Origin: Halobacillus kuroshimensis DSM 18393
GTDB lineage: Bacteria > Bacillota > Bacilli > Bacillales > Halobacillaceae
Reading direction: 5' to 3'
Assembly (NCBI RefSeq): GCF_000425705.1
Contig: NZ_AUDY01000014.1
Span: 62,001 to 126,000, forward strand
Length of the DNA stretch: 64,000 nucleotides
Each line of letters starts with the position of its first letter. Positions within the stretch are counted from its first letter, which is position 1. Positions 1 through 64,000 of this stretch are shown here, piece by piece. Position numbers and translations under genes: made by a program. The notes under the pieces were generated by a model. It was given only the letters and a program-made list of their open reading frames with translations. It was not told the DNA's origin and did not search any database.

Positions 1-396
1 GCCTCACTCCAATCATCTGTGTCGGTGAATCCCTTGAACAGCGTGAAGCCAATGAGACTATGGATGTTGTAGAAGGTCAAGTGAAAAAAGCACTTGAAGG
101 ACTTACAAACGAGCAGTGTGCAGAAACGATCATTGCCTATGAGCCGATCTGGGCTATTGGTACAGGCCGCACAGCAACTTCTGAGCAGGCCAATGAAGTA
201 TGTACACACATCCGTAAAGTTGTCAGTGACTACGTCAATGCAGATGCTGCTGATGCGGTCCGCATCCAGTATGGCGGAAGCGTAAAACCTGCAAACGTGG
301 ATGAGCTGCTTTCCCAGTCTGACATTGACGGAGCTCTTGTAGGAGGCGCAAGCCTTGAAGCAGATTCTTTCCTAAAACTTGTGGAGGCAGGTAAGC

Positions 397-404
<8 letters not shown>
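1..404 (+). CDS. tpiA: Triosephosphate isomerase, 3' part (5' end outside window)
   Basis: This is the C-terminal part of triosephosphate isomerase, which interconverts dihydroxyacetone phosphate and glyceraldehyde 3-phosphate in cytosolic glycolysis. The reading frame is open from base 3 and ends at TAA 402-404. The catalytic-glutamate motif [10 protein letters not shown] is visible, followed by the phosphate-binding segments GGSVKP and GALVGGASL near the end. The gene overlaps the start of gpmI by 8 bases, so the two are very probably translationally coupled in the usual glycolytic operon. The sequence is ordinary for the family. Only the N-terminal half is missing, because the window starts inside the gene. 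Confidence 0.96.
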
Positions 405-3236
<2,832 letters not shown>

Positions 3237-3257
3237 TTCAAGGCATAAAAAATACGA

Positions 3258-3331
3258 CTGAACTAAGTCGTACAAACCAATTATTTTTACGCTGAACTAA
3301 GTCATACAATGACCTGAGGTCAGTCGTACAA
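3258..3331 (+). repeat. Three arm-type repeats next to attL
   Basis: Three 18-base direct repeats lie at 3258-3275, 3292-3309 and 3314-3331. The first two read CTGAACTAAGTCGTACAA and CTGAACTAAGTCATACAA, and the third is CTGAGGTCAGTCGTACAA. A fourth, CCGAACTTGGTCATACAA, lies near the other end of the island at 21188-21205. Short repeats flanking the core on both sides are what integrase N-terminal arm-binding sites look like in lambda- and Tn916-type systems. The binding role is inferred from position. Confidence 0.7.
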
Positions 3332-3341
3332 ATAATGAAGC

Positions 3342-3391
3342 AAAAACCCCTGTTTATGTGTGGTTCAATCACATGTGAACGGGGGTTTTTT
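3342..3391 (+). terminator. Hairpin with U-run between eno and int, masking the int ribosome site
   Basis: A long imperfect inverted repeat pairs AAAAACCCCTGTTTATGTG with CACATGTGAACGGGGGTTTTT and ends in a T-run. It can act as a bidirectional terminator, replacing the eno terminator that the island displaced. The integrase ATG (3392) follows the T-run immediately, so the GGGGG that would serve as its ribosome binding site is inside the stem. Confidence 0.75.
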
Positions 3392-4300
3392 ATGATTTCA
3401 GCACTATTGAAAGAATTTGTATTTGATTTGAAGATAAAAAATTATTCAGAAAAGACCATTGAGACGTACAATTACAACTGCTCACAATTTGTATATTATC
3501 TTCGGGATAATTTTGAAATTGACGATATTGAGGACATATCCACGCTCCATGTTAAGAAATTCATTCAGCATCAAACGAGTATAGGAAACAAACCAACTTA
3601 TATTAATTCTTTGATTAAATCGCTCCGGGCATTTTACGTATATCTGGTCGAGGAGGAATATGTAGCGCTAAATGTTATGAAAAAAGTAAAATTCCTCAAG
3701 GAAGAATTGCCAGTAATTAAAACGTTCACCGACCAAGAAGTGGCAAGACTACTCGATGTTTATGATTTTAAAACGTATTTGAACGCAAGAAACAAAGTTA
3801 TCATTGCCATGTTTGTGGATACAGGTATTCGATTATCTGAATTAATTAACTTGCAAACGGAATGGGTGTACGACACGAATTTAAGTGTCTTTGGCAAAGG
3901 CAAGAAATGGCGACACGTGCCAATCAGTCTTATGTTGAAGAAATACATGATTCGTTACGAGCGTATAAAGGAGAAGTACTTCAGCAACAAAAACCTGGAG
4001 TACGGAAATTATATTTTGTCTCGAAGTGGAAAACAATTATCGACAGTTGCCATTGAAGATGTGGTTCGTAATGCAGGAAAGAAAGCAGGGGTAAGAGAGG
4101 ACATTCGTTGTTCACCTCACACATTGAGGCATTATTCCATTCAAGCGAACTTGAGGAATGGTTTGGATTTATATAGTTGCTCAAAGATTGCAGGGCATGA
4201 AAATATTCAAATCACGAAGCGTTATCTGCAAGGGTTAGAAACGGAAAACATTCTAGAAATGGCACAAAAGTCCAGTCCATTAATGAACATAAAAAAATAA
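3392..4300 (+). CDS. Tyrosine recombinase / integrase of the island
   Basis: This site-specific recombinase of the phage integrase family (302 residues from this start) is presumed to integrate and excise the island at eno. The N-terminal third (about residues 1-90) has the SAM-like core-binding fold pattern with KNYSEKTIETYNYN. The catalytic domain carries arginine in DTGIRLSELINL (about 147), the HTLRHYS box (about 243-249), histidine in KIAGHENIQ and the nucleophilic tyrosine in ITKRYLQGL (about 278). All active-site residues are therefore present. ATG 3392 is preferred over an upstream ATG at 3335, which lies before a terminator-like hairpin and would add 19 unrelated residues. The gene is adjacent to the att core, as usual. 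No separate excisionase is recognisable. Confidence 0.93.
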   Translation: MISALLKEFVFDLKIKNYSEKTIETYNYNCSQFVYYLRDNFEIDDIEDISTLHVKKFIQHQTSIGNKPTYINSLIKSLRAFYVYLVEEEYVALNVMKKVKFLKEELPVIKTFTDQEVARLLDVYDFKTYLNARNKVIIAMFVDTGIRLSELINLQTEWVYDTNLSVFGKGKKWRHVPISLMLKKYMIRYERIKEKYFSNKNLEYGNYILSRSGKQLSTVAIEDVVRNAGKKAGVREDIRCSPHTLRHYSIQANLRNGLDLYSCSKIAGHENIQITKRYLQGLETENILEMAQKSSPLMNIKK

Positions 4301-4301
4301 A

Positions 4302-4336
4302 CGTGTTCCCCACAGTTTGGCGACCAAGGGAACACG
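4302..4336. repeat. Composite inverted repeat between int and the next gene
   Basis: CGTGTTCCC (4302-4310) pairs with GGGAACACG (4328-4336), and the inner TTGG/CCAA at 4317-4327 extends the stem. No T-run follows on either strand, so it is not a standard terminator. It lies about 80 bases before a putative DNA-binding protein gene and could be a protein-binding or processing site. Confidence 0.5.
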
Positions 4337-4414
4337 CTCACTCGATAAAACCCCGAAGGGTCTATATGCTTATTTTAGCATGATTTCCTTTGGGAATACA
4401 AAGGAGACTTACAA

Positions 4415-5191
4415 ATGTTATTAAACGGTACTTCTGAAGAACTTGCCAAATATTCTACGCTTGATTACGATTCCAATAAATTTATTAAGAAGGTGAAAGA
4501 AGTGTGGGAATTTTCTTCGCTTCAGATACGTTGCATTTATTTAATATCCGACCTTGCGAAAAAAGGGAATGGTGTATTTTCTATTGCTCATTCCACTTTC
4601 AAGCACATGTTCAAAAGACGATTCAAAAAAGATATCTCGTTATCATCAGTGAAACGAATTTATAAGCTGCTTGAAAAATTGGGACTCATCTCTATTAACG
4701 TAGGTAAACGTAAGAATCAGACCCAGTCTGCAAACATTATCAGAATCGAACAACAATACGAGGAATCAACGGAGCCAACGCAAAATGACTCCCCACTTGA
4801 GACTCCCTTTGAATCCCGAAATATTGTTTCTAAAGAAACAAATAACGGTGAACAACAGCCGTTAAAGAACGATTTTGTTAATTATCAAAAAAAGGGCATT
4901 AACACATATCTTAATCCGAACGATTTTAAATATGAACTGGAAAAAGCGTGTAATGATTTATATGCAACGTATTCTATAGGTCGTTGGAATAAGCGTCAGT
5001 GGTTAAAGCTTGTGTCAGCATTCGTTAAAGAGACCGTTTCACGAGGTATGAATCGTAAAATACCCAATAAAAACGTAGCACCCTATGCTTATGCATCCTT
5101 GAAAAACATTGCACACAAACATGATTTAAGGAATGGGAAGGTAAAGAAAAACTTTGAAGGGTTATATTATGACTGGTTAAACGGAGACTGA
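4415..5191 (+). CDS. Winged-helix DNA-binding protein, possible replication or regulatory protein
   Basis: I do not recognise a named family for this 258-residue protein. Residues about 45-110 look like a winged helix-turn-helix, with a recognition-helix segment SLSSVKRIYKLLEKLGL followed by a wing rich in Lys, Arg and Asn. A polar linker (about 115-165) leads to a basic, helical C-terminal part containing RWNKRQWLKLVSAFVKE. Bacillus plasmids and integrated elements often encode proteins of this shape near replication functions. Position next to int and opposite orientation to the following cluster suggest a core function of the island, for example replication initiation or control. AAGGAG precedes ATG 4415. 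The function is not established by the sequence. Confidence 0.6.
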   Translation: MLLNGTSEELAKYSTLDYDSNKFIKKVKEVWEFSSLQIRCIYLISDLAKKGNGVFSIAHSTFKHMFKRRFKKDISLSSVKRIYKLLEKLGLISINVGKRKNQTQSANIIRIEQQYEESTEPTQNDSPLETPFESRNIVSKETNNGEQQPLKNDFVNYQKKGINTYLNPNDFKYELEKACNDLYATYSIGRWNKRQWLKLVSAFVKETVSRGMNRKIPNKNVAPYAYASLKNIAHKHDLRNGKVKKNFEGLYYDWLNGD

Positions 5192-5283
5192 TTTTGTGAT
5201 TGTACTTTGTGGTTACCCCTTCATTCCAACAAGTTCATGTTGTGTCTTATGAATTGTTTTTACTCTATACAATCATTTTAATA

Positions 5284-5316
5284 TAAAAAACACCGAACAA
5301 ATTAATGCTCGGTGCC
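5284..5316 (-). terminator. Terminator of the 5326-5796 gene
   Basis: On the minus strand a GCACCGAGC...GTTCGGTG stem-loop is followed by a run of T. It lies just downstream of the leftward gene ending at 5326. Confidence 0.75.
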
Positions 5317-5325
5317 TTTCCATTA

Positions 5326-5796
5326 TTAAGATTCAGCTGACTCAAATTCAGAAAATTGCAATTTACAAGGGTCGTTTTCATACAAATGCAACGATAAATG
5401 CCAATTTCCCATGGAAACTGTATATTCAGTTAACATTTCATTTTCGAGAACAAATGGGTCAAATTCTATTTGACTGTAATCATCAATTGCTAAGAAAATA
5501 CCCTCTCTATGCCCGTGGACGGATGTTTGAGGTTGGTATTGAGCTCTTCCGAAAAGGTTGTCCAATCCAGTTAGCAAAATTTCAATCAAATCGCATTCTT
5601 GAAAGGTTTTCGATATGTTTTCAAACTCTTTTAAAACCATGTTTTTCATGCTTCGGTCTACATAGTTTAAAAATTTAATTCCTTCTATTTTACTCTCCTG
5701 AGAGAGTGAAGAAGCTTGAAAAATATCGTTCAAACCATCTAAATAATGTTCTTCCCACTGCTCTCTCAAAGTTTTGGTTGCAGTTGATTGTGTCAT
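5326..5796 (-). CDS. Hypothetical protein, acidic, 156 residues
   Basis: The start chosen is ATG 5794-5796 (MTQSTATKTLREQWEEHY), because GGAGG stands nine bases upstream; a longer in-frame extension has no ribosome site and reads as noncoding. The protein is soluble and acidic, and predominantly helical in its first two thirds (ESKIEGIKFLNYVDRSMKN). A C-terminal segment rich in aromatic and acidic residues follows. No catalytic motif, membrane segment or known family is visible to me. It stands alone between two leftward terminators, so it is probably monocistronic. It belongs to the island's block of leftward genes (5.3-7.8 kb). Confidence 0.6.
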   Translation of the reverse strand: MTQSTATKTLREQWEEHYLDGLNDIFQASSLSQESKIEGIKFLNYVDRSMKNMVLKEFENISKTFQECDLIEILLTGLDNLFGRAQYQPQTSVHGHREGIFLAIDDYSQIEFDPFVLENEMLTEYTVSMGNWHLSLHLYENDPCKLQFSEFESAES

Positions 5797-5903
5797 AAAT
5801 AAAAACCTCCGAGGGTTTTCATTCGTAATTGAGTTTTTTGTCTTTTTGTAATCGAAACCATATAATATCACACGACTTCCGACCTGTCCAAACAGTATTT
5901 TCC

Positions 5904-5940
5904 AAATAAAAAGAACCGCCAGCAATATGTGCTAACGGTC
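5904..5940 (-). terminator. Leftward terminator upstream of the 5326-5796 gene
   Basis: Read on the minus strand, ACCGTTAGC pairs with GCTGGCGGT (with G-U pairs) and a T-rich tail follows. It probably insulates the gene at 5326-5796 from transcripts arriving from the genes to its right. Confidence 0.6.
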
Positions 5941-6071
5941 AATAGCTTGCGAACTTCTTACCAAGGTACATTATTTGGAGAATACAAGGCAAGGAGATTC
6001 GCTGAATACATTTACACAATTCCATAATATCACCATAGGTCAAAAGTATCCATACTATTTACATAAATATA

Positions 6072-6098
6072 ACAAAAATGCACCCTCGAAAGGGCGCT
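6072..6098 (-). terminator. Terminator of the 6106-6351 gene
   Basis: On the minus strand GCGCCCT-TTCG-AGGGTGC forms a short GC-rich hairpin followed by ATTTTTG. It begins directly after the stop codon of the leftward gene at 6106. Confidence 0.7.
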
Positions 6099-6105
6099 TT
6101 AATCA

Positions 6106-6351
6106 TTACTCTTTTACTAAGTGCTCTGCTAAATGAGTATTTAAATTACCACAATTCGTACACATCACACCGACGGTGGCAACATAACCTTCTGTGTCAA
6201 TTATGTTAGAAGTGTTAATATCTTTTTGAACTGTCTTACGAAAATAACCGTTCAACAATTCAAAACCATTATTACCGCATCGCTGGTAAGGTTTAGTCAC
6301 ACCTTTTTCTTTTAAAGCGGTAATATATTTTTCTTTTTTATCTTCAAACAT
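6106..6351 (-). CDS. Small zinc-ribbon-like protein
   Basis: This 81-residue protein has a pattern seen in many small phage and Bacillus proteins. An N-terminal helix is followed by a CxxC-like knuckle (YQRCGNNGFELL), a beta segment, and a second knuckle CTNCGNLNTHL. In the relatives I remember the first knuckle is CPRCG; here the first cysteine is replaced by Tyr, so only three of four zinc-ligand cysteines remain. The function of the family is not known to me. GGAGGG lies about seven bases before the ATG, and a terminator follows at once, so it is likely a single-gene unit. Confidence 0.65.
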   Translation of the reverse strand: MFEDKKEKYITALKEKGVTKPYQRCGNNGFELLNGYFRKTVQKDINTSNIIDTEGYVATVGVMCTNCGNLNTHLAEHLVKE

Positions 6352-6404
6352 TATTCACCCTCCCTTCCTACTTACAAATTAGCCATTTATTTACAATTAC
6401 CCTT

Positions 6405-6438
6405 TGAAAAACCGCCATCAAATTAATGATAGCGGTTG
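6405..6438 (-). terminator. Terminator of the 6443-7090 membrane protein gene
   Basis: On the minus strand AACCGCTATCA pairs with TGATGGCGGTT and is followed by a short T-run. Confidence 0.7.
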
Positions 6439-6442
6439 TTGA

Positions 6443-7090
6443 CTATAGATACCTTTTTAACATTTTTATTTGAAGAGCTCTGAGGTTTTTTGAAAAGTAG
6501 GCATAATTAGCTACAGACGCCAAGAAAATTGCTACTTGAATCACCGCCCCAGCAACAAATAATACAATGTTGACATTTGTTTCACCGAACGAATAGTAAA
6601 AAGCTATAAATACCGAACCTAATAAGGAAACTACCGAACTTACAAACAGTGCTCCCAAACCGTGGATTGTCCCTAGAATATGGCGATATCTACCTTCTAA
6701 ATAAGGTCTTTTTACTTCATCTTCCTGTTCCATCAGCATGTAATGCCAAACATATTCAAGATGAAAGTATTTATCGGCACTCTTGAATTTCTCCCAATCT
6801 TTTGGTTTTATAGCTTTTTCTTCCTCAACAGCTTCCATAAAATCATCGAATTTTTGACTTTTTAAATTGAGAACCCATAAGACTCCAAAATATAATTGGT
6901 GCATAACATAACCAACTGGAACACCTAATGCTGTTAATGAAATTAACAAAGTAATACTATTCGTCAAGTCACTAGAACTCGTTTCTAAAGGATTGATTCC
7001 TTTGAGAACGGCGTATGTATAAACTAGCCAAAAAACCATTAGCCACCCTGGAATCCCCCACCTAATTAAATATTTTGTATCAAATTTCAA
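6443..7090 (-). CDS. Four-helix membrane protein of unknown function
   Basis: I choose the TTG start at 7090, because AAGGAGATGG lies eight bases before it; an in-frame ATG eight codons upstream lacks a clear ribosome site. The 215-residue product has two N-terminal membrane helices (around GWLMVFWLVYTYAV and LLISLTALGVPVGYVM). A cytosolic-looking, charged middle follows (about residues 75-135, with EAVEEEKAIKPKDWEKF). Two C-terminal helices are around LFVSSVVSLLGSVFIAFYY and IVLFVAGAVIQVAIFLAS. Four helices around a central soluble loop recall small effector or accessory membrane proteins of mobile elements, but I cannot assign a family. It is flanked by its own terminator. Confidence 0.6.
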   Translation of the reverse strand: MKFDTKYLIRWGIPGWLMVFWLVYTYAVLKGINPLETSSSDLTNSITLLISLTALGVPVGYVMHQLYFGVLWVLNLKSQKFDDFMEAVEEEKAIKPKDWEKFKSADKYFHLEYVWHYMLMEQEDEVKRPYLEGRYRHILGTIHGLGALFVSSVVSLLGSVFIAFYYSFGETNVNIVLFVAGAVIQVAIFLASVANYAYFSKNLRALQIKMLKRYL

Positions 7091-7150
7091 ATTACCATCT
7101 CCTTTCAAAAACATTCTACTACTTTCAATTTTTTAATTGTTAAAAAAGCC

Positions 7151-7182
7151 AAAAAAGATGTCTAATTAGCGACATCTTTTTT
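7151..7182 (-). terminator. Terminator at the end of the 7162-7344 gene
   Basis: AAAAAAGATGTC pairs with GACATCTTTTTT around an eight-base loop. The stop codon of the leftward 60-residue gene lies in the loop, so stop and terminator overlap. Confidence 0.75.
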
Positions 7183-7344
7183 ATTTGCGTAATATTCAGC
7201 GCGACTTTTAGCGTACTGTTCATTACGTTCCTCAGTGCGTTCCTGTTCGTCATCGTAGGGCAACATGTTATATAACATTAATGCGTACCCAACGACCATA
7301 GCAATCAATCCTAACCATAATAGGAACGTATTAATCTTCCTCAT
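7162..7344 (-). CDS. Small single-pass membrane protein
   Basis: This is a 60-residue protein with one N-terminal membrane helix (FLLWLGLIAMVVGYALMLY). A strongly charged tail of Glu, Arg and Lys follows, predicted helical. Its ATG overlaps the end of the upstream gene by 14 bases, which points to translational coupling in a three-gene leftward operon (7793 to 7162). A weak ribosome site (GGGAAAAG) precedes it. Nothing identifies its function. Confidence 0.55.
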   Translation of the reverse strand: MRKINTFLLWLGLIAMVVGYALMLYNMLPYDDEQERTEERNEQYAKSRAEYYANKKDVAN

Positions 7345-7513
7345 GATATTCTTTTCCCGACATTTCAGCGAGGTCCTTCCTTAATTCAGGCGAGTCAAAA
7401 AACACGTAGACCTGGTATTTTGGATTGTCACGATTACGCATGGAATGAGAGAAATTGTGACCACGTTTGACCAATTCCTCAAAGATGGATTTCTTGTAAA
7501 TGTTTTTCTTCAT
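7331..7513 (-). CDS. Hypothetical 60-residue protein
   Basis: A strong ribosome site (AAGGAGGG, seven bases) precedes ATG 7511-7513, which makes this a credible gene despite its size. The product begins MKKNIYKKSIFEELVKRGHN and contains a KYQVYVFFDSPELRKDL segment. Short proteins of the form 'helix, Arg/Gly turn, beta strand, VFxF, then LxxDL' occur often in phages and integrative elements (DUF5659-like). The same layout is seen in the 54-residue gene at 9101. Function unknown. Confidence 0.6.
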   Translation of the reverse strand: MKKNIYKKSIFEELVKRGHNFSHSMRNRDNPKYQVYVFFDSPELRKDLAEMSGKEYHEED

Positions 7514-7532
7514 TAAGAGCCCTCCTTAGTAA

Positions 7533-7793
7533 TTAAAGATATTTCATTACCCAATGGACGTTCTGCGCTTTTCTCAGGTCGAACCTTTTAAAATGAGGTA
7601 TCAAGAAATCTGCATTGGCATTCTTTAGTTCACTTGCTACGAGAAATGGGTTTCTCAACATTTTCAAATCATCCACACATCGCTCCACCAGTTTGAGAAA
7701 GCAATATTCTACGAACTTGTTTTCATACTCCATATCAATTTCCTCGAATAACACCATCAATTCGATAGCGTCCATTGTCTGTCGTTCCGTCAT
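7533..7793 (-). CDS. Hypothetical 86-residue protein, first gene of a leftward operon
   Basis: ATG 7791-7793 is chosen over a GTG three codons upstream because AAAGGAAG is spaced eight bases from it. The protein (MTERQTMDAIELMVLFEEID) is probably all helical and has no recognised domain. It is followed after 19 bases by the 60-residue gene at 7513, and then by the overlapping membrane protein gene, so the three likely share the promoter at 7831-7861. Confidence 0.55.
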   Translation of the reverse strand: MTERQTMDAIELMVLFEEIDMEYENKFVEYCFLKLVERCVDDLKMLRNPFLVASELKNANADFLIPHFKRFDLRKAQNVHWVMKYL

Positions 7794-7830
7794 TAGTATC
7801 ACTTCCTTTATTTGTAAAATTGGTTACTGT

Positions 7831-7861
7831 ACTATACTAAAGCACCACAAAAGGCTGTCAA
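7831..7861 (-). promoter_or_regulatory. Leftward sigma-A-type promoter of the 7793-7162 operon
   Basis: On the minus strand a perfect TTGACA (7856-7861) is followed 16 to 19 bases later by overlapping -10 candidates TAGTAT and TATAGT. It stands about 40 bases before the first start codon. Confidence 0.6.
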
Positions 7862-7954
7862 TCTGTGCTCATAAAAAATCACTGAGCATTATGGCCTGCG
7901 ATAGACTATTACTTCCTTGAGTAATTTACTTTTGTAATATACGCAAGTGTATGA

Positions 7955-7983
7955 TGGTCAATCAAAGTCAAAGTTGATATAGT
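7955..7983 (+). promoter_or_regulatory. Candidate promoter of the lipoprotein gene
   Basis: TGGTCA (7955-7960), a 17-base spacer and TATAGT (7978-7983) stand 47 bases before the lipoprotein start. The -35 box is weak. Confidence 0.4.
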
Positions 7984-8029
7984 AAAAAGGTTGCAGATAA
8001 TTATACATAAGAAAAAGGGGATTTTATTT

Positions 8030-8965
8030 ATGAAAAAGGTTTTATTATCGGGTATTCTAATTAGTTTTTTAATAATTTTAGGAGCTTGTGGTGATGATGC
8101 AAAGGGTGCGGAAAAAGACCCAAAAGAAGAAGTGGAAAAAAATGATGTTGCTGAAGAACCAAAACTAAAAGAGAACGAAATCATTGTTACTATGGCTGAT
8201 GGTTCTGAGGAAGTTCAAGAAACCAAAGAATATGAGTTAGAACATTCAACGGGTAGCATTAAAACAATTAAGGGGTATAGTGTGTCCGAAGATGGTGATT
8301 ACCTCGTGGGAATTGACGTTAAAGCTAAGATTGCGAATCGTGAATACTTGGAAAATGAACGAAAAAGATTGATTAGAATGGAACATAACCTGACAGATGA
8401 CAACAGAGCATCTGCTTTTAGGAGCAGTTATTCAGGCGGTAATATCAGGGGAGAACATAGTCCAGTGGAAGAAGGGAAGTACGAACATCCTTATCTAAAT
8501 GATAAAATCATCGTTTTCGATAGAATTGTTCCAGAAAACAAAAATAGAGAAGTCAATTTCGGCATTAACAAGTATACAGAAGATTACAATCAGGGGGCTT
8601 ATATAAGTTTTGATAAAGGCGTATCTGAAAAGGAAATTGAAGAGAAGTTGTACGAAATCATGTCAATGTTGGAAACTTTGCCAACAAGCAATGGGGTGAA
8701 GGAAACAGTTGATGTTGCTATTCCTAACTTCAAAGGAACGGAATCGAATTCTGGAGGAGAGGTTATCGAAGTTATGGACGATAACAAGTATCTCGTTGAT
8801 TTCTGCGACGGAACAGAACATCGAAACGGAGCTTGTGATAATTATGTATTGCATGATGAAAAAGGTGTAGCCGACCTTGAAAAAGGTGATATCTTTGTAT
8901 TTGATTACAAAGTCTATCCAGATAAAGATAAATATGTATTACAAGAAGTCGTTCTAAAAAAATAA
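8030..8965 (+). CDS. Secreted lipoprotein of unknown function
   Basis: From ATG 8030 the protein (311 residues) starts with a typical lipoprotein signal. MKK is followed by a hydrophobic stretch and the lipobox LGAC, so Cys20 is expected to be lipidated and the protein anchored outside the membrane. A Lys/Glu/Asp-rich spacer follows, then a mixed alpha/beta body. The last 60 residues (YLVDFCDGTEHRNGACDNY, then DIFVFDYKVY) contain two cysteines that could form a disulfide. I do not recognise the family. It sits on the island between two cassettes and has its own promoter and terminator. A role in surface exclusion or phage blocking would fit island lipoproteins generally, but nothing here proves it. 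Confidence 0.65.
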   Translation: MKKVLLSGILISFLIILGACGDDAKGAEKDPKEEVEKNDVAEEPKLKENEIIVTMADGSEEVQETKEYELEHSTGSIKTIKGYSVSEDGDYLVGIDVKAKIANREYLENERKRLIRMEHNLTDDNRASAFRSSYSGGNIRGEHSPVEEGKYEHPYLNDKIIVFDRIVPENKNREVNFGINKYTEDYNQGAYISFDKGVSEKEIEEKLYEIMSMLETLPTSNGVKETVDVAIPNFKGTESNSGGEVIEVMDDNKYLVDFCDGTEHRNGACDNYVLHDEKGVADLEKGDIFVFDYKVYPDKDKYVLQEVVLKK

Positions 8966-8975
8966 CCATAGAACT

Positions 8976-9007
8976 GACCACCAATAAATTATTGGTGGTC
9001 TTTTTTT
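8976..9007 (+). terminator. Terminator of the lipoprotein gene
   Basis: GACCACCAATAA and TTATTGGTGGTC form a perfect stem with a small loop, followed by seven T. Confidence 0.85.
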
Positions 9008-9034
9008 ATTCTTTAAAAAGATGACCTCAGCTGC

Positions 9035-9063
9035 CTTACATACCTATCAGGTCACAATATAAT
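9035..9063 (+). promoter_or_regulatory. Island promoter P1 (CTTACA-17-TATAAT)
   Basis: CTTACA at 9035-9040 and TATAAT at 9058-9063 precede the small gene at 9101. The wider pattern CCTTAC...CACAATATAATA recurs upstream of the genes at 19348 and 20454, which suggests a shared promoter class on the island. Confidence 0.55.
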
Positions 9064-9100
9064 AATAGAGATTTATTAACCGATATTGGAGGAACCAACC

Positions 9101-9265
9101 ATGAGTTTGAAACGAATCTTTGAACCCGAAGTAGCAGATTACCTGCTCCAGAACGGAGCGGAATTAAAAAGAATTGAAAGGCACAGGACGAACACTACAG
9201 CTACGGTGTTCCAATTTGTGCAAAATACTAAGTTAGATGATTTATTAGCCAGTTATAGGCGCTGA
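9101..9265 (+). CDS. Small hypothetical protein, DUF5659-like layout
   Basis: A 54-residue protein begins MSLKRIFEPEVADYLLQNGA and ends LDDLLASYRR. A strong ribosome site (TTGGAGG, eight bases) and a promoter 40 bases upstream support it as a real gene. The layout (helix ending in LLxxG, basic turn, strand with TVFQF, then 'T-x-LDxLL') resembles the small DUF5659-type proteins common in phages and integrative elements. The function is not known. It is followed by the 254-residue DNA-binding-like gene after 30 bases, so both are probably cotranscribed. Confidence 0.6.
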   Translation: MSLKRIFEPEVADYLLQNGAELKRIERHRTNTTATVFQFVQNTKLDDLLASYRR

Positions 9266-9295
9266 TATGCGTTTAACAGACAGGAGATAACAGAC

Positions 9296-10060
9296 ATGAA
9301 GGAATGCACAGGAAGGATTTATAGTTTGAAAGAGCTTTGTTCCGAAAGGTTGAACATCACACCAGCACACTTTCGTGACACTGAGAGGAAGCAGCTCGAC
9401 AAGTTAAGAAAAACTGATGAAGTTGAAGAATTGCCAAGACCGAAGAGCAACAGCCCGAAGTATTATAGATTGACACCATTAAAGGAAAACAATCGTCCAG
9501 CAATGCTTTTGGAATCCACTGATGAAGTGAAATTATCGAAAAACGCTTCCGAGCAAATCGAAGCCTTGCTCAAAGCTACTGTGTTAGATGATGTTGTTCC
9601 AATTCAGAAAGAGCTTGCTAAAGTGATTGGCAAAGGTCCAGGCACAGTCAAAAACCGTATGAAGGATATGAGAGCTTTGGGTATATTGCTCCCAACTCCC
9701 ACTGTAACCGAGAAAGATAGAGACCCAGACACAGGGTTTGTAATTCATGAGTACGAAAGGAAAGATTGTTATTGGTATTACTACGATACTTTGCCAAATG
9801 GCAATGTTAAAAAAGTAATCGACACAACAGACGTTCATCATGCTTACTCAAGGTACTTCAAGCAGAGGTTAAATTACTTGAAGAAAATCAAAGGTAATTT
9901 ATATAACCCGAAAAAAGGGGTTAGTACAGCTGGCAATTATGCCATGAAGAAGTTAAATCAAGATTTTGGTTTTTATTCCCTCAACCGTAAAGAAGAATGG
10001 AATGTAAGTGAAGAATACCAACAGAAAATACTTGATAAATACCGTGGCCAATATAAGTGA
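9296..10060 (+). CDS. Putative helix-turn-helix protein of the island
   Basis: This 254-residue protein shows a helix-turn-helix-like segment around residues 105-135 (IQKELAKVIGKGPGTVKNRM followed by KDMRALGIL). The N terminus contains a basic patch, and the C-terminal half is rich in Tyr, Lys and Asn. AGGAG is nine bases before ATG 9296. Its place, downstream of a small element-type gene and upstream of a long hairpin-rich noncoding region, makes a replication or transcription control role plausible, by analogy with satellite genomes. I cannot name the family. Confidence 0.55.
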   Translation: MKECTGRIYSLKELCSERLNITPAHFRDTERKQLDKLRKTDEVEELPRPKSNSPKYYRLTPLKENNRPAMLLESTDEVKLSKNASEQIEALLKATVLDDVVPIQKELAKVIGKGPGTVKNRMKDMRALGILLPTPTVTEKDRDPDTGFVIHEYERKDCYWYYYDTLPNGNVKKVIDTTDVHHAYSRYFKQRLNYLKKIKGNLYNPKKGVSTAGNYAMKKLNQDFGFYSLNRKEEWNVSEEYQQKILDKYRGQYK

Positions 10061-10092
10061 CGGTATTTTTATATACATCGTTTACAGATTCT

Positions 10093-10156
10093 GCTCTAGG
10101 GTTTTTTGTCTCCCTATTAAGTGTGTATATAGATAGACAAAAAAAGCCTAGAGCAC
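10093..10156. repeat. Long inverted repeat
   Basis: TGCTCTAGG plus a T-rich run and GTCT (10093-10112) is mirrored by AGAC, an A-run and GCCTAGAGCA (10136-10156), with a 23-base loop. Arms of about 20 bases with one or two mismatches would extrude as a cruciform or fold as RNA. No U-run follows the stem, so it is not a simple terminator. Confidence 0.7.
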
Positions 10157-10189
10157 ATATTGTGTATTAATATTCAAATGAACATACAT

Positions 10190-10640
10190 AACAGGTGAAC
10201 GGGCGAAGAAGCTCTGCTTCGAGCGAGCGTGAACGGAGTGGAGCGCACCCCTAACCCAGCTGCCAGAGGCTACAGTACAATCAATCAAACAAAAACGATT
10301 ACCCCACAAGACGCCAGTCGCAGTGGAACGGGAAAGCTATGCTTTACCGCAAGGCAGGATGCCACTTGAATCCTACAGTACAACTTCTTAATTGAATGTA
10401 CTATAGCCGCTGGCAGGGGTTCGAGCTGCTCACCCTGGGTAAAGCAGAGCTTTCCCCTTACCTTTCGCACTATCGTGCTCAGGTGCAATGTTTTTCGCAT
10501 TTGGCGTTTTGTTTTTATCAATAATGATAGGTAGAAAGTACCTTTCTGAAAATATACCGAAATATAGTTTCGCTCTACCTATCCCAGCACACATATTATA
10601 TGAAGACATTTTTAGACAACATCAAACAACATAGAACAAG
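10190..10640. other. Hairpin-dense noncoding region (candidate origin, oriT or structured RNA)
   Basis: No credible gene lies here. Instead there are nested inverted repeats. CTGCCAGAGGCTACAG... (10260-10285) is mirrored at 10391-10416 with three mismatches in 26. Between them is a hairpin AAAGC-TAT-GCTTT (about 10333-10345), with a near copy AAAGC-AGA-GCTTT at about 10441-10453. A CTACAGTACA/TGTACTATAG hairpin spans 10373-10405, and GCAC-TATC-GTGC lies near 10468. The end of the region folds as a three-way junction (10526-10583). A ribbon-helix-helix gene follows. Such an arrangement is typical of replication or transfer origins, but a structured RNA is equally possible. Confidence 0.55.
10526..10583. 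repeat. Three-way junction element
   Basis: GATAGGTA (10526-10533) pairs with TACCTATC (10576-10583). Inside it are two perfect hairpins, GAAAG-TAC-CTTTC (10534-10546) and CGAAA-TATAG-TTTCG (10558-10572). All three stems can form together. Confidence 0.65.
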
Positions 10641-10652
10641 GAGATGAAACAA

Positions 10653-10832
10653 TTGGAAAATAAACAAGTCAATATACGATTTACGATGCCACAGGAGGAA
10701 TTTCATTACTATGAAAATAAAGCTCATGAAGAAGGAATGTCAAGTGGAACGTCACTAATTAAAATGTACACATTGAAGATTGCAAGAAAACAGGTGAAAA
10801 CAAACAAGGAAGAAAAGGGACGAAACTTTTGA
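10653..10832 (+). CDS. Small ribbon-helix-helix-like protein (MobC/relaxosome or regulator type)
   Basis: The TTG at 10653 is chosen because AAGGAG lies nine bases upstream; an ATG three codons earlier directly abuts that site. The 59-residue product has the pattern of a ribbon-helix-helix protein: a strand NIRFTMPQEEF, a helix EFHYYENKAHEEGM and a second helix SLIKMYTLKIAR, then a basic tail. Proteins like this bind DNA as dimers and include plasmid mobilisation accessory proteins and copy-control regulators. It directly follows the hairpin-dense region, which would be its natural binding target. No relaxase is present in the island. Confidence 0.6.
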   Translation: MENKQVNIRFTMPQEEFHYYENKAHEEGMSSGTSLIKMYTLKIARKQVKTNKEEKGRNF

Positions 10833-10914
10833 AAATTAATATTCAATAAAGTGATGTGTTTGTGTTTCAACATGAATTTAAAAAGTAATTGATTTATATA
10901 GGAAGTGGCATTTT

Positions 10915-11280
10915 ATGAAAGTTAAAAAGTTCTGTACTTGTGGAAAGTTAATACCAGCGGATGAGAAGTGTAGATGTAAACGGAAAACAAAGCAGGAAGT
11001 GGAGAAACATAAAGTATTAACAACGAGAAGATACCGCAACTTTAGAGAGAGTATAATTGAACGTGATAATAAAATATGTCAAAGATGCAGGATTAAATAC
11101 GGTAAAGTTAATAAGTATAATATTGAATGTCACCACATTAAGTCACGCAGAGATTACCCAGAATTAGTAATGCAGGCAACAAACTGTATAGCACTTTGTA
11201 AACTGTGTAATTTAGAATTGGGGACAATAAACAAATTAGACTTTGACTATCAACCAAAGGAATTAAATGAATATGTATAG
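10915..11280 (+). CDS. HNH endonuclease, phage packaging type
   Basis: This 121-residue protein has an N-terminal Cys cluster (CTCGKLIP, CRCK) followed by an HNH domain. The visible elements are C-x2-C in CQRCRIKYG, the catalytic ECHHIKSRRDYPE, the Asn in QATNCIALCKLCN and the second C-x2-C. The final His of the classical motif is Asn here, which occurs in some phage versions. Small HNH proteins of this size lie directly upstream of the small terminase gene in cos-type phages and assist genome packaging. Here a P27-type small terminase follows at 11534. That context supports a packaging rather than a homing role. A ribosome site (AGGAAG) precedes ATG 10915. Confidence 0.8.
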   Translation: MKVKKFCTCGKLIPADEKCRCKRKTKQEVEKHKVLTTRRYRNFRESIIERDNKICQRCRIKYGKVNKYNIECHHIKSRRDYPELVMQATNCIALCKLCNLELGTINKLDFDYQPKELNEYV

Positions 11281-11352
11281 GATTTCCACTTGTCTTATGA
11301 TGGGTGGTATTTATATTTGCATACCCTCCTGTACCCCGTTTTTTATATAAGG

Positions 11353-11480
11353 GGGGAACGGATAGACTAAGGGGAAGGGAATACCAAAAAAATGATTTTC
11401 CCTAAAACTCAAAATTTTGCTATAGCCCCTATGGAAAATAGAAAAACAGGTAGGGGAACGGATAGACTAAGGGGAAGGGA
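11353..11480 (+). repeat. Two 28-bp perfect direct repeats 100 bp apart, upstream of terS
   Basis: The unit starts GGGGAACGGATAGACTAAGG and occupies 11353-11380 and 11453-11480. It is G-rich on this strand. The region 11281-11533 holds no gene. Its position between an HNH gene and a small terminase gene is where cos/pac packaging sites lie in many phages, so a packaging-recognition role is plausible. Confidence 0.75.
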
Positions 11481-11533
11481 AACTGTAAAATACCCATTCC
11501 TATAATTTTACTTTTCGGAAAAAGGGGAAAACT

Positions 11534-12034
11534 ATGAGACCTGCAAAATCTGTAAAACAAATGAGTATGAAAATGAGCAAGGATGAAATATCTGCTAGGG
11601 AAGAAGCAGAAGCACAAGTTTTAACGAACAATACCAAACCTAAGCAGAATGATATTGTAAAAAATAACATTTCTATGAGGAAGGTATTTAATCAATTAAA
11701 GAAATTTAATGAGCACTTTACTGAAGCGGATAGCATACCATTAAACACACTTACATTTAACATATACATTAAGCAGCAAAATGAAGACAAGCTTCTAGAG
11801 CTTGATGTTGAAGACCATGAATACGAGCGCTTTTTGTTACGGCTTGATAAAATAGACAAAAAGATTGATACGTCTATGAAACAGTTGTGCATACCATTAA
11901 ATGCGCGTTTGTCACTTGCTAACGATATGGCTAAGGTGATGATTGAAGAGCGGAAACTTGAAAACATAGAGACTGAAAAGAAACCTGTAAACCCTCTTGA
12001 TGCTGTACTGGAAGCGACTAAACATATCAAATAA
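11534..12034 (+). CDS. Phage terminase small subunit, P27 family
   Basis: This 166-residue protein shows features of P27-type small terminases. The N terminus MRPAKSVKQMSMKMSKDEIS with 'AREEAEAQ' is a hallmark start. A helical middle follows, and the C-terminal part SMKQLCIPLNARLSLAND matches the conserved 'GLxPxxR' region. Small terminases recognise packaging sites on phage DNA and hand them to the large terminase. No large terminase, portal or capsid gene follows; instead a convergent hydrolase gene begins. A lone terS, with HNH and integrase, is a signature of phage-inducible satellites that redirect helper packaging. It could also be a remnant of a decayed prophage. The ribosome site is AAGGGG. 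Confidence 0.75.
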   Translation: MRPAKSVKQMSMKMSKDEISAREEAEAQVLTNNTKPKQNDIVKNNISMRKVFNQLKKFNEHFTEADSIPLNTLTFNIYIKQQNEDKLLELDVEDHEYERFLLRLDKIDKKIDTSMKQLCIPLNARLSLANDMAKVMIEERKLENIETEKKPVNPLDAVLEATKHIK

Positions 12035-12062
12035 AAAAAGCTCTCATGTAAAGAGCTTTTTT
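12034..12062. terminator. Bidirectional terminator between terS and the Ntn-hydrolase gene
   Basis: AAAAAAAGCTCT pairs with AGAGCTTTTTT around a seven-base loop; it serves the convergent genes on both sides. Confidence 0.8.
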
Positions 12063-12077
12063 GTATTGTTTTTTTGA

Positions 12078-12824
12078 TTAAATTTTAATAGTAAATCTTT
12101 TATCTAAAATTTCCCCCAATTCACGTCCACCTTCAAACAAATCAATATTTTCTTCACTCAATCCTCTTGTATCAACACCATTCCACATAAAGCCCTTACC
12201 ATTGTTTTTTATGATGACTATGTCAATCGGAAAGTCTACTGATGCAAGGCTTTTTTGAAGGTCATGCTTAGTAACACCATGAATTCTTGCTAATTTTGGA
12301 AGACTTTTAGATATTATTTTATTAAAAGTAAGCTGAGCCCAAATATCCAAAACTAATTCATGGTTATGTGTGGCACTTTCCAACTCTGCTTGTGCAGTTA
12401 TTTCAAATTCTTTCTCAGGTATCCCTTTTACATTACTAGAATGACATTCTTTTACGTTTAAGTTCGCATCAATATCTATCATGAAACTCTTCTCATTGTC
12501 TAACCCGAACAACAACATTTCGTTAATAATACGAGTGTGGTCATACTTTTTGAATGTATCTATTATCAAATTAGTAGTATCATTTTTGTTGTAATTATTA
12601 TGTATTTTCCACTGTATTTCTTGGATGGGGCCTATATCGCCTGGATTACCTGCTACAGCTAAAGCTTTAGTATCAGTAAGCTTATGAATTTTCCTTGCAT
12701 AGTATTTTTCGAATTTTTCCTTAACGCTGTTCTTGTACTTATCTTTTTCTCCATCAGACAACCTTCGAGTATCTGCCGATACAAACACTCCATCACCAAA
12801 TAAAAAACCAATAATTGCAGTCAC
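12078..12824 (-). CDS. Proteasome beta / HslV-like Ntn hydrolase
   Basis: The GTG at 12822-12824 is chosen because GGAG stands nine bases upstream; an ATG three codons earlier abuts that site. This start gives Met-Thr-Ala-Ile, so methionine removal would expose Thr as N-terminal nucleophile, exactly as in HslV. Counting that Thr as 1, Asp17 follows in GVFVSADTRR, where proteasome beta subunits have their catalytic Asp17. After an inserted charged stretch, ARKIHKL aligns with the AKKI segment that carries Lys33, and ALAVAGNPGD matches the next beta strand. The 248-residue length is close to the family. I see no partner ATPase. The gene is divergent from hsdR, sharing a 180-base intergenic region. 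A peptidase or amidase role in defence is inference. Confidence 0.75.
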   Translation of the reverse strand: MTAIIGFLFGDGVFVSADTRRLSDGEKDKYKNSVKEKFEKYYARKIHKLTDTKALAVAGNPGDIGPIQEIQWKIHNNYNKNDTTNLIIDTFKKYDHTRIINEMLLFGLDNEKSFMIDIDANLNVKECHSSNVKGIPEKEFEITAQAELESATHNHELVLDIWAQLTFNKIISKSLPKLARIHGVTKHDLQKSLASVDFPIDIVIIKNNGKGFMWNGVDTRGLSEENIDLFEGGRELGEILDKRFTIKI

Positions 12825-12875
12825 ATTTCTCATCTCCTATCAAATTGTAATTTATGTAAATAATAGGGTTATATG

Positions 12876-12903
12876 TTACTGATTATATATTATGTGATAA
12901 AAT
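12876..12903 (+). promoter_or_regulatory. Candidate promoter of hsdR
   Basis: TTACTG (12876-12881), a 16-base spacer and TAAAAT (12898-12903) lie about 100 bases before the hsdR start in a very AT-rich divergent intergenic region. Other assignments are possible. Confidence 0.35.
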
Positions 12904-13002
12904 TTAACTATATATATTCCAGTCTTTTTAGAGCCAACCAAAACGGAAATTCATCAATTCTAAATGCAAATGATTAAAATACACTTACAAAGGATGATTT
13001 AA

Positions 13003-16000
13003 TTGCAAAGTAACTTTTCATTCTTTCGAGGTAATTGGGATGTTCTTGCTAACTTAGGAGAATCAGCAGAAAAAAACGTGCATAAAGACCCACATACTAC
13101 GTTAATGAAACTGCGTTTATTTGGCGAGACCATTTCTAAGTTCGTATTAGCAATGGAAAACATCCCTGAAGCCCCTAGAGAAAGCCAAGTAGACCGTATT
13201 AATACATTACGTAAAGAAGGGTTAATTGAACCTGAGCTAGTAGACATTTTTCATACGCTTCGATTAAAGGGAAACCAGGCGTCACATGAAGCAGATTACG
13301 GTGGAGTTGAAGAAGCACAAGCGTTACTTAAGCTGGCGTTCCGTTTATCAATTTGGTTTATGGAAGTGTATGGCGATTGGAATTTTGAAGAGCCAGAGTA
13401 CATAACTCCTGATGATTTTGACAGCATTGATGTAGATACACTCCAAAATGAATACGAGGACAAAGTGAAAGAGCTTGAGAATGAACTGGCAGCATTAAGA
13501 CAAAAAGCTGAAACAGAACATGCAGATGTGAGAAATGAACGGAAAAAAGCATCTAAAAGGTTCATGCAACGTCAGCAATTAACAGAAGCAGAAACTCGCT
13601 CTATCATTGACGGAAAACTGCGTACTGCTGGTTGGGAAGTAGACTCTAATACGCTAAATCACCATTCTCAAGGGACTCTTCCAGAGAAAAATAGAAACAT
13701 GGCTATTGCTGAATGGAAGACTAAGGGAGGGCGTGTTGATTATGCTCTGTTTATTGGTCTTAAATTAGTAGGTTTGATAGAAGCGAAAGCAAAAAAAAGG
13801 AACATACCAGGCGTGTTGGAAAGCCAAACTAAAACCTATGCTAAGAACATTTTACAAAATGATAGTGAAGAGATAATCGGTAGTTCTGGACAGTATATGG
13901 TACCTTTTTTATATGCTACAAACGGTAGGCCATACTTACAACAGTTAAAAGAAGAATCTGGCATTTGGTTCTGGGATTCCCGGAAACCACTGATACACGC
14001 ACGTCCATTAGAAGCTTGGCATTCACCTGCGGACTTGGAGATGCTTTTAAGTCAAGATGACACTGATGCTAATAAGCGTCTTGAAGAAGAAGATATTACC
14101 AAGTTCGGATTAAGAGATTACCAACAAGATGCTGTTTTGGCAACAGAACATTCTCTTAAGGAAGGGCAACGAAGAATGTTGGTCGCTATGGCAACGGGAA
14201 CTGGTAAGACACGTACTGCTATAGCTCTAATGTATCGGTTAATTAAATCGAAAAAGTCCCGTAGGATATTATTTTTAGTAGACCGTAACTCATTAGGTGA
14301 GCAGGCGAAAAATTCACTGGATGATACCAAGATTGAAGGTCTTTCCTTTTCGGATATTTACAATGTTAGTTCTCTTGAGGATGTAACTCCTGATGTGGAA
14401 ACAAGAGTCCATATTGCTACAGTTCAAGGTATGGTAAAACGATTGTTTTACAATGATGGAGAAAACATTCCAAGTGTTGGTCAGTATGACTTCATCATTG
14501 TCGATGAAGCTCACCGTGGCTACACTGTTGACCGTGAAATGACTGACGAAGAGCTGGAGTTTAAAGACCAAAATGATTATGTGAGTCAATACAGACGTGT
14601 AATTGATTATTTTGATGCTTCTTGTTTGGGGTTAACTGCTACTCCTGCACTCCATACATCTCAAATCTTCGGAGAACCTATTTTTAAGTATTCGTACAGT
14701 GAAGCCGTTTTGGATGGTTGGCTAGTTGACCACGAACCACCGTACTTATTCCAAACTGAACTTGCTCAAGCGGGAATTAGTTTTGAAAAAGACGAAGAAG
14801 TTGAAGTATATGATGTGGATAGCGCTGAGATTCAACTAGAGAAAATGGAAGATGAGTTGCATTTTGACGTGGCACAGTTTAACAGAAAAGTCATTACTGA
14901 ACCTTTTAACAGAGCTGTTCTAAATAAATTAACAGACTATATAGACCCTACCAGCAATGAAAAAACACTTATATTTGCGGCTACTGACCAACATGCAGAT
15001 TTAATTGTTCGTTTATTGAAGGAAGCATTTACAGAGCGGGGCGATGAAATAGAAGATGATGCCATAGCAAAAATTACTGGTTATACCTATCACGTCAAAG
15101 AAGCAATCAGAAGGATGAAAAATGAGCGGTTACCAAATGTCATTGTAACTGTTGATTTACTAACAACTGGTATTGATGTTCCTTCGATTACGAACCTTGT
15201 ATTTATGAGACGTATCCAATCACGTATTTTGTATGACCAGATGTTGGGCCGTGCTACTCGCTTATGCCCTGACATAGGTAAAACGCATTTCAATATTTTT
15301 GATGCCGTGGGTATCTATGACAAGTTGAAAAGTTACACTGAAATGAAACCAGTTGTTAAGAAGCAAAGTGATAGCATCAGCAAATTACACGAATCATTCG
15401 CTAATGCTGATTCTGAAGAAGAGGAATCGTTTTTTAAAGAACAACTTGTGGCAAAACTTCAAAGACGCAAGCAAAAACTAAATGATGAGGCTGAACAAAA
15501 ATTTAAGGAATTATCAGATGGCAAAAGTATTGATGAATGGGTGAATGATGTACAATCATATACACCTAATGAAGCAAGAGGAAATACTGTATTATTCGAA
15601 TTTATAGAAACGTATAGACCAAGTGGTGAAAAACGCTACATTTCCAACAAGGAAGATAGCGTGGAAGATGTAGTTCGAGGTTATGGTAAAGGAAATAGTC
15701 GACCTGAAGACTATATTGATGGTTTTGTTAATTACATCAGAGAAAATCTTAATGAAATTCCAGCACTTTATCTCGTATGTACAAAACCTAAAGACTTAAC
15801 AAGAAAAGACCTCAGGGAATTGATTACAGTTCTTGAAACGAAAGGTTTTAAAGAATCTCATTTACAAACAGCGTGGAAACAAACTAAAAATGAAGACATA
15901 GCTGCTGACATTATTAGTTTTATTCGCCAAGCTGCTCTAGGCGAAGCGCTTGTAGACCACGACGCTCGTATTAAAAATGCCATGCAAAAAGTCTATTCCT

Positions 16001-16209
16001 TAAATGATTGGACTCCAAGGCAGAAAAATTGGTTAAAAAGAATAGAGAAACAATTGCTTCAGGTCCCTGTATTAGCACCTAATCCAGAAGAAGCTTTTTC
16101 TGAAGAGCCATTTAAAAGTAACGGTGGTTATAAAACATTAAAACGTGAGTTTGGAGAAGATATTGACATTGTTGTTAGGACAATTAATGAGAGCCTATAT
16201 GTAAGTTAA
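13003..16209 (+). CDS. hsdR: Type I restriction enzyme, R subunit (nuclease/translocase)
   Basis: HsdR is the motor and nuclease of a type I restriction complex; it reels in unmodified DNA and cuts it. The start is TTG 13003, with AAGGAT about nine bases upstream. In 1068 residues the order is a DUF4145-like N-terminal domain (to about 150), then a coiled linker (KVKELENELAALRQKAE). Next comes a PD-(D/E)XK nuclease domain (VDYALFIGL and LIEAKAK, about 245-265). The helicase has Walker A ATGTGKTRTA (about 396), DEAH in IIVDEAHRGY (about 499) and a TATPAL motif. The helicase C-terminal part contains TTGIDVPSITNLVFMR, and an EcoEI-type C-terminal domain ends the protein. The frame is intact throughout, so the gene looks functional. 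Confidence 0.95.
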   Translation: MQSNFSFFRGNWDVLANLGESAEKNVHKDPHTTLMKLRLFGETISKFVLAMENIPEAPRESQVDRINTLRKEGLIEPELVDIFHTLRLKGNQASHEADYGGVEEAQALLKLAFRLSIWFMEVYGDWNFEEPEYITPDDFDSIDVDTLQNEYEDKVKELENELAALRQKAETEHADVRNERKKASKRFMQRQQLTEAETRSIIDGKLRTAGWEVDSNTLNHHSQGTLPEKNRNMAIAEWKTKGGRVDYALFIGLKLVGLIEAKAKKRNIPGVLESQTKTYAKNILQNDSEEIIGSSGQYMVPFLYATNGRPYLQQLKEESGIWFWDSRKPLIHARPLEAWHSPADLEMLLSQDDTDANKRLEEEDITKFGLRDYQQDAVLATEHSLKEGQRRMLVAMATGTGKTRTAIALMYRLIKSKKSRRILFLVDRNSLGEQAKNSLDDTKIEGLSFSDIYNVSSLEDVTPDVETRVHIATVQGMVKRLFYNDGENIPSVGQYDFIIVDEAHRGYTVDREMTDEELEFKDQNDYVSQYRRVIDYFDASCLGLTATPALHTSQIFGEPIFKYSYSEAVLDGWLVDHEPPYLFQTELAQAGISFEKDEEVEVYDVDSAEIQLEKMEDELHFDVAQFNRKVITEPFNRAVLNKLTDYIDPTSNEKTLIFAATDQHADLIVRLLKEAFTERGDEIEDDAIAKITGYTYHVKEAIRRMKNERLPNVIVTVDLLTTGIDVPSITNLVFMRRIQSRILYDQMLGRATRLCPDIGKTHFNIFDAVGIYDKLKSYTEMKPVVKKQSDSISKLHESFANADSEEEESFFKEQLVAKLQRRKQKLNDEAEQKFKELSDGKSIDEWVNDVQSYTPNEARGNTVLFEFIETYRPSGEKRYISNKEDSVEDVVRGYGKGNSRPEDYIDGFVNYIRENLNEIPALYLVCTKPKDLTRKDLRELITVLETKGFKESHLQTAWKQTKNEDIAADIISFIRQAALGEALVDHDARIKNAMQKVYSLNDWTPRQKNWLKRIEKQLLQVPVLAPNPEEAFSEEPFKSNGGYKTLKREFGEDIDIVVRTINESLYVS

Positions 16210-16214
16210 TAATT

Positions 16215-16239
16215 GTGCCTCTTCAATGGGGCACTTTTT
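16215..16239 (+). terminator. Terminator after hsdR
   Basis: GTGCCTC and GGGGCAC form a short hairpin followed by five T, separating hsdR from hsdM-hsdS. Confidence 0.7.
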
Positions 16240-16257
16240 CACGTTATAATTATAAAG

Positions 16258-16286
16258 TTGATTTACAAAAACAGACTACAGATATT
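16258..16286 (+). promoter_or_regulatory. Candidate promoter of hsdM-hsdS
   Basis: TTGATT (16258-16263), a 17-base spacer and GATATT (16281-16286) lie 23 bases before hsdM. Separate expression of the modification genes fits a need to methylate before restricting. Confidence 0.4.
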
Positions 16287-16308
16287 TTAAATGTGGGGGA
16301 AATAAATA

Positions 16309-17739
16309 ATGAACAACCAAGAAATAGTACAGAAACTATGGAAATTATGTGATGTGCTACGTGATGATGGGATTACATATCAAGAATATGTAACGGAATT
16401 AACATATATTTTATTCCTTAAAATGATGAAAGAGCAGGATACTGAGTCAGTTATTTCTGAGGGTTATCGTTGGGATAATTTAGTACAAAAGGAAGGTACT
16501 GAATTAAAAAGCTTTTATCAAGAACTGCTATTAAAATTGGGCAAAAGCGAAAATAATAAGCTTCAACAAATTTATATGGATGCTTCCACTAGAATCACAA
16601 GTCCTAAAAACTTAGAAACAATAATTAAATCTATTGCTGGCCTTGACTGGTATAACGCTAAAGAAGAAGGCTTGGGGAACCTTTATGAGGGGCTACTCCA
16701 GAAGAACGCAAACGAGACTAAATCTGGGGCAGGCCAATACTTCACTCCTCGAGTGTTAATTGATTTAATTGTTCAACTTGTAGACCCGAAGGTTGGGGAA
16801 AAGTTAAATGACCCCGCTGCTGGAACATTTGGTTTTATGATTTCAGCTGACCAGTATTTAAAAAATAAGACAGACGATTATTTTGATTTAGACCCAGAAT
16901 CAGCAAGGTTTCAAAAAGAAGAAGCGTTTACAGGGATGGAACTTGTACAAGGTACTCACCGTCTTGCGTTAATGAATGCTTTGCTTCATGACATGGAAGG
17001 TCGTTTAGAGCACGGTGATTCCTTGTCTGGAAATGGTAAATGGATAAAAAACTTTGACGTTATATTAACCAACCCACCTTTTGGTACCAAAAAAGGGGGA
17101 GAACGTGTCACTCGTGATGACTTAACCTTTGAAACGTCTAACAAACAATTAAACTTCTTGCAGTTAATTTATAATGCTTTAAAAGATGATGGTAATGCTC
17201 GTGCTGCTGTAGTATTACCTGATAATGTGTTGTTTGAAAGTGGTGTAGGTGCACAAATTCGTAATGATTTATTAAATAAGTGCGACTTGCATACAATTTT
17301 GAGATTACCTACTGGTATCTTTTATGCTCAAGGTGTAAAAACGAATGTATTATTTTTCAAAAAAGGTAGAACCGACAAAGAAAACACAAAAAATGTATGG
17401 GTGTATGACCTTCGAACGAACATGGAGTCATTTGGTAAACGTAATCAATTAACAATGACTCACTTTGAGAACTTTATGAAAGCATATAATGCTGAAGAAC
17501 GTTCAAAAGTAAATGATGAGAGATGGAACAATTTCACAAGAGAAGAAATTGCAAAGAAAAATGATAGCTTGGACATAGGGTTAATTGCTGATGAATCACT
17601 GTCATCTTACAACAACTTGCCAGACCCAGTTGAATCAGCAGAAGATGCAATATTGAAGCTTCAAACGGCAATGAGTTTACTGAATGAAGTTGTAGATGAA
17701 CTTAAAGCTGGTGAAGAAGATAAGGTGATTAACAAATGA
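16309..17739 (+). CDS. hsdM: Type I DNA methyltransferase, M subunit
   Basis: HsdM methylates adenine at the site recognised by HsdS and protects host DNA. The 476-residue protein has the helical HsdM N-terminal domain (about 1-130, with VQKLWKLCDVLRDDGITYQE). The SAM-binding motif is DPAAGTFGFMI, and the catalytic N6-adenine motif NPPF is near residue 255. GQYFTPRVLIDLIV precedes motif I, as usual for the family. ATG 16309 is preceded by GGGGGA. The gene overlaps hsdS by four bases (ATGA), so the two subunits are coupled. Frame and motifs are intact. Confidence 0.96.
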   Translation: MNNQEIVQKLWKLCDVLRDDGITYQEYVTELTYILFLKMMKEQDTESVISEGYRWDNLVQKEGTELKSFYQELLLKLGKSENNKLQQIYMDASTRITSPKNLETIIKSIAGLDWYNAKEEGLGNLYEGLLQKNANETKSGAGQYFTPRVLIDLIVQLVDPKVGEKLNDPAAGTFGFMISADQYLKNKTDDYFDLDPESARFQKEEAFTGMELVQGTHRLALMNALLHDMEGRLEHGDSLSGNGKWIKNFDVILTNPPFGTKKGGERVTRDDLTFETSNKQLNFLQLIYNALKDDGNARAAVVLPDNVLFESGVGAQIRNDLLNKCDLHTILRLPTGIFYAQGVKTNVLFFKKGRTDKENTKNVWVYDLRTNMESFGKRNQLTMTHFENFMKAYNAEERSKVNDERWNNFTREEIAKKNDSLDIGLIADESLSSYNNLPDPVESAEDAILKLQTAMSLLNEVVDELKAGEEDKVINK

Positions 17740-19217
17740 GTAAGAAAAAAAATACCATTGATGAATTATTGGAAGAAGCGATAATACCTGAGGATGAGCA
17801 TCCTTATGAGGTGCCAATGAATTGGGTTTGGACGTATGTAAAGTCTATTTCAGAGGTAAAAGGGGGCAAAAGACTACCCAAAGGAGAAAAGTTAACAAAA
17901 CAGATAACTGAACACCCATACCTAAGAGTTGTAGATTTAAGAGGTGGAACTGTTGATGAGGATGATTTAAATTATATAACTAAAGACGTGTATGAAAAAA
18001 TATCAAGATACACAATTGGTTATGAAGATGTTTATATTACAATTGCTGGAACCATTGGAAGAGTAGGAACTATCCCTTACCATCTCAATGGAGCAAATTT
18101 AACGGAAAACGCAGCTAAGATTACAAATATAAAGACTACAAATAAAAATTATCTTTCACAGGTGTTGGAGTCAAATGTAATTACTCAACAAATAAGTGCA
18201 GCAGTAAGGGCTACCTCTCAACCAAAATTAGCTTTGCACAGAATAAAAGACCTTGCAATACCTTTGCCTCCACTTAATGAACAAAAGCGTATAGCTGAGA
18301 AGGTGGAACGTCTTTTAAATAAAGTTGAAGAAGCAAAACAGTTAATTGAAGAAGCGAAAGAAACATTTGAGCATAGACGTTTAGCAATCTTGGATAAAGC
18401 ATTCCGTGGAGAACTAACTGCTAATTGGCGTAAAAAACATAATCAATATCACATTTCTATTAATTATATTAATGAAACGAAAAAAGAATATTATGAGTCT
18501 TTAGAGAAAAAGGCGAATTCTGTGGAAGAAGTCGACCAGAGTAATTATCCTTTCAACATTCCTACCGAATGGAAATGGGTCAAAGCAATAGATGTGTGTG
18601 ATGTCAGGGACGGTACACACGACTCACCAAAGTATATGAAGAATGGATATCCATTAATAACCTCTAAAAATCTTAAGTTCGGCGAAATAGATTTTAGTAA
18701 CGTAAAATATATAAGTGAAACAGACCATAACAATATAAATAAACGTTCCAAAGTGAATGAGGGTGATATCTTGTTTGCCATGATAGGAACGATTGGGAAT
18801 CCTGTATTAATTAGAGAAATTAAGGAAGAATTTAGTATAAAAAATGTCGCATTATTTAAGTCTCTAAAAAGTGTTAATGAAGAATTCTTAGCATATTATC
18901 TAGAAAGTATTAACTATTTAGAACCTATAAAAAAGAATGCTAAAGGAAGTACTCAAAAGTTTGTAGGTTTGAATAAGTTGCGTGAAAGCTTAATTCCAAT
19001 TCCACCTCTAGAGGAACAACTAGTTATAGTAAAAGAATTAAAGAAGTTACTTAATTATGAAAAGCAATCATTTAAAAAGATAAGGGATATTAATATAGGA
19101 GAGTTGAGGGAATCAATTCTTTTAAAAGCCTTTAGAGGTGAGCTTGGAACGAACGACCCAACTGAAGAAAATGCGATTGAACTTTTAAAAGAAAGTCTTC
19201 AAGAACAAGTAAAATAA
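17736..19217 (+). CDS. hsdS: Type I restriction-modification specificity subunit
   Basis: HsdS determines the bipartite DNA target of the complex. The 493-residue protein has two target recognition domains (about 20-190 and 265-430). Each is followed by a conserved helical spacer: LPPLNEQKRIAEKVERLL ending AFRGELT, and IPPLEEQLVIVKELKKLL ending AFRGELG. The duplicated 'ILxKAFRGEL' ends show that both half-subunits are complete. The start codon overlaps the hsdM stop. HsdS genes are often swapped by recombination at these spacers; only one copy is present here. The recognised sequence cannot be predicted from reading alone. Confidence 0.95.
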   Translation: MSKKKNTIDELLEEAIIPEDEHPYEVPMNWVWTYVKSISEVKGGKRLPKGEKLTKQITEHPYLRVVDLRGGTVDEDDLNYITKDVYEKISRYTIGYEDVYITIAGTIGRVGTIPYHLNGANLTENAAKITNIKTTNKNYLSQVLESNVITQQISAAVRATSQPKLALHRIKDLAIPLPPLNEQKRIAEKVERLLNKVEEAKQLIEEAKETFEHRRLAILDKAFRGELTANWRKKHNQYHISINYINETKKEYYESLEKKANSVEEVDQSNYPFNIPTEWKWVKAIDVCDVRDGTHDSPKYMKNGYPLITSKNLKFGEIDFSNVKYISETDHNNINKRSKVNEGDILFAMIGTIGNPVLIREIKEEFSIKNVALFKSLKSVNEEFLAYYLESINYLEPIKKNAKGSTQKFVGLNKLRESLIPIPPLEEQLVIVKELKKLLNYEKQSFKKIRDINIGELRESILLKAFRGELGTNDPTEENAIELLKESLQEQVK

Positions 19218-19254
19218 GGATTTTATTGTAAAATAAGCAGTCCTTAATTTTTTT
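19215..19254 (+). terminator. Terminator after hsdS
   Basis: AAGGA and TCCTT close a stem with an inner ATTTTA/TAAAAT helix, followed by an eight-base T-run. Confidence 0.55.
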
Positions 19255-19274
19255 GTCTTTCTCACAGTAATTAC

Positions 19275-19302
19275 CTTACATTGGTTATAACCTCAATATA
19301 AT
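19275..19302 (+). promoter_or_regulatory. Island promoter P2 (CTTACA-16-TATAAT)
   Basis: CTTACA (19275-19280) and TATAAT (19297-19302) precede the gene at 19348. The elements CCTTAC and CAATATAATA match P1 and P3. Confidence 0.55.
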
Positions 19303-19347
19303 AGTTGTGTAATGAAAAACAAAACAATTTATTGGGGGATAATTATT

Positions 19348-19761
19348 ATGAGAAGTTACACATTTACAAAATTGGAGAAGCCGTATGTAAAACTGGGTTC
19401 AGGAAAAGTAAAAGAGGTCTTTTATAATAAGGATATGAACAATTTAATGGTATTTGACCCACATAGAGGTTCAAATGTTGGTGAAGTGTTAGGTTACACA
19501 AAAGAAGAGCCGTATACTTTCCTGATGGAGAAGTTAAACTCAGAAAAAGGTATCATCGTGGAATGGTATAAGTGTGACCACACAACCAGCGATTACAACA
19601 TATACTATGGATTAGATGTTGAAACTATTGCATCTAAACCTTTTTATGAAGCCTTGAATACTCTTAAAGAATCAAGAGGAAATACTGCTTCCTGTTATAA
19701 ATTTAATGAAATTAAAGATGGAGTAGTGGTCCCTGCTAGCTTTATTCAAGTTGAAAGTTAA
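19348..19761 (+). CDS. Hypothetical protein, 137 residues
   Basis: The start ATG 19348 (MRSYTFTKLEKPYVKLGSGK) has GGGGG ten bases upstream; a longer in-frame reading from 19312 has no ribosome site. The protein appears to be a compact alpha/beta fold, with YNKDMNNLMVFDPHRGSN and IIVEWYKCDHTTSDYN segments. No known domain is recognised. It lies directly downstream of hsdS with its own promoter and shares a bidirectional terminator with the convergent nuclease-like gene at 19825. It could be an RM accessory or an independent cargo gene; nothing decides this. Confidence 0.6.
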   Translation: MRSYTFTKLEKPYVKLGSGKVKEVFYNKDMNNLMVFDPHRGSNVGEVLGYTKEEPYTFLMEKLNSEKGIIVEWYKCDHTTSDYNIYYGLDVETIASKPFYEALNTLKESRGNTASCYKFNEIKDGVVVPASFIQVES

Positions 19762-19782
19762 TCAATAACTAACAAATAATAA

Positions 19783-19823
19783 TAACGGAGTATTCGTTTA
19801 TATCGAATACTCCGTTAATTTTT
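19783..19823. terminator. Bidirectional terminator between the genes at 19348 and 19825
   Basis: AACGGAGTATTCG and CGAATACTCCGTT form a perfect 13-bp stem with a seven-base loop and flanking A/T runs. Confidence 0.85.
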
Positions 19824-19824
19824 G

Positions 19825-20334
19825 TTAAATTTCATAGAGTATATCAGACCTTCCCCTCAATTTATCTGAAACAGAAAGATACCACGATTGATGGCGTTTA
19901 CTCCACTTTTTAAGGATTAAAAAGTTTTCCCATGTTATTTGATATATTGCTTTTAAGGAGAAGTTTTCATCAAACATTACTATAATTACGTATTCAAATA
20001 ATTTGTCTTGAGGTAGTTTAGAATCTTTCGGATTTAAGTCTTTAAAAACTCCAGTTGTGCTGTTGGATGTTGTTTTGATACTGTAACGTTCATTTTGTGT
20101 ATTGATGGCATCCACATTTTTTTGCCCAATGGGCTCTGCTTGCAAATCTGGCAATGAAGAAGTTTTTTTATAATGATTTAATGCTCGCGTTTCTCCCATG
20201 TCTCCAACGACATTTTTGGTCCTTATTATCTTTCTGTCTCTTAATACTTTTAATAATACGCCATAGCTTTCAATGAGTGTATCGTCATCCATTCTCCTTA
20301 ATATTTCCCTCAATTTTTGTATCAAATCTTCCAT
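19825..20334 (-). CDS. PD-(D/E)XK-like nuclease fold protein (DUF6998-like)
   Basis: The ATG at 20332-20334 has GGAGG seven bases upstream. The 169-residue protein has an N-terminal helical part. A restriction-endonuclease-like core follows: VVGDMGETRALNHY (Glu48), then NVDAINTQNERYSIKTTSNS, giving Asp75 and the SIK motif with Lys87. Spacing and the 'GE...D...xIK' order resemble the DUF6998-type proteins I remember, which I believe have this fold. It may be a restriction or repair nuclease. It is leftward and convergent with the gene at 19348, at the right-hand side of the type I RM locus. Catalytic activity is inferred, not shown. Confidence 0.6.
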   Translation of the reverse strand: MEDLIQKLREILRRMDDDTLIESYGVLLKVLRDRKIIRTKNVVGDMGETRALNHYKKTSSLPDLQAEPIGQKNVDAINTQNERYSIKTTSNSTTGVFKDLNPKDSKLPQDKLFEYVIIVMFDENFSLKAIYQITWENFLILKKWSKRHQSWYLSVSDKLRGRSDILYEI

Positions 20335-20395
20335 CAAAAGTCCTCCCTTAAAAAACTGGATTACTATACATTACACATATATCAGTGAAATCCTC

Positions 20396-20423
20396 CTTAC
20401 TTGGTATTTATTCACAATATAAT
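20396..20423 (+). promoter_or_regulatory. Island promoter P3 (CTTACT-16-TATAAT)
   Basis: CTTACT (20396-20401) and TATAAT (20418-20423) precede the GIY-YIG gene. The sequence CACAATATAATA is shared with P1. Confidence 0.55.
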
Positions 20424-20453
20424 AACTTCAAATAGACTTTGGAGGGTTTGTAT

Positions 20454-21083
20454 ATGGAAGAGAAATATTATGTTTACACTCATGAACTTGATGGGGAAAT
20501 CATTTACGTTGGGAAAGGTTCAAGATATCGTGCAAAAAACTTCGGTCATAGAAGGGAAAAGTGGAAGGAAATTGTGAGCGATAAAGAACACTTAATTAAA
20601 GTGGATATTGTTGGATGGTTCCAGGATGAAATGCAAGCATACGCTACTGAAGAAGAATTAATACGCTACTATAAGAAACAAGGTCTTTGCAAAGCGAACG
20701 TAAGCATTGGTAGGAAACACGCTGAAGAGATTAAATCATTGATAAGTGAAAAAGTTAAAGGGCTAAATAATTCAATGTATGGCAAGACTTTTACCAATGA
20801 ACATAAACGGAATCTGAGCGAGTCTCGAAAAGGCCCCAAAAATCATTTGTATGGTAAAACTGGTAGGGAGCATACAAGTTCAAAACGAGCAGTTGCCATA
20901 TTCCCGAACGGCAAGAAAGTGCAAGCACATTCGAAAAAGGAATTGGTGGCAATTATAACTGAGGAATACGGGATAAGTGGTAGTATGATTAACCGATTAT
21001 TTGCTTCTGGAGAACCTTTTCAAGCAAGGTATAAGAAACATGAAAGAGCAAAAGGAATGGTAGTTATGTATAATTCAGCTTAA
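20454..21083 (+). CDS. GIY-YIG endonuclease with NUMOD DNA-binding modules
   Basis: ATG 20454 (MEEKYYVYTHELDGEIIYVG) is preceded by GGAGGG. In 209 residues the order is as follows. A GIY-YIG nuclease domain (YYVYTH...IIYVGKGSRYRA, about 1-80) has its glutamate in a TEEELIRYY segment. One or two NUMOD3 repeats (NNSMYGKTFTNEHKRNLSES and NHLYGKTGREH) come next. A NUMOD1-like segment (AVAIFPNGKKVQAHSKKELV) ends the protein. This architecture is that of free-standing homing endonucleases of phages. It is the last gene before the right end of the island and may spread independently or cut rival elements. All recognisable modules are intact. Confidence 0.85.
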   Translation: MEEKYYVYTHELDGEIIYVGKGSRYRAKNFGHRREKWKEIVSDKEHLIKVDIVGWFQDEMQAYATEEELIRYYKKQGLCKANVSIGRKHAEEIKSLISEKVKGLNNSMYGKTFTNEHKRNLSESRKGPKNHLYGKTGREHTSSKRAVAIFPNGKKVQAHSKKELVAIITEEYGISGSMINRLFASGEPFQARYKKHERAKGMVVMYNSA

Positions 21084-21133
21084 ATACTTCTGTATGTTGT
21101 TTACAGAAAATTGTTTATTTTTATGTGAGGTAT

Positions 21134-21142
21134 TGATATAAT
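21134..21142 (+). promoter_or_regulatory. Extended -10 element reading toward the right att site
   Basis: TGATATAAT (21134-21142) is a perfect extended -10 motif, with a weak -35 TTATTT 16 bases before TATAAT. It points at attR. In an excised circle it would read across attP into int. The rest of 21084-21278 contains the arm site and no gene. Confidence 0.45.
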
Positions 21143-21187
21143 CGAATTGTGACATACAGGGTTTGGAATGCGGTGAAAACAGTACTT

Positions 21188-21205
21188 CCGAACTTGGTCA
21201 TACAA
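21188..21205 (+). repeat. Fourth arm-type repeat, near the right end
   Basis: CCGAACTTGGTCATACAA matches the left-end repeats at 15 of 18 positions compared with 3292-3309 and lies 74 bases inside attR. Confidence 0.6.
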
Positions 21206-21278
21206 CCACATATAAATAGGGTATTTATGCTTTGGAAACCTTGATATTACAGGATTTATGCTTTTTCTTACTTTGCAC

Positions 21279-21323
21279 TACGGACCGCGTAGCGAAATAC
21301 AACCAGCTTCTTCGTATCGAAGA
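21279..21323 (+). other. attR core (45-bp direct repeat)
   Basis: It is identical over 45 bases to 3131-3175 in eno. Sequence to its right is the displaced eno end; sequence to its left is island. Confidence 0.92.
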
Positions 21324-21384
21324 TCAGCTGCTTGGTACGGCCGTTTACGCTGGTGAGAAAGCTTTCTACAACCTGAATAAGTAA
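21279..21384 (+). pseudogene. eno: Displaced 3' end of the original enolase gene
   Basis: In the eno frame, 21280-21384 encodes the last 34 residues of enolase and a TAA stop. It differs from the working gene by silent changes and by Val for Thr at 416 and Glu for Lys at 420. No start codon, ribosome site or upstream gene body exists, so it is not a second enolase. It marks the point where the chromosome resumes. Confidence 0.92.
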
Positions 21385-21392
21385 TTCTGCTC

Positions 21393-21427
21393 AAAAGCCT
21401 CTCTGATGGATTCAGAGAGGCTTTTTT
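21393..21427 (+). terminator. Original eno terminator, now detached
   Basis: AAGCCTCTCTG and CAGAGAGGCTT pair over a seven-base loop, followed by a T-run, just after the displaced eno stop codon. Confidence 0.85.
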
Positions 21428-21476
21428 ATGTGATAAACTAGATACATACGTTAATGGAGTAGGAGAACGATCACGA

Positions 21477-22061
21477 ATGAAGAAGTTCATTGTAATTGGA
21501 ATGATCATCACTCTGTTGTACAGCGCATACACGGCTTATTCGGTATGGACCTTCGGGGAAGGCAGCCAGCCGCCTGAGGCGGATGCCGCCATCGTGCTGG
21601 GAGCTGCTCAGTGGAATGGCAAGCCGAGCCCGGTTTTTGAGGGGCGCTTGAAGCAGGGAATTGAGCTGTATGAAAAAGGGCATGTGGACTACCTGATCTT
21701 TACAGGCGGGAAGAGTGAGCAGGCCGCTTCCTCTGAAGCAGAAGTAGGACGGGAGTATGCTTTGGAAAAGGGGGTCCCTGAGGAAGATATCCTTTATGAA
21801 GACAGCTCGTTGATGACAGAAGACAATATCATCAACGCAAAGGAAGTAACAGAGGAAAAAAATTTAGAAACGTTTTTAATTGTCAGTGACCAGTTTCATT
21901 TAAAGCGGGCCGTCGCTATGGCAGAGAGTTATGGGATGTCTGCCAAAGGTGTACCGACCCAGTATTCAGCTTATCAATCGCTGGATACGAAGCTGCCCTT
22001 CTTCCTCCGGGAGTGGGGGTTCTGGATGGGGCACCAGCTGACCAATCTGCTGATTGTTTGA
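21477..22061 (+). CDS. YdcF/SanA-like DUF218 protein
   Basis: This 194-residue protein has one N-terminal membrane helix (FIVIGMIITLLYSAYTAYSV) and an extracytoplasmic DUF218 domain. Typical motifs are DAAIVLGAAQWNGKPSPVFEGR, YLIFTGG, the acidic-asparagine stretch MTEDNIINAKE, and VSDQFHLKRA. The family (YdcF, SanA, ElyC) is linked to cell envelope biogenesis, but the reaction is not settled. It is the first chromosomal gene to the right of the island. The next gene (nitroreductase) starts 10 bases after its stop, so both may be cotranscribed. Confidence 0.85.
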   Translation: MKKFIVIGMIITLLYSAYTAYSVWTFGEGSQPPEADAAIVLGAAQWNGKPSPVFEGRLKQGIELYEKGHVDYLIFTGGKSEQAASSEAEVGREYALEKGVPEEDILYEDSSLMTEDNIINAKEVTEEKNLETFLIVSDQFHLKRAVAMAESYGMSAKGVPTQYSAYQSLDTKLPFFLREWGFWMGHQLTNLLIV

Positions 22062-22071
22062 GGTGAAGAAG

Positions 22072-22650
22072 ATGGAATTAGGCGAAGCGGTGAAAAAACG
22101 CCGTTCGATTCACGAATATGAACCGAAACTTGTGGAGGAAGATGTGCTGAAAAATATCTTCCGTACAGCGGCATGGGCGCCGACCCATCGGATGAAAGAG
22201 CCATGGAATGTTCATCTTTACCAGGAAAAGGGGAAAGAGCGTTATGCAGAGGCTGTGCTCGACAGCTATGAGCGTCAAGGATTCTTTCAAGGCTATGATG
22301 AAGAAAAATCCCGGCGGCTGAAAAAAGGGATTGGTGATTTTCTTCTGCAGATTCCACACCACGCTCTCATTTACATGCCAAAGGACGAAGATGAGCGCAA
22401 GTTTGAAGAAGACTATGCAGCCGTATGTGCGTATGTTCAAAATGTCCAGCTCCTCGCCTGGGAAGCTGGTGTAGGCGTACTCTGGACGACCAGTCCTTAC
22501 CTTCACGATCCAGAATTTGCAAAGGGAGTAGGTTTAGACCCATCTTTCTATAAACTGGTTTCTGTGCTTCAGATCGGCTATCCAAAGCGGATCCCAAAAG
22601 CGAAACAACGCACGGATATTGGAGATAAAATGAAGGTTATTCGAACATAA
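22072..22650 (+). CDS. Nitroreductase family protein
   Basis: ATG 22072 follows GAGGTG by six bases and gives 192 residues. The N-terminal FMN phosphate-binding motif RRSIHEYEPKLV and the AAWAPTHRMKEPWNVHLY segment are typical. A C-terminal region with LGLDPSFYKLVSVLQIGYP-like character (here VGLDPSFYKLVSVLQIGYP) is also typical of FMN-dependent nitroreductases such as B. subtilis YdjA/YfhC. It probably reduces nitro compounds or quinones with NAD(P)H in the cytosol. It shares a bidirectional terminator with the small convergent gene. Confidence 0.9.
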   Translation: MELGEAVKKRRSIHEYEPKLVEEDVLKNIFRTAAWAPTHRMKEPWNVHLYQEKGKERYAEAVLDSYERQGFFQGYDEEKSRRLKKGIGDFLLQIPHHALIYMPKDEDERKFEEDYAAVCAYVQNVQLLAWEAGVGVLWTTSPYLHDPEFAKGVGLDPSFYKLVSVLQIGYPKRIPKAKQRTDIGDKMKVIRT

Positions 22651-22652
22651 AA

Positions 22653-22688
22653 AAGCTGACACCCTAGCGGGTGTCAGCTTTTTTTGCT
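22653..22688. terminator. Bidirectional terminator after the nitroreductase gene
   Basis: AAGCTGACACCC and GGGTGTCAGCTT form a perfect stem flanked by A and T runs. The stop codon of the convergent small gene lies in the loop. Confidence 0.9.
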
Positions 22689-22840
22689 GGTTGTACAGCG
22701 TCTTTATCCTCAGGCAGAGGGTCGACGGTATGGTTATATTCATAACCTTTATGAACAGCCATTCCGAATAATGCAGCAATGCCCAGGACAATACCAATAC
22801 TGACAATCATAATGACTGCGAAAGTCAATAGCTTCACCAC
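22664..22840 (-). CDS. Small membrane protein (YtzI-like)
   Basis: The GTG at 22838-22840 has AAGGAC seven bases upstream. An ATG nine codons earlier is in frame but lacks a ribosome site. The 58-residue product is one hydrophobic helix (LLTFAVIMIVSIGIVLGIAAL) followed by a conserved-looking KGYEYNHTVDPLPED. This recalls small proteins of the YtzI type in Bacillus. The function is unknown. Its stop codon is inside the shared terminator loop. Confidence 0.5.
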   Translation of the reverse strand: MVKLLTFAVIMIVSIGIVLGIAALFGMAVHKGYEYNHTVDPLPEDKDAVQPAKKADTR

Positions 22841-22910
22841 TTTCGTCCTTGTAATGGCAGGGGTCATTCACAACAGGCCGGATTCATTGTCCCTCGCCCT
22901 TTGAGGAAAA

Positions 22911-24629
22911 TTATTTCATCTGCGTTTTTTCTTTGATGAAGGCAACGACTTCTTCGGCTGTCCCCATAGAAAGAATTTCATCTTTATAAGCAGCGAGTTC
23001 CTTCTTGGACAGATCCTTGATCTGTGTACGGGCAGGAAGGATGGACGTGGCACTCATGCTGAACTCATCCAGGCCTAGTCCAAGCAGGATCGGGATGGCA
23101 ATCTCATCGCCGGCCATCTCTCCGCACATGCCGGCCCATTTGCCTTCTGCGTGTGCAGCTTCAATGACATTGTTGATCAGATTCAAAATCGCCGGGTTGT
23201 ATGGCTGATACAAGTAGGATACGCGCTCGTTCATACGGTCGGCAGCCATTGTATATTGAATCAGATCATTGGTTCCGATACTGAAGAAATCCACTTCTTT
23301 AGCGAATTGGCGGGCAATGACAGCAGTCGCTGGAATTTCCACCATCATACCGATTTCAATGCCATCAGCAATGTCGTACCCTTCGCTTTTCAGGTTGGCA
23401 CGCTCTTCTTCGAGGATCGCTTTAGCCTGACGGAACTCATCAAGAGTAGCGATCATTGGGAACATGATCTTCAAGTTTCCGTGGACGCTTGCACGCAGCA
23501 GTGCACGCAGCTGAACGCGGAAGATATCATCACGCTCCAGGCACAGGCGGATCGCACGGTACCCGAGGAACGGGTTCATTTCTTCAGGAAGATCAAGGTA
23601 GGAAAGCTCCTTGTCTCCACCGATATCAAGCGTACGGACGACAACAGGCTGTTCACCCATTTGTTTCAGTACTGAGGAGTAGGCTTCAAACTGCTCTTCT
23701 TCGGTTGGGAGCTGGCTCTTGCCCATGTATAGGAATTCTGTACGGTAAAGGCCGACACCTTCGCCGCCATTGTTCAGAACACCTTCAACATCTTCCGGAG
23801 TACCAATGTTCGCTACAAGCTCCACATGTTCTCCTTCAGAGGTAAGGGTAGGCTCGTCTTTCAGCTTCGCCCACTCCTGTTTCTGCTTCTCGAAGTCTTC
23901 CTGCTTCTGCTGGTATGTGGAAATCTGTTCTTCAGATGGATCAACGATTACGTCCCCGTTAATGCCGTCTACAATAATCATGATATCCTTTCCAGCTTTG
24001 GAAGTGATCTCTTTTGTACCGACAACGGCCGGGATTTCAAGAGAGCGGGCCATAATGGCTGAGTGGGAAGTACGTCCGCCAATATCTGTTGTGAATCCCT
24101 TAACGAACTGCTTGTTCAACTGAGCAGTATCGGAAGGTGTCAGATCATCCGCTACAATGACAACTTCTTCATTGATGAGTGCAGGGTCCGGGAAAGTAAC
24201 GCCGAGCAGGTGAGCCATTACGCGTTTTGTGACATCATTGATGTCTGCAGCGCGTTCGCGCATATACTCATTGTCCATGTTCTTGAACATATCGATGAAC
24301 ATATTCGCTGTTTCGGAAAGAGCTGCCTCTGCGTTAACGTTATCATTTTTGATTTTGTCTTCGATCGGCTGGATCAATTCTGGATCACTAAGAACGAGCA
24401 GGTGGGCAGAGAAAATTTCTGCATGCTCATCACCAAGTGATTTTTTTGTATGGGCCTTGATTTTTTCAAGTTCTGTTTTTGAGATCTCAAGTGCTTCTTG
24501 AAGACGGGAGATCTCTTGTTCCGGATTTTCTACTTTCTTTTTATCGAAAGAAAGGTCCGGAGCTTCCAGACGGTAGACTTTTGCGATGGCAATACCGCTG
24601 GAAGCTGCAATACCTTGAAGCTGTGTCAT
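22911..24629 (-). CDS. ptsI: PTS enzyme I (phosphoenolpyruvate-protein phosphotransferase)
   Basis: Enzyme I takes phosphate from phosphoenolpyruvate and passes it to HPr, powering all PTS sugar uptake. ATG 24629 ([20 protein letters not shown]) follows GGGGG. An upstream in-frame ATG lies inside ptsH. The 572-residue length matches Bacillus enzyme I. The phosphorylated histidine motif [12 protein letters not shown] is visible, with the PEP-binding part [12 protein letters not shown] and the C-terminal active-site segment [14 protein letters not shown]. Its start lies four bases past the ptsH stop, so the genes are cotranscribed and probably coupled. Confidence 0.97.
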
Positions 24630-24633
24630 GCTG

Positions 24634-24900
24634 TTATTCCCCCAAGCTTTCATTCTTCATTGTTGTTTCCAAGTGATCGATCGCTTCCTGTTCGTCACTG
24701 CCTTCTGCCGTGATTTTCACTTCGGCATTAGCTGGAATCCCAAGGCTCATGATGCCCATGATGGACTTCAGGTTAACGGATTTTTCTTTGTAGTGAAGAT
24801 TAATATCAGACTCGTACTTCCCGGCGTTCTGGACTAGAACGGTCGCAGGACGAGCGTGTACACCATCAGCAGATGTAATTGTAAAAGTTTTTTCTACCAT
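24634..24900 (-). CDS. ptsH: PTS phosphocarrier protein HPr
   Basis: HPr relays phosphate from enzyme I to sugar-specific EIIA domains. In 88 residues, His15 ([10 protein letters not shown]) is the PTS phosphorylation site and Ser46 ([12 protein letters not shown]) is the HPr-kinase site that makes it a CcpA co-repressor in Firmicutes. AAGGAGG precedes ATG 24898-24900. The gene is 57 bases downstream of fruA with no terminator between, so it can be expressed from the fructose operon promoter as well as from any promoter of its own, which I do not see. Confidence 0.97.
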
Positions 24901-24957
24901 AGTAGATATCCTCCTTATAAAAATTGGTTGTTATTGAATTACCCTAACTTTCTTATT

Positions 24958-26859
24958 TTAAGCCTTTCGGAGGTCTTTTTTCAAGAATCCTACGACAATT
25001 GCAGAAAGAATTGACCCGGCAATAATAGCCAGTAGATAAAGAAGGATCTGTCCGACTCCACCTTCAACAAGTGGAGCTACGATAATACCGCCGTGCGGGG
25101 CGCGGAGACCGATACCGAACAACATTGTCAGCATACCTGCAAGCGCACTTCCGGCTACCATGGATGGAATGACACGAGCTGGATCGGCGGCTGCGAATGG
25201 AATCGCACCTTCCGTAATGAAGAAAGCACCGAGTGGGTAAGCAGCCTTACCTGTTTCGCGTTCTTCTTTCGTGAATTTATTTTTGAAGAATGTTGTGGCA
25301 AGTCCCATAGCAAGTGGTGGAACCATTCCACCAGCCATGGCAGCTGCAATAAACGTATAGTTCCCAGCATCCAGCGCTGCAATGCCGAATGTGTAGGCCG
25401 CTTTGTTGACAGGGCCTCCCATATCGACCGCCATCATGCCGCCCACAATCAATCCGAGCAGAGCGAGGTTGGAACCGCTCATGGAATCCAGAAGATCAAA
25501 CAACCACGTGTAAACGCTTGTTAAAGCCGGGTTGATCAAAAGCATAATCATACCTGTACCGAAGATGGCGAACACAGGATAAAGCAGGACTGTTTTCAAG
25601 CCGTCCATAACAGCAGGCAGGCCTTCGAGCATTTTCTTCACGCCAAGTGTTAAATAACCAGCAAGGAAACCAGCAATAAGTCCACCTAAGAAACCGGAGC
25701 CATTCCCTGCACCTTCGACGGTCTGTGTAATGGCAATCAAACCACCGACCATACCAGGAGCAAAACCAGGTCTGTCCGCAATACTGGATGCGATAAAGCC
25801 GGCCAGTACAGGGACGAGCAGGAAGAACGCATTGGCGCCGCCGATAATGCTGAGCATTTCAGCGAAGCGGTTGTATTCAGCACTGTTCGGATCGGCTGAG
25901 TTGATTCCCCAGAAGAAGGAAATCGCAATCAGGATTCCGCCTCCGACAACGAATGGAAGCATGTTGGATACACCATTCATTAAATGCTTGTAAAAGCCTG
26001 TCCGCTGACCTTTTTCACTGGAAGATTCCTTGGAGCCGCCTCCACTTCCTTGAAAGACAGGAGCATCCTGATTCAAGGCTTTGTTGATCAGTTCCTTCGG
26101 CTCGTGAATCGCTTTGGCTACAGGCACTTCAATGACATGTTTCCCTTGGAAATCTTCCATATCCACCTTTGTGTCAGCAGCTACGATAATAGCTGCTGCG
26201 TCAGCGATGTCTTCTTTCGTCAAACGGTTCTTTACACCGCTGGATCCGTTCGTCTGTACTTTAATCGGTACGCCCATTTCCTTCGCTGTGGCTTTCAGCT
26301 TATCAGCAGCCATGTAGGTGTGGGCAATTCCGGTCGGACAGGCGGTGACAGCCAGGATTTTTCCAGAAGGTTGATCATTGGCCTCCTCTTCAGGCTCTTC
26401 GTCCTCGGCTTCTTTCGCATTAATTGCTGCAATGATTTCCTCTTTCGTTTGAGCGGCTTCCAGCTGCTCACGGAATTTATTATCCATCAAGAAAGAGGAT
26501 AGACGGGAGAGTGTTTCCAAGTGCGTGTTGTTTGCCCCCTCGGAAGCAGCAATCATAAAGAATAAATGTGTCGGCTGGCCATCAAGGGACTCATAATCAA
26601 GGCCTTCCTGTGAGCGTCCGAATGCAATGGCGGGATTCTGCACGGCGTTTGTTTTTGCGTGCGGGATGGCAATGCCGTCTCCAATCCCTGTCGTGCTCTG
26701 GCCTTCTCTATCTTCGATCGCTTTCTTAAAGCCACCGCGGTCGTTTAAACGGCCGGCCTCATCCAGCTTATCGACTAATTCATCGATCGCTTCCGGCTTT
26801 GAAGAAGCGGACATGTTCAGGACAATCGTCTCTTCTGTTAACAAGTCTGTAATTCTCAT
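24958..26859 (-). CDS. fruA: Fructose-specific PTS EIIABC
   Basis: This 633-residue fructose transporter phosphorylates fructose to fructose 1-phosphate on entry. The EIIA domain (1-150) has its active histidine in GIAIPHAKT (His67). The EIIB domain (about 165-270) has the phosphorylated cysteine in VTACPTGIAHTY (Cys174). EIIC (about 290-633) is a multi-helix membrane domain with GGLIAGFLAGY and the FITEGAIPFAAADP loop. An acidic linker (EAEDEEPEEEAND) joins A and B. AAAGGAG precedes ATG 26859. It is third in the fruR-fruK-fruA order, which is that of B. subtilis. Confidence 0.96.
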   Translation of the reverse strand: MRITDLLTEETIVLNMSASSKPEAIDELVDKLDEAGRLNDRGGFKKAIEDREGQSTTGIGDGIAIPHAKTNAVQNPAIAFGRSQEGLDYESLDGQPTHLFFMIAASEGANNTHLETLSRLSSFLMDNKFREQLEAAQTKEEIIAAINAKEAEDEEPEEEANDQPSGKILAVTACPTGIAHTYMAADKLKATAKEMGVPIKVQTNGSSGVKNRLTKEDIADAAAIIVAADTKVDMEDFQGKHVIEVPVAKAIHEPKELINKALNQDAPVFQGSGGGSKESSSEKGQRTGFYKHLMNGVSNMLPFVVGGGILIAISFFWGINSADPNSAEYNRFAEMLSIIGGANAFFLLVPVLAGFIASSIADRPGFAPGMVGGLIAITQTVEGAGNGSGFLGGLIAGFLAGYLTLGVKKMLEGLPAVMDGLKTVLLYPVFAIFGTGMIMLLINPALTSVYTWLFDLLDSMSGSNLALLGLIVGGMMAVDMGGPVNKAAYTFGIAALDAGNYTFIAAAMAGGMVPPLAMGLATTFFKNKFTKEERETGKAAYPLGAFFITEGAIPFAAADPARVIPSMVAGSALAGMLTMLFGIGLRAPHGGIIVAPLVEGGVGQILLYLLAIIAGSILSAIVVGFLKKDLRKA

Positions 26860-26873
26860 TTCGAATCACTCCT

Positions 26874-27788
26874 TTATTGAATTGGTGATACGTTGATTTG
26901 CTCAAGCAGCTGAAGGACATCCTCCTGCTGACAAAGGTCATCCTGAAACGCTGTAGCGCTCCCTGATGCGACACCGAATCGGAAGGCCTCTGTTATGGAC
27001 CTCCCTTTTGAATAGGCAGCGAGGAATCCCGCAACGACGGAATCACCGGCACCTACTGAGTTTTTGACGGTCCCTTCAGGAACATTGGCATACCATTGTT
27101 CTTCCCGCCCCACATATACGGCTCCCTGGCCGCCCATGGAAACGATCACGTTTTCGACTCCTTGTTCTACCAGTTTCTTCCCATATAAAGCTGCATCCTC
27201 AGGGGTATTGATTTCTGCATTAAATAAATCCCCCAGTTCATGATGGTTCGGCTTCATGAGGAACAAGGTCTGTCCCAGAATCTGTTTCAACGCTTCTCCT
27301 GATGTATCGAGAACCACCTTTGTATGATTTCTTTCGCAGATCGTAGTAATCTTTTCATAATAATCTCCCGGAAGAGAAGAAGGAACGCTGCCCGCGAGGA
27401 CTAAGATGTCCTCACTGGTCAATTGCTGAACCTGATCCAGCAGTGCCTGCTGCATGTCTTCAGCCAAGGCAGGTCCCGGACCGTTGATTTCTGTTTCGTC
27501 TCCAGATTTCAGTTTTACGTTCACCCTTGTTTTTTGACCGGTGTTCATAAACTGGTGCTGGACACCTTCTTCGTCAAGGAAATCGCTGATAAAGTCACCG
27601 CTGAAACCACCGATGAAACCGAGAGCCCTGGATTGGACACCCAGCCGATTGACGACCCTGGAGACATTGATGCCTTTTCCTCCAGGATAGAAAAATGTCT
27701 GCCCGGCGCGGTTTAATCCACCAGCCTCAAATGAATCCACATGCATGATGTAATCGATGGATGGATTCAGCGTGCAGGTATAAATCAT
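26874..27788 (-). CDS. fruK: 1-phosphofructokinase
   Basis: FruK phosphorylates fructose 1-phosphate (from FruA) to fructose 1,6-bisphosphate. The 304-residue protein is a PfkB-family kinase. It has the N-terminal MIYTCTLNPSIDYIMHVD, the sugar-binding GGKGINVSRV, and the C-terminal signature NSVGAGDSVVAGFLA with the catalytic Asp. The start codon overlaps the fruR stop by four bases, so regulator and kinase are coupled; fruA follows after 14 bases. Confidence 0.96.
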   Translation of the reverse strand: MIYTCTLNPSIDYIMHVDSFEAGGLNRAGQTFFYPGGKGINVSRVVNRLGVQSRALGFIGGFSGDFISDFLDEEGVQHQFMNTGQKTRVNVKLKSGDETEINGPGPALAEDMQQALLDQVQQLTSEDILVLAGSVPSSLPGDYYEKITTICERNHTKVVLDTSGEALKQILGQTLFLMKPNHHELGDLFNAEINTPEDAALYGKKLVEQGVENVIVSMGGQGAVYVGREEQWYANVPEGTVKNSVGAGDSVVAGFLAAYSKGRSITEAFRFGVASGSATAFQDDLCQQEDVLQLLEQINVSPIQ

Positions 27789-28534
27789 GTTGTCACAACC
27801 TTTATATTCGTTTTTTCGGCATAGTCCATGTATGTCGTGCCGTTATCATTTGTAATAATATCTGCCTCATGTATGTCTGCGAACTGGGTGAACGACGTTT
27901 CGCCGAACTTGGTATGATCGGCTAATATGAAACGTTCGCGCGAGAGCTGCAGTGTACGCTGTTTAATCGCTGCTTCCTCTGGATCCGGAGTCGTAAAGCC
28001 GTCCTCCAGCGTTATTCCGTTGACCCCCATAAAGCAGTTGTCAAATCGGTACTGCTTGAGGTTTTGTAAAGCTCCTGCTCCTACAACAGCCCCGGTGCGG
28101 GATTTCACAAGCCCACCGAGTACATACGTTCGAATGCCATGGTCCGTAAGAGCCAGCAGGTGATCCAGGCCGTTGGTTACCACGATAATATCCTTCTGTT
28201 TTAGAAAAGGAATCATTTCGTAAGTTGTCGAACCAGCGTCAACAAAAATCGAATCACCATCTTTAACGAAAGAAGCGGCATAGGAAGCGATGGCCCGCTT
28301 TTCCTCTTGGAGTTTCGTCTGCTTGTCCTTCATGGCTGGTTCATCGGCAGCAGACTGCTTGATCGATGCTCCGCCGTGGACGCGCCGCAGGTGACCTTGT
28401 CTTTCCAATTCATCAAGGTCGCGGCGGATGGTTGACTCTGACGCCTGAGTAACATCGACGAGCTGTTTAATGGATGCGGTCTGATTGTTTTTGACTATTT
28501 CTAATATCCGCTCGTGTCTTTCAGGTGTAAGCAT
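27785..28534 (-). CDS. fruR: DeoR-family regulator of the fructose operon
   Basis: The start is ATG 28532-28534 (MLTPERHERILEIVKNN). AAGGAG is spaced nine bases from it, and Bacillus FruR begins the same way; an ATG three codons earlier abuts the ribosome site. In 249 residues the N-terminal DeoR helix-turn-helix (QTASIKQLVDVTQASESTIR, RDLDELERQG) is followed by the sugar-phosphate sensing domain with DAGSTTYEMIPFL. FruR normally represses fruRKA and responds to fructose phosphates. Two direct repeats over its promoter are likely operators. Confidence 0.95.
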   Translation of the reverse strand: MLTPERHERILEIVKNNQTASIKQLVDVTQASESTIRRDLDELERQGHLRRVHGGASIKQSAADEPAMKDKQTKLQEEKRAIASYAASFVKDGDSIFVDAGSTTYEMIPFLKQKDIIVVTNGLDHLLALTDHGIRTYVLGGLVKSRTGAVVGAGALQNLKQYRFDNCFMGVNGITLEDGFTTPDPEEAAIKQRTLQLSRERFILADHTKFGETSFTQFADIHEADIITNDNGTTYMDYAEKTNIKVVTT

Positions 28535-28564
28535 TGGAGTCATCTCCTTGGTCTTTATACTTGT

Positions 28565-28613
28565 ATTATAAAGAAAGCCCTTTCAAAAAACAAGCATATT
28601 CTTTCAAAAACAA
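28565..28613 (-). promoter_or_regulatory. fruR promoter with two operator repeats
   Basis: On the minus strand TTGTTT (28588-28593), a 17-base spacer and TATAAT (28565-28570) form a good promoter. CTTTCAAAAAACAA (28580-28593) and CTTTCAAAAACAA (28601-28613), as read on the plus strand, are direct repeats 21 bases apart that overlap or precede the -35 box. They are probable FruR sites. GAAAGGGCTTTC inside the spacer also resembles a CcpA site with one central mismatch. Confidence 0.7.
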
Positions 28614-28667
28614 TCAAAAAACATCAACACCAATCATAGGCTTTCTATTAAAGGAAACGGGATGTTC

Positions 28668-28696
28668 TTGCCGGCTTTCGGCTTTTATGCTACATT
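28668..28696 (+). promoter_or_regulatory. secG promoter candidate
   Basis: TTGCCG (28668-28673), a 17-base spacer and TACATT (28691-28696) lie 43 bases before the secG start. Confidence 0.5.
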
Positions 28697-28738
28697 TAAA
28701 ATAGTTATTTGTACGTCTTTAGGAGGTGTTCGAACATC

Positions 28739-28969
28739 ATGGAAACACTTGTTATCACTTTGCTGACCATAGATACAATCGCACTTATCGTTTTAGTACT
28801 ACTGCAATCCGGAAAGAGTGCAGGGTTGTCCGGAGCTATTTCCGGTGGAGCTGAGCAGTTGTTCGGAAAGCAGAAAGCCCGCGGAATCGATGCTGTTCTG
28901 CATAGATCGACCGTCGTAACCGGAGTCCTGTTCTTCGTTTTGGCTTTTCTTACAGGCTATATCGTTTAA
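28739..28969 (+). CDS. secG: Preprotein translocase subunit SecG
   Basis: SecG is an auxiliary membrane subunit of the SecYEG channel. ATG 28739 gives 76 residues, the usual Bacillus length, with AGGAGGTG about eleven bases upstream. Two membrane helices ([20 protein letters not shown] and [18 protein letters not shown]) flank the conserved loop [20 protein letters not shown]. It heads the conserved secG-esterase-rnr-smpB order. Confidence 0.95.
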
Positions 28970-28988
28970 TGGATGACAGCTGAACGTT

Positions 28989-29028
28989 AAAAACCACGCG
29001 TTTATACAATGCGTGGTTTTTCTTTTTT
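28989..29028 (+). terminator. Terminator after secG
   Basis: AAAACCACGC and GCGTGGTTTT pair and a T-run follows. The next 275 bases up to the esterase start contain no gene I can support. Confidence 0.85.
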
Positions 29029-29303
29029 TATCAGGGAAGATATATGGATGCAGCTGATTTTTTCTACATAATTCCCTGGAAGGTCTGCGTGGGTTCTCTG
29101 CTGATCGTTGGTTCAATCCCGTTCCGAAATGCAGAGGTTTGTTGTGGGAACCAGATGGGAAGTCTGATCATAGGTTTAATCCTTCCGGGAGACGGATACG
29201 CAGAATGTGCCAGGGCGGTGTAATTTTGGTAAAATAGAATACATTGCTGAAAAGAATGAAATTTATCAATATAGGACATAGATGAAGTAAGGAGAGAATG
29301 AAC

Positions 29304-30047
29304 ATGAAGATCAAACAACCTCAGCCATTTACGTTTGAGGGAGGAGACCGTGCGGTATTATTATTACATGGATTCACCGGCCACTCTGCCGATGTGCGCA
29401 TGCTGGGCCGGTTTTTACAGAAGCACGGGTACACCACCCACGCCCCTATTTATGCCGGTCATGGCAGAGAGTTTGAAGCTCTGCTTGATGCAAGACCTGA
29501 GGACTGGTGGAACGATGTACAGGAAGCGTTGAACCACTTGAGGGAACTCGGATATAAGGAAATCGCTGTGGCAGGATTGTCTCTTGGCGGGGTCCTGGGA
29601 CTGAAAACCGCCTATTCTGCTCCAGTCAAAGGTCTGGTCACGATGTGTTCCCCTGTTTTCTTCGATAACGAAAAACAGCTGACGAAAACGTTCGAATTCA
29701 AAGCACGTCAGTATAAGCAGCTGGAAGGAAAAGATGAAGAGACCATTGAAAAGGAAATCCAGGAACTGCTTGATGAATCGAAGGAAATGTTCACAGAACT
29801 TGGCGGATTAATTAATGAAGTACACGATAACATTGATCAAATTTATACGCCGACCTTCGTGGTACAGGGAACACAGGATGATATGATCAATACAAGCAGT
29901 GCCGATTATATATACGAGCAGGTAGAAACAGACGATAAACAAATCAAATGGTACGAAAATTCCGGACATGTCATTACGATGGACAAGGAAAAAGAAGAGC
30001 TGCATGAAGATATTCTGCAGTTCCTGAATTCCCTTGACTGGTCCTGA
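29304..30047 (+). CDS. est: Carboxylesterase (Est30/YvaK type)
   Basis: This alpha/beta hydrolase of 247 residues cleaves short-chain esters in the cytosol. The second ATG (29304) is chosen: AAGGAG is ten bases upstream and the protein then aligns with YvaK. The oxyanion region LLLHGFTG, the nucleophile elbow GLSLGG (Ser93), the aspartate in VQGTQDDMIN and the histidine in YENSGHVITMDKE are all present, which fits the Ser-Asp-His triad of Est30. The gene lies between secG and rnr, as in Bacillus. Confidence 0.93.
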   Translation: MKIKQPQPFTFEGGDRAVLLLHGFTGHSADVRMLGRFLQKHGYTTHAPIYAGHGREFEALLDARPEDWWNDVQEALNHLRELGYKEIAVAGLSLGGVLGLKTAYSAPVKGLVTMCSPVFFDNEKQLTKTFEFKARQYKQLEGKDEETIEKEIQELLDESKEMFTELGGLINEVHDNIDQIYTPTFVVQGTQDDMINTSSADYIYEQVETDDKQIKWYENSGHVITMDKEKEELHEDILQFLNSLDWS

Positions 30048-30083
30048 CGCGTCTGGTCCTTCACTCAAAAGGAGGTAAGGCAA

Positions 30084-32372
30084 TTGACGACTGAATTAAA
30101 ACAACAGATTTTGAACTTATTCAAAGAAACCGCTTCGAAGCCCCTATCCGTCCAAGAGCTTCAAGAAACAATGGAACTGGACAGCTCCGATGAATTTAAA
30201 GTATTGATGAAATCCTTAAATGAATTGGAAGAAGAAGGGGAGCTTGTCCGAACGAGGAAAAACCGTTTTGGACTTCCGGAAAAAATGAACCTGATCCGCG
30301 GCCGCATTCAAATGCATGCGAAGGGGTTCGCTTTTCTAATTCCTGATGAAGAAGGGAGCGACGACGTTTATATTCATCATTCCGACCTTCATTCAGCGAT
30401 GAACAATGATAAGGTCCTCGTCCGTATTGAAAAACGGAAGGAAGACGGATCCCGCCCTGAGGGTGCTGTCATCCGTATATTGGAAAGGGCTACGACAAGA
30501 GTCGTGGGCACGTATGAGTCCAGCCGCAACTTTGGCTTTGTCATCGCAGATGATAAACGGATTCCCAACGATATCTTCATTCCTAAATCCCAGAACAACG
30601 GAGCTGTAGACGGTCACAAGGTTATTGTGAATATTACCAAGTTTCCTGAAGACCGCATGAGTGCCGAAGGGGAAATCGTTGAAATCCTCGGACACAAAAA
30701 TGATCCGGGTATCGACATTCTTTCAATCATTCATAAGCATGGCATAAAAATTGATTTTCCTAACGAGGTTCTGGAGCAGGCGGCAGAAACGCCTGACCAG
30801 ATCAGCGAGGACGAAATCAAGAACCGCAGAGATTTGCGGGACGAGACGATTGTAACGATTGACGGGGCCGATGCGAAGGACCTCGATGACGCCGTTGCGG
30901 TGAAGCAGCTGGATAACGGGAATTATCATCTTGGTGTCCACATTGCCGATGTAACCTATTACGTCGGTGAAGGCTCTGCGATTGATCAGGAAGCCAGACA
31001 GCGTGCTACAAGTGTGTACCTCGTTGACCGGGTTATTCCGATGATTCCTCACAGACTGTCCAACGGCATCTGCTCGTTGAATCCGCAGGTGGACCGCCTC
31101 ACTCTTTCCTGTGAAATGGAAATCAATCCAAAAGGGGAAGTTGTTTCCCACGAGATTTTCCAAAGCGTAATCAAAACAAACGAGCGCATGACCTATAAGG
31201 ATGTCAACGAAATCTTGACGAACGAAGATCCTGCCTTAATGGAAAGGTATAAAGATCTTGTTCCGACGTTCCAGAACATGGAAAAACTCGCCTCGATTCT
31301 TCGTGGTAAACGGATGGACCGCGGTGCGATTGATTTTGACTTCAAAGAAGCGGGTGTCGTCGTAGATGAGGAAGGAAAAGCCGTAGATGTGCGCCTGCGT
31401 GAGCGTTCTGTAGCGGAACGTCTCATTGAGGAATTCATGCTTGCAGCGAACGAAACGGTTGCTGAACACTTCCACTGGATGGAAGTCCCATTCATCCATC
31501 GTATCCACCAGGAGCCGGCTGAGGATAAACTGCAGACGTTCTTCGACTTTGTTGCCAACATGGGCTATGTCGTAAAAGGAACGGCGGACAGTGTCCACCC
31601 TCAAGCGCTGCAGAAGGTGCTGGAAGAAGTGAAAGGGACGCAGGAGGATATGATTATATCCAAACTGATGCTCCGCTCCATGCAGCAGGCGAAATATGAT
31701 CCGCAGGGACTTGGGCACTTCGGACTTGCTACAGATTATTATACGCACTTCACTTCCCCGATCCGCCGTTACCCTGACTTGATCGTCCACCGGTTAATCC
31801 GGACGTATCTGGTAGAGAAAAAGGTGGATTACAAAACGCGGAAGCATTGGAAAGACCAGATGCCTGAAATCGCCCGCCACTCTTCGGAAATGGAGCGTGC
31901 GGCCGTTGATGCCGAGCGTGAAACCGATGACCTGAAAAAAGCCGAATACATGCAGGATAAAGTCGGTGAGGAGTATGAAGGTGTCATCAGTTCTGTCACC
32001 AGCTTCGGCATGTTCGTCGAGCTGCCGAACACGGTGGAAGGTCTTGTCCACGTCAGTACATTGACTGATGACTATTACCACTTCCATGAGAAGCAGTATG
32101 CGATGATCGGGGAACGGACTGGAAATGTGTTCCGGATCGGTGATGAAGTCACCATCCGTGTTACCAACGTCAATATTGAGGAAAGAGTCGTTGACTTTGA
32201 AATTGACGGGATGAAGCCGCGTAAAGAGCGGAAGCGTCCGGAACGTCCGAAGAAGATTGAATCCAAAGGTCCCGACCGGAAAAAAGAGAAAAAGAAAAAC
32301 AAACAGAAAGGGAACAAACCTTTCTATAGAAACAAAGGCGTTCCTAAAAAAGGACGTAAGAAAAAGAAATAG
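30084..32372 (+). CDS. rnr: Ribonuclease R
   Basis: RNase R is a processive 3'-5' exoribonuclease that degrades structured RNA and works with SmpB-tmRNA on defective mRNAs. The TTG at 30084 is used, with AAGGAGG eight bases upstream. In 762 residues an N-terminal winged helix is followed by cold-shock domains (about 70-220). The RNB catalytic domain (about 250-580) has the metal-binding [14 protein letters not shown] with its aspartates and HIADVTYYV. An S1 domain (about 625-705, [17 protein letters not shown]) precedes a long Lys/Arg-rich tail ending KKGRKKKK. The basic tail is usual for the family. Confidence 0.96.
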
Positions 32373-32378
32373 ATAACA

Positions 32379-32405
32379 AAAGACGCGCCGGAGGGCGCGT
32401 CTTTT
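32379..32405. terminator. rnr terminator (left member of a duplicated pair)
   Basis: GACGCGCC-GGA-GGGCGCGTC with flanking A and T runs. The same 27 bases recur at 32826-32852 with one mismatch. The two copies bracket repeat element A. Confidence 0.9.
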
Positions 32406-32825
32406 CAGAATGTAAAAAAGTGCGTGTTATTCAGTTGGAATCGGCCGGATGTTGTGGTGAGGGGCACGTTCCGCTTATCGGTGGATGCTGCTCCCGCAGG
32501 CGTCACCACAGAACGCTCTTCGCGCCGACGTAGGCATTTATAGAGTGAAATAGACGTTGTCATATGCAAAAGTAATTGTTGAGCGCAGATTGAAAAGAAC
32601 GGGATGAGCTGAGCTATTGTTGCTTGCGTGGAAAAGAATAAGGGAAGGAACAGGCGCTGATGACGGCTTCCTGCCAAAATATGAAAAAGATTGTCCTCCT
32701 TCCAGCAAGGGTGAGCTGGGTGAAGGAGAGTCTTTTTCGATTTAGAAGAACGCCAAAGGGGCTTTCGCTCCTGGCGGTAAGAAAGAAAAAGCTTGTAAAG
32801 AAACAGAGGTTTCTCTACAAGCTGT
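32406..32825 (+). repeat. Noncoding repeat element, copy A (420 bp)
   Basis: No credible gene lies here. From about 32466 to 32825 the sequence matches 60690-61072 in the same orientation, with copy B carrying about 70 extra bases. Shared blocks include CCGCTTATCGGTGGA, TGCTTGCGTGGAAAAGAA and GGGGCTTTCGCTCCTGGCGG. The 3' end is a near-perfect 14-bp hairpin (AGCTTGTAAAGAAA with TTTCTCTACAAGCT). Internal inverted repeats (CTCCTTCCAGC with GCTGGGTGAAGGAG) suggest a folded RNA. The element lies between convergent genes (rnr and 32855) and between two copies of their terminator. Confidence 0.8.
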
Positions 32826-32852
32826 AAAGACGCGCCGGAGGGCGTGTCTTTT
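32826..32852. terminator. Duplicated terminator (right member) serving the gene at 32855
   Basis: GACGCGCC-GGA-GGGCGTGTC, one base different from the copy at 32379-32405, with A and T runs on both sides. Confidence 0.88.
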
Positions 32853-32854
32853 GT

Positions 32855-33274
32855 TTAGGCACTTAATGTGTGCTGAACAATGGCAACATCTTTTTCATTT
32901 AAGTGGCGGGCAGACTCTTCAAGGTCCAGATCCACATAGGTGGACCATAGAGAGAGTTCCTCCTGCGGAACAATGTGGTTGTTCAAAATGTGGCCTTCAT
33001 TTTCAGAACGGATGTGATAGGAAATGAACAATTTCCCTTCCATCAATTCGCGGTCGTGGGAGACAGAAACAATCATCCAGTTATCTTTTACGGATGATTC
33101 CCAATCAGATGCCAGTGCATCTTCAGCAGTAAGCTGATACACAGATGGTTCGTTATGATCAAAAAAGACAATGACGCCTTCTTTATCCTTCGTAATATAT
33201 CCAGGGTTCTTCCAGGAATGACGTTTCAAAGCATGACCTTCATCTAACATTTGCGCGGCTTTCATAAAGTCCAT
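32855..33274 (-). CDS. DUF2829-like protein
   Basis: This 139-residue soluble protein begins MDFMKAAQMLDEGHALKRHSWKN and later contains LTAEDALASDWE. Both are recognisable pieces of DUF2829 domains ('F..A...L..GK.v.R..W' and 'D..A.DWE'). Some phage DUF2829 proteins (Tad2) bind Thoeris signalling molecules; chromosomal members have no settled role. The C-terminal 50 residues (DLDLEESARHLNEKDVAIVQH) are not part of that domain. AAAGGAC precedes the ATG. It is convergent with rnr, separated by repeat A and the duplicated terminator. Confidence 0.6.
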   Translation of the reverse strand: MDFMKAAQMLDEGHALKRHSWKNPGYITKDKEGVIVFFDHNEPSVYQLTAEDALASDWESSVKDNWMIVSVSHDRELMEGKLFISYHIRSENEGHILNNHIVPQEELSLWSTYVDLDLEESARHLNEKDVAIVQHTLSA

Positions 33275-33346
33275 TGCAATAAGTCCTTTCTCGTGGAAAT
33301 TTTCACCTTATGGATTTTATAGACTGCAAACGCTTCCTGTCAACCG

Positions 33347-34219
33347 TTAGAATGAAGTTTTCACCCATTGTCCATATAAGATCCAAGGATCCTGCACATC
33401 ATAGGGAGTCAGGTCAGGGATGTTTTTAAATCCCAGGGGTGAAAAGTCGATCCAGCATCCAGCATTGCCGGGGTTCTGCCTCCAATGCTCAAGGACCGTT
33501 TCGAAAAAGCCGGGTTGTTCATAATGATCATCCCAGAAATATTTAACGTGGGAGTAGTCGTATTTCTTTGTGTCATTTTTGATGATGATGAACCGCTGGT
33601 GGTCGGGACTGATATAGAAAGAAGAGTCGCCGAGGTATTGATCAGTGAAAAAGGCTTCATCATACGGGAAGGGATAATAACATTCATAAGGGAAGGTGCC
33701 GAGAGCATTACTTTTTACCGCCTGAAGGAGCTTCCGCTTCTCTTCCAGAGTGTGAACAGGCCTCCAGACTCTCCCTTTGGTGTGTCCAGTCAAAAAATCC
33801 GGCCTCTTTAAGGTAAGGTAATGGCTTACAGGACCTTGATCAAGCCCGAGCTTTCCAAGGACCCTCCTTGCCGGAAGGTTTCCGATGTGTGTATTCGCAC
33901 CCAGCCAGCGAATGCCGGAGGAAGTGTTTAATTCGTTAATGATGGCGGAGAGAAGGTAGGTGGCGTGGCCTTTAGCCAGGTACCGCTGATCACTGCGGAG
34001 CCTCCCCAGCATGGCAAACTGCTTTCTTCCAAATAAGCTGTAACCGGCCACAGACAGCATCTGTTTGTCATGGAATAAGCCGAACAGTCTATGGTCTTCA
34101 GAGGTGACAAGGCGCTCAAAAATCCGGACGACGTAATCGTCCTCAATGCCTGTTTCCATCGCCTGAAGGCTGTATATATCATCCACGGTCAGCGTTTTGA
34201 CCTGGAGTACCTGATTCAT
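33347..34219 (-). CDS. GNAT-family acetyltransferase
   Basis: This 290-residue protein has an N-terminal GNAT acyltransferase domain (about 1-140). Motif A-like LGRLRSDQRYLAKGHATYLLSAI, with acetyl-CoA loop QRYLAKGHA, and HIGNLPARRVLGKLGLDQ are visible. The C-terminal half, rich in Tyr, Trp and Phe, does not match a domain I recognise. The substrate is unknown. AAAGGAG precedes ATG 34217-34219. It is leftward, with no operon partner. Confidence 0.75.
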   Translation of the reverse strand: MNQVLQVKTLTVDDIYSLQAMETGIEDDYVVRIFERLVTSEDHRLFGLFHDKQMLSVAGYSLFGRKQFAMLGRLRSDQRYLAKGHATYLLSAIINELNTSSGIRWLGANTHIGNLPARRVLGKLGLDQGPVSHYLTLKRPDFLTGHTKGRVWRPVHTLEEKRKLLQAVKSNALGTFPYECYYPFPYDEAFFTDQYLGDSSFYISPDHQRFIIIKNDTKKYDYSHVKYFWDDHYEQPGFFETVLEHWRQNPGNAGCWIDFSPLGFKNIPDLTPYDVQDPWILYGQWVKTSF

Positions 34220-34378
34220 CGGTTCTGCTCCTTTCTTCTTCTATTTCCAACTTTATATTCTCACAATTTCAATGAGGAAGTCTATGGAGAGGCATCCGCT
34301 TTCACCAATAGGTTATCCGTTGGAATCAAAGAAGTCGGCGTGGTACAATAAAGGGACGTAACAGAGGAGGAAGTCACT

Positions 34379-34843
34379 ATGCCTAGAGGAAATGGAAAGA
34401 CATTGGCTCAGAATAAAAAAGCCCGCCATGACTACACGATAGAAGAAACATTTGAAGCAGGTGTGGTTCTGCAGGGCACAGAAATCAAATCGATCCGTAA
34501 CGGACGGTTGAACTTAAAGGACAGCTTCGCCCGTATTCATAAAGGAGAAGTATATCTGCATAACATGCACATTTCACCATATGAACAGGGCAATATTTTC
34601 AACCATGATCCTACACGGGCGCGTAAGCTTCTGCTGCACCGCAAGGAAATCAACCAGTTGATTGGACAGACCCAGCAGAAAGGCTATTCCCTTGTCCCTT
34701 TGAAGGTCTATATTAAAAACGGCGTCGCTAAAGTTTTAATCGGCCTTGGTAAAGGGAAGAAGAAATATGATAAGCGTGAAGATTTGAAGCAGAAACAACA
34801 GAAGCGGGAAATCGACCGCGCAATCAAGGAAAGCTTGAAGTAA
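34379..34843 (+). CDS. smpB: SsrA-binding protein SmpB
   Basis: SmpB binds tmRNA and brings it to stalled ribosomes. The 154-residue protein has the oligonucleotide-binding barrel with [39 protein letters not shown], and HISPYEQGN. The basic C-terminal tail ([20 protein letters not shown]) mimics the mRNA path in the ribosome. AGAGGAGG precedes ATG 34379. The tmRNA gene it serves is 97 bases downstream. Confidence 0.97.
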
Positions 34844-34852
34844 GCACCCCCC

Positions 34853-34880
34853 TTGAAAAAATATTTTAATATGCTATAAT
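34853..34880 (+). promoter_or_regulatory. ssrA promoter
   Basis: TTGAAA (34853-34858), a 16-base spacer and a perfect TATAAT (34875-34880) lie 60 bases before the mature tmRNA 5' end. Confidence 0.75.
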
Positions 34881-34940
34881 AATTATTGTCGTTAATTCGA
34901 CAAGCAAGACGACAGCTTGACTGTTCTCTTTAATCCTAAC

Positions 34941-35303
34941 GGGGACGTTACGGATTCGACGGGGATAGGTCGAGCCCGGGTCGCGAGTCGAGTGACGCCT
35001 CGTAAACCGTCATTTGCCTAAATATAACTGGCGAATCTAACGAAAACCTAGCTGTAGCTGCGTAAGTAGTCTATAGCTGATCCTTCCCGGCATCGCCCAT
35101 GTGCTGGATGAAGGGTCTCAAACTGAAGTGGGCTACGCGTTTTTCCACCGCCTGAGGAAAAACGAAGAGACTAAACAGGCTAGCTGCTTGGAAGCCTGTT
35201 GATAGGCTGAAGAGACAGTGAACTATAAATATATCAACTACGCTCGTAGAAGCCCGGGTGCCGATATCTCCGGACGTGGGTTCGACTCCCACCGTCTCCA
35301 CCA
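34941..35303 (+). ncRNA. ssrA: Transfer-messenger RNA (tmRNA)
   Basis: tmRNA rescues stalled ribosomes by adding a degradation tag. The 363-base molecule starts GGGGACGTTACGGATTCGAC and ends with the paired acceptor strand CGTCTCC, discriminator A and encoded CCA at 35301-35303. The TTCGACTCC T-loop is just before. The tag reading frame at 35030-35065 encodes GESNENLAVAA and a TAA stop. With the charged alanine the predicted tag is AGESNENLAVAA, ending in the expected hydrophobic AA degron. The length equals that of B. subtilis tmRNA. Confidence 0.96.
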
Positions 35304-35326
35304 ATACATATATTGGTGGTTTTTTA
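35298..35326 (+). terminator. ssrA terminator
   Basis: CCACCAAT and ATTGGTGG pair around a six-base loop, followed by six T. The stem includes the encoded CCA end. Confidence 0.85.
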
Positions 35327-35569
35327 TGAGAAAAAAAGAAAGCGTCTTCAGTGAGATTCATGACTTTTAACAAATATGCTTGTGAGTCATTCGCTATTAC
35401 GGCTCTCTAAACGTTTGGGTGGCCGGTGTGTTGCGTGTCTCTGCAGGAGAAATCATGTTTGTAATAGGAGCCTTTAGGGAAAAGAGTCTCCATTTCAAGT
35501 TCTGAAGGGTGCTTATGCCTGTGTTGAAGGTGCGGATGTATAATTATGCGCAGTTTATAAATGACACGA

Positions 35570-35583
35570 TGACCGATCAGTCA
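35570..35583. promoter_or_regulatory. Distal copy of the TetR-type operator
   Basis: TGACCGATCAGTCA is an imperfect palindrome nearly identical to two sites in the tetR-swrC intergenic region (TGACTGACCGGTCA at 38025 and TGACCGATTAGTCA at 38058). It lies 35 bases before the promoter of the riboswitch operon. The rest of 35327-35617 holds no gene I can support. Confidence 0.6.
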
Positions 35584-35617
35584 AAATGTCATTCAACTGA
35601 AACTGGAGGGCTATCCG

Positions 35618-35646
35618 TTGACTACCCGGTCACTTGTGTGTATGAT
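35618..35646 (+). promoter_or_regulatory. Promoter of the riboswitch-ywaC operon
   Basis: TTGACT (35618-35623), a 17-base spacer and TATGAT (35641-35646); the riboswitch starts about 20 bases later. Confidence 0.7.
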
Positions 35647-35665
35647 AGAGTCATAATCATATAAC

Positions 35666-35821
35666 GTCCTTCTAAGGGGAGTAGCTTTTACGGTAACGTC
35701 GTCATTACAGAGACTTGTCTCTCGGCTTTATCGGCAGCAGATGCTGTTAGCAAGACCTTACCACTATGGTACAGGTCCCCTTTTGTCTGAAACGATCTGT
35801 ACCTTGTACAGGTCGTTTTTT
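35666..35821 (+). promoter_or_regulatory. yybP-ykoY family (manganese) riboswitch with terminator
   Basis: The conserved aptamer pieces appear in order: AAGGGGAGTAGC, then GTCGTCATTAC, CGGCTTTA, and AGCAAGACCTTA, whose CCTTA closes P1 with TAAGG. Downstream, AACGATCTGTAC and GTACAGGTCGTT form a terminator with a T-run (35791-35821). An alternative hairpin, GGTACAGGTC (35768-35777) with GATCTGTACC (35794-35803), would take up the terminator's 5' arm and act as antiterminator. This family senses Mn2+ and usually turns on manganese exporters. Here it precedes a two-helix membrane protein and an alarmone synthetase gene. Confidence 0.9.
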
Positions 35822-35846
35822 ATTTCTTTAAAAGGAGAGGAACAGA

Positions 35847-36278
35847 GTGAACTTACAATCCATGAAAGTTTCCATGCCGACGTATATGTCTAAGGAATTT
35901 GAGAAAATGGAAAAAATAACAGAACCAAAAACGAAGAAAATGCGGAGGTATTCGCTTGTTTCTCTATTTATGCTCCCGATGGCTGTGTTTAATATCATCA
36001 GCCTTGTCTTCTTCACTGAAACGATGGCGGTCGTCCCGGTTTTTCTGTTTAGTGCCGCGGGGGCTGTGGCTTTAGCTCTTCAAAAAGAAGTGAAGGTTCT
36101 ATTGAAAGAAGTGCAGGAAATGATGGTCAGTTATATGAAAGAGCGGATGGATAAGGCAGCAGGGATGAATCCGATCAGACTCAACCGATTCAAAACAGAA
36201 CTGGAAGAAAATCCGAACCAATCCGTTAAAGTGTTTGCAGAATTTCTCGAAGCAGAAAGAGAGTGGTCGGGCGAATGA
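35847..36278 (+). CDS. Two-helix membrane protein under the manganese riboswitch (DUF5392-like)
   Basis: The GTG at 35847 has AAGGAGAGG nine bases upstream. The 143-residue protein has a charged N terminus and a hairpin of two membrane helices (about residues 36-80: YSLVSLFMLPMAVFNIISLV and VVPVFLFSAAGAVALAL). A cytosolic helical tail follows (KEVKVLLKEVQEMMVSYMKE). It resembles proteins I recall as DUF5392, with limited certainty. It is not a recognisable manganese exporter. The stop overlaps the next start (ATGA), so the two products are made together. A role as partner or sensor for the synthetase, or as a small ion-transport factor, is speculation. Confidence 0.6.
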   Translation: MNLQSMKVSMPTYMSKEFEKMEKITEPKTKKMRRYSLVSLFMLPMAVFNIISLVFFTETMAVVPVFLFSAAGAVALALQKEVKVLLKEVQEMMVSYMKERMDKAAGMNPIRLNRFKTELEENPNQSVKVFAEFLEAEREWSGE

Positions 36279-36925
36279 ATAAAGAAGAGGTCGTAGAAAT
36301 GACAAAGCTGCACATAGGAGAGTGGAAGGACCTTTTGATCTTGTATAAATTTGGTCTGGATGAAATCAACACAAAGTTGAAAATTCTTAACGAAGAGTTT
36401 AAATACATGTATAACCATAACCCTATTGAGCATTTAAAATCGAGAGTGAAGGACCCTGCCGGCATTACAGAAAAGTTGAAAAGAAAAGGCTGTGATCCTA
36501 CTAAGGAAAATGCCCGGGAATATGTTCAGGATATCGCGGGGATCCGGATCATCTGCTCCTTTGTTTCTGATATCTATAAGATCTATGACATGCTTGATCA
36601 GCAGGATGATATCCATGTGATTGAGGTGAAAGACTACATCGAAAACCCAAAACCGAACGGCTATAAAAGCCTCCATCTTATCTTGGAAGTCCCTGTGTTT
36701 TTATCCAATCGAACGGAGATGGTCAAAGTTGAAGTTCAAATCAGAACGGTAGCGATGGATTTCTGGGCAGGTATCGAGCATAAGCTGTACTACAAATATG
36801 AAAAAAGCGTCCCCGATCATCTCGCTGGAGAGCTGTTGAAGGCTGCGGAAACCGTCCATGCTCTGGATGAGAAGATGAGCGGATTGAAAAAAGAAGTGGA
36901 TCTGCTGGAAGCGTCACACGTTTAA
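36275..36925 (+). CDS. ywaC: Small alarmone synthetase, YwaC/RelP type
   Basis: This single-domain (p)ppGpp synthetase (216 residues) transfers pyrophosphate from ATP to GDP or GTP. ATG 36275 overlaps the upstream stop by four bases. Synthetase motifs are intact: VQDIAGIRIICSFVSDIYKI, VKDYIENPKPNGYKSLHLI and VEVQIRTVAMDFWAGIEHKL. The N-terminal EWKDLLILYKFGLDEINTKL and NHNPIEHLKSRVKD match YwaC more closely than YjbM/RelQ. No hydrolase or regulatory domains are attached, as expected. In B. subtilis ywaC is induced by envelope and alkaline stress; here the leader indicates manganese control. Confidence 0.92.
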   Translation: MNKEEVVEMTKLHIGEWKDLLILYKFGLDEINTKLKILNEEFKYMYNHNPIEHLKSRVKDPAGITEKLKRKGCDPTKENAREYVQDIAGIRIICSFVSDIYKIYDMLDQQDDIHVIEVKDYIENPKPNGYKSLHLILEVPVFLSNRTEMVKVEVQIRTVAMDFWAGIEHKLYYKYEKSVPDHLAGELLKAAETVHALDEKMSGLKKEVDLLEASHV

Positions 36926-36952
36926 CCAATGAAAAAGGTGGGGTGGGCAAAG

Positions 36953-37105
36953 ATGGAGAAGCGCACGGTCAATAAGAAGCGGGACGCGTTTATCAGCCGT
37001 CTTAGAAGTCAGGGCGTGAACATACAAGTGACGTCAAAAAAGAAAAAAGAGGTGAAGCCGCTGCTGGACCTGGATGTACCGAAATGGAAAAATGCCTTTC
37101 ATTGA
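36953..37105 (+). CDS. Small basic protein downstream of ywaC
   Basis: A 50-residue, strongly basic protein (MEKRTVNKKRDAFISRLRSQ at the start, ending LDVPKWKNAFH) begins 27 bases after the ywaC stop. GGTGGGGTGGG precedes the ATG at a workable distance; an in-frame ATG at 36930 is also possible. It lies before the terminator, so it is probably third in the riboswitch operon. No family recognised. Small size makes it less certain. Confidence 0.5.
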   Translation: MEKRTVNKKRDAFISRLRSQGVNIQVTSKKKKEVKPLLDLDVPKWKNAFH

Positions 37106-37107
37106 TA

Positions 37108-37134
37108 AGAAAAAGCCGCCTTGAACGGCGGCTT
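37108..37134. terminator. Bidirectional terminator between the ywaC operon and tetR
   Basis: AAGCCGCC and GGCGGCTT pair around a small loop. The T-run is better on the minus strand, so it mainly serves the leftward TetR gene. Confidence 0.75.
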
Positions 37135-37140
37135 GCTTCT

Positions 37141-37986
37141 CTACATATAATGGGCGCGGATTTGTGTGGAAAGATCTATATATTCATCATATCTTTCCAG
37201 GTTAAAGACCATTCCTTTTATAACGGCTGGTCTCGGTGCATCGGATTTCAACTCCTGAAGAAGAATGTCTGCTGTATCTTTCAAATCCACATCATCCCTC
37301 TGGTCATAAATTTCTTGAAGCTGGAAGACGATGTCTTCGAACTGGTTGAACTGGTAATTTTCAGGGATGACCCGTTTAATGACTTCATCTGTTATGACAG
37401 GGCAGTCATGGCCGCTTTCAAAACCTTCCATAATGGCGTCCATTTTGTTGGCTATTGACTCCGCAACCTTCAAAAGACTGAACTCCATTTTATCCATGAT
37501 CATAAGGTCCATGTAAGTTTTGAATAGGCTTTGGACGGTCAGGCTCGCTTCCCAGGCGTAGGGTTCCGCCCCGGGCCCGTAAATGGCAAGGATATGATTG
37601 CGGTAGAACAACACGGAATGATAGCGCATCCGTCTGATTAAATTCTCAATCATATCGTTGAACGGGATCACCTGCTCGCGCACCTGCATGATGATGAATT
37701 CACGGTGGTCCGCCACTTCCTCCATGGACACCTTCAATTGATGGATGAATTTTTCCTTTGGCGGCATAGGGGTGGAAGATACTTCATTGATTCTCTTCTG
37801 CATCCGCCTCCAGTAATGTTCGAACAATTCGTAAAGAAGGTCATCCTTTGTATCAAAGTGAAGATAAAACGCTCCCTTGGAAATATTGGCTGCCTTTGCG
37901 ATTTCCTGAACGGATGTAGAGCTGAATCCTTTTTTAGCGAATAATTTTATAGAAGTCTCGATGATGTTAAGTTTTTTCTGATCCAT
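37141..37986 (-). CDS. TetR/AcrR regulator next to the RND pump (YerO-like)
   Basis: ATG 37984-37986 (MDQKKLNIIETSIKLFAKKG) is eight bases after AAAGGTG; ten upstream codons in frame are discarded. The 281-residue protein has the TetR helix-turn-helix VQEIAKAANISKGAFYLHF. A long ligand-binding part follows, larger than the usual 200 residues. The gene is divergent from the SwrC-like pump, as yerO is from yerP/swrC in B. subtilis. The shared intergenic region holds two palindromic sites, one inside the pump promoter. It very likely represses the pump and itself. Confidence 0.88.
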   Translation of the reverse strand: MDQKKLNIIETSIKLFAKKGFSSTSVQEIAKAANISKGAFYLHFDTKDDLLYELFEHYWRRMQKRINEVSSTPMPPKEKFIHQLKVSMEEVADHREFIIMQVREQVIPFNDMIENLIRRMRYHSVLFYRNHILAIYGPGAEPYAWEASLTVQSLFKTYMDLMIMDKMEFSLLKVAESIANKMDAIMEGFESGHDCPVITDEVIKRVIPENYQFNQFEDIVFQLQEIYDQRDDVDLKDTADILLQELKSDAPRPAVIKGMVFNLERYDEYIDLSTQIRAHYM

Positions 37987-38016
37987 ATAGATAGCACCTT
38001 TCAAATAGTGTAACAC

Positions 38017-38071
38017 TTGACTGGTGACTGACCGGTCATGTATATTGTAGAACGTGATGACCGATTAGTCA
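38017..38071 (+). promoter_or_regulatory. swrC promoter with two TetR operators
   Basis: TTGACT (38017-38022), an 18-base spacer and TATATT (38041-38046) form the promoter. TGACTGACCGGTCA (38025-38038) fills the spacer, and TGACCGATTAGTCA (38058-38071) lies just downstream, 33 bases apart. This is the geometry of a repressor blocking polymerase. Confidence 0.8.
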
Positions 38072-38092
38072 ATTAGAGGGGGAGAATATAAA

Positions 38093-41000
38093 GTGAAGAA
38101 GATCATTGATTTTTCAATGAACAATAAGTTTGCTGTCTGGTTAATGACTATTATTATAACAGCAGCAGGGCTCTATTCGGGCTTGAATATGAAATTGGAA
38201 ACCATCCCTGATATTGAACCGCCGATCATAACCGTAACAACGGTATACCCTGGTGCTACTCCAGCCGAAGTAGCCGGAGAGGTTTCGGAACCGTTGGAAC
38301 AGCAGGTTCAAAATTTAAGTGGAGTAAAAACGGTAAGTTCGAGTTCTTTCCAAAACGCTTCAAATATCCAGCTGGAGTATGGATACAGCAAGGATTTAGA
38401 TGAAGCTGAGGATGAACTGCAGGAAGCTGTGGATTCGGTTACGCTTCCGGATGATGTGCAGGAACCGGATGTGTCCCGGATTAACTTCAATGCTTTTCCA
38501 GTCTTAAGTATGAGTGTGATCAGCGAAGGACAGAGCCTTGAAGAACTGACCGCTGAGGTTGAAGATTCGATTAAACCACAGCTGGAAGGTCTGGAAGGTG
38601 TTGCAGACGTACAAATATCCGGGCAGCAGGTCCAGGAAGTGCAGATGTCCTTTAATGAGGAAGCGCTGGCTGAAAGAGGCATGGATCAGCAGACTGTAAA
38701 GAATATCATACAAGGATCAAACGTGACGTTCCCGCTCGGGCTTTACACCTTTGATGATACACAGAAGTCTGTCATGATTGACGGCAATGTGTCTTCCCTT
38801 GAAGATTTGAAACAGCTTGAAATTCCTGCGATTCCATCCCAGAGTAATTCGTCCTCTGCTCAAAGTCAGCAGGCGGCAGGAGCAGCGCAGGGGCAGCAGG
38901 GTGATGCCGCTGCAGCTCAGCAAGGGGCAGCCGATGCTCAGGCTCAGCAGGCCGAGGGGGTCCCAACTGTTCAGCTTCAGGACATTGCAGACCTCGAGAT
39001 TGTTGGACAGACGGAATCGATTTCAAGAACCAATGGGGAGGAATCCATCTCCATTCAAATTGTAAAATCACAGGAAGCAAACACTGTGGACGTGGTGAAT
39101 CTTGTGAAGGAAACGACCGAAGATCTTGAAAGTGATTTAGATGGTCTTGAGTTTATCTACTCCTTTGACCAGGGAGAACCGATTGAAGAATCTGTAAGTA
39201 CAATGCTGAACAAAGCGTTGTTCGGTGGATTGTTTGCCATTCTTGTCATTCTGTTGTTCCTCCGTAACTTTAGAACAACACTGATTTCTGTGGTGTCCAT
39301 TCCATTATCACTGTTGATTGCGATTCTTATATTGAATCAGATGGACATTACCTTGAACATTATGACACTTGGTGCCATGACTGTGGCTATCGGCCGGGTT
39401 GTGGATGATTCCATTGTTGTCGTAGAGAACATATACAGGCGGATGGCGCTTAAAGACGAAGAACTTGAAGGGAAGGCCTTAGTTCGAGCGGCTACGAAAG
39501 AAATGTTTATGCCGATTCTTTCTTCAACCATTGTAACGATTGCGGTGTTCCTACCTCTTGGATTGGTTGAAGGTGTCGTCGGTCAGGTATTCCTGCCATT
39601 CGCCTTGACGGTCGTATTTGCACTCCTTGCTTCTCTAGTGGTTGCTGTTACGATCGTGCCGATGATGTCTCATTCCCTTCTTACGAAAGAAAGAGCTCAA
39701 AAGGGACACCAGGAAGGCCCTGGTAAAATTGCGAAATGGTACCGCTCTGTATTAAACCGTGTGTTAAACCATAAGATTATTACTTCTCTAGTAGCTGTAG
39801 CTATTCTCGTTGGAAGTATTGCTCTTATCCCTCTTGTGGGGGTCAGCTTCCTTCCTTCAGAAGAACAGAAGATGGTCATGCCGACGTACAGCCCGGCACC
39901 GGGTCAGACGATTGAAGATGTTGAAGAGATTGCTTCCGAAGCCCATGAGTACTTTGACGGCCGGGACAATGTGCAGACGATTCAATATTCTGTCGGTGGA
40001 GAAAATCCGATGAATCCAGGGGCCTCCAATCAGGCAGCCTTCTTCGTTGAATATGACAGCGAAACAGAAAACTTTGAATCAGAAAAAGAACAGGTGCTCG
40101 AAGACTTGAAAGCGATGACGGATGAAGGGGAATGGGCAAGTCAGGACTTCTCCTCCACAGGATCCAGCAATGAAATTGAAGTTCAAGTCTTTGGTGACAA
40201 TACGGATGAAATCAAGCCATATGTAGAAGAAGTACAAACACTGCTTGAAGATCAGGATGAATTGAAAGACGCTTCCTCCTCTCTTTCTGAATCGTATGAG
40301 GAATATACACTGGTTGCCGACCAGGAAAAAATGAGCCAGCTCGGTTTGACAGCGGGTCAATTGGGAATGGAGCTCAGTTCCAATGGTGAACGTACAGAAA
40401 TCACCACCATTCAGGAAGATGGAGAAGAACTTCAGGTGTACCTGGAAGTAGAGCAGGACAATTACAACAATATTGATGATTTAACCGATAAGGAAATCCA
40501 GTCACCACTAGGTACATCTGTACCGATCAGTGAAGTCGTAGAAGTAGAAGAAGGCACGACTGAAGATACGATCAGCCGCCGGAACGGCCAGGTGTATGCA
40601 AGTGTCAGTGCCAAGACGACGACGGATGATATCGGATCTGTATCTGCAAGCGTTCAGGAAGAACTGGATCAGATTGATCACCCGGCTTCCATTGACCTAT
40701 CCATCGGTGGTGTAACGGAGGATATTAACGAGTCCTTCAGTCAGCTTGGATTAGCGATGCTGGCAGCCATAGCCATTGTGTATGTTGTGCTGGTCATCTT
40801 CTTTGAAGGTGCGCTTGCGCCATTTGCGATTCTGTTCTCTCTTCCATTTACGATTATCGGAGCAGTAGTCGGCTTACTGATTGGCGGAGAAACGTTAAGT
40901 ATCTCGGCTATGATCGGGGCTCTTATGCTCATTGGTATCGTCGTAACGAACGGAATTGTATTGATTGACCGAGTCATTCAAAGAGAAAAAGATGGCTTCT

Positions 41001-41245
41001 CTACACGTGAAGCGCTGCTTGATGCAGGAATGACACGTATTCGCCCAATATTGATGACAGCTCTGGCAACAATCGGAGCACTGCTTCCATTAGCCCTCGG
41101 CTTTGAAGGCGGCTCGATCATCAGTAAAGGACTCGGAATTACCGTGATCGGCGGTCTTGCAAGCTCCACATTGTTAACACTGCTGATTGTACCGGTTGTG
41201 TACGAAATGCTCAGTAAGATTGGTAAAAAGAAAAAAGCATCATAA
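38093..41245 (+). CDS. swrC: RND-family efflux pump, SwrC/AcrB type
   Basis: A proton-driven RND transporter of 1050 residues. The GTG start at 38093 has GGGGGAG eight bases upstream. The N-terminal helix NKFAVWLMTIIITAAGLYSG and the porter motif GATPAEVAGEVSEPLEQQV are present. The first membrane bundle has the proton-relay motif GRVVDDSIVVVENIYRRM. The second half repeats the fold with GIVVTNGIVLIDRV and TALATIGALLPLALG. B. subtilis SwrC supports swarming and exports surfactin-like compounds. Residues about 250-288 form an unusual Gln/Ala-rich insertion in the porter domain. No periplasmic adaptor gene is nearby, as in SwrC. Confidence 0.9.
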   Translation: MKKIIDFSMNNKFAVWLMTIIITAAGLYSGLNMKLETIPDIEPPIITVTTVYPGATPAEVAGEVSEPLEQQVQNLSGVKTVSSSSFQNASNIQLEYGYSKDLDEAEDELQEAVDSVTLPDDVQEPDVSRINFNAFPVLSMSVISEGQSLEELTAEVEDSIKPQLEGLEGVADVQISGQQVQEVQMSFNEEALAERGMDQQTVKNIIQGSNVTFPLGLYTFDDTQKSVMIDGNVSSLEDLKQLEIPAIPSQSNSSSAQSQQAAGAAQGQQGDAAAAQQGAADAQAQQAEGVPTVQLQDIADLEIVGQTESISRTNGEESISIQIVKSQEANTVDVVNLVKETTEDLESDLDGLEFIYSFDQGEPIEESVSTMLNKALFGGLFAILVILLFLRNFRTTLISVVSIPLSLLIAILILNQMDITLNIMTLGAMTVAIGRVVDDSIVVVENIYRRMALKDEELEGKALVRAATKEMFMPILSSTIVTIAVFLPLGLVEGVVGQVFLPFALTVVFALLASLVVAVTIVPMMSHSLLTKERAQKGHQEGPGKIAKWYRSVLNRVLNHKIITSLVAVAILVGSIALIPLVGVSFLPSEEQKMVMPTYSPAPGQTIEDVEEIASEAHEYFDGRDNVQTIQYSVGGENPMNPGASNQAAFFVEYDSETENFESEKEQVLEDLKAMTDEGEWASQDFSSTGSSNEIEVQVFGDNTDEIKPYVEEVQTLLEDQDELKDASSSLSESYEEYTLVADQEKMSQLGLTAGQLGMELSSNGERTEITTIQEDGEELQVYLEVEQDNYNNIDDLTDKEIQSPLGTSVPISEVVEVEEGTTEDTISRRNGQVYASVSAKTTTDDIGSVSASVQEELDQIDHPASIDLSIGGVTEDINESFSQLGLAMLAAIAIVYVVLVIFFEGALAPFAILFSLPFTIIGAVVGLLIGGETLSISAMIGALMLIGIVVTNGIVLIDRVIQREKDGFSTREALLDAGMTRIRPILMTALATIGALLPLALGFEGGSIISKGLGITVIGGLASSTLLTLLIVPVVYEMLSKIGKKKKAS

Positions 41246-41251
41246 TCAGGT

Positions 41252-41283
41252 AAGACTCCACGGTTTCCGTGGAGTCTTTTTTT
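41252..41283. terminator. Terminator after swrC
   Basis: AAGACTCCACGG and CCGTGGAGTCTT form a perfect 12-bp stem with a three-base loop and a long T-run. It may also serve the convergent gene at 41295. Confidence 0.9.
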
Positions 41284-41294
41284 AGGTGGAGCCG

Positions 41295-42233
41295 TTACCT
41301 GCGTTCTACCGGGAGGGTCATGCAGCGGATGCCGCCTCCGCCATTTTCCAGCTCATCCACATCGACGCGGATAATGTTTTTCTTCCTTAATTTCTCATGG
41401 TGAAGGACTTTTTTATGGGCTTTCGTGCTCACCAGGAGTGTTTCAGGGTTTACATTCAGGAAGTTAATATCGGCAACGGTGTGATGGATCTCATCTGTCC
41501 AGAAAATATCGTATCCATGACGGGTAATGAAATCATCCATCATCACATACGTGCTCTCTTTGGCTGTGAAAACTTGAACTGGAAAATACTTCATATAGCT
41601 TTTCGCAATAAGCAGATCAGGTGCTGCCACATTGCAGTTCATATCCATATGCATCGTATCCCCACGTCTTGGAAGATCAATCACACCGACTTCAGAAAAC
41701 CCTTCTTGCCATAGAAGCGGCAGCAGCTTCAGGACACTTTCAAAGCTCGTCCGAAGTCCTGTGTTGATAAAAACCGCCTCTTTACTTAGAACGAGAACAT
41801 CACCAAACTCAAGGGCATTGGTCTCATTATTATCTTGAAGTGAGAAACGGTCTTCAGGGAACCAGTTTTCAAAAAGTTTGTGGGCATACAGGTATTCCGG
41901 TCTTCTCATGGATATGACGGCTTCACCGGGAACGACGAGCGTACCGAAAGCACAGGCGAGATCCCTCACAAAAACCCGATTGATCAACCGGGCATGAAAG
42001 GCTTGATCAGGCTCAGGGAGATGGCCGGAATAATCAATGACCTCCACGCCTTCCCTGGTCATGGCTTCTGTCATCTCTTGAAATGCCGCGGCCGTTTTAT
42101 CAGGGTTCACCGGCTTTTCCCATTGCACATCATCGGCTGCTGCCTGGGTGGGAATCCTGGTCGTAGAGGGTGAACACATAATCACTTTTTTTAATTCGTC
42201 ATATTCATTACAACAAAAAGGGTGTATGAGCAT
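41295..42233 (-). CDS. Dimethylarginine dimethylaminohydrolase-like amidinohydrolase (YkgA-like)
   Basis: ATG 42231-42233 (MLIHPFCCNEYDELKKVIMC) gives 312 residues and aligns with B. subtilis YkgA; twenty in-frame upstream codons are discarded. Proteins of the amidinotransferase/DDAH fold hydrolyse guanidino compounds. The FVRDLACAFGTLVVPGEA acidic-guanidine binding segment, RRGDTMHMDMNCNVA (catalytic His) and the C-terminal GGGGIRCMTLPVERR with the nucleophilic Cys are visible. The exact substrate (arginine, methylarginine or other) is unknown. It is leftward and convergent with swrC. Confidence 0.82.
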   Translation of the reverse strand: MLIHPFCCNEYDELKKVIMCSPSTTRIPTQAAADDVQWEKPVNPDKTAAAFQEMTEAMTREGVEVIDYSGHLPEPDQAFHARLINRVFVRDLACAFGTLVVPGEAVISMRRPEYLYAHKLFENWFPEDRFSLQDNNETNALEFGDVLVLSKEAVFINTGLRTSFESVLKLLPLLWQEGFSEVGVIDLPRRGDTMHMDMNCNVAAPDLLIAKSYMKYFPVQVFTAKESTYVMMDDFITRHGYDIFWTDEIHHTVADINFLNVNPETLLVSTKAHKKVLHHEKLRKKNIIRVDVDELENGGGGIRCMTLPVERR

Positions 42234-42358
42234 CCGGGTCACGTTCCTTCCTCGTTCATTCCTTCTTACGTTTTCCGAAATGACGAAAGACATTCCAGGA
42301 ACGATTTACATAAAACCTCCGCTTCACATCAAACTAGATAAAAAGGAGGGAAGCGGCT

Positions 42359-43678
42359 GTGAAGAAGGAAAATACCCAGGGAACACTAACATGGTGGCAG
42401 ATGTCGTTTATAGGAATTGGATGCATTATTGGAACAGGTTTTTTTCTAGGTTCCAGCATAGCCATATCAAAAGCAGGCCCACCTGTTATTTTCGTCTACC
42501 TTGCTGCTGGGACCGGGACGTATATCGTTTTCCGCTGCCTTGCTGCCCTGACGGCTGCACACCCTGAAAAAGGATCGTTTCGTACGTACGCCAAACAGGC
42601 CTTTGGATCATGGGCAGGATTCAGCAACGGGTGGGTGTACTGGTCGTGTGAAATGTTGATTATGGGCAGTCAGCTCACAGCTCTGGCCATCTTTGCCCAA
42701 TTTTGGTTTCCGAAACTTCCACTGTGGGTGTTTGCTCTTGTGTTCGCCCTTTTAGGTCTCCTTGTCATCTGGCTTGGTGTGCGTAAAGTGGAGCAGATGG
42801 AAAACATGTTCGGGATCATTAAAATATCCGCTATTCTCATGTTTATTATCATTGCCGCTTTAGCTTTGACAGGGGTGATTGACCGTTCGGGTGGTACGGC
42901 CGATGCGGCCGGTGTATTTCATAACTTTTTTGAAAAAGGCTGGACCGGTTTGTGGGTGGCCCTGCTTTATGCGTTTTACGCTTTTGGGGGGATTGAAGTG
43001 ATGGGATTGATGGCAGGGGAGTTGAAAGATCCAAAGGATGCCCCTAAATCAGGCACGTTGATGCTCATCGTATTAACTGTGGTGTATATGGCGGCTTTTT
43101 ACTTCGTGGTTACATTGACGTCGATTGAAAAAATAACGACTGATGAAAGTCCGTTTCTAACCGCTCTTACCGGCTATTCGCTCCCCTTGGTGCCGCATAT
43201 TTTCAACGCTGTCTTAATCATTGCCGGCTTTTCCACGATGGCGGCTTCTTTATATGCAGTCACTACAATGATCATGGCTTTAAGTGAAGAAGGGGATGCA
43301 CCTGCCCTCTTTATCCAGAAGGAAGAAGGAAAGGTATCGAAACCAGCTTTTATCTTAACCATTTTAGTCGTCGTCCTGTCCATTATTCTGGCTGTTCTTT
43401 TACCGGACAGACTGTTCGAATATGTGACGACGGCAGCGGGTTTGATGCTTTTATACAACTGGGCGTTTATCCTGCTTTCCTACCGTAAACTCATGGGAAA
43501 AGGGTTCAGGGATGGCTTGTTCGTGTGGACGGGACTGTTGTTTTTAGGTCTGGCCGTCAGTGGAACACTAATGGATTCTATGACAAGGATCGGTTTTTTT
43601 GTAAGTCTTGCTTTTTTAGCCGTCATTGCCCTTGCGACATGGATCAAATTGAAGAAAGCCCCTGAATCAGGGGCGTAG
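42359..43678 (+). CDS. ycgH: Amino acid permease, APC family (YcgH-like)
   Basis: This 439-residue transporter has about twelve membrane helices. The GTG at 42359 has AAGGAGGG eight bases upstream. The N-terminal APC motif GIGCIIGTGFFLGSSIAIS is clear, followed by PEKGSFRTYAKQAFGSWAGF and later YAFYAFGGIEVMGLMAGE. Adjacent YcgG-type and LysE-type genes reproduce the B. subtilis ycgF-ycgG-ycgH neighbourhood, although order and strand are rearranged here. The substrate is probably an amino acid; which one is unknown. Its last 12 bases overlap the end of the convergent gene. Confidence 0.8.
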   Translation: MKKENTQGTLTWWQMSFIGIGCIIGTGFFLGSSIAISKAGPPVIFVYLAAGTGTYIVFRCLAALTAAHPEKGSFRTYAKQAFGSWAGFSNGWVYWSCEMLIMGSQLTALAIFAQFWFPKLPLWVFALVFALLGLLVIWLGVRKVEQMENMFGIIKISAILMFIIIAALALTGVIDRSGGTADAAGVFHNFFEKGWTGLWVALLYAFYAFGGIEVMGLMAGELKDPKDAPKSGTLMLIVLTVVYMAAFYFVVTLTSIEKITTDESPFLTALTGYSLPLVPHIFNAVLIIAGFSTMAASLYAVTTMIMALSEEGDAPALFIQKEEGKVSKPAFILTILVVVLSIILAVLLPDRLFEYVTTAAGLMLLYNWAFILLSYRKLMGKGFRDGLFVWTGLLFLGLAVSGTLMDSMTRIGFFVSLAFLAVIALATWIKLKKAPESGA

Positions 43679-44413
43679 GCTCCTCGTTTTGGCCAGGAAT
43701 GGACATTGGGGTAAAGAAGTATCATCATCACGTAGAAAATACTGCTCCCATTCATGATTATCTTCCTGACCGTACCATTTTAAGGCTGGATGGGCGGGGA
43801 GATCATCATAGTCAAGCAGGCGTTTCCGGATGACATTTTTAAGGCGCCGTCCGTAGGTCGTCGAATCATTGATATTTTCAAACACCCATCTTGGCTGAAA
43901 GGCAAGCAGCAAGGAAGGAAAACACCGGCTGTTTCTTTTTGTATGGGCGGGGGTGGCGCAAAAGGCGAAATAAGGCTCTCCATGAAAACAGAATTCCCAG
44001 GAAGGATCTTCGGGATCCTGCGAGATATCCTCAGGCCATTCTTTCTCGTCAAGAGCGTGGGTTTGATTGAGCAGGGACCAGAACACCTTCTCGTAGTCCT
44101 TGATTTCAAGCTGATCTTTCAACAGCGCCCTTGTATCACAGAAGACGACAAGGGATGTGTAGCTGCCTGTCTGCCGGGAAACTTCACCGTAGCTTTTCAG
44201 GAGTTCCCCCAGTTGCTCAGAAGCGGAGGAACTCCGTGGGTCTTCAAGAAAACCAAAACGCAGCATCCCGTTCGTGTACCCCTGGATGCCCGGGACACAG
44301 GGGTAGGCATGGTCCCTGCTTGTCAACATGTCACCAAACGCTGTAAAGGAACGCTCCTGCCAGGTTTCCAGTGCAGTCTTCGGGTTTTCTATCTCTTCTT
44401 TTGTGTAAAGCAT
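43667..44413 (-). CDS. ycgG: YqcI/YcgG family protein
   Basis: ATG 44411-44413 (MLYTKEEIENPKTALETWQE) is preceded by GGGAG; a longer in-frame extension upstream is noncoding. In 248 residues family features are FTAFGDMLTSRDHAYPCVPG, GMLRFGFLEDPRS, EFCFHGEPYFAFCATPAHTK and RCFPSLLLAFQPRWVF. Some members of this family (GntA-like) bind haem or iron and hydroxylate guanidino groups; for the YcgG branch the role is not known to me. The neighbouring amidinohydrolase-like gene at 41295 makes a guanidino-compound link attractive. Stop codons overlap the convergent permease gene. Confidence 0.82.
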   Translation of the reverse strand: MLYTKEEIENPKTALETWQERSFTAFGDMLTSRDHAYPCVPGIQGYTNGMLRFGFLEDPRSSSASEQLGELLKSYGEVSRQTGSYTSLVVFCDTRALLKDQLEIKDYEKVFWSLLNQTHALDEKEWPEDISQDPEDPSWEFCFHGEPYFAFCATPAHTKRNSRCFPSLLLAFQPRWVFENINDSTTYGRRLKNVIRKRLLDYDDLPAHPALKWYGQEDNHEWEQYFLRDDDTSLPQCPFLAKTRSLRP

Positions 44414-44475
44414 CAAAATCTCCCTCCTGTAGTTACATCCATATCCTATGGAGGAGGGAGAGAATGGGTGACTGT

Positions 44476-45099
44476 CTATCCCATCAACATCTGTACAGCC
44501 TGAACACCGAAGTAAAGACCGAATCCTATTAAAATGATCCCTGAAAGGATTGAGATGGAAGAAAGAAGGCGGGTGGTCAGCCATTTCCGTGCTCCCGAAG
44601 CGGCTGCGGCCATCGTGATATCCCAGATCATGATACCGATAAAGATACCTCCACTATAAATAAGGAGCTGGGTCTCCTCGTACGTGGAGGATATTTCTGC
44701 AAGGATGGAGCCGTAAATGCCAACCCAGAATAAAATGTTCAAGGGATTGGATAAAGCCATGAAAAAGCCTGTCCGGAATGATCTCCCCCGGGAGCCTTTT
44801 GAAGGGGCAGACCGTTGGGCAGCCGTATTCTTCGCACCTGCGATACTTTCTACACCTGTATAAATAAGAACAAAAGCACCGAACGACCACAAAAAGGTTT
44901 TGATGAGCGGAATCTGTACGTAATCAGCGAGACCAAAATAAATGAGCAGCATAAACAATCCGTCTGCAGCCATGGCTCCGACGCCGACGAGCCAGGCATG
45001 AAAGAAGCCATAACGGATGCCTTTATCCAATTGAGCTGCATTGATAGGACCGACGGGGGCGGATAACGACAGGCCCAGCAGAATGTAACTAAAAAACAT
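44476..45099 (-). CDS. ycgF: LysE-family exporter (YcgF-like)
   Basis: This 207-residue membrane protein has about six helices. The N-terminal signature SYILLGLSLSAPVGPINAAQ, the loop LDKGIRYGFFHAWLVGVGAM and FFMALSNPLNILFWVGIYGS are typical of LysE-type amino acid exporters. AAGGAGG precedes ATG 45099. It is followed 62 bases downstream by the YcgG-type gene on the same strand, so both may form an operon, matching the ycgF-ycgG order of B. subtilis. Confidence 0.85.
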   Translation of the reverse strand: MFFSYILLGLSLSAPVGPINAAQLDKGIRYGFFHAWLVGVGAMAADGLFMLLIYFGLADYVQIPLIKTFLWSFGAFVLIYTGVESIAGAKNTAAQRSAPSKGSRGRSFRTGFFMALSNPLNILFWVGIYGSILAEISSTYEETQLLIYSGGIFIGIMIWDITMAAAASGARKWLTTRLLSSISILSGIILIGFGLYFGVQAVQMLMG

Positions 45100-45186
45100 A
45101 AATGCCTCCTTGTATGTAGAACTTGTCTCTATACTACATAAATATGAACATTGTGGAAGGACCTTGACTGAAAATCGAGGATGGAC

Positions 45187-45226
45187 AAAAAAACAGGCCG
45201 CCGGAATCGGCTGCCTGTTTTTTTGT
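45187..45226 (-). terminator. Terminator of the spore coat gene
   Basis: AAACAGGC and GCCTGTTT close a stem with an inner GC-rich helix, and runs of A and T lie on both sides. It lies just after the leftward stop at 45226. Confidence 0.8.
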
Positions 45227-45846
45227 TAATGGGGCATGTTTCCGTTAGGCGCGGTGGTGTAGCTTTGCAGCATCAGGTTCATATCCTGCTGCTGAAGCTG
45301 AGGTACCTGGTAATAGCCGTGTTTGTTTTGATAAAGGAAAATTTCATAGCTCATCTCAATAAAATTCGGTACGCTGTCTGCGATGACGCGCCGGAGAACC
45401 GGGTTGGTCATTTCCAGGGCGGTCATGGCCAGAAGCGTTGCAAGTCCCTTCGTCTGTCCAAGCATATAGGCAGACAGACCTTTGTCAGCCAGTTCGCTGA
45501 CAGACTGGTTCGGTTTTTTCGGCTGACCAGGCTTCACTCCGTAAACCACTTCATTGCTCTGCTGCATTTTATACTGCTGCGTCGCCTGTGCAGGGTCCTG
45601 GCCACTACTGAAACTCTGGACAATTGTATTATACATCTGGGTGACAAAAGCGTGCTGGCGCTGTTGAATAGATTGGAGTTCCGGGTCTTGAATATGCTGA
45701 CTGTACATTTGGTATTGATCCAGCAGGTTGATTAAGCCTGCAATGACCTCATGGGCATCAAAAAGTTCATGACCGCCGTGATTCGGGTTCATGTGAGTTG
45801 GTGGCATCTGCGCCCCCTGCTGCTGATTCATATTTTGTTGTTTCAT
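45226..45846 (-). CDS. Spore coat protein, CotF-like
   Basis: A 206-residue protein with a Gln/Met/Pro-rich N terminus (MKQQNMNQQQGAQMPPTHMN). Two helical segments follow, AHEVIAGLINLLDQYQMYSQ and the C-terminal CotF signature KGLSAYMLGQTKGLATLLAM with TNPVLRRVIADSVPNFIEMS. CotF-like proteins are in the spore coat and are made in the mother cell late in sporulation. AGGAGG precedes the ATG. No sporulation promoter was assigned. It supports a spore-forming host. Confidence 0.85.
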   Translation of the reverse strand: MKQQNMNQQQGAQMPPTHMNPNHGGHELFDAHEVIAGLINLLDQYQMYSQHIQDPELQSIQQRQHAFVTQMYNTIVQSFSSGQDPAQATQQYKMQQSNEVVYGVKPGQPKKPNQSVSELADKGLSAYMLGQTKGLATLLAMTALEMTNPVLRRVIADSVPNFIEMSYEIFLYQNKHGYYQVPQLQQQDMNLMLQSYTTAPNGNMPH

Positions 45847-46046
45847 CCTTATTCCTCCTCGTAACTTCGTACATCTTAAGGTTGCCCGTATCTTCCCTCC
45901 TCATGTATTTCAAAAGATGGAATGAAACAAGGATGTTTCACCTGACTGCCTTCATTACTATTTTATTACGGGGAGTGTGAGGTCGTGGATTTTGAAGGAA
46001 ATCGTGATACAATAAAGACAGCATATAAACAAGGGAGACCGACAGA

Positions 46047-46640
46047 ATGAAGCCACTCATGAGAAGGATATTTGTCGTACTTATTTCTGTATTAACACTC
46101 GGTCTGTACGTTCCGCCGGCCCATGTGGATACAGAAGCCGCTGAAAAGAAGGAGATCACGGACGCCGGTCACCTGAATGAACCTTCCGTGGCGGAGGATG
46201 ACCAGCAGATTCTGCCGGATGTTCTTACAGAAGACGCAGAAGATCCTTTCCGTTCAATAACGGAGGAGGCCTTTGCCCGGACAGAGGCCAAAATGGGACC
46301 GAGGATTATGGGTAAAGTGGACGATGAGTTGTCGGAAGTGATTTTTCCTGAAATGGAAAACGTCATGGTCGACCTCTTATCCAACACGGACGAAGCGCAC
46401 GTTCCCTATATGAAAATCACTGAAGATCCTGCACCTGGATATGGGGAGAGAATGTTCAATTTATATAATGGACACACGGGTGAAGAAATTGCCCGTTTCC
46501 ACGTTCGGAGAGATAAACGCCCCGGAGAAGGGTACTGGTTTAATTTTCATTACCACTTAAAAGAAGATGGGTATGTGAAACACCATGAAATCGGTGAAAT
46601 CTATTGGGAGAAGAATACTCCTCCGAAGTGGATGTCCTGA
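46047..46640 (+). CDS. ypjP: YpjP family protein
   Basis: This 197-residue protein has an N-terminal signal-like helix (RRIFVVLISVLTLGLYVPPA) and an acidic middle. The C-terminal part is strongly conserved: YGERMFNLYNGHTGEEIARF, HVRRDKRPGEGYWFNFHYHL and EIYWEKNTPPKWMS. These match B. subtilis YpjP closely. The function is unknown; location is probably exported or membrane-attached. GGGAGA precedes ATG 46047 and a terminator follows at once, so it is monocistronic. Confidence 0.88.
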   Translation: MKPLMRRIFVVLISVLTLGLYVPPAHVDTEAAEKKEITDAGHLNEPSVAEDDQQILPDVLTEDAEDPFRSITEEAFARTEAKMGPRIMGKVDDELSEVIFPEMENVMVDLLSNTDEAHVPYMKITEDPAPGYGERMFNLYNGHTGEEIARFHVRRDKRPGEGYWFNFHYHLKEDGYVKHHEIGEIYWEKNTPPKWMS

Positions 46641-46644
46641 ACAG

Positions 46645-46672
46645 AAGACAGTCGTATACGACTGTCTTTTTC
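46645..46672 (+). terminator. Terminator after ypjP
   Basis: AGACAGTCG-TATA-CGACTGTCT followed by a T-run. Confidence 0.88.
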
Positions 46673-46692
46673 TGTTGTCCGGTTTTACATAG

Positions 46693-46758
46693 TTACTAAG
46701 TGGTAAGTATGTTACTAAAAAGTACCTTCTTGTCACAGGAGGTTTCTCTTATTAATAT
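46693..46758 (+). promoter_or_regulatory. Promoter and HxlR/MarR-like operator repeats of the oxidoreductase gene
   Basis: TTACTAAGTGGTAA (46693-46706) and TTACTAAAAAGTAC (46712-46725) are repeats 19 bases apart, each with TTAC/GTAA-type dyad symmetry like HxlR-family operators. TTGTCA (46730-46735), a 17-base spacer and TAATAT (46753-46758) follow. No HxlR gene lies in the window. Confidence 0.5.
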
Positions 46759-46796
46759 GGACAATAAAGACTTGGATAAAAAAGGAGAGGGAAATC

Positions 46797-47774
46797 ATGA
46801 AAGCATTGCTTTTACATGAAAAGCGTGATTGGCAGGAAATGCAGGTAGAGGAAATCGAAAAACCAACTGCCGGAAACGGGGAAATTGTCGTTGAAGTTCA
46901 TGCGGCGGGACTGAACCCCGTGGATTACAAAACGGCAGGGAATGGGAATCCCAGCTGGGAGTATCCCCATATCCTCGGTCTTGATACAGCAGGGATTGTA
47001 ACAGACAAGGGTTCGGACGTTTCCTCATTTGAAATCGGCGATCGTGTCGTGTATCACGGGGACTTAACCAAAAAGGGCGGATTTGCAGAGTATGCGGTCA
47101 TTCAGGCTCATACTGCATCAAAAATCCCTGACGAAGTAAGCTTTACCGAAGCGGCTGCTCTTCCTACGGCGGGATATACAGCTTATCAAGCCATTCACCG
47201 TAAGCTTCCGCTGGATCAGATACAGACCATCCTTATTCATGCCGGTGCCGGCGGGGTAGGCGGATTTGGTATCCAGCTGGCTAAAGCAGCCGGGAAAACG
47301 GTCTTAACGACAGCTTCCTCTTCCAACCACGATTATGTATTATCCCTGGGAGCGGATTATGCCATCGACTATAGGAATGAAGATGTGTATGAGCGAGTCA
47401 TGGAGGTTACCGATGGCCGGGGGGTTGATGCTGTTGTCGATGCGGTGAGCAGCGAAAATGCAACAGCATCTCTCGATTATACCGCGTTTATGGGACATCT
47501 GGTGTACATTGCAGGAGCTCCTGATTTTAAGAAGGTTAAACCATTCACAACGGTCGTCTCTTATCATGAAATTGCTCTGGCAGCCGCCCATAAGGCAGAC
47601 TTCCAGTCCCAGAAAGATCTTGCCGTTATCGGAGATGACTTGCTGAAACTGGTGAAGGAGGGGAAAGTCTCTCCACTTGTGGAGGAAACCATTTCGCTTG
47701 AAGAAGTGCCGGAGGCCCTTGTCCGGCTTTCAGAACGGCATGTGAAAGGCAAGATTGTAGCTGTATTGAAATAA
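46797..47774 (+). CDS. Zinc-independent quinone oxidoreductase-like MDR dehydrogenase
   Basis: A 325-residue medium-chain dehydrogenase/reductase. The N-terminal GroES-like half has VHAAGLNPVDYKTAGN and LGLDTAGIVTDKGSD. The Rossmann half has the NADPH-binding HAGAGGVGGFGIQLAKAAG. The zinc-ligand cysteines of alcohol dehydrogenases are absent, as in quinone oxidoreductases. It probably reduces quinones or enones with NADPH. AAAGGAGAGG precedes ATG 46797. The upstream HxlR-like repeats suggest induction by electrophiles, but this is inferred. Confidence 0.9.
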   Translation: MKALLLHEKRDWQEMQVEEIEKPTAGNGEIVVEVHAAGLNPVDYKTAGNGNPSWEYPHILGLDTAGIVTDKGSDVSSFEIGDRVVYHGDLTKKGGFAEYAVIQAHTASKIPDEVSFTEAAALPTAGYTAYQAIHRKLPLDQIQTILIHAGAGGVGGFGIQLAKAAGKTVLTTASSSNHDYVLSLGADYAIDYRNEDVYERVMEVTDGRGVDAVVDAVSSENATASLDYTAFMGHLVYIAGAPDFKKVKPFTTVVSYHEIALAAAHKADFQSQKDLAVIGDDLLKLVKEGKVSPLVEETISLEEVPEALVRLSERHVKGKIVAVLK

Positions 47775-47777
47775 AAG

Positions 47778-47807
47778 AAAGCCTGCGCGGATACCGCGCA
47801 GGCTTTT
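47778..47807 (+). terminator. Terminator after the MDR dehydrogenase gene
   Basis: AAAGCCTGCGCGG and CCGCGCAGGCTTTT form a strong stem with a three-base loop and short T-run. Confidence 0.88.
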
Positions 47808-47865
47808 ATATTGAAAAAGTGTGAACTCGTAACGATGACGTACCGCCTATTATGATCAGAAGAAG

Positions 47866-48393
47866 TTACCCTTCCTTTAGTTTTTTTAATTTATATGTAT
47901 ACCCTAAATAAGGCATACCCGAAAAGATCAGAATGATTATGGCGGCAAACCCTGTATAAATGAACATTTCAGTTAATAAAAACGGCATGGAGTTTATTTG
48001 ACTTAAGAAGGAAAGGAACATGGTAGCAATGAGTGCCGGGAGTGCGATCCTCCCGCATTTCTTTTTTTCTCCCGCGTATTTATTGAAAGTGGATTCGTAA
48101 TCTGAGTAAATGGGTTCCGTTCCCGCAGGTGCTGAAAATATATGGATATGGCTGCCTGCGCTGCAGACAGGTGTCCAACCTGCAGCTTCAAAGTAAGCGA
48201 AATATTCTTCATCCGGATTGTGGCAGTAGTCGACAGCAAAAATAAGGTGCTGCTTCCTGCCTTTTTTCAACCAGAAACCAAAAGGGGCAAACCCATCCAA
48301 CATCCAGCCCTGTGCTGCGTAGGATTTCAGCTTTTCCATATCTTTTTCCTCTCCTAAAGCAAGCCCTTGTGACATGATATATTTTTTCTTCAT
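47866..48393 (-). CDS. DUF2812 membrane protein
   Basis: This 175-residue protein has a soluble N-terminal half with the DUF2812 pattern LKSYAAQGWMLDGFAPFGFW and FAVDYCHNPDEEYFAYFEAA. Two membrane helices follow (IALPALIATMFLSFLSQI and MFIYTGFAAIIILIFSGM). DUF2812 genes are regularly paired with PadR regulators, as here, with a four-base overlap. The function of the pair is unknown, possibly an envelope-stress response. AAAGGGG precedes ATG 48393. Confidence 0.82.
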   Translation of the reverse strand: MKKKYIMSQGLALGEEKDMEKLKSYAAQGWMLDGFAPFGFWLKKGRKQHLIFAVDYCHNPDEEYFAYFEAAGWTPVCSAGSHIHIFSAPAGTEPIYSDYESTFNKYAGEKKKCGRIALPALIATMFLSFLSQINSMPFLLTEMFIYTGFAAIIILIFSGMPYLGYTYKLKKLKEG

Positions 48394-48731
48394 CCTGTTT
48401 GATCCCCTTTCGTATTCAGTACCTGCCTGGCGTGTTCAATCATCTGCTGTCTTCGTTTGATATCTTTTTTCAGGAGCTTTAATCCTTGCTCAGTGGCGAT
48501 GTATGTCTTCTTCTTTCCGGTGCCGCTTCCATACAGTTCAATACAACCAGCCTCTACCAGTTTCTTAATCGTTGTATACATAGAAGCGGGGCCTATCGTA
48601 AACGCACCGTCTGTTAATTTTTCTATATTCTGCATGATTAAATACCCGTGCCTGGCTTCTACGAGTGACAATAAAATGTAGAATGATGTATCCGTTAATT
48701 CTCCTGTTTCCAGTGCATCATTTCTTCCCAT
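48390..48731 (-). CDS. PadR-family transcriptional regulator
   Basis: ATG 48729-48731 has GGAGG six bases upstream; a GTG two codons earlier abuts that site. The 113-residue protein has the winged helix with FYILLSLVEARHGYLIMQNI and FTIGPASMYTTIKKLVEAGC. YGSGTGKKKTYIATEQGLKL in the wing and a C-terminal dimerisation helix follow. It overlaps the DUF2812 gene by four bases. A perfect 22-bp palindrome just after the promoter is its likely operator, so autorepression is expected. Confidence 0.88.
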   Translation of the reverse strand: MGRNDALETGELTDTSFYILLSLVEARHGYLIMQNIEKLTDGAFTIGPASMYTTIKKLVEAGCIELYGSGTGKKKTYIATEQGLKLLKKDIKRRQQMIEHARQVLNTKGDQTG

Positions 48732-48749
48732 TTCCACCCTCCTTGTATC

Positions 48750-48802
48750 ATTTAATGATATATCATTAAATATACTATATCGTTTATTGATATATACGTC
48801 AA
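48750..48802 (-). promoter_or_regulatory. padR promoter and 22-bp palindromic operator
   Basis: On the minus strand TTGACG (48797-48802), a 17-base spacer and TATAGT (48774-48779) form the promoter. The perfect palindrome at 48750-48771, with half-site ATTTAATGATA, lies between the -10 and the start codon. Confidence 0.75.
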
Positions 48803-48847
48803 TGAGTCCTCCTTAATATTTTGGAGGATGAACAAAGTGAAACCCAT

Positions 48848-48882
48848 AAAAAAGCAAGCAGCCTCCTATGAGGCTGCTTGCC
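48848..48882 (-). terminator. Terminator of the GntR gene
   Basis: GCAAGCAGCCT and AGGCTGCTTGC form a perfect stem; the T-run follows on the minus strand. Confidence 0.85.
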
Positions 48883-48902
48883 AGGGGACGAGCTGTACCA
48901 TC

Positions 48903-49613
48903 TCAAGGTCTGGAGGCTCGTAATGTGAACTTATATTCGTCACTTTTAAAGTGGTTTTCACTGTATTCAAAAACCGTACCATCCATAAAAACACTATAGG
49001 ATTGTATTTTTAGGATCGGCATCGATTCTTCCACTGTCAACGCTTCGGCGACATCAGGGGTGGGAAGCACAGGGATCACTTCCTGAAAGCTGTCTTTTAT
49101 TTTCATTCCAACTTCTTTTTCGATGTAATCGTATTTTGATCCAATCATGATGCCGTAAGAAAGGTTGGGAAAAAGAGATACAGGTAAGTATGTATCCTCC
49201 AAAACATAAGGAATGCCATCTACCAGTCTCTGCCTCCTTACATAAAATACTTTTTCCGCTTCCTCTAAATTCAGATACCGGCGTACATGAGGTTCTGGTT
49301 CAATTAACTGAAAGTGAATGACTTTATTAACAGGCTCTTTCCCAAGACTCCGCATTTCTTCCGTGAAACTAATCAATTCGAAGATGTTATGTTCAATTTT
49401 CTGTTCCTTGACATACGTTCCACTCCCCTGAACTTTTTCAAGGAGTCCTTCTTCTACCAGCCTTTTTACTGCCTGGCGGACCGTTACTCTAGAAGCGTCA
49501 TAACGCTCGGATAAGTGAAGTTCTGTTGGAATGGCCTCTCCGGCTTCCCATTGACCACTTTCTATTTCTTCTTTAATCTGCTGGGCAATCCTTCGATACA
49601 AAGGTGCGGCCAT
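48903..49613 (-). CDS. GntR-family regulator with UTRA domain
   Basis: ATG 49611-49613 (MAAPLYRRIAQQIKEEIESG) is preceded by AGGAGG; a long upstream in-frame extension is noncoding. In 236 residues the GntR winged helix (LSERYDASRVTVRQAVKRLV) is followed by a UTRA effector domain with FYVRRQRLVDGIPYVLEDTY. It is divergent from the GH4 glucosidase-EIICB operon and is probably its repressor, sensing a sugar phosphate. A short palindrome AAGTTAACTT downstream of the operon's -10 box could be its operator. Confidence 0.88.
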   Translation of the reverse strand: MAAPLYRRIAQQIKEEIESGQWEAGEAIPTELHLSERYDASRVTVRQAVKRLVEEGLLEKVQGSGTYVKEQKIEHNIFELISFTEEMRSLGKEPVNKVIHFQLIEPEPHVRRYLNLEEAEKVFYVRRQRLVDGIPYVLEDTYLPVSLFPNLSYGIMIGSKYDYIEKEVGMKIKDSFQEVIPVLPTPDVAEALTVEESMPILKIQSYSVFMDGTVFEYSENHFKSDEYKFTLRASRP

Positions 49614-49678
49614 ACGTATTCCTCCTGTTCCTTCAATGGTTCTATTATAACGAAAATGAAATGAATTTACGATACAAT

Positions 49679-49725
49679 TGTTGACGCTTTCAATAATATG
49701 TATTATATTCATATTAAGTTAACTT
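49679..49725 (+). promoter_or_regulatory. Promoter of the glucosidase operon with cre and GntR-type sites
   Basis: TTGACG (49681-49686), a 17-base spacer and TATATT (49704-49709) make the promoter. Read on the minus strand, TGAAAGCGTCAACA (49679-49692) matches the CcpA cre consensus at 13 of 14 positions and covers the -35 box. AAGTTAACTT (49716-49725) is a perfect palindrome just after the -10. Confidence 0.75.
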
Positions 49726-49763
49726 TAATACAAATATAATACCTTTAATGGAGGTCGAGCCAT

Positions 49764-51116
49764 ATGAAAAAACAGAACCTTGTTGTCGTAGGTGGAGGAA
49801 GCACGTATACAATCGGAATGATCATGAGTCTTATTGCTGAAAAAGAACAATTTCCATTGAAAACGATTACTTTTTACGACACGAATGCAGAGCGGCAGGA
49901 AAAGATCGCTAAAGCCTCTGAAATTATCCTGCGCGATAAATATCCAGAGCTGGAGAGCTTTCACTATACAACGGACAAAACAGAAGCCCTGAAAAATGCT
50001 GATTTTGTTTTTGTCCAGATCCGCACTGGCGGATTGGCTATGCGTGAGAAAGATGAACAGATTCCTCTTCAGTATGGAGCTGTTGGTCAGGAAACATGTG
50101 GGCCGGGGGGGATGGCTTATGGACTGCGTTCCATCAGAGACATGATTGAACTCGTGCAGGACATCCGCCACTATTCTCCTGATGCGTGGATTTTAAACTA
50201 TACCAACCCTGCTGCTATTGTAGCGGAAGCGCTGCGCCGGGAATTCCCGGATGACAAAAAACTCCTGAACATCTGCGACATGCCTGCAGCGATCATGGTT
50301 AGTTACGCTGGGATTCTTGGGAAAGATGTCTTTGACTTAGTGCCGGAATACTTCGGACTTAACCATTTCGGCTGGTTTACAAGAATTTCTGATAAAGACG
50401 GAAATGATCATACAGACACCATTAAGCGTGCCATCACTGAAGATGGTTTCATCCCTGAGGATGCGGAGATTGCAAACGACCCGTCCTGGATTAAAACGTT
50501 TAAACAGGTGGAGCAGATGGTCACTGATTTTCCAGAGTTTCTCCCCAACACGTACTTGCAGTATTACCTTTACCCAACCCAGATGGTCGAGAAGGAAGAC
50601 CCGGCAAACACCCGTGCCCGCCAAGTAATCAATGGTCGTGAAAAACGAGTGCATACACTGGCTGATCAAATCATCGCTGATGGTACAACGGACAATGTGG
50701 AATTAGAAGTCGACATTCACGGACGTTATATGATTCGAGTGGCTGCATCCATGGCTTACAATAATGGAGACATCTTTATTGTCATGGTCGAAAACAACGG
50801 AACGATCGCCAATCTTCCAGATGATGCGATGGTAGAAGTCCCGGCTATGATTACGAATCGTGGACCGAAGCCATTTGCTGTGGGACATATTTCTACTTTC
50901 TACAAAGGGCTCATTGAAGGACAGCTCGGTTATGAGAAGCTCGTCGTAGACGCTTACTATGAGAACAGTTATGAAAAAGCGTTACAAGCTCTGACTTTAA
51001 ACCGCACCGTAGTCGATGCCCCTCGTGCCCGCCAAATTCTCGATGATATGATCGAATCCAATCAGAGTTACTGGCCGGAGCTTCATCGAAGCAAGCAGCT
51101 TGTTACATCCAAATAA
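49764..51116 (+). CDS. GH4 6-phospho-alpha-glucosidase (GlvA/MalA-like)
   Basis: This NAD- and metal-dependent glycoside hydrolase family 4 enzyme (450 residues) cleaves phosphorylated disaccharides taken up by the PTS. The Rossmann start LVVVGGGSTYTIGMI, GAVGQETCGPGGMAYGLRSI, the metal-binding ILNYTNPAAIV, NICDMP and FGLNHFGWFTRI, and LPNTYLQYYLYP are visible. The cysteine and histidine positions of GlvA are present. It resembles B. subtilis GlvA more than beta-glucosidase LicH, so maltose or a related alpha-glucoside phosphate is the likely substrate. GGAGG precedes ATG 49764. It is followed by a matching EIICB transporter. Confidence 0.88.
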   Translation: MKKQNLVVVGGGSTYTIGMIMSLIAEKEQFPLKTITFYDTNAERQEKIAKASEIILRDKYPELESFHYTTDKTEALKNADFVFVQIRTGGLAMREKDEQIPLQYGAVGQETCGPGGMAYGLRSIRDMIELVQDIRHYSPDAWILNYTNPAAIVAEALRREFPDDKKLLNICDMPAAIMVSYAGILGKDVFDLVPEYFGLNHFGWFTRISDKDGNDHTDTIKRAITEDGFIPEDAEIANDPSWIKTFKQVEQMVTDFPEFLPNTYLQYYLYPTQMVEKEDPANTRARQVINGREKRVHTLADQIIADGTTDNVELEVDIHGRYMIRVAASMAYNNGDIFIVMVENNGTIANLPDDAMVEVPAMITNRGPKPFAVGHISTFYKGLIEGQLGYEKLVVDAYYENSYEKALQALTLNRTVVDAPRARQILDDMIESNQSYWPELHRSKQLVTSK

Positions 51117-51160
51117 TAGAGGCGTCCCCGGCCCATTCCGGGGCTGCTTCATCCATTATA

Positions 51161-51173
51161 GGAAAGCGTTTCC
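51161..51173 (+). promoter_or_regulatory. cre-like site between the glucosidase and transporter genes
   Basis: GGAAAGCGTTTCC is a near-palindrome that fits the core of CcpA sites. It lies 19 bases before the EIICB start; a CCCCGG/CCGGGG hairpin at 51125-51142 has no T-run and may only stabilise mRNA ends. Confidence 0.55.
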
Positions 51174-51191
51174 TTAAAAGGAGGATATGAA

Positions 51192-52760
51192 GTGAAGAAA
51201 TACTTTGGCAGCCTGCAGAAGTTTGGAAAGTCCTTGATGGTCCCTGTAGCTCTTCTACCCGCCGCTGGTATATTACTCGGTTTAGGAGCTGCGCTTACCG
51301 GACCGCTTGCCGATACGCTTACATTTTTACAAAATGATGTGGTACAGCTGATCGGAAGTGGCATGTCGGATATTGGAATAAGTATTTTTAATAACCTTGC
51401 TGTTATATTCGCTATTGGAGTAGCCATTGGTTTAACCGGTGGGTCAGGTATTGCAGCTTTGGCAGCTTTATTGGGATACATCATTATGAACAAGACAATT
51501 TCCTTTGCACTTAACATCACACCGGAGCTGGTAACGGAGAGCGGTGAATATGGGATGGCCCTTGGAATCCCAACATTGGAAACCGGGGTTCTCGGAGGGA
51601 TCATCGTAGGTTTACTGGCCGTTTGGATTTATAATAAATTTCATGAATTTGACCCGCCTGAAGTGCTTGGTTTTTTTGCTGGGGACCGTTCAGTAGGGAT
51701 AGCCATGGTCTTTTCATCCATCTTTCTGGCATTAGCGATGATGATTATATGGCCTCCTATACAAGGGGGAATCAATGCAGTGGCAAACGTCATTGCCAAC
51801 GGATCCACTAATCCGCTTTATATCGGACTTTACGGTTTCTTAGAGCGTGCCCTCATTCCAACTGGTCTACACCATATTTGGTATGCGCCTTTCCTTTGGA
51901 CATCCTTAGGTGGGACAGCAGAAGTAGCAGGAACGGCAGTCTCTGGTGATCAATACATCTTTCTTGCTCAAATTGCAGAAGGAGTGGAAGTAACTGCGGG
52001 ACGCTTTATGGCAGGGAAGTTTCCGGTTATCATGTTTGGACTTTTAGGTGCCGCGCTCGCTATGTACCGCCGGGCAGACAGGAAAAATCAGCCGGTCGTT
52101 AAAGGGATGCTGATTGCCGCGGCAGGCACAGCCTTCTTAACCGGAATCACAGAGCCTATTGAATTCACTTTCTTATTTGTAGCGCCCGTCTTATTTGTTT
52201 TCCACGCACTGTTAGCAGGGGTTTCTTTTGCGGCAATGTATATGCTTGATGTCCATCTGGGCTGGGCTGGAGGATCAGGCTTCATTGATTTCATTCTGGT
52301 AAATGCCATTCCGGGAACGGGGAATTGGTGGATGAACCTGGCAGCTGGAGCTATATTCTTTGTCATCTATTACTTTACTTTTTCATTCGCCATCAAAAAA
52401 TGGGATCTGGCCACACCTGGTCGGGGTGGTCAGGAGAATAAGCTTTACACTCGTAAAGACTTCAATGAGCAGAAGCAGGACAAGAAAAAAGGTGGGAAAT
52501 CCACACAGACGAGAGAAACGGCAGCAGCTATTATGGAAGCCTTAGGCGGTGAAGATAATTTAAAGCATGTAGATGCCTGTTTTACTCGATTAAGAGTGGA
52601 AGTGTCAAAAGTTGATCAGATTGATGAAGGTCGATTGAAGGAGCTTGGAGCCGCAGGAGTAGTGAAGGTTGATCAGAATATTCAAGCTATTTTCGGTGGA
52701 CGTTCAGACTTGTACAAAAATGAAATCAACCGGATCATTAAGGAATCCAATGCTTCTTAA
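51192..52760 (+). CDS. PTS sugar transporter EIICB (glucose / alpha-glucoside family)
   Basis: The GTG at 51192 has AAGGAGG seven bases upstream. In 522 residues the EIIC membrane domain (1-410) has SLMVPVALLPAAGILLGLGA and the sugar-site motif GITEPIEFTFLFVAPVLF. A Lys/Gln-rich linker leads to EIIB (about 435-522), with the phosphorylated cysteine in LKHVDACFTRLRV. No EIIA is encoded nearby, so it must use an EIIA-Glc made elsewhere, as B. subtilis GlvC and MalP do. It is cotranscribed with the GH4 enzyme, which would act on its product. Confidence 0.9.
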   Translation: MKKYFGSLQKFGKSLMVPVALLPAAGILLGLGAALTGPLADTLTFLQNDVVQLIGSGMSDIGISIFNNLAVIFAIGVAIGLTGGSGIAALAALLGYIIMNKTISFALNITPELVTESGEYGMALGIPTLETGVLGGIIVGLLAVWIYNKFHEFDPPEVLGFFAGDRSVGIAMVFSSIFLALAMMIIWPPIQGGINAVANVIANGSTNPLYIGLYGFLERALIPTGLHHIWYAPFLWTSLGGTAEVAGTAVSGDQYIFLAQIAEGVEVTAGRFMAGKFPVIMFGLLGAALAMYRRADRKNQPVVKGMLIAAAGTAFLTGITEPIEFTFLFVAPVLFVFHALLAGVSFAAMYMLDVHLGWAGGSGFIDFILVNAIPGTGNWWMNLAAGAIFFVIYYFTFSFAIKKWDLATPGRGGQENKLYTRKDFNEQKQDKKKGGKSTQTRETAAAIMEALGGEDNLKHVDACFTRLRVEVSKVDQIDEGRLKELGAAGVVKVDQNIQAIFGGRSDLYKNEINRIIKESNAS

Positions 52761-52810
52761 CGTATGAAGACACACAGTTTCCCGAGAAGAAAACTGTAAA
52801 AGAAAAACGA

Positions 52811-52844
52811 AAAAGGCTGCGCCGTTGAAGGCGCAGCCTTTTTG
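52811..52844. terminator. Bidirectional terminator between EIICB and murB genes
   Basis: AAAGGCTGCGCC and GGCGCAGCCTTT form a perfect stem with a six-base loop and flanking runs. Confidence 0.9.
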
Positions 52845-53765
52845 TTATTCTTTATCTTCACCGATGATGCGGACCTCACGCTCAAGGTCTACACCGAATT
52901 TCTCTTTAACAGTTTTCTGCACATGCTCGATCAGCGAGATGTAGTCAGTAGTCGAGGCATTATCCTTATTCACGATAAATCCGGCGTGTTTCGTGGAAAC
53001 TTCCGCTCCGCCGATGTTCGTTCCCTGAAGGTTGCTGTCTTGAATCAGTTTCCCTGCGAAATAACCAGGCGGTCGTTTGAATACACTGCCGCAGGATGGA
53101 TATTCAAGCGGCTGTTTGGATTCTCTTTTAAACGTCAGGTCATCCATAATTTCTTTAATCTCTTCACGGGTGCCAGGGGTCAGGCGGAAACACGCCTCCA
53201 CAACAATGTCTCCCCGATCAGGGATATTACTGGTACGGTAATCAAGGTCGAGCTCGGAAGCCATGCGTTTTACGAGTCTGCCTTCCTTGTCGACCACATA
53301 AGCATGATCAAGAACATCTTTGATTTCTCCGCCATAGGCACCAGCGTTCATATACAACGCGCCCCCGACCGTCCCGGGGATGCCACAGGCGAATTCCAGT
53401 CCGGCTAACTGCTTTTCAAGTGCAAAACGGGAAGCATCAATGATTCGCGCTCCACTTTGAGCTGTCACCATTTCCTCGTCTGCATCAATGGAGTTCAAGT
53501 GTTTTAAATTGATGACAATCCCGCGGATCCCTCCATCCTTAATGATAAGGTTGGATCCATTGCCCAATAATGTGAAGGGGATTTCATCCTCGTTGGACAG
53601 CTTAACGACATTTTGAATTTCCTCGTAAGACGTCGGCGTGATAAAAAAGTCCGCTCTGCCGCCCAGTTTCGTGTAGAGGTGGTCCTTCAATGGTTCATCG
53701 ACTTTGACGTTTTCCTCTTTGACAAGGTTTAACAGTTTATTATAAATCATTTGTTTTTTTTCCAT
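52845..53765 (-). CDS. murB: UDP-N-acetylenolpyruvoylglucosamine reductase
   Basis: MurB reduces UDP-GlcNAc-enolpyruvate to UDP-MurNAc with NADPH and FAD in peptidoglycan synthesis. ATG 53763-53765 ([20 protein letters not shown]) is spaced six bases from GGACGG; upstream in-frame codons are discarded. In 306 residues FAD-binding segments [11 protein letters not shown] and [20 protein letters not shown] and the catalytic serine in [17 protein letters not shown] are present. The length and lack of the extra C-terminal loop make it a type II MurB, as in B. subtilis. It is alone on this strand. Confidence 0.95.
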
Positions 53766-54012
53766 AAACATCCGTCCTATTTTTTTGGTTTCCTCTAAGC
53801 AGTTACGTACATTCCAAGTAGGTTCAGACCGGCTTGTTTGTAACAGTTTATGACACGGACGCCGGTAGAGTGCGTTTTCCATTTTCACAGTCACGTTTAT
53901 TATTTTATCACAAATTCAGGGGAACATTGAGTAGGAATTTCCTCATGGAGACCTTGGATACAGGATAAAGGCCCGGCATTTGTAAAACCTAAGTCTATAG
54001 GAGGTGTAGGAA

Positions 54013-54171
54013 ATGGCACTTGATGTCCGTTGTGAGGTTAAAAACTGTGTATATAACAAAAATGGCTCGGCCTGTGGTGCTGATGAGATTTTCGTTGTCA
54101 GCCATAAGGGAACCAAAGCCACCAACAGTGAAGAAACCGATTGTAAAACGTTTAAACCGGCAAATGTGTAA
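54013..54171 (+). CDS. DUF1540 small cysteine-rich protein
   Basis: A 52-residue protein (MALDVRCEVKNCVYNKNGSA at the start) with four cysteines in the DUF1540 spacing: C-x4-C, C in ACGADEI and C in ETDCKTF. TAGGAGGTG precedes ATG 54013 and a strong terminator follows, so it is a compact single-gene unit. These proteins probably bind a metal ion; the function is unknown, and in several bacilli they are sporulation-linked. It is shorter than the usual annotation cut-off but well supported. Confidence 0.82.
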   Translation: MALDVRCEVKNCVYNKNGSACGADEIFVVSHKGTKATNSEETDCKTFKPANV

Positions 54172-54182
54172 CTTCCTATAGA

Positions 54183-54211
54183 AGAAGGCCTGTGTAGCTG
54201 CAGGCCTTTTT
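54183..54211 (+). terminator. Terminator after the DUF1540 gene
   Basis: AAGGCCTG and CAGGCCTT pair around a short loop, followed by a T-run. Confidence 0.85.
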
Positions 54212-54227
54212 TTCTTATTTTTCCCTC

Positions 54228-54241
54228 CTGGAAAGCGCTTC
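54228..54241 (+). promoter_or_regulatory. Candidate cre site upstream of ilvD
   Basis: GGAAAGCGCTTCAA matches the cre consensus core (AAAGCGCTT) but deviates at the edges. It lies about 120 bases before ilvD. No T-box or other leader structure was seen in 54212-54363. Confidence 0.4.
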
Positions 54242-54363
54242 AATTATGCGGAAGGTTCACTATATTCAGAAAAGTCATTGCCAAGAGGGGCTCTTGTTAG
54301 TATCATCATGATAAGTTGTTTCCTAACGATAGAATAGATAAAAAGCAATGAGGGGTGTAAGGG

Positions 54364-56064
54364 ATGGACAAGACTAAAAAAGATTTGAGAATCAGAAGTA
54401 AAGTCATCAGTGAGGGTGTCAACCGGGTTCCGAACCGTTCGATGTTGAGAGCAGTCGGGTTTAAGGATGAGGATTTTAAAAAGCCGATGATCGGCATCGC
54501 CAGCACATGGAGTGAAGTAACCCCATGTAACGTACATATTGATAAACTGGCTGAACAGGCCAAGGGTGGAGCTTCAGACAATGGCGGAGCCCCTATGATT
54601 TTTAATACCATTACAGTTGCTGACGGAATTGCAATGGGGCATGAAGGAATGTTTTATTCCCTTCCAAGCCGTGAAGTCATTGCGGATTCCATCGAAACCG
54701 TTACAAATGCGGAGCGTCTGGATGGAATTGTAGCGATCGGAGGCTGTGATAAAACAACACCTGGATGCCTGATTTCACTCGGCCGGCTGAACGTTCCATC
54801 GGTCTATGTCTATGGAGGTACCATCCAGCCGGGTAAGCTTGACGGGGAAGATATTGATATTGTCTCCTCTTTTGAAGCGGTTGGTCAGTATCATGAAGGC
54901 AGTATCGATGAAGAACAGCTGCACAGAGTGGAATGCCATGCCTGTCCAGGCGCCGGTGCGTGCGGAGGAATGTACACAGCCAATACGATGGCTTCCGCGG
55001 TAGAGGCTCTTGGAATGAGCATCCCTGGATCTTCCTCCACGCCTGCCGTTCATGACTATAAGGAAAACGAATGCCGTCAGGCAGGAGAGCTTGTTGTTGA
55101 GCTGCTTGAGAAAGAAATCTATCCTCGTGATATCATGACAAAAGAAGCGTTCGAAAATGCGATTACGGTTGTCATGGCCCTTGGAGGTTCGACCAACGCG
55201 TTTCTCCACCTTCTGGCTATGGCTCATTCGGCAGGTGTCGATCTTGATCTGGATGACTTTGAGCGCATCCGTCAGGAAGTTCCTCACATTGCCGATATGA
55301 AGCCTAGCGGGAAATATGTGATGCAGGACCTGTATGAAAGCGGCGGTGTGCCCGCGGTTATGAAGCTCCTATTGGAAGAAGGACTGCTTCATGGAGACTG
55401 CTTGACGGTAACCGGGAAAACAGTAGCGGAAAACCTGGCAGAAGTTCCATCACTGAAAGAAGGCCAGAAAGTTATTGTTCCGTTTGATAAGCCGATCAAG
55501 CCGAAAGGTCCTTTAGTCGTTTTGAAAGGGAATCTGGCCCCGGAGGGCGCTGTAGCCAAAATGTCAGGTCAGAAGATCAGCCGGTTTGAAGGTCCTGCTA
55601 AAGTGTATAACAGTGAAGAAGAAGCAACCAATGCCATCGTCGGGGATGACGTTCAGGAAGGCGATGTCGTTGTCATCCGTAATGTAGGTCCAAAAGGAGG
55701 ACCTGGAATGCCGGAGATGCTTTCCATAACGGCTATGATTGTAGGGAAAGGCCTGGGAGGAAAAGTGGCCTTGATTACCGACGGCCGTTTCTCAGGGGGG
55801 TCCCACGGGTTCGTCATCGGCCACGTTGCCCCGGAAGCCTTTGTCGGGGGACCGATCGGCCTTCTGGAAACCGGAGATACCATCACTATAGACAGTGATA
55901 CCCAGCAGATTAATTTTGAAGTCAGTGATGAAGAATACGAACGACGTAAGCAGGCATGGGTAAAACCTGAACCGAAGCATAAAACAGGGGTCCTGGCTAA
56001 ATACGCCCGCCTTGTATCTTCTTCTGCCAAAGGGGCCGTTACTGACCTCGATTTAGACGGATAA
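54364..56064 (+). CDS. ilvD: Dihydroxy-acid dehydratase
   Basis: IlvD dehydrates dihydroxy acids to the 2-keto acid precursors of valine, isoleucine and coenzyme A. The 566-residue protein has the iron-sulfur cluster ligands in [13 protein letters not shown] and [38 protein letters not shown] and the C-terminal [20 protein letters not shown] are also present. The other branched-chain genes are not in the window, so ilvD stands alone here. GAGGGG precedes ATG 54364, and a terminator follows directly. Confidence 0.96.
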
Positions 56065-56070
56065 CATCTC

Positions 56071-56100
56071 ATCCCACTCTCTCAGAGAGTGGGATTCTTT
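56071..56100 (+). terminator. Terminator after ilvD
   Basis: ATCCCACTCTC and GAGAGTGGGAT form a perfect stem followed by TCTTT. Confidence 0.8.
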
Positions 56101-56175
56101 GATCCATCAGGATGAGGGACTCGGCAGGTATATGGATCAGGGCATCGAAATACATAGAGGTAAGGGGAGTGGAAG

Positions 56176-56748
56176 ATGAAAATAGCATGGATAAGACACG
56201 GAAGTACGTCATGGAATAAAGAAAAACGGGCTCAGGGCGGCTCAGATATCCCGTTGGATGACGAAGGGAATCAACAGGCAGCCCTGCTTTCCACACGGCT
56301 TGGGAAAGAGAGCTGGGATGTGTTGTACAGCAGTCCATTGAAGAGAGCTGTGCAGACAGCCCAGGCCGCTGCAGACGAGCTGAATGTCACGATTCATCTG
56401 GATGAACGTCTGCAGGAAGTCGGCGGCGGACAAATCGAAGGGACGACAGAATCGGAAAGGATTGAGAAATGGGGGGAGGGGTGGCGTGATCTTGATCTGG
56501 GAAGAGAACCGGAAGAAGACGTGCTCAAGCGCTGCCGATCTTTCATAGATGATCTGAGGGCAGAGCATCAGGGGAAGCAGATATTGGTTGTGAGTCATGG
56601 CGGCATCATCAGCCAAATGCTGCACGTACTGGATCCGTCCCGTGTAAATGAAGAAACAATGAAAAACACGTCCATATCAGAAGTGGTGCTTCGTGACAAC
56701 CAATGGTCGTGTGAACGTTTCAACTGTACAAGGCACTTGGATATGTAA
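56176..56748 (+). CDS. Histidine phosphatase family protein
   Basis: This 190-residue phosphoglycerate-mutase-like phosphatase has the phosphohistidine motif IRHGSTSWN near the N terminus. SSPLKRAVQTAQA, with the catalytic arginine, and a second histidine in LVVSHGGIISQML follow. The substrate is unknown; family members include alpha-ribazole phosphatase and broad-specificity phosphatases. GGGGAG precedes ATG 56176. It has its own terminator, shared with the convergent VOC gene. Confidence 0.9.
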   Translation: MKIAWIRHGSTSWNKEKRAQGGSDIPLDDEGNQQAALLSTRLGKESWDVLYSSPLKRAVQTAQAAADELNVTIHLDERLQEVGGGQIEGTTESERIEKWGEGWRDLDLGREPEEDVLKRCRSFIDDLRAEHQGKQILVVSHGGIISQMLHVLDPSRVNEETMKNTSISEVVLRDNQWSCERFNCTRHLDM

Positions 56749-56790
56749 CAAAAAGGGTATTTGTAGACACTCATGGTAAAAAGGGATTGA

Positions 56791-56828
56791 AACGGCTGAC
56801 GAGAACGGTCTCGTCAGCCGTTTTTTTA
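56791..56828. terminator. Bidirectional terminator between phosphatase and VOC genes
   Basis: AACGGCTGACGAGA and TCTCGTCAGCCGTT pair perfectly over a four-base loop (ACGG) and are followed by a T-run. Confidence 0.9.
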
Positions 56829-57236
56829 TTCTTTCGTATAGTTCAAATCCCAAGTAATTCCATAGGAGTCTTTCACTTTAGCGAACGTGGCGCCCCAGAA
56901 CGTATCCTGCAGTTCCATGATGACCGTCCCTTTGTCTTTCAGTCGGTTGTAAATCGTTTCAATTTCTTCCGGACTGTCCATTTCCAAAGCCATCGATATG
57001 TTGCTTCCAACTTCAACCTGCTGATCGAGAAAAGAATCAGAGACCATGAAAAAGAGCGGGCCTTTTTTAAAACGGGCATGCATGAGACGATCATCCATTT
57101 CAGGCGGCGTATCAAAATCTGCCTCTCCAAACGTCTGCCGGTCTGTAACCTCACCTTCGAATATTTCTTTGTAATGATTCAATGCTTCTTCTGCCTGACC
57201 ATTAAAAGTAAAATACGGGGTAGCTTGATGTTTCAT
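56826..57236 (-). CDS. VOC superfamily (PhnB/YjdN-like) protein
   Basis: ATG 57234-57236 (MKHQATPYFTFNGQAEEALN) has AAAGGAG ten bases upstream. The 136-residue protein has the PhnB-type glyoxalase fold: a paired beta-alpha-beta-beta-beta unit with YKEIFEGEV, LMHARFKKGPLFFMVSDSF and DTFWGATFAKVKDSYGITWD. Members bind small molecules or metals; some detoxify electrophiles. Its promoter carries a long perfect palindrome, so an unlinked repressor probably controls it. Confidence 0.85.
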   Translation of the reverse strand: MKHQATPYFTFNGQAEEALNHYKEIFEGEVTDRQTFGEADFDTPPEMDDRLMHARFKKGPLFFMVSDSFLDQQVEVGSNISMALEMDSPEEIETIYNRLKDKGTVIMELQDTFWGATFAKVKDSYGITWDLNYTKE

Positions 57237-57270
57237 TGTGAACACTCCTTTTCTATTTGAGTCTAAAAAC

Positions 57271-57316
57271 AGTATAGCGGTTCTTTCTTAACAAAACAAG
57301 AACATTCGTTCTTGTT
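57271..57316 (-). promoter_or_regulatory. VOC gene promoter with 9-bp-arm palindrome
   Basis: On the minus strand TTGTTT (57294-57299), a 17-base spacer and TATACT (57271-57276) form the promoter. AACAAGAAC (57295-57303), ATTC and GTTCTTGTT (57308-57316) form a perfect palindrome over the -35 box. Its core GAAC-N4-GTTC also resembles a LexA box. Confidence 0.65.
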
Positions 57317-57492
57317 TTTCTGTAATAGTACAGCTCGTTCGATTAGAAATGGACACCGCTTACAAAGGAAGTATAGCATGACTGCGGATCCCCAAGCAGA
57401 AAGTAAAAAAATACTTCACAACGCTTTACATTCCTGTATCAAGGTATTTTACATAGGCTTACATACAAATATAAAAAATTTTCAAAAAACGG

Positions 57493-57556
57493 TTGCAATT
57501 TCCTGTTGGTCAAAGTAAACTGTACCATAACAGATAAACAAAACAATTTCTGTTAT
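57493..57556 (+). promoter_or_regulatory. Promoter and inverted repeat before the YhfH-like gene
   Basis: TTGCAA (57493-57498), a 17-base spacer and TAAACT (57516-57521) form a promoter. ATAACAGA (57527-57534) and TCTGTTAT (57549-57556) are inverted half-sites downstream of it. The stretch 57317-57492 shows no gene. Confidence 0.55.
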
Positions 57557-57574
57557 AACAAAGGAGGAAAAATA

Positions 57575-57691
57575 ATGAATCATCCGAAAACTGTTTCTGT
57601 CCCATGTCCGCAATGTGGTTCTGAAGTTGAAAATCATCATTACACGTATATGTTGGAATGCGATCACTGTCTGTCTAAAAGGGAAGAATAA
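57575..57691 (+). CDS. YhfH-like small zinc-ribbon protein
   Basis: A 38-residue protein (MNHPKTVSVPCPQCGSEVEN at the start) with two CxxC knuckles, CPQCG and CDHCL, which should hold one zinc ion. AAAGGAGG lies eight bases before ATG 57575. Small proteins of this type in Bacillus are annotated YhfH; no function is known. Four TAACAGA half-sites surround the gene, two before and two between it and isocitrate lyase, pointing to common control of both. Confidence 0.7.
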   Translation: MNHPKTVSVPCPQCGSEVENHHYTYMLECDHCLSKREE

Positions 57692-57700
57692 TTTTTGCCA

Positions 57701-57750
57701 TTTCTGTTATATATCAGATTTATAATTTGGTTTTTATTATGTAACAGAAA
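57701..57750 (+). promoter_or_regulatory. Second TAACAGA inverted repeat, upstream of aceA
   Basis: TTTCTGTTAT (57701-57710) and TAACAGAAA (57742-57750) are inverted half-sites identical in core to those before the YhfH-like gene. They bracket an AT-rich stretch containing TATAAT (57721-57726), so a bound regulator would cover the aceA promoter. Confidence 0.55.
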
Positions 57751-57773
57751 GATATTTGAAAGGGGATGGAGAA

Positions 57774-59060
57774 ATGAACGAACGTGTTGAAAAACTGAAA
57801 AAAAGCTGGAAAGAGGATGAGCGGTGGAATGGCATTGAAAGACCTTACGAAGCTGAAGAGGTCATTCGATTAAGAGGTTCGATTGACATCACACATACGC
57901 TGGCAGAGAATGGTGCCCGTAAACTTTGGAGTCTTCTTCATCAGGAAGAGTATGTGCATGCGCTGGGAGCTTTAACAGGGAATCAGGCGATGCAGCAGGT
58001 GAAAGCCGGATTAAAGGCTATATACTTAAGTGGATGGCAGGTCGCTGCCGATGCAAATCTTTCGGGGCAGATGTATCCGGATCAGAGCCTGTATCCTGCC
58101 AACAGCGTGCCCCAGGTCGTTAAGCGGATCAACCAGGCCCTCCAGAGAGCAGATCAGATTCACTATATGGAAGGCCGCGAGGAGATCGATTGGTTTGCAC
58201 CAATCGTTGCGGATGCGGAAGCTGGTTTTGGGGGACAACTGAATGTATTTGAATTAATGAAAGGAATGATTGAGGCCGGAGCGGCCGGGGTGCATTTTGA
58301 GGATCAGCTTTCCTCAGAGAAAAAATGCGGTCATCTTGGTGGAAAGGTGCTGCTCCCGACGCAGACGGCTGTCCGTAATTTGATTTCCGCCAGGTTTGCA
58401 GCTGACGTGATGGGAGTGCCTGCCTTGATCATAGCCAGAACGGATGCCAACGCTGCTGATCTCATTACCAGTGATATTGATGATCATGATGCCCCTTTCT
58501 TAACAGGGGAGAGGACATCTGAAGGCTTTTATAAAACAACCGCCGGGCTGGATCAGGCCATTGCCAGAGGGCTTGCGTATGCTCCTTATGCAGATCTGGT
58601 CTGGTGTGAAACTTCCGAGCCGGATCTGGAAGAAGCGCGGCGTTTTGCTGAAGCCATTCATGAAAAATTCCCTGGCAAACTGCTCGCCTACAATTGTTCT
58701 CCTTCGTTTAACTGGAAGAAGAAGCTGAACGATGAAACCATCGCCTCATTCCAGAGGGAGCTCGCGTCTATGGGGTATAAATTCCAATTTGTCACTCTAG
58801 CCGGCTTCCATGCCTTGAACCACAGTATGTTTGAGCTGGCCCGCCAATACAAAACTCATGGAATGGCCGCCTATTCACAATTGCAGCAGGCAGAGTTTGC
58901 AAGCGAAACACATGGATACTCAGCTACGCGCCATCAGAGGGAAGTCGGGACAGGGTATTTTGATGAAGTGGCTCAAGTCATTACTGGAGGGACATCCTCC
59001 ACAACCGCTTTGAAGGGATCGACCGAGACAGAACAGTTTTCCCAGACGATCCGTTCGTAG
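57774..59060 (+). CDS. aceA: Isocitrate lyase
   Basis: Isocitrate lyase splits isocitrate to glyoxylate and succinate, allowing growth on acetate or fatty acids. ATG 57774 ([20 protein letters not shown]) has AAAGGGG and GGAG upstream. In 428 residues the metal-binding and catalytic parts are visible: [20 protein letters not shown], the active-site [12 protein letters not shown] and YNCSPSFNW. Malate synthase is not in the window, so the shunt's second enzyme must be encoded elsewhere. A terminator follows the stop codon. Confidence 0.95.
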
Positions 59061-59065
59061 TTAAA

Positions 59066-59094
59066 CGCCCGCCAATTTAATTGGCGGGTTTTTG
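59066..59094 (+). terminator. Terminator after aceA
   Basis: CCCGCCAAT-TTA-ATTGGCGGG followed by five T. Confidence 0.9.
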
Positions 59095-59178
59095 TGTGGG
59101 ACGACGTACAAAATCCGCCTAATGTAATAGGGTATGTTATCAAGCCTTTTCAGCGCTCTAAGAAACGGGAGTGATGAC

Positions 59179-60618
59179 ATGCCGGTAATTACAGGAAAAG
59201 AATACATCAAACGAATAAATGCCCTGCAGTCCGAAGTGTGGCTGCGCGGAAAACGGGTGGAAGGAAACATTTCAGAGCATGAAGCCTTTGAAGGGGTCAT
59301 TAAAAGCCAGGCCGCTCTTTATGATTTACAGGGCTCCTCATCCTTGGAAGAACAGATGGTGTATGCGTCAGAAACGACAGGAAACAAAATCGGTCTTTCC
59401 TACCTCATTCCAAAAACACGGGCGGATTTAGAGAAACGAAGAACGATGATCCAGCATTGGGCCCGTTTCTCCGGAGGTGTGATGGGGAGAAGTCCTGATT
59501 ACATGAATACGGTGCTCGCTTCCTTCGCCGCGTCCGTAGACGTGCTGGATAATGAGCCCGGATGTTTTCCTGACCGGCTGTTGTCTTTTTATGAATATGC
59601 GCGTGAGAATGATCTGTCCTTTACCCACACCTTTGTCAATCCCCAGACCAACCGCTCCAGTCTCGCCTTTCTGGAAAAAGATGTGACAAACGCAGCTATT
59701 GTCGATCATACAGATGAAGGAATCATCATTGACGGGGCAAAGCTTCTGGCTACACAAGGAGGTATCACAGATGAGCTCCTCGTTTTTTCAGCACCCGGTG
59801 CACAGGACAGCTCACAGGCCTATGGTTTTTCCATTCCTAGTAATACGGCTGGTGTGTCTTTTGTCTGTCGGGAATCCTTTGCACAAAATGGTTCGCGTTT
59901 TGACTATCCGCTGGCCTCTCAATTTGAAGAAATGGACACCATTGTCTTGTTTGACCATGTTGTTGTACCGTGGGAACGTGTCTTCCTCCATGAAAATCTC
60001 CGCGCTGCGACCAACCTTTATGTCCATGGCAAGTTTGTTCCTTTTACCCTTCATCAAATTACTTCCAGGCAGATTGTGAAGACAGAGTTCATTCTCGGTC
60101 TTGCTCAATCCATCGTAGAGATGATCAATATCAGTGATTATCAGCATGTGCAGAGTAAAGTGGTAGAGATTATGAAAGGTCTGGAGACGATGAAGGCCCT
60201 GATGCTGAAGGCCGAGTTGGAAGGTGAAGTAGATGAAACGGGGGTTTTTGTTCCAAATAAAGTCCCTCTTTATATAGCGGTCAATCAATTTCAAGAGCTC
60301 TATCCGCGTTTTACAGAAATCATTCAGCTTCTGGGCGCAAGTGGGATGATGACAATCCCTGCTGAAGCAGATTTTCAAGGAGAACGGGGGGCGGATCTAG
60401 ATCATTATCTCCGGGGAGCCGAAAAAGCAGGGAAGGAACGTGTCGCCTTGTTCCGACTGGCCTGGGATATGACAATGAGCAGCTTTGGGGCTCGGCAGAC
60501 ATTGTATGAACGGTTCTTTTTCGGAGATCCTGTCCGCCTTTCCCAGACCATTTACCGGCTGTACGATGATACGGAAATGGTAAGCTGGATCGAGCAGTGT
60601 ATAAAAAAAGCTGACTAA
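59179..60618 (+). CDS. 4-hydroxyphenylacetate 3-monooxygenase-like oxygenase (HpaB/YoaI family)
   Basis: ATG 59179 (MPVITGKEYIKRINALQSEV) follows GGGAGTG and gives 479 residues; fifteen in-frame upstream codons are discarded. The protein has the acyl-CoA-dehydrogenase-like fold of HpaB: the N-terminal segment with KRRTMIQHWARFSGGVMGRS, and HTFVNPQTNRSS, GIIIDGAKLLATQGG and VVPWERVFLHEN. It would hydroxylate a phenolic compound with reduced FADH2 or FMNH2. The needed flavin reductase is not adjacent. B. subtilis YoaI is the nearest namesake I know. Its stop codon lies inside the terminator stem that was duplicated by repeat B. Confidence 0.88.
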   Translation: MPVITGKEYIKRINALQSEVWLRGKRVEGNISEHEAFEGVIKSQAALYDLQGSSSLEEQMVYASETTGNKIGLSYLIPKTRADLEKRRTMIQHWARFSGGVMGRSPDYMNTVLASFAASVDVLDNEPGCFPDRLLSFYEYARENDLSFTHTFVNPQTNRSSLAFLEKDVTNAAIVDHTDEGIIIDGAKLLATQGGITDELLVFSAPGAQDSSQAYGFSIPSNTAGVSFVCRESFAQNGSRFDYPLASQFEEMDTIVLFDHVVVPWERVFLHENLRAATNLYVHGKFVPFTLHQITSRQIVKTEFILGLAQSIVEMINISDYQHVQSKVVEIMKGLETMKALMLKAELEGEVDETGVFVPNKVPLYIAVNQFQELYPRFTEIIQLLGASGMMTIPAEADFQGERGADLDHYLRGAEKAGKERVALFRLAWDMTMSSFGARQTLYERFFFGDPVRLSQTIYRLYDDTEMVSWIEQCIKKAD

Positions 60619-60631
60619 CAGTCAGCTTTTT
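60605..60631. terminator. Terminator of the HpaB-like gene (left member of a duplicated pair)
   Basis: AGCTGACT-AAC-AGTCAGCT with A and T runs; 60609-60630 is identical over 22 bases to 61073-61094. The gene's TAA stop is in the loop. Confidence 0.9.
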
Positions 60632-61072
60632 TGACTGTAGAAAAAGCCTGAGTTAACCAGTTAGAGTTGTCCATTTGTCGTATGAAGGGTCACTTTCCGC
60701 TTATCGGTGGAAGAATGCCGCGGGCACGCCCTCAGCTGACTTGGTCAGGAAGGCCGCCTGCCCAAGTGGATCTTCGGCCCGTGCTGTTCCCGCAGGCATC
60801 ACCACCGAGCGCTCCTCGTGTACGCAGGTTCGAAGATTCAAAAGAACGACATGGGGTGCGCTATGGCCGCTTGCGTGGAAAAGAAAAAGGGAAAGAACAG
60901 GCGGTGATGATGGCTGCCTGCCGGAATATGAAAAAGGTTGTCCTCCATCCAGCAAGGATGAGCTGGGTGAAGGAGAGTCTTTGTCGATGTTAAAGAAATC
61001 CCAAGGGGCTTTCGCTCCTGGCGGTAAGAAAGAAAAAAGCTTGTAAAGAAACAGGGGTTTCTTTACAAGCTG
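60631..61072 (+). repeat. Noncoding repeat element, copy B (442 bp)
   Basis: It matches copy A (32406-32825) in the same orientation, most strongly over the last 210 bases. It contains about 70 extra bases (about 60711-60785) with GCGGGCACG and CGGCCCGTGC arms that can pair. The 3' end is a perfect 14-bp hairpin (AGCTTGTAAAGAAA with TTTCTTTACAAGCT). Open frames across it are not conserved with copy A, so it is not coding. Convergent genes lie on both sides, and identical terminators flank it. Confidence 0.82.
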
Positions 61073-61096
61073 AGCTGACTAACAGTCAGCTTTTAT
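61073..61096. terminator. Duplicated terminator (right member) serving sspL
   Basis: It is identical over 22 bases to 60609-60630. The sspL stop codon overlaps its right edge. Confidence 0.88.
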
Positions 61097-61230
61097 CTTT
61101 TGGCATTGCTTTTTTTGGCTTTCTGTTCGAGCTGGGAATCCGGCTGCTGATCAGCGGCATCCTCGGTTAACCCCTGCGGATTGACAGAAGTTTTTCCTCT
61201 TCCTTTAAATGCATGACCTTTTTTACTCAT
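61093..61230 (-). CDS. sspL: Small acid-soluble spore protein L
   Basis: A 45-residue protein from ATG 61228-61230 (MSKKGHAFKGRGKTSVNPQG at the start) ending SQLEQKAKKSNAKR. The 'VNPQG' middle and the 'LExxAKKSNxKR' end are those of SspL from B. subtilis. It is made in the forespore and is a minor spore component. GAGGAGG precedes the ATG; sixteen further in-frame codons upstream are not needed. It confirms a spore-forming host together with the CotF-like gene. Confidence 0.85.
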   Translation of the reverse strand: MSKKGHAFKGRGKTSVNPQGLTEDAADQQPDSQLEQKAKKSNAKR

Positions 61231-61347
61231 ACTCTCCACCTCCTCCTCTGTAGGTTGTGACAGGTGGAGGGATTTCATCCTGAAAGGTTCTGGATGGGAT
61301 GTTCCGTTATCGATACGAGCATTCTAAAGGAGAAGGAGGGATGACGA

Positions 61348-61545
61348 ATGAAAGGAAAACGCAAACAAACACCTTCTTATGCAGAGGAGTTTTCTGCTGA
61401 CGGATTAGCGGTAACGAGAGAGCAGGTGTCGGATACACTTACAGAGGGTACGTACGATGCGAAAATTGCTCAGCAGAACGATGAAGGCCATATGATCACA
61501 GACGATGGCATTGAAATCAGGAAGCCGGGAAAAAAGAAAAAGTAG
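61348..61545 (+). CDS. Small DUF4025/YozQ-like protein
   Basis: A 65-residue hydrophilic protein (MKGKRKQTPSYAEEFSADGL at the start). The middle reads AVTREQVSDTLTEGTYDAKI, like the DUF4025 proteins I recall, and the tail is basic (KPGKKKK). GGAGG is eight bases before ATG 61348. Such proteins are small, soluble and of unknown function. It is divergent from sspL and convergent with the next gene, with its own terminator. Confidence 0.6.
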   Translation: MKGKRKQTPSYAEEFSADGLAVTREQVSDTLTEGTYDAKIAQQNDEGHMITDDGIEIRKPGKKKK

Positions 61546-61565
61546 AGACTTGATAAAACAGCAGA

Positions 61566-61598
61566 AAAAGGGAAGCGTTCCATACGCTTCCCTTTTTT
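61566..61598. terminator. Bidirectional terminator between 61348 and 61597 genes
   Basis: AAAAGGGAAGCG and CGCTTCCCTTTT form a perfect stem with a short loop and T-run. Confidence 0.9.
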
Positions 61599-61974
61599 AT
61601 GCTTTCATAAATCCTGGGTGCAGCTGTTTGAATCGGTCCAGAGCAACTTTGCTCTCATGGAAGGAAAATTCATCTTTACTGACCAGGCTTTGATCTATTT
61701 TAAATTCGTAATAATTGATGGCCAGGTCCAGGTCCATTTCGGTAAAGAGCAGACCTTGGTCGTAACACTCATCCATATAAGGGATAGGCAGGGAAAAAGG
61801 AGCGTCTTCATTTTTTTGAACTTCAACGAACCATCCCATCTGATCGACGTAAACAGGGAGGCCGGTGACGTGCAGGGTGTCTCCATGTGCAAAGCTCTTC
61901 ACGTCAGCTGTGCCATCTTCTGAGGTTCCAGGACGATATTCAAAAGGTTCGACAACATATAAAAATTGTTCCAT
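61597..61974 (-). CDS. Hypothetical protein under a Fur box
   Basis: ATG 61972-61974 (MEQFLYVVEPFEYRPGTSED) has AAGGAG seven bases upstream; an ATG two codons earlier abuts that site. The 125-residue protein is soluble and acidic. The last 30 residues (FKIDQSLVSKDEFSFHESKV) vaguely recall an IDEAL domain, but I am not sure. The promoter contains a perfect 7-1-7 Fur box between its -35 and -10, so the gene is predicted to be repressed by iron. An iron-related role is therefore likely but undefined. Confidence 0.6.
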   Translation of the reverse strand: MEQFLYVVEPFEYRPGTSEDGTADVKSFAHGDTLHVTGLPVYVDQMGWFVEVQKNEDAPFSLPIPYMDECYDQGLLFTEMDLDLAINYYEFKIDQSLVSKDEFSFHESKVALDRFKQLHPGFMKA

Positions 61975-62003
61975 GATCATGCTCCTTTCAAATGAGTAAA
62001 CTC

Positions 62004-62033
62004 AGTATAGTTGATAATGATTATCACAGTCAA
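62004..62033 (-). promoter_or_regulatory. Promoter with Fur box in the spacer
   Basis: On the minus strand TTGACT (62028-62033), an 18-base spacer and TATACT (62004-62009) form a promoter for the gene at 61597-61974. TGATAATGATTATCA (62012-62026) is a perfect match to the Bacillus 7-1-7 Fur consensus and fills the spacer. Confidence 0.85.
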
Positions 62034-62117
62034 ATAATAAGAGTTATTTTTACTTTAATTTTAAAAAAATTTGATATAATTATAAAAACAAAGGTTTTCG
62101 CAAAGGAGAATCTTTCT

Positions 62118-62711
62118 ATGAATGTCCAAACCCTTGTGAAGGAAGTTGTGTTCCATGACTCCCAGATTATCAACATCCCTCCATCCTTCGAGTTGATCGG
62201 AAAGGGAAGGAGTGCTTCTGTTTTCCGCATAAGAGAAACAGGAATCGCTGTGAAAGTGTTTTATCCCGGTTATGAGAAGCTCGCCGAAGTGGAGTCCGGA
62301 GTGTATGAGAAGCTGGATAATCATGAATTTTTCCCAGCCTTTTATGGAAAAGGCGACGATTTCATCGTTATGGAATATGTGGAAGGGATCACATTTTATG
62401 ATTGTCTTGTGAAAGGTATTCCGATTACGGAAGACATGATCAACCGGGTGGATGCAGCTCTTGCTTTCGCCTGTCAAATCGGATTGAATCCTTCAGATAC
62501 TCATTTGAAGAATATTATGCTGACACCTGATGGGCAGGTCAAAGTTATAGATGTCGTAAGGTTCACACAGGATTTTGAATGTCCACAGTGGCAGGATTTG
62601 AAAAAAGCCTACCGTACGCTGTACCGGCGGAAGTTTGCTCCGAAAAAGTATCCGGTTTTCTTCATTGAATTCATTATCCGGCTGTACCGGAGGAAACTGC
62701 TGCCGATTTAA
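62118..62711 (+). CDS. Protein kinase-like protein (YrzF-like)
   Basis: ATG 62118 has AAAGGAGA upstream; the long in-frame stretch before it is AT-rich and noncoding. The 197-residue protein looks like a minimal eukaryotic-type kinase: glycine loop ELIGKGRSASVFRI, catalytic lysine in GIAVKVFYPG, hinge FIVMEYVEG. A catalytic loop NPSDTHLKNIML replaces HRDLKPEN, and VKVIDVVRF stands in for DFG. Changes in the last two motifs make activity uncertain. B. subtilis YrzF is similar in size. The C-terminal tail is basic (LYRRKFAPKKYP). The Fur box at 62012 could also touch its upstream region. Confidence 0.75.
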   Translation: MNVQTLVKEVVFHDSQIINIPPSFELIGKGRSASVFRIRETGIAVKVFYPGYEKLAEVESGVYEKLDNHEFFPAFYGKGDDFIVMEYVEGITFYDCLVKGIPITEDMINRVDAALAFACQIGLNPSDTHLKNIMLTPDGQVKVIDVVRFTQDFECPQWQDLKKAYRTLYRRKFAPKKYPVFFIEFIIRLYRRKLLPI

Positions 62712-62807
62712 ATGGAGGAAAGGGTTTTGTCCACCCAGGTTCTGGGAAACGCTCTATAAATACCAGGAAAGGTGGAATGAATCGTGACAGAATATTGATT
62801 AAGTGAT

Positions 62808-63023
62808 GTGGAAGTAGGAAAAAACTACAAGGCGAAAGAACTGGACAGTTTTGTTTCAACAACAGACGTCGTCGTTCTATCGAATAACGAATCCCAGCTT
62901 TTCACAGAACCTGAGCGGGAATACAAAGTGGTCGATGCCTTTGAAGGCTTCTTTGAGCATTCATCCAATGATGGGGAGAAGTATTTCCGTAATAAGAAAA
63001 CATACATTGTAGAAAAAGTATAA
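62808..63023 (+). CDS. Small acidic hypothetical protein, start uncertain or disrupted
   Basis: From GTG 62808 the frame encodes 71 residues (MEVGKNYKAKELDSFVSTTD at the start). This GTG lacks a ribosome site. A better start, GTG 62784 behind AAAGGTGG, is in the same frame, but a TGA at 62796-62798 (fifth codon) interrupts it. So the gene may have suffered a nonsense change, or translation begins inefficiently at 62808. The product is acidic and probably a small beta-rich protein (VVDAFEGFFEHSSNDGEKYF). No family recognised. A strong terminator follows. Confidence 0.5.
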   Translation: MEVGKNYKAKELDSFVSTTDVVVLSNNESQLFTEPEREYKVVDAFEGFFEHSSNDGEKYFRNKKTYIVEKV

Positions 63024-63027
63024 ACGA

Positions 63028-63059
63028 AAAGACTGTCGATTGACCGACAGTCTTTTTTT
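63028..63059 (+). terminator. Terminator after the 62808 gene
   Basis: AAAGACTGTCG and CGACAGTCTTT pair over a six-base loop, followed by a T-run. Confidence 0.9.
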
Positions 63060-63111
63060 GCGGACGAATGGCAGAAGCCATCCAATGTGAGCTGCACGTG
63101 GCAGAATTTCT

Positions 63112-63870
63112 TTAATAGCGGAGTTTCATCAATATGGAAGTGATGTCATCATCTTTTTTTAATGTTTCATGGTGTTTTTTAGTAATTTCTAAAAGGGCGA
63201 CATCGTGATAGAAGAATTCAGTGAAAAATTTCACGAGAGGTTTGGAGAACGTATGCACCCCCTGGAATTGATCCCTTTCCATTCCAGCAAACAAAACTTC
63301 CCTTCCATCGATGATCAGGAGTTTATGCCGTTCTAGTCCTTGGTGTCTCTCGTCCGGGACGAGGGTGTGGGGATCCAGTTCTCCGACAGGAATTTCCCCG
63401 ACAGATAACAATTCCACATGAATGCCTTCTGCCTGCTTTCTTTCAAGGAGGTCCACAAACGGAGTCAGTTCATCGTTCCAGCCTGTCAGCAGTATTTCAT
63501 TGGCAGCCTTCTCAATCAAATTTTCCATAAGAACGTGAATGCTGTGATTATTTTTCAAGGTCCAGACGCGTTCATCAGCGTCAGGAATCTCTGATTTGTG
63601 ATTTCGCAGCTGTTCAATGTGATCTTCAAATTCAGCCGTCAGTTTTTTGATCGTCATTTCAATAGGAAGGGCTGTGTACAGCTTCTTTTTTTCATGAAAA
63701 GATGTTAGAATCAATCCTTTTTCTTCCAGGCGCTGCAGGACTTCATACACTTTGGATTTAGGAACATGGGAATATTTAACGACCGTTGCGGCATCCAGCG
63801 CTTGATCACTGGAGGACAGGACTTCATAGACTTGACTTTCATACTGGGTAAAACCGAAATTCTGTAACAT
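63112..63870 (-). CDS. TrmB-family transcriptional regulator
   Basis: This 252-residue protein has the TrmB winged helix-turn-helix at the N terminus (FGFTQYESQVYEVLSSSDQA, then ATVVKYSHVPKSKVYEVLQR). A coiled linker follows, and then a C-terminal effector domain of the phospholipase D-like type seen in TrmB proteins (ERHKLLIIDGREVLFAGM). GAGGAAG precedes ATG 63870. A perfect palindrome lies between it and a divergent gene that leaves the window, the usual place for its operator. The ligand is unknown; B. subtilis YrhO is of the same type. Confidence 0.88.
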   Translation of the reverse strand: MLQNFGFTQYESQVYEVLSSSDQALDAATVVKYSHVPKSKVYEVLQRLEEKGLILTSFHEKKKLYTALPIEMTIKKLTAEFEDHIEQLRNHKSEIPDADERVWTLKNNHSIHVLMENLIEKAANEILLTGWNDELTPFVDLLERKQAEGIHVELLSVGEIPVGELDPHTLVPDERHQGLERHKLLIIDGREVLFAGMERDQFQGVHTFSKPLVKFFTEFFYHDVALLEITKKHHETLKKDDDITSILMKLRY

Positions 63871-63959
63871 GGGCTTCCTCTTTTCTTCTTGTTGTCCTCA
63901 GGATACACGATGTTCCCTTCACGCGTAAATATTCCCTCTTGTTTTTCTATGTCTATATA

Positions 63960-63979
63960 GTTACCATTGTAGTGGTAAC
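63960..63979. promoter_or_regulatory. Palindromic operator candidate for the TrmB-type regulator
   Basis: GTTACC (63960-63965) and GGTAAC (63974-63979) flank ATTGTAGT; the inner AC and GT extend the dyad. It lies 18 bases before a divergent start codon. Confidence 0.6.
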
Positions 63980-63997
63980 CAAAAGAAGAGAGGGTTC

Positions 63998-64000
63998 ATG
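63998..64000 (+). CDS. Start of a divergent gene cut off by the window end
   Basis: The last three bases are ATG, preceded by GAGAGGG at a short but workable distance. A gene probably starts here, controlled through the palindrome at 63960. Its product cannot be seen. Confidence 0.4.

Follow-up and report, generated by a model that had tools for sequence, protein, structure and literature searches.

The window analyzed here, a 64-kb stretch of Halobacillus kuroshimensis DSM 18393 DNA, encodes a protein that, judged from its sequence, is most likely a stand-alone relative of the proteasome activated by removal of its initiator methionine. The gene is carried on an integrative element beside a type I restriction-modification (RM) system, and a distant relative occurs beside a different type I system in Streptococcus. 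Because the element carries defense genes, the Streptococcus RM link is independent and other groups of the family have a phage setting, we tentatively favor a role in phage-host conflict, e.g., as an AAA+-independent selective peptidase or transpeptidase.

Results

Gene, start site and transcription unit

An open reading frame at 12078–12833 of the minus strand was confirmed in the window, and the features discussed below are collected in Table 1. Read along the minus strand, the sequence around the start is AGGAG-ATGAGAAAT-GTG-ACT, with the GTG at 12824–12822. An alternative ATG at 12833 abuts the AGGAG, whereas the GTG is spaced 9 nt from it and is for that reason the likely start. With a Thr codon directly following the GTG, Thr is likely to become residue 1 of the predicted protein once Met has been removed. 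In 60 simulated islands no stop-free stretch exceeded 178 codons, a length that the reading frame surpasses, and codon use was coding-like in the gene's own frame only (0.197); values for the remaining five frames ran from -0.08 to -0.26. A terminator scan returned one hairpin on both strands, hence two sites where shuffled sequences lead to an expectation of 0.5, and a promoter scan gave no promoter-like match within the intergenic region common to the gene and hsdR. The gene has its own terminator-like hairpin and is divergent from hsdR, and so looks like an independent transcription unit outside the hsd operon; it is an autonomous cargo gene of the element.

Table 1. Positions of the features described in the text (window coordinates unless a locus is named)
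Feature	Position	Strand	Remarks
Proteasome-like Ntn-hydrolase gene	12078..12824	-	248 codons, GTG start; profile and residue evidence
Ribosome-binding site AGGAG	12834..12838	-	9 nt 5' of GTG; read from sequence
Terminator-like hairpin	12034..12062		Both strands; between the gene and convergent ORF 11534-12034
Divergent intergenic region common to the gene and hsdR	12839..13002		Sequence, promoter scan
Left end of element, eno 3' end (109 bp)	3131..3239	+	Repeat comparison
Right end of element, duplicated eno 3' end	21279..21387	+	91% identical to left end
Tyrosine integrase of the element	3335..4300	+	
HNH endonuclease-like cargo gene	10915..11280	+	
hsdR, type I restriction subunit	13003..16209	+	TTG start
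hsdM, type I methyltransferase	16309..17739	+	
hsdS, type I specificity subunit	17736..19217	+	
Methyl-directed type II restriction enzyme-like gene	19825..20337	-	mREase_II E 4e-56; weak DUF6998
NUMOD3 / GIY-YIG-like gene	20439..21083	+	
Virion-protein/proteasome-like gene pairs	L036:4903-6212, L088:8849-10170, L090:8995-10436, L105:8149-9593		PHROG 4311 for L088, L090 and L105; L036 alike by eye

Active site

The codons of the predicted catalytic residues lie at 12821–12819 (Thr1), 12773–12771 (Asp17), 12692–12690 (Lys44, the equivalent of Lys33) and 12650–12648 (Gly58, the equivalent of Gly47). Two claims of the earlier note, that the ribosome site sets the GTG start and that the active-site set of an Ntn hydrolase is complete, are thus borne out, with Gly58 as a further member of the set. 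The spacings from Thr1 to Asp17 (16) and from Lys to Gly (14) both match proteasome numbering, whereas that from Asp to Lys is 27 instead of 16, i.e., 11 residues have been added. This interval is also long in the relatives L033 (26) and L103 (24), with 10 and 8 extra residues, respectively.

Among 23 aligned relatives, Asp and Gly were present in every protein and Lys in 17. Homologues had been expected to keep Thr, Asp and Lys; this held for Asp throughout and failed for the nucleophile in two of the 23 (L089 and L091, where Gly replaces it) and for Lys in six (L098 and the group L089, L091, L092, L095 and L099). The latter, a chromosomal group, has His or Ser at the Lys33 equivalent, and its proteins are still conserved; going by these residues, the group is probably non-catalytic or employs another chemistry. 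The window protein, with its four residues in place, is probably catalytically active.

Search for homologues

Queried on its own, the window protein found no proteasome in the PDB by phmmer and, by tblastn, no match in 50,697 phage records or in plasmid records. Peptide-pattern searches gave 32 matches in genome_contigs and three in viral_contigs (IMG/VR), none of which was confirmed, and no PADLOC model matched at E 0.01. Within its family, 44 genomes were searched; the 43 besides its own contained no relative, which leaves the window gene as the sole copy among them. The only other match in 397 genomes of the order (L002, E 0.009) was dropped once its sequence had been read. Single-protein matches to Pfam Proteasome (18 bits against a curated cut-off of 22.4, E 0.0023) and to TIGR03634, archaeal proteasome beta (19.9 against 224 bits, E 4e-4), fell below and far below their thresholds, respectively, and none of the general Pfam/TIGR families matched was Anbu-named.

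Relatives were recovered with profiles. Pfam PF00227 was run on 150 genomes of the order; 147 gave a match over the cut-off, which was taken as hslV without individual reading, and 36 had more than one match. Apart from hslV, the window gene itself and the second piece of a gene in genome G100, there were 45 weak rows, of which eight were read: five were rejected and three (L033, L036 and L037) were kept, being small stand-alone proteins with a Met-Thr or Met-Ser start and Asp at position 17. When a profile of these three and the window protein was searched in 397 genomes of the order, 15 of 49 rows besides the own gene were kept, three of them the seeds, and four were rejected on reading, as the N-terminal signature was absent. 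The enlarged profile, applied to 398 genomes of the class, gave 16 rows, six of them new and kept. With one plasmid gene and more Streptococcus genes, the number of relatives read rose to 26, all in Bacilli. One IMG/VR contig carries another member of the family, and three relatives queried against phage records had no match there.

Family assignment

A profile of 23 relatives from which the window protein was left out scored it at 31.9 bits over residues 1–210, compared with 9.4 bits for the best of 2000 shuffles and 12.9 bits for HslV of the same genome. This test is not wholly independent, because many relatives had been found with a profile containing the window protein, although it had no part in the search that recovered L033, L036 and L037. 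At E <= 1, an 18-row family profile that included the window protein had matches to 339 distinct sequences of the PDB, and every one of the 60 matches listed was a proteasome subunit (best E 1e-10). The residue that follows Met, at position 2 of the profile, aligned to residue 1 of the chain in 17 of these 60, and such chains presumably begin at the mature nucleophile. The window protein was 14–23% identical to 17 relatives and, at 248 aa, was longer than 22 of the 23 (184–238 aa), the exception being L104 (403 aa). At E 1e-9, 24 proteins (the window protein included, HslV aside) formed 12 groups. From these comparisons we regard a proteasome-like fold as almost certain.

The designation "proteasome beta/HslV-like" therefore stands as far as kinship with proteasomes is concerned and does not stand for HslV in particular. 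HslV and the window protein have in common the Asp17, Lys33 and Gly47 center, and both are relatives of beta subunits, but HslV scores less than half as well on the relatives' profile. Identity with HslV was rejected, since hslVU is encoded at a different place in the genome (G000:C1), no hslU occurs among 13 ORFs of the element and the window protein is closer to the other relatives. With the beta subunit of the 20S proteasome it shares profile similarity and the residue-1 register. With PF00227 at E <= 1, hslV and the window gene were the sole matches in this genome, which leaves no alpha subunit; a bacterial 20S proteasome was likewise rejected, as there is no alpha subunit gene beside the beta-like gene.

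The mobile element and its cargo

The gene belongs to an 18.1-kb integrative element at the 3' end of eno, bounded by 109-bp repeats. The duplicated eno 3' end and the integrase agree with the earlier description of a mobile island, the hsdRMS genes and the start of hsdR with that of a type I system divergent from the gene. Also as described, no partner unfoldase was seen: no HslU-, Clp- or Mpa-type protein was found among the 13 island ORFs scanned with Pfam (small ORFs and the helicase domain of hsdR aside). Located 3' of hsdS on the opposite strand is a further restriction enzyme-like gene; since it matches methyl-directed type II enzymes, the element may hold modification-dependent beside modification-protected restriction.

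In a congeneric species (G004, locus L191) a sister element occupies the same eno site and has a 92% identical integrase. Its cargo matches SIR2 (PDC-S25, 7e-90), TIR (SpbK, 2e-54) and LmuA/RT-associated MBL (1e-23) defense models, and beyond the integrase no gene matched one of the window element at E 1e-5. On a comparison of these two elements, this family of eno elements seems to serve as a vehicle for exchangeable defense genes.

Recurrence beside a second type I system in Streptococcus

In four of six Streptococcus genomes (Marseille-Q0941, parasanguinis 886, HMSC078D09 and G812) the relative lies 49–53 bp 3' of hsdS on the same strand. This RM system is unrelated to that of the window, the HsdR proteins being ~22% identical over part of their length. 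Three HsdS types occur, 35–39% identical to one another, across which HsdR and HsdM are 90–97% and the proteasome-like protein 85–88% identical. The gene is also kept in cristatus S22, where HsdR, HsdM and HsdS had no match within 20.6 kb around it, and in G829, where a remnant corresponding to HsdR residues 1–75 (80% identical) lies directly 5'. The G829 protein is the most divergent Streptococcus member (58–62% identical). The HsdR remnant of G829 (locus L117:8611-12215) has an 881-aa helicase-like ORF next to it on the upstream side. Pairwise dN/dS was 0.16–0.35 in 14 of 15 Streptococcus pairs, values that include the RM-less genomes and are not specific to the branches after RM loss; the remaining pair had no synonymous change. 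In a scan of the genus, the gene was present in 5 of 197 genomes.

Neighborhoods of other relatives

Within the order, the surroundings of 23 genes related to the window's hsdR contained no such gene (in six of these the region extended <2 kb upstream to the contig end, and two were hsdR fragments). Conserved linkage with this hsdR was therefore rejected, and, the window copy having no close relative, its linkage is not demonstrably conserved. Besides the window's own, type I RM adjoins one of 11 groups. In two others a different defense gene is nearby: the L096 gene has a McrBC component at a distance of 2.6 kb, and for the L097 gene an OLD/Gabija-like protein is encoded at 1.3 kb. An AAA+ ATPase gene lies 3.2 kb from the L097 gene as well, so that a partner ATPase is possible for some relatives. 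This ATPase matches PF00004 with AAA_lid_6, and the gene set of the locus (L097:972-8986) includes a match to the candidate defense model PDC-M40B.

Three groups sit among phage virion or late genes. Among the relatives with phage-type neighbors, the L103 gene is 3' of a tape-measure gene, that of L033 is flanked by a tail gene and an endolysin, and that of L100 is ~2.5 kb from a terminase. In four genomes the proteasome-like gene is located directly 3' of a virion-protein gene, forming a conserved phage gene pair (Table 1). Three more groups have mostly housekeeping surroundings as judged by eye, one member (L037) being beside a recombinase-like gene; one group is on an E. faecalis plasmid, and the last (L104) has no clear setting. 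In the plasmid record (L106:9001-9612) the distant relative is annotated as a hypothetical protein.

When the 21 non-Streptococcus loci (20 distinct, since L037 and L166 overlap) were searched by tblastn with eight window and Streptococcus Hsd queries, no hsd gene came up, a result that very divergent systems could escape. Repeated linkage to RM or defense genes, which had been proposed as a check, is thus seen in Streptococcus and, with other defense genes, at L096 and L097, but not in the phage, housekeeping and plasmid settings of the remaining groups. From 50 N6_Mtase matches in 61 genomes, and assuming ~3900 genes per genome, the chance that a given gene adjoins RM is ~0.0004, and that at least one of 11 groups does so ~0.005, a figure that enrichment of mobile genes near RM could raise tenfold or more.

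Discussion

The earlier note had considered a stand-alone proteasome-like gene unusual. This view is superseded by Fuchs, Alva and Lupas (2021), who, in the portion of their article available to us, describe 22 new subfamilies of proteasome-like proteins, including five with names that refer to Firmicutes (FC1–FC5), with cluster membership defined by BLAST P < 1e-10 (PMC8665760). In view of these subfamilies, the window protein appears to be a very divergent variant of a published class. Compared by description only, FC1–FC5 (group II) and the window protein have in common their occurrence in Bacilli, Met followed by Thr or Ser, Asp17, Lys33 and Gly47, and the lack of both a propeptide and an identified AAA+ partner. 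The same portion of the article states that the functions of these homologues are not known, that neither co-occurring AAA+ interactors nor suggestive gene neighborhoods were found, and that more members are expected; a suggestive neighborhood is where the window protein differs. Other subfamilies are described there as phage-carried, and FC4 as having tail-like C-terminal domains (PMC8665760). In mainly open-access literature we found no paper linking proteasome homologues to RM or antiphage work. The parts seen of PMC13022661, which cites Fuchs et al., contain nothing on the function of the homologues, and in those of PMC12345140 hslV appears just among listed repressed genes and in one reference.

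Connectase offers a further comparison. According to the available text of Fuchs et al., it is a ligase, exemplifying the versatility of Ntn hydrolases, and carries between Asp17 and Lys33 an insertion that determines its specificity, a two-helix element between strands 3 and 4 (PMC8665760). Like connectase, the window protein is a stand-alone proteasome relative with extra residues in the Asp17–Lys33 stretch. It differs in that connectase is archaeal, and its own addition is just 11 residues, the two having been compared by sequence alone.

How the protein may act can be outlined as follows. Host methionine aminopeptidase would expose Thr1, so that neither a propeptide nor autolysis would be needed. 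The enzyme would be ATP-free, small or monomeric, and a substrate-selective peptidase or transpeptidase, in style nearer to connectase than to HslUV, with a specificity that may be shaped by the 11 extra residues and by the C-terminal tail. With no unfoldase among the element ORFs scanned, bulk degradation of folded proteins is unlikely, and the simplest inference is selective action on exposed segments. The substrate would be a protein of the phage-host conflict, either a phage protein or a partner defense protein, and the gene would then be accessory cargo, not a regulator dedicated to this RM system.

Among the other explanations, we considered that the gene encodes a dedicated RM-control protease, which would degrade or clip HsdR (or HsdS/HsdM) and so protect unmodified DNA as the element enters a new cell. 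The earlier note had raised such a role, and it has a precedent in the degradation of EcoKI HsdR by ClpXP, as reported in the part of PMC4231737 available to us. The gene's position is suggestive, being divergent from hsdR here and co-oriented 3' of hsdS in four Streptococcus genomes, i.e., in two lineages with unrelated RM. Strict RM control is nevertheless unlikely, because none of the 23 hsdR relatives carries the gene. In addition, two streptococci retain it without intact hsdRMS (one with the short HsdR remnant alone), the low dN/dS of 14 of 15 pairs covers these two genomes, albeit with the post-loss branches not isolated, and HsdR exceeds 1000 aa, yet the scanned ORFs of the element include no unfoldase. 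Since relatives persist without RM and the RM relatives of the window lack the gene, dedicated RM control is less likely than phage-host conflict, and we consider it distinctly improbable. It is also rather unlikely, though somewhat less so, that the family consists of phage late-gene products, such as hydrolases for virion maturation or entry, and that the element has captured a copy acting on or interfering with related phages. The relatives linked to virion, tail, tape-measure, endolysin or terminase genes (L036, L088, L090, L105, L103, L033 and L100) and the member on an IMG/VR contig speak for such an origin, as do the phage-carried subfamilies and the FC4 domains in the available text of Fuchs et al. 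(PMC8665760). Yet the window protein is unmatched in phage records, plasmids and IMG/VR, three relatives are unmatched in phage records, the window cluster consists of restriction genes with no phage genes, and other relatives are at RM or housekeeping loci.

The protein might instead be no protease at all but an Ntn amidase or ligase that acts on a small molecule, a peptide tag or a nucleotide-linked peptide in an ordinary cell role, with its neighbors as hitchhikers. The housekeeping-like surroundings of several relatives, judged by eye, would suit this idea, as would the connectase ligase and the versatility of Ntn hydrolases in the portion of Fuchs et al. cited above (PMC8665760). The profile similarity is, however, specific to proteasome beta subunits, and the mobile or defense setting recurs, which makes this alternative unlikely. 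A decaying or inactive relic without function is highly improbable: the cargo of mobile elements is often transient, and this is the sole copy in the 44 family genomes searched, but the frame is full-length and coding-like, none of the four catalytic residues is missing, a ribosome site is present, and the dN/dS of the Streptococcus relatives is at most 0.35.

We thus return to a role in phage-host conflict. A more specific form of it is that a branch of stand-alone homologues was recruited at least twice, independently, into mobile restriction-based immunity, where it would work with type I RM, or guard against its failure, as an ATP-independent Thr/Ser protease or transpeptidase; this we regard as a speculative possibility. 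If true, recruitment to restriction-based immunity would be the first functional setting for orphan proteasome homologues, and it could reveal a proteolytic layer in such immunity that does without an ATP-driven unfoldase. The homologues of 2021 lacked telling neighborhoods in the part of the article available (PMC8665760), and the window and Streptococcus loci now give a concrete context. That the Streptococcus gene is kept where RM genes are missing adds to this context for the question of phage-host conflict, and the distant relative beside a different Streptococcus restriction system hints at a possible role of these enzymes.
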